Under the pieces are notes generated by a model. The model ran no database searches and was not told the DNA's origin. It saw nothing but the letters and a program-made list of their open reading frames with translations. A stretch of 16,029 nucleotides of DNA. It comes from Pseudomonadota bacterium (lineage in GTDB: Bacteria; Pseudomonadota; Gammaproteobacteria; Pseudomonadales; Pseudohongiellaceae). The position numbers and the translations under genes are program-made. The stretch covers positions 1 to 16,029 of the forward strand of contig JADFOC010000007.1 of NCBI GenBank assembly GCA_022563075.1, read 5' to 3'. This document shows, one piece after another, positions 1 to 16,029 of the stretch (position 1 is the first letter of the stretch; each line of letters opens with the position of its first letter).

Positions 1-518
1 ACTGTATCACCTTGCACCGTAACAACGGGAGGCGTATTGGCTCTCGATTCCCGACTGCTGGTGCCCGCGCCCAATGACCCTGTTTCCGAGGCGATAACCA
101 TGTTGTCGACGGTGTAGTCTGGGACCAAGGTAGCATAGGCGCGGTTGGTTTCGCCGTTGTGGGTCACGCTCCAGACTAATTCCCTTTCACCCCAATCAGC
201 AGGCACTACCACCTCGAAGGTAAAACGGTTGCGTCGTGGCAGAAAGTGCGTCGGTTGACCGCGGTCAGCATCGCCGGGGCTGAAAAAATTATTGTCCCCC
301 ACTGGAATGTCAGGCTGTTCCTTCCAATTTTCATTCATGTAGCCAAACATAAAACTAAAACTGCCATCTTCATTCTTGCGCCAACCCTCGTAGCCAGGTT
401 CTATGGCCGCGCCTCTACTGTAGGTTTGCTGAGCATTGGCTGTTTGCATGCCGCAAGTGACAATGATTATCAGCATGCTGGCTAGCCAGTTTTTATTTTC
501 CTGCAGGGTTATTGCCAC
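1..518 (-). CDS. Secreted protein of unknown function, paralogue of the 751-1686 product (3' end outside window)
   Basis: The function is not known. About 172 residues are visible before the frame leaves the left edge. The chosen start is a GTG at 516-518, because GGAG lies 6 bases upstream and it gives an ordinary Sec signal peptide whose hydrophobic core is SMLIIIVTCGMQTANA, cleaved before QQTYS. An ATG at 474-476 is a weaker alternative that would clip the basic N-region. The mature part aligns without gaps to the 751-1686 product, with about 70% identity counted by hand over some 140 residues. Shared blocks include SFMFGYMNENW, QPTHFLPRRNRF and DNMVIASETGSLG. It sits downstream of that gene on the same strand but behind a strong terminator, so it probably has its own promoter in 519-687, although no clear -35/-10 pair was seen. 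A recent tandem duplication is the simplest explanation. Confidence 0.85.
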   Translation of the reverse strand, partial: MAITLQENKNWLASMLIIIVTCGMQTANAQQTYSRGAAIEPGYEGWRKNEDGSFSFMFGYMNENWKEQPDIPVGDNNFFSPGDADRGQPTHFLPRRNRFTFEVVVPADWGERELVWSVTHNGETNRAYATLVPDYTVDNMVIASETGSLGAGTSSRESRANTPPVVTVQGDT

Positions 519-687
519 AATTTTCTCCAGCGATATCAACTTGTCCAGTCGCGGCGCAATGCGTCACCGCAACGCATCGACTCCGATTAAGATACGAGTA
601 AGTTAATAGGCTGTCCACCGAAAAGTGAGCGTGAACCACTGTGCCGATAAAGAGGGTACTGATGTATTCCGTACTGAACTAAAAACC

Positions 688-714
688 AAAAGGGGCAGAT
701 TATCTGCCCCTTTT
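688..714 (-). terminator. Intrinsic terminator after the 3146-751 operon
   Basis: A perfect 13-base inverted repeat (AAAAGGGGCAGAT / ATCTGCCCCTTTT) around a single T lies 37 bases beyond the stop of the leftward 751-1686 gene. Read leftward, the G+C-rich stem is followed by TTTTGGTTTTT, so it is a good factor-independent terminator. A T-run also follows on the plus strand, so it could work in both directions, but no rightward gene precedes it. Confidence 0.85.
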
Positions 715-750
715 TCCCTTACACTTCGATCTTAGTTTTTTGGGTAGGTT

Positions 751-1686
751 TTATTCTTCCACGTTAACGGTAATGTAGCCGTCGTGAAACAGGCCGCCAT
801 CGTCGGCACGGGTCCATAAAATATAGGTGCCAGGTTCATCAAACGTGGCGGTGACTTCATAATTACCATCTTCTGGGATCGGTGGTGGCAACCATAACGG
901 CCCCCAGGGAGAATTAGCCGAGGCGCGGGTATCTTCCCAGGGTTTGGGCAGTGGTGGGTCGAAGGTGACTTTTCCTGCACCGCGGTACACGTTCCAGGAT
1001 AGAAACAGACCATTGACTTTGCCCACAGTAAGCCTGCTCGGCGGGCGCATCATGCGTCCTCGCAACTGTTGCGAGGTGTTAGTGGATTCTCTTCTGCGCT
1101 CAGGTAAACCATCGTCGGCGACATGTGCCACCAGCCTGATGGACTCACCCACGCGGGCATAGCGAATGTTGTCCCCCAGCACCGTCACGACAGGAGGAAC
1201 GTTAGACCTGGATTCCGGGCTACTGGTGCCAGGGCCCAGAGAGCCGGTCTCGGAGGCGATCACCATGTTATCCACCAGGTAATCGTCCTTCAGGGTGGCG
1301 TAAGCTTTCCGTTCGACCCCATTTACAATCAGAGTCCACACCAGTTCGCGATCGCCCCAGTCCGAAGGTACAGTGACCTCGAAGTTAAAGCGATTGCGCC
1401 GCGGCAGGAAGTGAGTAGGTTGACCTCGATCTGCCTCGCCGGGTGAGAAAAAGTTGTCCTCACCGATGTCTGCATCAGGTTGTTCCATCCAGTTTTCATT
1501 CATGTAACCAAACATGAAACTGAAGGTTCCGTCCGCATTGGGATGCCAACCTTCATAGGCAGGCTCGACATGCTGGCCGGTCTGATAAGTATCCGCTAGT
1601 AATGTAGGGGCGAGAGGTAAAATTGCTGCAAGCAGCAGAGTGCGGACCGCAGCGCTACCACTTAATCTAAAAGCTCTGTATGTCAT
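751..1686 (-). CDS. Secreted protein of unknown function, probable partner of the cytochrome c-monooxygenase
   Basis: This 311-residue protein belongs to a family I recognise only as uncharacterised secreted proteins of Proteobacteria and Acidobacteria. The start ATG has AGGA 6 bases upstream. A Sec signal peptide occupies about residues 1-31, with a hydrophobic run LLLAAILPLAPTLLA ending before DTYQ. The N-terminal half carries the conserved blocks FSFMFGYMNENW, QPTHFLPRRNRF and RELVWTL. The C-terminal part (about 225-311) contains FLSWNVYRGAGKVTFDPP and ends in GTYILWTRADDGGLFHDG, which looks like a beta-sandwich (PKD or Ig-like) domain. No catalytic motif or cofactor site is obvious. It starts 8 bases after the stop of the cytochrome c-monooxygenase gene, so the two are almost certainly co-transcribed and act in the same compartment. 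A binding or structural role is inference. Confidence 0.85.
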   Translation of the reverse strand: MTYRAFRLSGSAAVRTLLLAAILPLAPTLLADTYQTGQHVEPAYEGWHPNADGTFSFMFGYMNENWMEQPDADIGEDNFFSPGEADRGQPTHFLPRRNRFNFEVTVPSDWGDRELVWTLIVNGVERKAYATLKDDYLVDNMVIASETGSLGPGTSSPESRSNVPPVVTVLGDNIRYARVGESIRLVAHVADDGLPERRRESTNTSQQLRGRMMRPPSRLTVGKVNGLFLSWNVYRGAGKVTFDPPLPKPWEDTRASANSPWGPLWLPPPIPEDGNYEVTATFDEPGTYILWTRADDGGLFHDGYITVNVEE

Positions 1687-1694
1687 CTTAATTC

Positions 1695-3146
1695 CTAATC
1701 GTTGGAGGCAACTTCGTCGCCGGCTTCAGCGTCTTCTTCGTCGTCAACAATCGGCGCCACTAACGGTGCCAGACACAGCGGACAACCAATGACGTGGTCG
1801 TTTGGTCCCAGGTTCAGCGCCTCGCGCCGTTGTTCCATGGCTTCGAAGAATTGCTCATCGTTCATCGTTACCCGGATACCCAGATCGATGAACATGTTGG
1901 CCACCGAACGGTTACCCGAACCCTGCCAGTTACGTGGATCAGGTATGTTGGGGTTAGTATCGGTATTATTCATATAACCAATGATATGCAGAATGGTGCC
2001 CTTGGGCAGCAATGGAGCCGAATTGTTTGCATAAGGATAGCCACGCACCCAGTTGTGGTCATAGCCAACACAGGAAAGGGTTTCAACGGTGTAGCCCCAG
2101 ATTGCTTCCAGACACATGCGCTGACCCGGAGCATGCAGGTGTGGTTCGAAGGTAATGATCTTGGTGTGCTGGTTCAATACTGTGTAGGCGTGTAATTCCT
2201 GATCGTCCGAATTACTCTGGATAGAGATATCTACGCCATTGCCAAGACCAATAAAGGCAGCCGTGTACTTAGGCTTGTATCCTACCGGATGAAATCGAAA
2301 GCCAATTTCCAGATGTCCGGTGGTGTCTTTGCCATTGGAGTGCAGATGCACCGAGTCTGAAACAATCGCGGAGCCTGCTTTCAGCAAACGCCCCGCATCT
2401 TCATCGAAAATATCCGCATTACGACCGACTTCGTGTACCGGCCAGGGAAATGCAAATCCGCCATCAGCGCGTTCGCCGTTTTCATCGAGTTGCGACGTTC
2501 CCCAAATCATGTGATGGAAAATGTAGCGACCACCCACTGTTTCGCGACCAGTCCCAGCCTGATAATCGACATCGTTTACTTCCACGACCTCAACCGACTT
2601 CACGTAGCGGTCTTCTTCCAGGCCCGTGGGGATGTAATCGATCTCACCCCACCAGTCAGGCGTACCCGCCAGTTTGGTTATCGGATTCATTTTAACGATG
2701 AGGTCAGGTTCACCTGCGCCCCATTTTAAACTGTCGTCGAATACCAGGGCCTCCGGGGCATCGGCTGGATCACCCTCGGGTGTACCACTTCGAGCCCAGG
2801 TGGAAATCGCAGCAATCTCGGCATCGCTTAGCGAAGGATCGTCTTTATATTCCTGGATACCGATATCTTTCTCCACGTACCAGGGAGGCATAGTGCCGGC
2901 GCGATCCCGCAAGCCAGTCTTGTACTCGATAAGCCCGGCAAAGGGGGCGACTTCTGCGTAAGTCACCAGTGGCATTGGCCCCACACCACCGACGCGGTGA
3001 CAGGATTGACAACTTCGCTGCAGAATCGGCACGATGTCCTTATGGAAAGTTACTTCACTGGACTGGGCGATGGCTATACCCGGTACCACCAACGCGGCCG
3101 CCAGTGCGGCGCTGCTGATCACGGTTTTTGCGGAAATGATGCGCAT
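1695..3146 (-). CDS. Secreted cytochrome c fused to a PHM-like type II copper monooxygenase domain
   Basis: A 483-residue periplasmic redox protein. The ATG at 3144-3146 is preferred because AGGAG lies 8 bases upstream. An in-frame GTG two codons earlier (3150-3152) would sit only 2 bases from that site. Residues 1-27 form a Sec signal peptide (AALAAALVVPGIAIA). A class I cytochrome c domain follows, with haem motif CQSCH (C46, C49, H50) and probable axial Met86 in GTMPPW. The rest matches the copper-dependent monooxygenase fold of peptidylglycine alpha-hydroxylating and dopamine beta-monooxygenases. HHM (H211, H212) and VHLH (H267/H269) would form one copper site; EPHLH (H336, H338) and possibly Met392 in GYMNN the other. 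The ligand mapping is by motif, not structure. A late CPLC pair (C455, C458) and an acidic tail end the protein. The haem domain could feed electrons to copper, replacing ascorbate. The substrate is unknown. Confidence 0.85.
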   Translation of the reverse strand: MRIISAKTVISSAALAAALVVPGIAIAQSSEVTFHKDIVPILQRSCQSCHRVGGVGPMPLVTYAEVAPFAGLIEYKTGLRDRAGTMPPWYVEKDIGIQEYKDDPSLSDAEIAAISTWARSGTPEGDPADAPEALVFDDSLKWGAGEPDLIVKMNPITKLAGTPDWWGEIDYIPTGLEEDRYVKSVEVVEVNDVDYQAGTGRETVGGRYIFHHMIWGTSQLDENGERADGGFAFPWPVHEVGRNADIFDEDAGRLLKAGSAIVSDSVHLHSNGKDTTGHLEIGFRFHPVGYKPKYTAAFIGLGNGVDISIQSNSDDQELHAYTVLNQHTKIITFEPHLHAPGQRMCLEAIWGYTVETLSCVGYDHNWVRGYPYANNSAPLLPKGTILHIIGYMNNTDTNPNIPDPRNWQGSGNRSVANMFIDLGIRVTMNDEQFFEAMEQRREALNLGPNDHVIGCPLCLAPLVAPIVDDEEDAEAGDEVASND

Positions 3147-3362
3147 GCTCACTACTCCTAGTTGCTTACTTTGCTTCGATCTGTTGAGATTTTACTGATC
3201 CGATAAAACAGGCGAACCATAGCATTTTTCAAGTTTGTTTTGAACGGCTGCTCGGTGATTCTGGTCGTTGAAATCGGTGCGTTAGTGGAATATTTCGGCA
3301 GAATTTTGATAATTGATAACTGAAATTTGAAAACCGCGGATTTCAGTGAGAATTCACCGCAA

Positions 3363-4145
3363 TCAGGTGGATCCGCGTTTTGGGCCTCGCAGTAGCGCCC
3401 AGAGATTACTGCTGGCCAGCACACTGATTAGTAGCACGATGAGGGAAAAGCTAAACCATTGAACTGCATAGGATAAATTCTGATTTACGTCAGCATATAC
3501 CGCTGGCCAGTGACGAACCAGGGCGCCTGGTTGGTCAGCAGTCAGCCGCACCTCGAAAGGAAACAACGGTTCACCGAGGATTTCTGCTATTACATCGATT
3601 TCCAGGCTACGCATGCGCAGCGGCCAAACTGTGGCATCGATCTGACTGGAGATGATCCGTGCATTTGCGGCCGGCACAAAGATTTGTGCGCTAATTTCCA
3701 CCCGACCTGAAACCGGTCGCAAGTATGGGGGTGTATCAGGTGGCAAGATCCCGCTGGTCCAGCCACGGCTAATGAGCACTAACTGATCGTTACTGCTGAG
3801 CCGAAACGGCGTTACCACGCCATAGCCAATCAGTCCTTCGAAGAATTCAGCCAGTAATAGAATCGTGCGGTCGTTGACAAATTCGCCCCGTAGCGTGACA
3901 TGCCTATTCTGTAGCTCGGGATTTGCTCGATGCAGATGACCCGCCGGAATGTCTTCGATGGCACCGGCGTGGTCTCTCAATTCCACTTCGAGTGCTTGTT
4001 GGACTTCGACCTTCTCCGCCGCCCGCTGCAACTGCCAGACACCGAGGCGGGCAAAGGCGGCGACGGTAATGATCACACACAGTGCAACCAGCCAATTCAC
4101 CCGAATGTGGAAACTGCGAAGACTGAATTCGGCGCGAAGTTGCAT
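3363..4145 (-). CDS. surf1: SURF1 family cytochrome c oxidase assembly protein
   Basis: This 260-residue inner-membrane protein has the SURF1/Shy1 layout. The first membrane helix is at about 17-34, followed directly by the family signature RLGVWQLQRAAEK. A large periplasmic domain contains RHVTLRGEF and LISRGWTSG. It closes with NLSYAVQWFSFSLIVLLISVL, the conserved last helix. SURF1 proteins help assemble haem-copper oxidases, probably by supplying haem a to subunit I. Bacterial copies usually lie in a cox gene cluster. Here no oxidase subunit, ctaG or haem A synthase gene is within the window, so it is a detached copy. The start ATG at 4143-4145 has only a weak GGGG-type site upstream. The adjoining leftward monooxygenase gene starts 216 bases beyond its stop and probably has its own promoter. 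Confidence 0.9.
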   Translation of the reverse strand: MQLRAEFSLRSFHIRVNWLVALCVIITVAAFARLGVWQLQRAAEKVEVQQALEVELRDHAGAIEDIPAGHLHRANPELQNRHVTLRGEFVNDRTILLLAEFFEGLIGYGVVTPFRLSSNDQLVLISRGWTSGILPPDTPPYLRPVSGRVEISAQIFVPAANARIISSQIDATVWPLRMRSLEIDVIAEILGEPLFPFEVRLTADQPGALVRHWPAVYADVNQNLSYAVQWFSFSLIVLLISVLASSNLWALLRGPKRGST

Positions 4146-4476
4146 AGAAAACTACCCCGATCGACCTGCTGAAGGCCAGAAAAAGCGCAGAGAGGGTAAA
4201 TCAGTAAGCGGCTAAATTCAATGAATTCAGACTGGTCAAGCAAGAAAATCTGAAGGGGCCGAAATTTTTTGGGAGCTCGACCCCTTCAGCAGGCGCTAGT
4301 AATTGGTACGCCACTTAAGATTCGATGCAGTAAGTGGGATTGACTCTGCACCTACCCAACTAGACCGTGGCGATGTGTATAAATTTCACGATGTGAGTCG
4401 TTTGGCCGAGAAATCCCATGAGCTGGTGGGGCCGGTATTTCGTCCGGTACTTAGGAACAACCCTCAACCTTGACCC
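4146..4476. other. 331-base intergenic stretch with a hairpin and no convincing gene
   Basis: This lies between the start of the SURF1 gene and the stop of the leftward DUF6644 gene at 4477. The only structure seen is the hairpin at 4250-4289, annotated separately. The part next to 4145 should hold the SURF1 promoter, but no clear -35/-10 pair was found. No ORF with a ribosome-binding site and no tRNA-like fold was recognised. Confidence 0.5.
4241..4289 (-). terminator. Possible terminator or RNA hairpin downstream of the DUF6644 pair
   Basis: CTGAAGGGG (4250-4258) pairs perfectly with CCCCTTCAG (4281-4289). After one mismatch, CGA pairs with TCG, leaving a loop of about 14 bases. Read leftward, the stem is followed by ATTTTCTT, which fits a modest intrinsic terminator about 190 bases after the DUF6644 stop. 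The distance and imperfect T-run leave open that it is a processed RNA end or a regulatory hairpin in the SURF1 leader region. Confidence 0.45.
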
Positions 4477-4983
4477 CTAACACCAGAAGCACCAATGGTA
4501 GGGTGGCCTGAAGTAGGTGATCAAACGACCGCCCACAATAACACCGCACCAGCAAAGCAAGGAGATGGCACCGATTATCTGAGCTCGTACCGGTACACTC
4601 ATCGTCGCACCCGTGCCTTTGACTGCTTCCGAGGTAGTCGAGTAGAACACCAGCATATTGACCCCGGCGAACAACATGAAGCACAGCTTGGTTTGAAATG
4701 CGGGGTTATACAGATATTGGTCTGGAGCGGTAGTCACAAACATGATGCCGGTAATAACATTGAGGAAATAACCACTCACTCCGAATGGCACCAGTGCGTG
4801 CAAATCAACATAGGCAATTCCCTTCGCCACGCCCAGCATCCTCAGATCGAAGACGCCTACCGTGCCGATTAGCAGGCACAGGCCCAGAAAATGGATAGAT
4901 TCCGCTATCGGCCAACCCCAGGTTGAATTCATGAACGCGTAGATACCGCTTGCCTGAGAGAAACTTAACAGTGATTCAATCAT
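4477..4983 (-). CDS. Four-helix inner-membrane protein, DUF6644 type
   Basis: A 168-residue protein with four predicted membrane helices at about 25-45, 63-84, 96-114 and 134-157. Its sequence order is as I remember for DUF6644 proteins: WPIAESIHFLGLCLLIGTVGVFDLRMLG, then a second helix preceded by LHALVPFG, then NPAFQTKLCFMLFAGVNMLVF, and a last helix ending GGRLITYF. His31 and His62, in or at helices 1 and 2, could be haem ligands, but that is inference; the family has no established function to my knowledge. The C-terminus is unusually rich in aromatic residues and Cys (PPYHWCFWC). It starts 9 bases after the stop of a related gene (4993-5499), so the two form an operon and may make a heteromeric complex. 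The ribosome-binding site is weak, suggesting translational coupling. Confidence 0.75.
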   Translation of the reverse strand: MIESLLSFSQASGIYAFMNSTWGWPIAESIHFLGLCLLIGTVGVFDLRMLGVAKGIAYVDLHALVPFGVSGYFLNVITGIMFVTTAPDQYLYNPAFQTKLCFMLFAGVNMLVFYSTTSEAVKGTGATMSVPVRAQIIGAISLLCWCGVIVGGRLITYFRPPYHWCFWC

Positions 4984-4992
4984 TGCTCGGCT

Positions 4993-5499
4993 TTAGTAGA
5001 AGCGTGATGCCAACAACACGCTGTTTGTGTAAGCAAGAAATCGACCCGCGGTTATGGTCACTACCCATAGTACAAGTGATAAGTAGGCGAGGCTCTTTAA
5101 GTGTCGATTTGGTTCGAGGATTGAAACACCGCTGGACAATGTTTTCTGAAAGTAGCGGCTGATAAGCAAGGCAGTTACCAGGGCGGCGAACTTAACATAA
5201 AAAACCGGATTGGTGAGTGCCTTGGCAGGATAAGCTAGCAGCAAGGCAATTCCGGAAAATAAAATAACAGCCGCACAATACCATTGTATTGGATAGAAGC
5301 GGCTCAGGGCTGCCGCCGATACATTCGTCAATGCTTTATTCGGTATGGCGCCAATCAAGATTAAGCCAATGGCAATATTGATGCCCACCACAAATGCCAT
5401 ACCGAGGGAGTGCAGGGTAAGGGAAGTAAAGAATGCAGCACCAGATTCACGCATCCAAATGCTGAGCCCAGTTTCTTCCAATCTGGCGAGTGTTTCCAA
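4993..5499 (-). CDS. Four-helix inner-membrane protein, DUF6644-like, paralogue of its neighbour
   Basis: A 168-residue protein with four hydrophobic segments at about 22-50, 70-90, 98-116 and 136-158. The start is a TTG at 5497-5499 with AGGA 8 bases upstream. It is supported because the resulting N-terminus (LARLEETGLSIWMRESG) looks like the amphipathic lead-in typical of the family. His30 in SLTLHSLGMAFVVG matches His31 of the downstream neighbour, and NPVFYVKFAALVTALL and AGRFLAY match its third and fourth helices. Overall similarity is low, so the pair diverged long ago. The upstream aldo/keto reductase stops 82 bases before this start and may share the transcript. The role is unknown; a membrane redox or haem-binding function is speculation from the buried His. 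Confidence 0.7.
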   Translation of the reverse strand: METLARLEETGLSIWMRESGAAFFTSLTLHSLGMAFVVGINIAIGLILIGAIPNKALTNVSAAALSRFYPIQWYCAAVILFSGIALLLAYPAKALTNPVFYVKFAALVTALLISRYFQKTLSSGVSILEPNRHLKSLAYLSLVLWVVTITAGRFLAYTNSVLLASRFY

Positions 5500-5581
5500 A
5501 GATTTTTTCCTGGTTTGGATTTAAACGAAAAGCAATTTTCGAAGGAGGTTTAATAAGCAGGTGGATAATCGATAACTTCAG

Positions 5582-6499
5582 TTAACTCAGCAGTGGATCG
5601 ATGAAGCGCTCCATCTCCCGTCGCAGGTTGGCATCGGGTAGCCGACCTCGCGCTGCAGCAACGTTATCCTCTGCATGGTGCGGTTTGGTCGTGCCGGGAA
5701 TAGGGATCGCGCCGCTGGCATGCGACATGATATATTTCAGGAATACCTGTGCCCAAGAGCTGGCATCGATATCGGCTGCCCAATCTGGTAATGGCCTGTC
5801 GCCAACTGCCCGGAACAGCCTGCCGCGGCCAAAAGGCAGATTGACCAGCACCGCAATGCCTCGGTCCAGCGCCATCGGCAGCAAGCGTTCGGCCGCGTTG
5901 CGATTCCCCAGGGAATAATCAATCTGGATAAAATCCAAGCGATGCCGTTCCAAAACTTCCGCCAACGCGTCATATTGGCGGTCACTGGATGTGGTCACAC
6001 CGATGTAGCGAAAGCGCCCCTGTTCCTTCCAGGATCGCATGGTCTCCAATTGAACATCGGCGCCACGTAAATTATGCACCTGCATTAATTCGAAACTATC
6101 ACCACCGAGTAACTCGAAAGAGCGTTCCATTCTGGTGATACCGCTCGCTCGATCTGTACGGTCTACCTTGGTTGCCAGCCACAAATCATCGCGAATACCA
6201 AGTTCGCGCATGATACCGCCTATTACCGTCTCCGAGTTCCCGTAATTCGGGGAGGTGTCCACCACCTTGCCGCCGAGCCGATGAAAGGTGGCAAAGGTAT
6301 CCCTAAATACCGACATCTCTTGAGAATCGGCTGGCCCCCGATAATTACGGCAACCGATACCGATGCTGGGAATCTGCTGGCCTGAAGAGGGAATGGTGGT
6401 CATATTCAAAGGAGTCTGGGCCAGCAGGGGACCGATCCAGCCGGCACCGGTGGCGAACCCTGCCGTTGCCTGAATAACCTGACGTCGAGTGAATTTCAT
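5582..6499 (-). CDS. Tat-exported aldo/keto reductase
   Basis: A 305-residue NAD(P)H-dependent oxidoreductase. GGAG lies 7 bases before the ATG. Residues 1-28 look like a twin-arginine signal (TRRQVIQATAGF, Arg5-Arg6, then a mild hydrophobic stretch ending LLAQ), so the enzyme would fold with cofactor in the cytoplasm before export. The aldo/keto reductase catalytic tetrad is complete: Asp81 and Tyr86 (VVDTSPNYGNSE), Lys111 (LATKVD) and His142 (LMQVHNL). The late motif IPIPGTTKPHHAEDN is the usual nucleotide-binding end of the barrel. The substrate cannot be told. A periplasmic NAD(P)H enzyme is odd because free cofactor is scarce there, but Tat-tagged members of this family are common in Proteobacteria. 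It is transcribed away from the secreted-protein gene at 6664, with a 164-base divergent gap between them. Confidence 0.88.
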   Translation of the reverse strand: MKFTRRQVIQATAGFATGAGWIGPLLAQTPLNMTTIPSSGQQIPSIGIGCRNYRGPADSQEMSVFRDTFATFHRLGGKVVDTSPNYGNSETVIGGIMRELGIRDDLWLATKVDRTDRASGITRMERSFELLGGDSFELMQVHNLRGADVQLETMRSWKEQGRFRYIGVTTSSDRQYDALAEVLERHRLDFIQIDYSLGNRNAAERLLPMALDRGIAVLVNLPFGRGRLFRAVGDRPLPDWAADIDASSWAQVFLKYIMSHASGAIPIPGTTKPHHAEDNVAAARGRLPDANLRREMERFIDPLLS

Positions 6500-6663
6500 G
6501 AATGTACTCCAAACTCCAGCTTGCTCTATATCCTAGCGATATTGGGGCGAGGGAGTATTCATGTCAACATTAAATCCGCTAAGCGGCAGGCAAAATGCCA
6601 TAGCCATAGGGTGAAGATATAGTAAGATACAGGCAGCGAAAAATAACAATGACGGAGACACGT

Positions 6664-7485
6664 ATGGCAACCATCCGACAAAAGCTGTTTCATCCCGTTT
6701 CAAGCATGCTGCTGCTAATGCTTTTTCTCGCGAGCAATCTACAGGCGGCGGCAGGCGATGGCATTCCACGCACCGCCGATGGTAACGCCGATTTCAATGG
6801 CATCTGGCAGGCTATTACCAGCGCCAACTGGAATATCGAGCCGCATGCAGCGGATTTTGGACCGGTGGTTGAGTTGGGTGCTATTGGTGCGATCCCGGCG
6901 GGGCTGGGTATCGTGGAGGGCGGTGAGATTCCCTATACGGCTGCCGGGCGGCAGCAACAGCAGGCCAACCAAGCCGATTGGTTGGCGCTCGATCCAGTGG
7001 TCAAATGTTATATGCCCGGTGTTCCCCGTGCTAATTACATGCCGTTTCCTTTTCAGATAATACAATCTCCCGAACACGTGGTTGTGGCCTATGAATTTGC
7101 CAGTGCCAGCCGCATCGTTTACATGAACCAGCCTGATTTTGAGGCACCGATCTTTAGCTGGATGGGTCACGCCAGAGGGCACTTCGAGGGAGATACCCTG
7201 GTTATCGATGTGACCGATCAAGTTCCAGATACCTGGTTTGATCATGCCGGCAATCATCATTCCGATGCGCTACGGGTGACCGAACGCTATACCCATCTCG
7301 GCCCCAATACCTTGATGTATGAGGCTACCATGGAAGATCCCAATACCTACACCAGGCCATGGACGGTGAAGTTTCCACTGTACCGGCGTCTGGACGAAAA
7401 TATGCAGTTGTTGGAATTCAAATGCGTAGAGTTTACCGAAGAATTAATTTACGGCCACTTACGTAAAGGCGCAGACAGTGAATAG
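6664..7485 (+). CDS. Secreted protein of a widespread uncharacterised family (first of a pair)
   Basis: 273 residues from the ATG at 6664, which has GGAG 6 bases upstream. The ATG 15 bases earlier (6649) lacks a good site. A Sec signal peptide spans about residues 1-29 (SSMLLLMLFLASNLQAAA). The mature protein starts with TADGNADFNGIWQ and later has FPFQIIQSPEHVVVAYEF, WMGHARGHFEGDTLVIDV, RVTERYTHLGPNTLMYEATMEDP and a last LLEFKCVEF. I know this set of blocks from many secreted proteins of Acidobacteria and Proteobacteria, but no function has been shown to my knowledge. The two Cys (in VVKCYMPG and EFKCVEF) could form a disulfide. It overlaps the next gene, a distant paralogue, by 8 bases, so the two are co-translated and probably act together outside the inner membrane. 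Confidence 0.85.
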   Translation: MATIRQKLFHPVSSMLLLMLFLASNLQAAAGDGIPRTADGNADFNGIWQAITSANWNIEPHAADFGPVVELGAIGAIPAGLGIVEGGEIPYTAAGRQQQQANQADWLALDPVVKCYMPGVPRANYMPFPFQIIQSPEHVVVAYEFASASRIVYMNQPDFEAPIFSWMGHARGHFEGDTLVIDVTDQVPDTWFDHAGNHHSDALRVTERYTHLGPNTLMYEATMEDPNTYTRPWTVKFPLYRRLDENMQLLEFKCVEFTEELIYGHLRKGADSE

Positions 7486-8473
7486 GAAGTTGTTAAATAA
7501 TCTACCTGGCACCTTATTGGTTTTGTTAGGCATTTCCTGTTCGAGCCTTGTATTTGCCCAGGCCGAAGATTGGCGACTTACCTACACGGCAGATGGCCAT
7601 CCAGACTTTCAGGGAGTGTGGGCCAACAATAGCATTACTCCTCTGGAGAGAGCAGAGGGGTTCGAGAACCGTGAAACCCTCACCGAAGAAGAATACGCCC
7701 GCCTGCAGGCGGGCGTAGCAAAGATTATTTCCGGTGGGGGAGACGCGCAGTTTGGTGATGGGTTTTTTGCGGCACTGGTGAGCGGCGAAGTCGAGTCTTA
7801 TGATCCAAGTACTGGTAACTACGATCAGACCTGGATGTCTGACAGAAATCTAGAAAACAGAACCTCCCTGATAGTCTATCCTTTGGACGGTAAACTGCCA
7901 GCCTACACCGACGTGGCGCAAGCAAAAATCGACGCTCGCATCGAACATGTGGAAGCCCATCCTGCCGATTCATGGACCGATCGACCCCTGCAAGAACGCT
8001 GCATTACCTACGGGATGCCTTATTTGTTGGCGGGTTACAACAGTTACTATCAAATCGTGCAGAGCAAGGAGCACGTGGCTATCATTCAGGAGATGATCCA
8101 TGACGTGCGGGTAATCCCACTGGTGCCTAAACCTCATATCGACGAAAAGATCAGATTGTGGCACGGCGATTCCCGTGGTTATTGGGATGGTGAGACCCTG
8201 GTTATCGAAACCAAAAACTTTTCTGAGGCCAGCGAACTGAAAGGATCGGGAGGAAACAGGTATTTCATCGAGCGGCTTACCCGCACGGCTCGAGATAATT
8301 TGCGCTATCAATTTACCATCGAAGATGAGAGCACCTGGATTTCCCCCTGGACTGCGATCATCAACTATAGTAGTAGTCCTGACCCCATATTCGAGTATGC
8401 TTGCCACGAAGGAAATTACGGCCTCTCTGGCATCTTGTCTGGCCATAGAGCTCAGGAGAGAGCGGCTCAATAA
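7478..8473 (+). CDS. Secreted protein of the same uncharacterised family (second of the pair)
   Basis: 331 residues beginning at a GTG inside the end of the previous gene, with a modest AAAGG site upstream. The start gives a good Sec signal peptide (PGTLLVLLGISCSSLVFAQ). It shares with its neighbour TADGHPDFQGVW, YYQIVQSKEHVAIIQEM, HGDSRGYWDGETLVIET, LRYQFTIEDESTWISPWTAII and FEYACHEGNYG. It also has an insertion of about 60 residues in the N-terminal half (ENRETLTEEEYARLQ and the segment after it) absent from the shorter partner; this longer form is itself a common version of the family. No catalytic motif is known. The operon ends at the hairpin at 8513-8537, which separates it from the motor operon that follows. 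Confidence 0.85.
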   Translation: MNRKLLNNLPGTLLVLLGISCSSLVFAQAEDWRLTYTADGHPDFQGVWANNSITPLERAEGFENRETLTEEEYARLQAGVAKIISGGGDAQFGDGFFAALVSGEVESYDPSTGNYDQTWMSDRNLENRTSLIVYPLDGKLPAYTDVAQAKIDARIEHVEAHPADSWTDRPLQERCITYGMPYLLAGYNSYYQIVQSKEHVAIIQEMIHDVRVIPLVPKPHIDEKIRLWHGDSRGYWDGETLVIETKNFSEASELKGSGGNRYFIERLTRTARDNLRYQFTIEDESTWISPWTAIINYSSSPDPIFEYACHEGNYGLSGILSGHRAQERAAQ

Positions 8474-8512
8474 CATAGAATGAGGTCGAATATGGTCACC
8501 AAACTGTGTTAT

Positions 8513-8537
8513 AAACCCGCTCTCATGCGGGTTTTTT
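8513..8537 (+). terminator. Intrinsic terminator after the secreted-protein pair
   Basis: AACCCGC (8514-8520) pairs with GCGGGTT (8527-8533) around the loop TCTCAT and runs into TTTTTT. It lies 40 bases past the stop of the 7478-8473 gene. It isolates the next operon, whose promoter must therefore lie within or after the hairpin, or be fed by read-through. Confidence 0.88.
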
Positions 8538-8573
8538 AGCGGTGGTAAGTACCGGACTATTGAGGGTCCCTAG

Positions 8574-9803
8574 ATGGATGTTTTGAGCGATTTGACCACA
8601 ATTACCTGGACCCTGGTTATTTCCATGCTCTTGCTGATTGGTTATTTTCATGGTCCCAGTTATTCAAAACAGACTGTGCGAAGTGCACCTTCGATTCTCA
8701 CTAGTCTTGGTATCTTCGGAACATTTCTAGGGATTGCACTTGGATTAATGCACTTCGATAGCAACAATATCGAAGCCAGTGTTCCGGCAATAATCGAGGG
8801 GCTGGGTGTTGCAGTGTGGTCTTCTATAGTAGGGATACTTGGCGCCTTGAGTATTCGGATTCGCGACACGTTTAAATCTATTAGGAAGGAGTCAAATTCA
8901 GAGCAAAACGTGGCCACAGTCACTGATCTAAACAACGCCATCGGTAATTTAAACGATAATCTGGATCAGCTTCGAAGTGAGAGTAAAGCCAATGCTCAAG
9001 CATTGTTGGAATCAAGTCGCAGCTATCAGGAGCATATGGTCAATGCCAATACGGACGCATTGACAATCGCATTGGCCACGGTAATGACTGAATTCAATAG
9101 TCGCATCGAAGTGCAATATGGTGAAAATTTCAAGAAATTCAACGAAGCTCTTGGGCATCTGTTGCAGTGGCAACAATCTTATTCCGGTCAGTTGGATGCC
9201 ATGATGAAGGCGCAGCAGACCAGTATCGAAGTCATCGATCATGCGAGCCAGTCCTACGAGAAAATGATCGCCCATTCAAAAGAGTTTAATCGGGTTGCCG
9301 CTTCACTCGGTGAATTATTAGGCGGACTGGAACAGCAAACCAGCAATATGGAGGGTTACATTTCTGGTCTGTCGTGCCTGGTAGGTCAGGCTTCGGAAGG
9401 CTTGCCGGCGCTGAGTGATTATGTCACTGAGTTAACCGTCAAACTCACCGCGAGTATCGAACAGAATAACGAGAGCCTGACCCAGATTCTCAGTAAGGCA
9501 GCCAGCGATATCTCTGTTACCGTGGAACAGGTAACTCAGAGCTTGGCCGCATCTGTGAATCAGGCACACAGCGGTCTGGCAGAACATGTGGAGGCAATGA
9601 CTAACAAGACCAACGCCCACATGCAACTGCTGGACCAATCTATGGAGAAGGAATTAACCCAGGCTTTGCGGACATTTGGCTATCAGTTAACTGCCTTGTC
9701 TGAAAAGTTTGTCAATGACTATACGCCTCTCACCGACAGACTACGCGAACTCTTAAGCCTGGCTGAACATCAATCTGGACAACAGACACAAACCGTCAAG
9801 TAA
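8574..9803 (+). CDS. ZorA-like MotA/TolQ/ExbB proton-channel protein with long helical tail
   Basis: 409 residues; the ATG has GAGGG 7 bases upstream. Three membrane helices are visible at about 9-26, 41-59 (ILTSLGIFGTFLGIALGLM) and 76-94 (GLGVAVWSSIVGILGALSI). The second and third, with the linker FDSNNIEASVPAIIEG between them, match the MotA/TolQ/ExbB core as it appears in ZorA: Gly-Thr-Phe-Leu-Gly in the helix and a short loop before the last helix. Residues 95-409 are almost wholly predicted helix, rich in Gln, Ser, Asn and Leu and lacking Pro for long stretches, with repeated units such as ASDISVTVEQVTQSLAASV. In ZorA proteins such a tail forms an intracellular rod below the motor. This tail is shorter than I remember for E. 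coli ZorA. It starts the four-gene operon and would form the stator channel with the next protein. Confidence 0.75.
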   Translation: MDVLSDLTTITWTLVISMLLLIGYFHGPSYSKQTVRSAPSILTSLGIFGTFLGIALGLMHFDSNNIEASVPAIIEGLGVAVWSSIVGILGALSIRIRDTFKSIRKESNSEQNVATVTDLNNAIGNLNDNLDQLRSESKANAQALLESSRSYQEHMVNANTDALTIALATVMTEFNSRIEVQYGENFKKFNEALGHLLQWQQSYSGQLDAMMKAQQTSIEVIDHASQSYEKMIAHSKEFNRVAASLGELLGGLEQQTSNMEGYISGLSCLVGQASEGLPALSDYVTELTVKLTASIEQNNESLTQILSKAASDISVTVEQVTQSLAASVNQAHSGLAEHVEAMTNKTNAHMQLLDQSMEKELTQALRTFGYQLTALSEKFVNDYTPLTDRLRELLSLAEHQSGQQTQTVK

Positions 9804-9812
9804 AACCTGCAC

Positions 9813-10514
9813 ATGCTAAGTGACGAATTCGAACTGGAAGCCGAAGAACACTGGATAGCCGTTAGTGACTTGATGAGCGGCTTGATGATGTTGTTCCTGC
9901 TCATCTCCACCATGTACCTGGTCATCGTCGAAAGAAAGAATCAGGAGATCGAAAGGGTGGTGGTCCTTTACGAAGATCTTCGCGAAGAGCTATACCGTGA
10001 TTTGCAGACGGAGTTCGGCGACGATCTGGCATTATGGGGAGCGGAACTTGGGGAAGATCTCAAAATCAGATTCACCAACACCGAACTTCTGTTTGAGGAA
10101 GGGGAGTCGAATCTAAAACCAGAGTTCGGCGTTATTCTCGCCGATTTTTTCCCGCGTTACCTGGTAATCCTTAGCTCCGAAAAATACCGCGACGAAATTC
10201 TGGAAGTAAGAATAGAAGGCCATACTTCCAGTTCCTGGTCACTGGCCAGAGACAGTGATGATGCGTATCTGCTCAACATGGCATTGTCGCAGGAAAGAAC
10301 CCGAACGACCTTGGGCTATATCCTGGGACTGGACAGTGTCGCTCACGAAAAGCAGTGGCTGAGGCAGCGCCTCACTGCCAATGGACTTTCTTCATCACAA
10401 TTGATCATCGGAGATGATGGTGCGGAGGATGCTGATCTCTCCCGCCGCGTGGAGTTTGTGGTGGTGACCGACGCCGAGACTCGACTTTTGACGATACTGC
10501 AAGAAATCAGGTAG
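9813..10514 (+). CDS. ZorB-like protein: membrane helix plus OmpA/MotB-like peptidoglycan-binding domain
   Basis: 233 residues starting 9 bases after the previous stop, with no strong ribosome site, suggesting translational coupling. The short cytoplasmic N-terminus leads into one helix at about 21-38 (MSGLMMLFLLISTMYLVIV). Asp19 in AVSDLMSG stands where MotB and ZorB carry the proton-accepting Asp. A charged linker (about 39-80) precedes a C-terminal OmpA-like domain with LLFEEGESNLKPEF, VRIEGHTSSSW (usually GHTD in OmpA/MotB), NMALSQERTRTTLGYIL and SRRVEFVVV. The GHTSS-W and NM-LSQ-RTR forms are what I remember from ZorB-type proteins rather than flagellar MotB. The domain would anchor the motor to peptidoglycan while the Asp drives rotation of the partner. 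No flagellar, Tol or Ton genes are near, so a flagellar or Tol role is unlikely. Confidence 0.78.
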   Translation: MLSDEFELEAEEHWIAVSDLMSGLMMLFLLISTMYLVIVERKNQEIERVVVLYEDLREELYRDLQTEFGDDLALWGAELGEDLKIRFTNTELLFEEGESNLKPEFGVILADFFPRYLVILSSEKYRDEILEVRIEGHTSSSWSLARDSDDAYLLNMALSQERTRTTLGYILGLDSVAHEKQWLRQRLTANGLSSSQLIIGDDGAEDADLSRRVEFVVVTDAETRLLTILQEIR

Positions 10515-10523
10515 ATCACTGAG

Positions 10524-11108
10524 ATGGAATTACTGGATTTTACCAAGTTCGAAGCGTTCAATGACTTGCGGGAAAAAATGGGTGCCAAGCAGCTTGGCTA
10601 CTTTGAGCTATTCGATCCATCGATTCATCTTACCGGCATCGAACGGTCGGAGTTGGAGAAGCTTGGGGTATTGTTAAAACCTGCCGAGTTAAGAGTTCTG
10701 CCTGACAAGACACTCGCACTTAAGAATAGTCGAGTGCTGGTTTACAATCCTGATGAAAACTGGTATCGAAGCCGTCGGCAATATCCCACCTACCATGTTG
10801 CCATGTGTGCTCAACTCGAGGAAATAACAAGCGAGCAGCCTGGTCAGGAATTGTTGGTTACCACCAGGCTCGATGATGAATATCAGCTGGTGAAAATACG
10901 ACCAAGCGGAGAGGTCAGCATGGTGGCCCATGGTTTCGTGGTGTGCAAACACTGTCTGCACGCACTGCGCTACAAAGACTATGATGAATTTCGCAATCGG
11001 CGCCGTGGCTACAGCCTGCAAGTATTGAGTAATTTTAGCCTGAAAGAATTCTACCGATTCTATCAGCAATATCCGCTCAGTTTTGGTGGTCGGCGAGAGC
11101 CTGAGTAA
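10524..11108 (+). CDS. Small zinc-site protein of the motor operon; possible nuclease-less relative of ZorE
   Basis: 194 residues, starting 9 bases after the ZorB-like stop. No signal peptide or membrane helix is present, so it should be cytoplasmic. Four residues make a likely zinc site: His91 and Cys95 in YHVAMCAQLEE, then Cys141 and Cys144 in FVVCKHCLHALRYKDY. The site is followed by the amphipathic segment FSLKEFYRFYQQYPL. From memory, this order (Y-H-x3-C, about 45 residues, C-x2-C-L, then F-x-L-x-E-F) resembles the N-terminal part of a group of HNH endonucleases, including the kind found in type II Zorya. No HNH motif follows: the protein ends soon after the amphipathic segment. It may therefore be a sensor or adaptor without catalytic activity, or belong to a separate family sharing the zinc fold. 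The link to ZorE is recall-based and uncertain. Confidence 0.7.
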   Translation: MELLDFTKFEAFNDLREKMGAKQLGYFELFDPSIHLTGIERSELEKLGVLLKPAELRVLPDKTLALKNSRVLVYNPDENWYRSRRQYPTYHVAMCAQLEEITSEQPGQELLVTTRLDDEYQLVKIRPSGEVSMVAHGFVVCKHCLHALRYKDYDEFRNRRRGYSLQVLSNFSLKEFYRFYQQYPLSFGGRREPE

Positions 11109-11111
11109 TTC

Positions 11112-11678
11112 ATGACCAGCCTCGCCCAGTTTGATGCGCGCTACGATCCGCATGAAGACCGTATACTCTTGCGCATAACCAACACCGATGAAGAGGAATT
11201 TAGACTTTGGCTGACGCGCCGACTAACCCATTCCATAATCACCGATCTCAAAACCAAATCCAGTGCCTATCGCCTCAGAAATGCAGTGAGCGAGGACACG
11301 CTAACTGCAGCTGAAGGAGAAATTACACGGGCAAGCTCTGCGCCCCGCGCGAGTAGCGCGGAGGCGGTCATACAAGCCGAATTTGAACAGCAAGCCACCG
11401 CGGGGCAACTAAAATTCGACAGCAAATTCAAACCCGGGGAAAGCTATCCGCTGGGAGAAGCAGGCCTCCTGGTTGGTAAAGTCAATTTTAAAGCAAATGC
11501 AAACGGACCAGGGTCGCACGCTTTAAGCTTCTATCCGGTGAAGGGGGCAGGCATTACCATTGGCGTATCGGTAGAATTTTTACATTCCATTTTTGAAATT
11601 CTTGAGCGAGTGAGTAAATCGGCGGAGTGGGGCTTCGTCTCCTCTTCTCAATTACAAAATACTGCAACACTGCAATAA
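11112..11678 (+). CDS. Unrecognised small cytoplasmic protein, last gene of the motor operon
   Basis: 188 residues; the ATG follows the previous stop by 3 bases, with GAG 6 bases upstream. I do not recognise a named domain. The N-terminal block (about 6-45), FDARYDPHEDRILLRITNTD then EFRLWLTRRL, looks like a compact conserved module that I have seen in unnamed proteobacterial proteins. A middle stretch (about 60-98) is rich in Ala, Ser and Glu and probably helical or flexible. The C-terminal part (about 100-172) alternates short hydrophobic strands (AGLLVGKVNFKANA, GITIGVSVEFL) and ends in the amphipathic helix LHSIFEILERVSKSAEW. There is no signal peptide, membrane helix, nuclease or nucleotide-binding motif. 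Its tight position in the operon suggests a role in the same complex, perhaps capping the ZorA-like tail or acting as effector; that is inference. Confidence 0.7.
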   Translation: MTSLAQFDARYDPHEDRILLRITNTDEEEFRLWLTRRLTHSIITDLKTKSSAYRLRNAVSEDTLTAAEGEITRASSAPRASSAEAVIQAEFEQQATAGQLKFDSKFKPGESYPLGEAGLLVGKVNFKANANGPGSHALSFYPVKGAGITIGVSVEFLHSIFEILERVSKSAEWGFVSSSQLQNTATLQ

Positions 11679-11680
11679 GC

Positions 11681-11686
11681 TATAAT
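11681..11686 (+). promoter_or_regulatory. Candidate -10 element for the nitronate monooxygenase gene
   Basis: A perfect TATAAT lies 2 bases after the stop of the motor operon and 32 bases before the next ATG. No good -35 hexamer is found 16-18 bases upstream, so it is only a candidate. If active, the nitronate monooxygenase gene would be a separate unit with a short leader. Confidence 0.3.
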
Positions 11687-11718
11687 CTTGCATTGCATAT
11701 ATTCTCTTTGGTGGGTGC

Positions 11719-12846
11719 ATGAATTCTCCTTTGTGTGAGATGTTGGGAATCGATTTTCCACTTGTTGCCTTCAGTCACTGCCGCGATGTAGTGATTGAAG
11801 TCTCGAAGGCCGGTGGGCTAGGTGTGTTAGGGGCAGCACGCTACAGTGCGGAGGAACTGGAAATCGAGTTGAGCTGGATCGATGAACATATCGGCAATAT
11901 GCCCTACGGCGTCGATCTCATTGCGCCAACCAGCATGGCGGTAACTGAAGAAAATGCCGATGTGGAAAAAATCCGAGAAAGAATCCCGCAAGGTCATTTC
12001 AAGTTTGCGGCAGACATCTTGGAAAAGCACGGAATCGATGCCACCGATGTTTATTCGCAACAATATAAACGAAATTCATTTCTTACCCAAGATCGAGCCG
12101 GCAATATTATCGATGTGGTATTTTCTCATCCGATCAAGTTGATTGCCAATGCTCTGGGTGTGCCACCGCCATACATGATTGAAATGGGCAGGCAGCACGG
12201 TGTCGTCACGGCTGCCTTAATTGGGACACAGGAGCACGCCATCAAACAAGCACAGGCGGGTGTCGATATCGTAGTCGCGTCAGGTACCGAGGCCGGTGGA
12301 CATTGCGGAGATGTACCAACGATGGTTCTACTGCCCGAGGTTTGCAGCGCCTTAGAGGAGTCAGGTATACCAGTTTTGGCCGCCGGCGGTATCGTTACAG
12401 GTAGACAGATGGCGGCGTGTATGGCGATGGGCGCTGCCGGTGCCTGGACTGGCTCGGTCTGGTTAACCTCCGCCGAGTCTGATACATCGCCGGTACTCAA
12501 GGAAAAAATGTTGCAAGCTTCTTCACGAGAAACGGTTCGCTCGAAATCTCGTACTGGCAAGCATTCCAGGCAACTGCGCTCTCCCTGGACCGATGCCTGG
12601 GAAATGGATACCGCCCCGAAACCACTGCCCATGCCGCTGCAATCTCAGGTAACCGAGATTCCCTTAGCGAGAGTGACTAAACTGGCCGAAGGGGGTCACG
12701 CAGGCGCACGTCAGCTGGCGACGTCCTGGGTAGGGCAGGGGGTTGGATTGATGAAAAGCAGCCAGTCGGTGAAAACCATCGTGTACGAGTTCATGCAGGA
12801 CTATCTTGCCGCCGCCGAGCGCTTACAGAGTACGTTGGATGACTAA
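11719..12846 (+). CDS. Nitronate monooxygenase (2-nitropropane dioxygenase family, FMN-dependent)
   Basis: 375 residues, a typical length for this branch of the family. The fold is a TIM barrel binding FMN. It opens with LCEMLGIDFPLVAF and SKAGGLGVLGAARYSAEEL. The family motif ASGTEAGGHCGDVPTMVLLPEV (about 188-209) includes His195 at the position usually assigned to catalysis, and the phosphate-binding part is IPVLAAGGIVTGRQM with GAAGAWTGSVWL (about 239-249). Such enzymes oxidise alkyl nitronates to carbonyl compounds and nitrite; some relatives are NADH:quinone reductases, and motifs alone cannot separate them. It has a GGTGGG-type ribosome site. It follows the motor operon by 40 bases on the same strand, but its function gives no reason to place it in that system. 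Its end faces the leftward VOC gene with 25 bases between. Confidence 0.88.
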   Translation: MNSPLCEMLGIDFPLVAFSHCRDVVIEVSKAGGLGVLGAARYSAEELEIELSWIDEHIGNMPYGVDLIAPTSMAVTEENADVEKIRERIPQGHFKFAADILEKHGIDATDVYSQQYKRNSFLTQDRAGNIIDVVFSHPIKLIANALGVPPPYMIEMGRQHGVVTAALIGTQEHAIKQAQAGVDIVVASGTEAGGHCGDVPTMVLLPEVCSALEESGIPVLAAGGIVTGRQMAACMAMGAAGAWTGSVWLTSAESDTSPVLKEKMLQASSRETVRSKSRTGKHSRQLRSPWTDAWEMDTAPKPLPMPLQSQVTEIPLARVTKLAEGGHAGARQLATSWVGQGVGLMKSSQSVKTIVYEFMQDYLAAAERLQSTLDD

Positions 12847-12853
12847 GCGCCAA

Positions 12854-12878
12854 TCGAGATAGGCCTCGACTTTATTTT
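12854..12878 (+). terminator. Weak possible terminator between convergent genes
   Basis: TCGAG (12854-12858) pairs with CTCGA (12865-12869) around ATAGGC and is followed by CTTTATTTT. The stem is only 5 bases, so this is a weak candidate for ending the nitronate monooxygenase transcript. It overlaps the last codons of the leftward VOC gene. Confidence 0.35.
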
Positions 12879-13243
12879 GGATTCTGCGAGAACGAAACGG
12901 TGTTACCGTCAGGATCCTTGCACCACGCAACCTTGGCACCATCGGCAGTCGACCATATTCCTTGGTCGTCCTGTTCAAGAAAAGGGTACTTCTCAAATAC
13001 AACACCCTTAGCTGAGAGTTCAGAGACGGCTTGTGGTAAGTCTTCCACTGCGAATCCCAAAGAAGTGTAAGGCACCGCAGCGACCTGTTCGACTTGCTGC
13101 ACTCTCAAGCCAACCCCATTGACATCAAACACGATGGCGAAGGGCTGATCGGAAATAAATCGCAGGCCCAATGATTCCTGGTAAAACTTGCGACTGGCGT
13201 CGGGTTTGGCGGTTGCGGCGAAGAGGATAGGTTTGAGGTTCAT
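12872..13243 (-). CDS. VOC superfamily (glyoxalase/bleomycin-resistance fold) protein
   Basis: 123 residues, one complete VOC unit made of two beta-alpha-beta-beta-beta modules. The ATG has AGGA 7 bases upstream. The first module reads MNLKPILFAATAKPDASRKFYQESLGLRF, with the usual FY-x3-LGL; the second reads TSLGFAVEDLPQAVSELSAKG and ends in KDPDGNTVSFSQ. In metal-dependent members the first strand carries a His, the second module's first strand another His or Glu, and the end an Glu. Here these positions appear to be Ala, Gly/Phe and Gln, so it may not bind the usual metal. The substrate and function are unknown. It follows the M20 peptidase gene by 30 bases and is probably the last gene of that leftward unit. 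Confidence 0.8.
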   Translation of the reverse strand: MNLKPILFAATAKPDASRKFYQESLGLRFISDQPFAIVFDVNGVGLRVQQVEQVAAVPYTSLGFAVEDLPQAVSELSAKGVVFEKYPFLEQDDQGIWSTADGAKVAWCKDPDGNTVSFSQNPK

Positions 13244-13273
13244 CGGTGATTCCTGAAGGTAATAATTTCCGAT

Positions 13274-14590
13274 TCAGCGATTTCTTTTTTCAAGCAGGGC
13301 TGGGCTAACTGCTTCGATGCCTACCAGAGCTAGTGTAATCAGTAAGGCCAATTGTGGGCCGAAGTGTGAATTTTCCGGAGAATACCATTCACCTGGAGAG
13401 TGAGATCCACCCCCATTACCACCGCCGGCTATGGTGATGGCAGGGATATTCAGTGACATCGGTACATTGGAATCGGTGCTGGAGATGCCCAATTCTCGCA
13501 GCTCGATGCCGATTTCATCGAATGCCAACGCCGCTATCTGCACGATAGGGCTCTCGGTGGCCGTTCGACCTGCCGGTCGATCACCGATCAGCTTGAACTC
13601 AACGCTAATCTCGCCATTATCCCAGCGCGCATTTTCTTCGGCGACGGCTGCCAATGCCTTGGCCTGTGTTTCCAGTTTTATTAGTGCTGCAGGATCGTTA
13701 GAGCGCATATCCAAGGTAAATACCGCATCGGCGGCAATGGAATTTACCGACGTGCCGCCAGCTACCGTGCCGATAGTAAAGGTGGTCTTCGGGAGAGCGG
13801 GGGTCTCAATTTCTGCGATCTTGGCAATAGCGCGGCCCATGGCATGTATCGCACTTGGCAGTCCGAACGCACCAAATGAATGGCCGCCTGGTCCACTGAA
13901 TTGGAATTCGAATCGACGACTGCCGGTACCGCCGCTGGTTATACGCCGCAGTCGCACGCCGTCGATGGAAACGAAGCCATCGATTTCCGGATGATCACGA
14001 AAAATTGCCTTGATGCCTCTGAGATCGCCTCGACCTTCCTCGCCCACATTGCCGGCAAACATGATATCGCCCACGGTTTCGATGCCACTTTCATTGAGTA
14101 CTTCTATTACCGAAAGCAAGGCGGTGAGTCCGCGAGCATCATCGCCAATACCCGGCGCATAGAATCGGCCATCGCGTAATTCGACTGTGGTATCCACTGC
14201 TTCTGGAAATACAGTGTCTAAATGGGCAGCAATCAACAGAGTCGGGCCATTGCCAGTTCCTTTGCGTACGCCGGTTACATTTCCTTCGGCATCTATCGAG
14301 GCATCGCTTAGCCCGATCTCCCGCATTCGCTCCAGGTAATAGGCGGCGCGTCTGGCTTCCATAAAGGGTGGCGCTGGAATTTCGGTGAGTCTGATTTGTT
14401 CCTGAATCGCCTCCGGTTCGCGAGCCTCTATCTGTTGTAGCGCGAGCTGCACACGTTCATCGTCGGTGATGAGTTGGAAGGCCTGACGTATCGATTTATC
14501 GATTGGCACCAGCGATTGATGCTGCTGGGTCATCGCCTTGCCGGAGCAAAGGATCAGTACCAGGGCGGCAATGATTAACCGGATTTTCAA
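13274..14590 (-). CDS. Secreted M20 family zinc metallopeptidase
   Basis: About 438 residues from a TTG at 14588-14590. This start gives a clean signal peptide (KIRLIIAALVLILCSGKAMT) and leaves 26 bases after the YkvA stop; a TTG one codon upstream is equally possible. The frame stays open to 14713, but that longer version would overlap the YkvA gene by 97 bases and bury the signal sequence. The M20 di-zinc core is complete: His123 and Asp125 (AAHLDTVFP), Asp150 (GIGDDARG), Glu184/Glu185 (VGEEG), Asp210 (SIDG) and the late His397 (GGGSHSPGEW). The dimerisation domain contains SGPGGHSFGAFG with His237. Family members cleave small peptides or acylated amino acids, so this one may process short peptides in the periplasm. 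The exact substrate is not readable from motifs. Confidence 0.87.
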   Translation of the reverse strand: MKIRLIIAALVLILCSGKAMTQQHQSLVPIDKSIRQAFQLITDDERVQLALQQIEAREPEAIQEQIRLTEIPAPPFMEARRAAYYLERMREIGLSDASIDAEGNVTGVRKGTGNGPTLLIAAHLDTVFPEAVDTTVELRDGRFYAPGIGDDARGLTALLSVIEVLNESGIETVGDIMFAGNVGEEGRGDLRGIKAIFRDHPEIDGFVSIDGVRLRRITSGGTGSRRFEFQFSGPGGHSFGAFGLPSAIHAMGRAIAKIAEIETPALPKTTFTIGTVAGGTSVNSIAADAVFTLDMRSNDPAALIKLETQAKALAAVAEENARWDNGEISVEFKLIGDRPAGRTATESPIVQIAALAFDEIGIELRELGISSTDSNVPMSLNIPAITIAGGGNGGGSHSPGEWYSPENSHFGPQLALLITLALVGIEAVSPALLEKRNR

Positions 14591-14616
14591 CAAGATTCTC
14601 GAGGCAAGTGACAATC

Positions 14617-15183
14617 CTATAGCAGCCGCAAGCGCCAACCGCGACCGCCAGTTCTTAGTCTGCGCCGCTCCCGCATGCGAGAATGTAACACCGCACGTTT
14701 GTCGGCTATCCAATCTTCTCGACCCACATGAGGGTCCAGGCCTAGATTGCGTCTACGGTTTTCCTCGGCGATACGGAATTGACAGAATTCCTGGTACATT
14801 TTTATTTCAACCGTGAGTTCCCGAATCACGATTTCGGCATAGATCGCGTCATCCAATAACCCAATGCCAGGAATATGATCGGGAATTACATCATCGGGGT
14901 CGACGAAGTAAACCAATGCGCCTCGAATACTATTACATTCTTCTTCGGTGAGTCGCCACTCCTCATCTCTAATCATGTTCAGTAAAATCTGCAGCTTGAA
15001 CAATCGATCTGAAATGAACGGAGGTAGTTCATGTTCTCTTGCTGCTTCGATCTTTTCGGCGGCCGCTTCTTCTATCTGGGTTGCGCTCTCTGCGTCTGCT
15101 ACCGTTAGCTTGCCCTTGTCTATGGCTTCCTGAAAGCTATCGAGATCTTCATCGCTAAGCGTGATTGTAATATCGAGAGGCAT
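14617..15183 (-). CDS. YkvA family (DUF1232) protein
   Basis: 188 residues; the ATG has AAGGG 8 bases upstream. The DUF1232 core is at about 87-122 (RGALVYFVDPDDVIPDHIPGIGLLDDAIYAEIVIREL), with the hallmark Y-F-x-x-P-x-D-x-I-P-D and G-L-L-D-D. Most family members are short, with the core in two membrane-like hairpins; here it sits in a longer, mostly charged protein. An acidic N-terminal region (about 8-52: DEDLDSFQEA, then a long Glu/Ala helix) precedes it, and a strongly Arg-rich tail (about 169-188) closes it. The function of YkvA proteins is unknown; membrane association is possible. The strong positive tail could contact lipid head groups or nucleic acid. It heads a probable leftward unit with the M20 peptidase and the VOC protein (gaps of 26 and 30 bases). 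Confidence 0.82.
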   Translation of the reverse strand: MPLDITITLSDEDLDSFQEAIDKGKLTVADAESATQIEEAAAEKIEAAREHELPPFISDRLFKLQILLNMIRDEEWRLTEEECNSIRGALVYFVDPDDVIPDHIPGIGLLDDAIYAEIVIRELTVEIKMYQEFCQFRIAEENRRRNLGLDPHVGREDWIADKRAVLHSRMRERRRLRTGGRGWRLRLL

Positions 15184-15568
15184 ATTATTTACCCTTGTTA
15201 TGAAACCTCGGTTATATTATGGCTTAGGGCTAATACTTTTTTTGAGCCACTACTTCAGCGCGTAGTACGGTGCTAAACTGCCAGGGCTGCCCTCGGTAGT
15301 GCTGAATCGGAACCCTCAAGCTTGATATAGTGCACGTCTGTGCTGGTTTCTTCAACATTCCTTGGCAGCTTTTTAATAGACTCACCATCGGCGAGGATTT
15401 ATGCATGAGTCGTAAAGTTGCATGGATGACCGGCAATGGCCGCTTTCCTTTAGAGAATCCGGGTAGATCAATGCTGAGGTGGTGCGATAGTATTGGCTGC
15501 AGCGATAGCTTCAATAGCATGACGATGCGGGATTTTCTGATTTTTTCTGAGATAGGATGAATTGTGGT
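15184..15568. other. 385-base stretch between leftward genes, mostly without a recognised feature
   Basis: The left part must contain the promoter of the YkvA gene. AT-rich sequence at about 15210-15245 (leftward CATAATATAACC) includes a plausible -10, but no clear -35 was found. The right part contains one doubtful small ORF, described separately. No terminator with a clear T-run was seen downstream of the chorismate mutase remnant. Confidence 0.45.
15405..15560 (+). CDS. Doubtful small ORF, 51 residues
   Basis: An ATG with GAGG 8 bases upstream opens a 51-codon frame beginning MSRKVAWMTGNGRF and ending DFLIFSEIG. The frame is also open upstream to an ATG at 15330. There is no homologue I recognise, no membrane helix and no signal peptide. 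The composition is unremarkable, and the frame lies alone and opposite to its neighbours. It is listed only because the ribosome site is well placed; chance is the likelier explanation. Confidence 0.2.
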   Translation: MSRKVAWMTGNGRFPLENPGRSMLRWCDSIGCSDSFNSMTMRDFLIFSEIG

Positions 15569-16029
15569 TCAATCGGCTCGAACGTTTAGCAATGCATCGA
15601 ATAGCAGCTGCCTGTCTTGAACTGAAACGTGGCCCTGACTGATGGCAGCATAAAAGTGTTCGCGCTGCCGCTCACTGAAGTTTCCCTGGCTTCGAATGGT
15701 AGCAGCAAGTAGTGTTATTATTTTACCACCTAAATGCGTTAATGCTGGCCGTATTTCTGACTCCAGGTTGACGGCCTCATCGACCGGGGCTGTGGCTAGC
15801 CAATCGGCGCGGTATCGATATTGAATCGCCTTTGCCACGGCAATTTGGGCGGCGAAAAAATCCTCAATCGAATCGGGATCCAGACCTAACTTCGCGGCAG
15901 AGAGTTTCGCGTCAGCGATAACTATCTGTTCCCGAGCGATGTCCACTACCGCAATTTAGTTTTGTGCTTTATAAAGGGCAACCGCCTGCATGAGGCCCAA
16001 GCGTTGATTGATAGTGGTGAATAATTCGG
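15569..16029 (-). pseudogene. aroQ: Gamma-class chorismate mutase gene interrupted by an in-frame TAA (5' end outside window)
   Basis: Translation leftward from the right edge gives ELFTTINQRLGLMQAVALYKAQN, then TAA (15956-15958), then in the same frame IAVVDIAREQIVIADAKL and on to the stop at 15569. Both halves read as one AroQ-type mutase: INQRL with its Arg, VALYK with the Lys matching Lys39 of E. coli chorismate mutase, then the D-x-x-R-E motif (Asp48, Arg51, Glu52 equivalents) and FFAAQIAVAKAIQYRYRADW, typical of secreted gamma-class enzymes. Chorismate mutase converts chorismate to prephenate. The downstream half stays open for 125 codons from a GTG at 15944-15946, but that start has no ribosome site and its product would lack the first Arg and the Lys. 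The stop could be a real inactivating mutation, a sequencing error, or read through. The signal peptide would lie beyond the window. Confidence 0.75.

Follow-up and report, generated by a model that had tools for sequence, protein, structure and literature searches.

Genes A, B and C of the window, by which the whole analysed stretch of 16,029 nucleotides is meant, are best described as a resident and mainly vertically inherited motor of the Zorya type II kind, accompanied by a ZorE N-terminal adaptor with no nuclease of its own. This set (ABC) would most likely not act as a self-contained, nuclease-based defence system; to this reading as a whole we give a probability of roughly 0.55. No description of such a system was found in the listed titles and abstract beginnings of the open-licence literature on Zorya, ZorA/ZorB and oxaloacetate decarboxylase neighbours.

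Four open reading frames in the same orientation, A to D, lie where the preliminary description had placed them, with 9, 9 and 3 bases between neighbours (Table 1). The reading frames used in the scripts are longest-ORF picks, not gene-caller output. The dN/dS values of A, B and C range from 0.03 to 0.21 in the five genome pairs with computable dS, and they are therefore regarded as real genes under purifying selection. A promoter scan of positions 8350-11800 returned three promoter-like sites, not above the level of shuffled sequences.

Table 1. Genes and features at the ABC site and around it (positions in the window).
Feature	Positions	Strand	Evidence
SURF1 gene, anchor for locating the empty site	3363..4145	-	PF02104 5.1e-32; in 75/84 genus genomes
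Left border gene, belonging to a tandem pair of paralogues (6649-7485, 7478-8473)	7478..8473	+	no Pfam family
A, ZorA2-like motor subunit, 409 aa	8574..9803	+	PADLOC PDLC00637 E 7.1e-92; solved 8VVI ZorA 3.7e-42
B, ZorB2-like protein of 233 aa with channel Asp D19 and the peptidoglycan-binding motif GHTSS	9813..10514	+	PADLOC PDLC00641 E 5.8e-86; solved 8VVI ZorB 9.3e-49
C, stand-alone ZorE N-terminal domain, 194 aa, without HNH	10524..11108	+	PADLOC PDLC00643 1.7e-28
Putative zinc-site span of C, first to last codon (H91, C95, C141, C144)	10794..10955	+	alignment to E. coli ZorE
D, family-less 188 aa protein, neighbour rather than system member	11112..11678	+	in 8 genomes, located at this site although ABC is absent
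Nitronate monooxygenase-like neighbour	11719..12846	+	PF03060 4.9e-44; at the site in some genomes, absent in others
M20 peptidase gene bordering the site on the right	13274..14713	-	PF01546 1e-18; borders filled and empty sites

The motor pair and its nuclease-free partner

A is a ZorA of the MotA/TolQ/ExbB type with a long tail, and B is a ZorB of the MotB/OmpA type. The ZorA2 profile of PADLOC is matched by A over positions 12-419 of 420, nearly its full length. D19 and GHTSS of B align with D21 and the same motif of the solved Sulfuricurvum kujiense ZorB (PDB 8VVI), and with the ZorA2 and ZorB2 matches this bears out the Zorya-like motor half proposed earlier. A has the MotA-like core and cytoplasmic tail of a ZorA2 homologue and B the channel Asp and peptidoglycan-binding domain of a ZorB2 homologue, but A, B and C all score below the NCBIfam type II equivalog cut-offs (135.5 of 700, 207.5 of 400 and 30.9 of 600 bits). 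MotAB/PomAB, ExbBD and TolQR belong to the same family of ion-driven inner-membrane motors, with a channel Asp and hydroxyls as in A and B, whereas the Pfam MotA_ExbB and OmpA models match A and B only below cut-off, and the long tail and the ZorE-N partner set ABC apart.

The motors of Zorya type I (ZorABCD) and type III (ZorABFG) are MotAB-like as well, but the ZorA1 and ZorA3 scores of A are much weaker than that for ZorA2. Passages of PMC8565338 define type III by the partners ZorF (DUF3348) and ZorG (DUF2894). PADLOC found neither of them in the four genes, where C matches ZorE2 only and D nothing, and the best ZorA3 match of A is 3.2e-6 against 7.1e-92 for ZorA2. Type III, suggested in the preliminary description, is thus ruled out. 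ZorC and ZorD likewise gave no PADLOC match, and no nuclease or helicase family was matched in the four genes, the sole exception being the ZorE2 profiles, and C does not extend into their HNH part. The preliminary description was therefore right that neither ZorC/ZorD nor an HNH protein is encoded by the partner genes, and that the operon holds no nuclease or helicase.

In the ZorB tree, a branch with support 98/97 parts the short-C loci from HNH-type Zorya II (46 rows against 11), and the split is kept at 92/95 (45 rows against 9) when three long rows are dropped and S. kujiense is added; the loci include the near-copy rows L110/L112, L045/L050 and L065/L066. The S. kujiense motor, solved as type II, is the closest solved relative of A and B, and its ZorB takes a long, unsure branch. 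Its ZorA (378 aa) has the same transmembrane tryptophan as A, with alanine at the S83 position (WAS). This motif is common to the HNH-type Burkholderia locus L122, which makes membership of the S. kujiense motor in the short-C branch less likely.

A carries T50 and S83-S84 at channel positions and W82 within the last transmembrane helix. The combination of T and W[ST]S occurs in all 46 short-C ZorA and in none of nine HNH-type ones, while the hydroxyls themselves (T and [ST]S) are found in 46/46 and 9/9. The tail is usually shorter than in type II, with ZorA lengths of 400-457 aa in short-C loci against 502-607 aa (six distinct genome loci) and 547-550 aa (three plasmid loci) in the HNH type. 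The tryptophan and the short tail were considered as marks of the short-C branch and were rejected, as the tenth HNH-type ZorA, that of L122, has 435 aa and AFWAS. The main scored readings are independent of these marks.

The gene order A-B-C is that of Zorya type II (ZorA2-ZorB2-ZorE), in which ZorA and ZorB are homologous to A and B over nearly their full length, and the first ~180 residues of ZorE to C. C matches the ZorE2 profile only in its N-terminal part (positions 3-180 of 282) and stops short of the HNH domain. C was first taken for a non-canonical small protein; by its alignment, it is rather a free-standing ZorE N-terminal domain minus the HNH nuclease. The putative zinc residues H91, C95, C141 and C144 are invariant across 48 aligned rows, and the histidine and three cysteines are constant in short and long forms alike. 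In the alignment to E. coli ZorE, H91 corresponds to H90, and H90 and C94 are identical in 10/10 HNH-type and 43/43 short forms, whereas the HNH columns Y189, H226, K231 and N234 are gaps in 42-43 of the 43 short forms. The Pfam HNH models are weak tests here, as long ZorE proteins are sub-threshold in 2/4 cases and unmatched in 2/4. Homologues of C have precomputed PF26739 assignments, a family that is probably the DUF8245 of the literature. The fold model of C reaches pLDDT 82, and its comparison with the PDB gave no match.

Site history and distribution

A near-complete C is kept in 20 of the 84 genomes of the window's genus; this is not a count of intact operons, since in one genome (G003) A was picked as 214 aa and in another (G034) the operon is cut by the contig edge. 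Within the genus, ABC is confined to one site, where five decayed copies lie in place, and the left-border gene family adjoins A in most loci and is also found at most empty junctions. Among 20 ABC-less sites, hand-picked from genomes with room on the contig, none of the 18 readable junctions holds foreign cargo of more than 100 aa. At least 12 changes in ABC presence are required on a tree of four site-flanking genes (not genome-wide markers), 10 of them forced by well-supported branches, and they are most simply losses. A, B and C give 15 dS values, of which nine lie within the range of the flanks, three below it and three, all from one pair, above it; their descent thus keeps pace with that of the flanks only approximately.

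Defence systems usually occupy variable sites, defence islands or mobile elements, which is not a strict definition. Such a context is not found for ABC, and PADLOC gave no match in ten flanking genes. The single site, the presence changes, the decayed copies and the cargo-free junctions make ABC unlike a mobile defence system. The preliminary description held that its proposal would fall if the operon were conserved at one syntenic place in nearly all genomes of the lineage, away from defence islands; the single site and the match-free flanks agree with this, but the retention of C in so few genomes does not. Placement in an already defined Zorya type does not strictly hold either.

Elsewhere in the order, ABC follows oadGAB in 17 of 26 other genomes (15 directly), against none of eight HNH-type loci; where the genes adjoin, the oadB-A gap is 13-259 bases. 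Reinekea blandensis, Saccharospirillum and Litoribrevibacter are cultured carriers of ABC. Within the samples searched, short C was found only in the window's order. Among 72,556 plasmid records, two matched C, and both of these are HNH forms; no phage record matched it. HNH-type systems do occur on plasmids, and no short C was found among the plasmid or phage records.

Possible function and competing explanations

According to parts of PMC11890865, ZorAB recruits ZorE upon infection, and ZorE is the nicking effector. By analogy with relatives of solved structure, A and B would assemble in a 5:2 ratio into an ion-driven motor that carries a rod in the cytoplasm. An envelope disturbance may then lead B to grip the peptidoglycan, so that ions flow and the rod turns. 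The motor would recruit C as ZorE is recruited, and C, once there, may engage DNA without cleaving it, or another partner. Most likely, ABC would serve the cell in a non-nucleolytic response that is set off at the envelope.

Points in favour of the resident, nuclease-free reading are the family matches with the missing HNH, the ZorB branch, the single site with in-place decay, the cargo-free junctions, the low dN/dS, the oadB adjacency and the lack of short C in plasmid and phage records. A non-defence role of a conserved motor, named in the preliminary description, is a live option. It can tentatively be extended, at slightly less than even odds, to the proposal that the Pseudomonadales ZorAB with nuclease-free ZorE-N is a resident non-defence branch serving the cell's own physiology (e.g., envelope-to-nucleoid signalling), long kept at fixed loci by core genes such as oadGAB and repeatedly lost, which automatic callers may count as Zorya II. 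To our knowledge, the passing of the signal from the Zorya motor to its effector is unsettled; a natural motor and adaptor without nuclease separates both and makes this step testable. Should the branch have no defence role, it would be a candidate source or sink for Zorya motors, and counts of defence systems would need correcting; should it be a defence, it would show that a Zorya can work with no nuclease of its own.

An anti-phage role of ABC is a plausible though less probable account: C delivered by the motor could block injected phage DNA or call a host nuclease, or an ion leak could stop the cell. Close kinship with Zorya II suits such a role, and repeated loss with in-place decay is what costly, conditionally useful genes undergo. 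According to the relevant sections of PMC13192584, residues outside the HNH, in the N-terminal domain of ZorE, matter for defence, and H90A abolishes Zorya II defence; the same sections state that stand-alone Zorya II defence requires the HNH residues, which are gone from C. The fixed sites, the flanks without PADLOC match and the lack of short C on plasmids and phages also speak against it. Against the resident, nuclease-free reading, the retention of near-complete C in only 20/84 genomes would also suit a costly defence, and a host nuclease could replace the HNH. That ABC is simply an ordinary type II locus, the label an automatic caller might assign, is very improbable. In PADLOC, A, B and C do score best against ZorA2, ZorB2 and ZorE2, but the HNH columns are missing in the 43 aligned short C, the NCBIfam cut-offs are missed and the ZorB proteins form their own branch. 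Type II is already contradicted because the HNH is its defining effector part; the fixed chromosomal sites differ from it as well.

Coupling of a sodium-powered motor to the oxaloacetate decarboxylase (OAD) sodium pump is doubtful, with little probability left to it. The synteny with oadGAB would fit, and passages of PMC10374538 describe three channel positions as threonines in sodium stators, positions which T50, S83 and S84 fill when mapped by motif. The same hydroxyls are, however, present in the HNH-type ZorA, and the oadB-A gaps leave room for separate promoters. Among genomes of the window's genus, OAD beta is rarer with C (4/19 genomes) than without it (35/64; Fisher p 0.017, uncorrected for relatedness), a trend opposite to the synteny, which weakens the coupling. 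Within the genus, the oad link therefore does not hold as a functional dependence.

The preliminary description treated all four genes as one operon. The co-orientation and tight spacing are real, but D is not obligatory: ABC without D and D without ABC occur at one site, so D is not part of the unit, and as a constant member it is rejected. Searches with D against PADLOC, Pfam, NCBIfam and PDB sequences gave no match; the model of its fold is of low quality (pLDDT 70), with weak Pur-alpha-like matches (best E 0.018, probabilities 0.16-0.75). That D has taken the place of the effector in a four-gene system is highly unlikely, as 8 of the 14 genomes with a strong D lack C and hold D at the same site, 14 of the 20 genus genomes with near-complete C lack a strong D, and no D match adjoins the oad-type loci. 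The spacing in the window would favour such a role, and D follows C in five more genomes.

Family assignment of the four genes

The preliminary description proposed a four-gene operon with a Zorya-like motor, and its reading frames are confirmed, all on the forward strand with gaps of 9, 9 and 3 bases. The PADLOC search suggested there assigns the first gene, A, to ZorA2 (7.1e-92) and the second, B, to ZorB2 (5.8e-86). The third gene, C, matches ZorE2 at 1.7e-28, covering only profile positions 3–180 of 282, and D, the small fourth gene, has no PADLOC match. Such a stand-alone ZorE N-terminal domain without HNH is called short C here, and full-length ZorE systems HNH-type.

Genes of the operon and its surroundings in the window
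Feature	Position	Strand	Description
A	8574-9803	+	ORF, first of four; ZorA2 by PADLOC
B	9813-10514	+	ORF, 9 bases past A; ZorB2 by PADLOC
C	10524-11108	+	ORF, 9 bases past B; ZorE2 in part by PADLOC
D	11112-11678	+	ORF, 3 bases past C; without PADLOC match
SURF1 gene	3363-4145	-	anchor for sites without ABC
Tandem paralogues	6649-8473		no Pfam match; flank the site; 1 or 2 copies in relatives
Left-border paralogue	7478-8473		borders the ABC site
M20 peptidase gene	13274-14713	-	right border
DUF1232 protein gene	14617-15183	-	adjoins the M20 gene; present in only some relatives

In Pfam (E up to 1) nothing matches C or D, and the matches of A and B, which include MotA_ExbB and OmpA as well as coiled-coil families for A, all fall under curated cut-offs. 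NCBIfam labels A, B and C as ZorA2, ZorB2 and ZorE, again all under curated cut-offs. The nearest solved chains to A and B both belong to 8VVI, the Sulfuricurvum kujiense ZorAB structure (3.7e-42 and 9.3e-49, respectively). D19 of B aligns with D21 of S. kujiense ZorB, the residue named as the critical Asp in a section of PMC11890865.

Distribution and phylogeny of the short form

Among 194 relatives, 37 have a match to C, namely the window itself, 25 of the 83 other genomes of its genus and 11 of the rest. Those 25 comprise 19 near-complete copies, one HNH-type (G040) and five broken or remnant copies (G007, G016, G049, G058 and G079); in G079, an internal deletion has fused the beginning of A with the last part of C. 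Locus L053 (9949-10458) holds a decay product in which an in-frame internal deletion runs from early A to late C. In G040 the HNH-type ZorE is 272 aa long and its ZorA 502 aa, and short C was not found in this genome.

An even, order-wide sample gives 33 matches in 293 genomes: besides the window, 26 genomes have short C and six have the HNH-type only, one of the six (G355) classed solely by a 279-aa frame. G156, counted among the 26, carries a short-C system as well as an HNH-type Zorya II (loci L062 and L067), so the two systems coexist. Phylum-wide (398 genomes), six match besides the window, every frame being at least 293 aa, and the HNH stretch is present in all five of these that were read.

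In the ZorB tree, for which the program flagged long branches, a single branch parts 46 short-C rows from 11 HNH rows (98/97, 99% of bootstraps); the tree minus three long rows plus S. kujiense splits 45 from 9 (92/95, 98%). Because the tree is unrooted, either the short-C branch may have lost HNH or Zorya II may have gained it. The last TM helix of ZorA reads W[ST]S in all 46 short-C sequences and [IVTS]TS in nine HNH-type ones. The tryptophan is not confined to short-C ZorA, since S. kujiense ZorA and that of the HNH-type Burkholderia locus L122 both read WAS. L122 is a Burkholderia multivorans record whose ZorA is short-tailed like 8VVI and whose effector is HNH-type.

Chromosomal sites

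Within the genus, ABC occupies a single site, between the left-border paralogues and the M20 peptidase gene, with D or a nitronate-monooxygenase-like gene also present in some genomes; genes beyond the site vary (e.g., L140). Sites without ABC were located through the SURF1 anchor (75 of 84 genomes); 20 were taken, and two contigs end too early. The 18 readable junctions, mapped without ORFs below 80 aa, hold only the nitronate-monooxygenase-like gene before the M20 gene, bar an unlabelled 91-aa ORF in L151. Four have also lost the left-border gene together with the genes between it and SURF1, and L135 retains a 122-residue stretch resembling A (35% identity). A tree built from four flanking genes at 49 loci (19 with ABC, 5 decayed, 25 with none) calls for no fewer than 12 changes in presence, 10 of which are required by well-supported branches; as the site is fixed, these are most simply losses.

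D has matches in 24 of 194 genomes. In 14 the match is strong (E below 1e-40), and of these six carry C and eight lack it. In those eight (L069–L076), D follows the same left-border gene family; D is separable from ABC. In the model predicted for D, two beta3-alpha repeats weakly resemble Pur-alpha, and weaker relatives of D adjoin other genes in related genera.

Outside the genus, oadB of the sodium-pump oxaloacetate decarboxylase (OAD_beta, 7.8e-155) precedes A in 17 of 26 short-C genomes, directly in 15 (families f2, f6, f7 and f35); about 780 bases intervene in L060 (f17) and a 159-aa ORF in L061 (f39). The genome scan also places A directly behind oadB in Saccharospirillum MSK14-1, Reinekea blandensis and two Natronospirillum. 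The nine lacking upstream oadB fall in f39 (eight) and f16 (one). OAD adjoins none of eight HNH-type loci, two on short contigs and two near-copies within one genome (Fisher p 0.003, shared descent ignored). In the window's genus the direction is opposite: 4 of the 19 C-bearing genomes have OAD beta, against 35 of the 64 others (p 0.017, one sub-threshold match scored absent), which disfavours functional dependence on OAD.

Possible role and constraint

Sections of PMC11890865 describe ZorAB as bringing ZorE to the membrane during infection and ZorE as nicking DNA. The motor architecture and peptidoglycan gating of the solved relatives treated there may carry over to A and B. By homology, C should retain the recruited half of ZorE without the cutting half, and what it does at the motor is something we infer. 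A non-defence role for ABC is our leading reading, at a probability of 0.45, and a nuclease-free defence is a somewhat less likely alternative. PADLOC finds nothing in ten flanking genes of the window. Searches with C found nothing in 50,697 phage records and gave two tblastn matches in 72,556 plasmids (29% and 23% identity), one annotated HNH and the other, by our reading, running on into an HNH frame. ZorB matches 21 plasmid records, and zorE was examined in five: these two, L123 and L125 (annotated ZorE or HNH) and L124, which shows HNH columns. ZorB has a single match in the phage collection, to an unverified faecal scaffold; the frames after it (618 and at least 787 codons) lack the ZorE motifs, unlike C.

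Across the five pairs where dS was usable, A, B and C have dN/dS of 0.03–0.21. Nine of the 15 dS values lie inside the flanking-gene range, three below and three above; the last all come from L043/L045 (0.86–0.96 vs flanks 0.41–0.57), so A, B and C track the descent of their flanks approximately. The pairwise identities have medians of 74% for A, 80% for B and 66% for C, with flanking genes at 62–84% and D at 53%.
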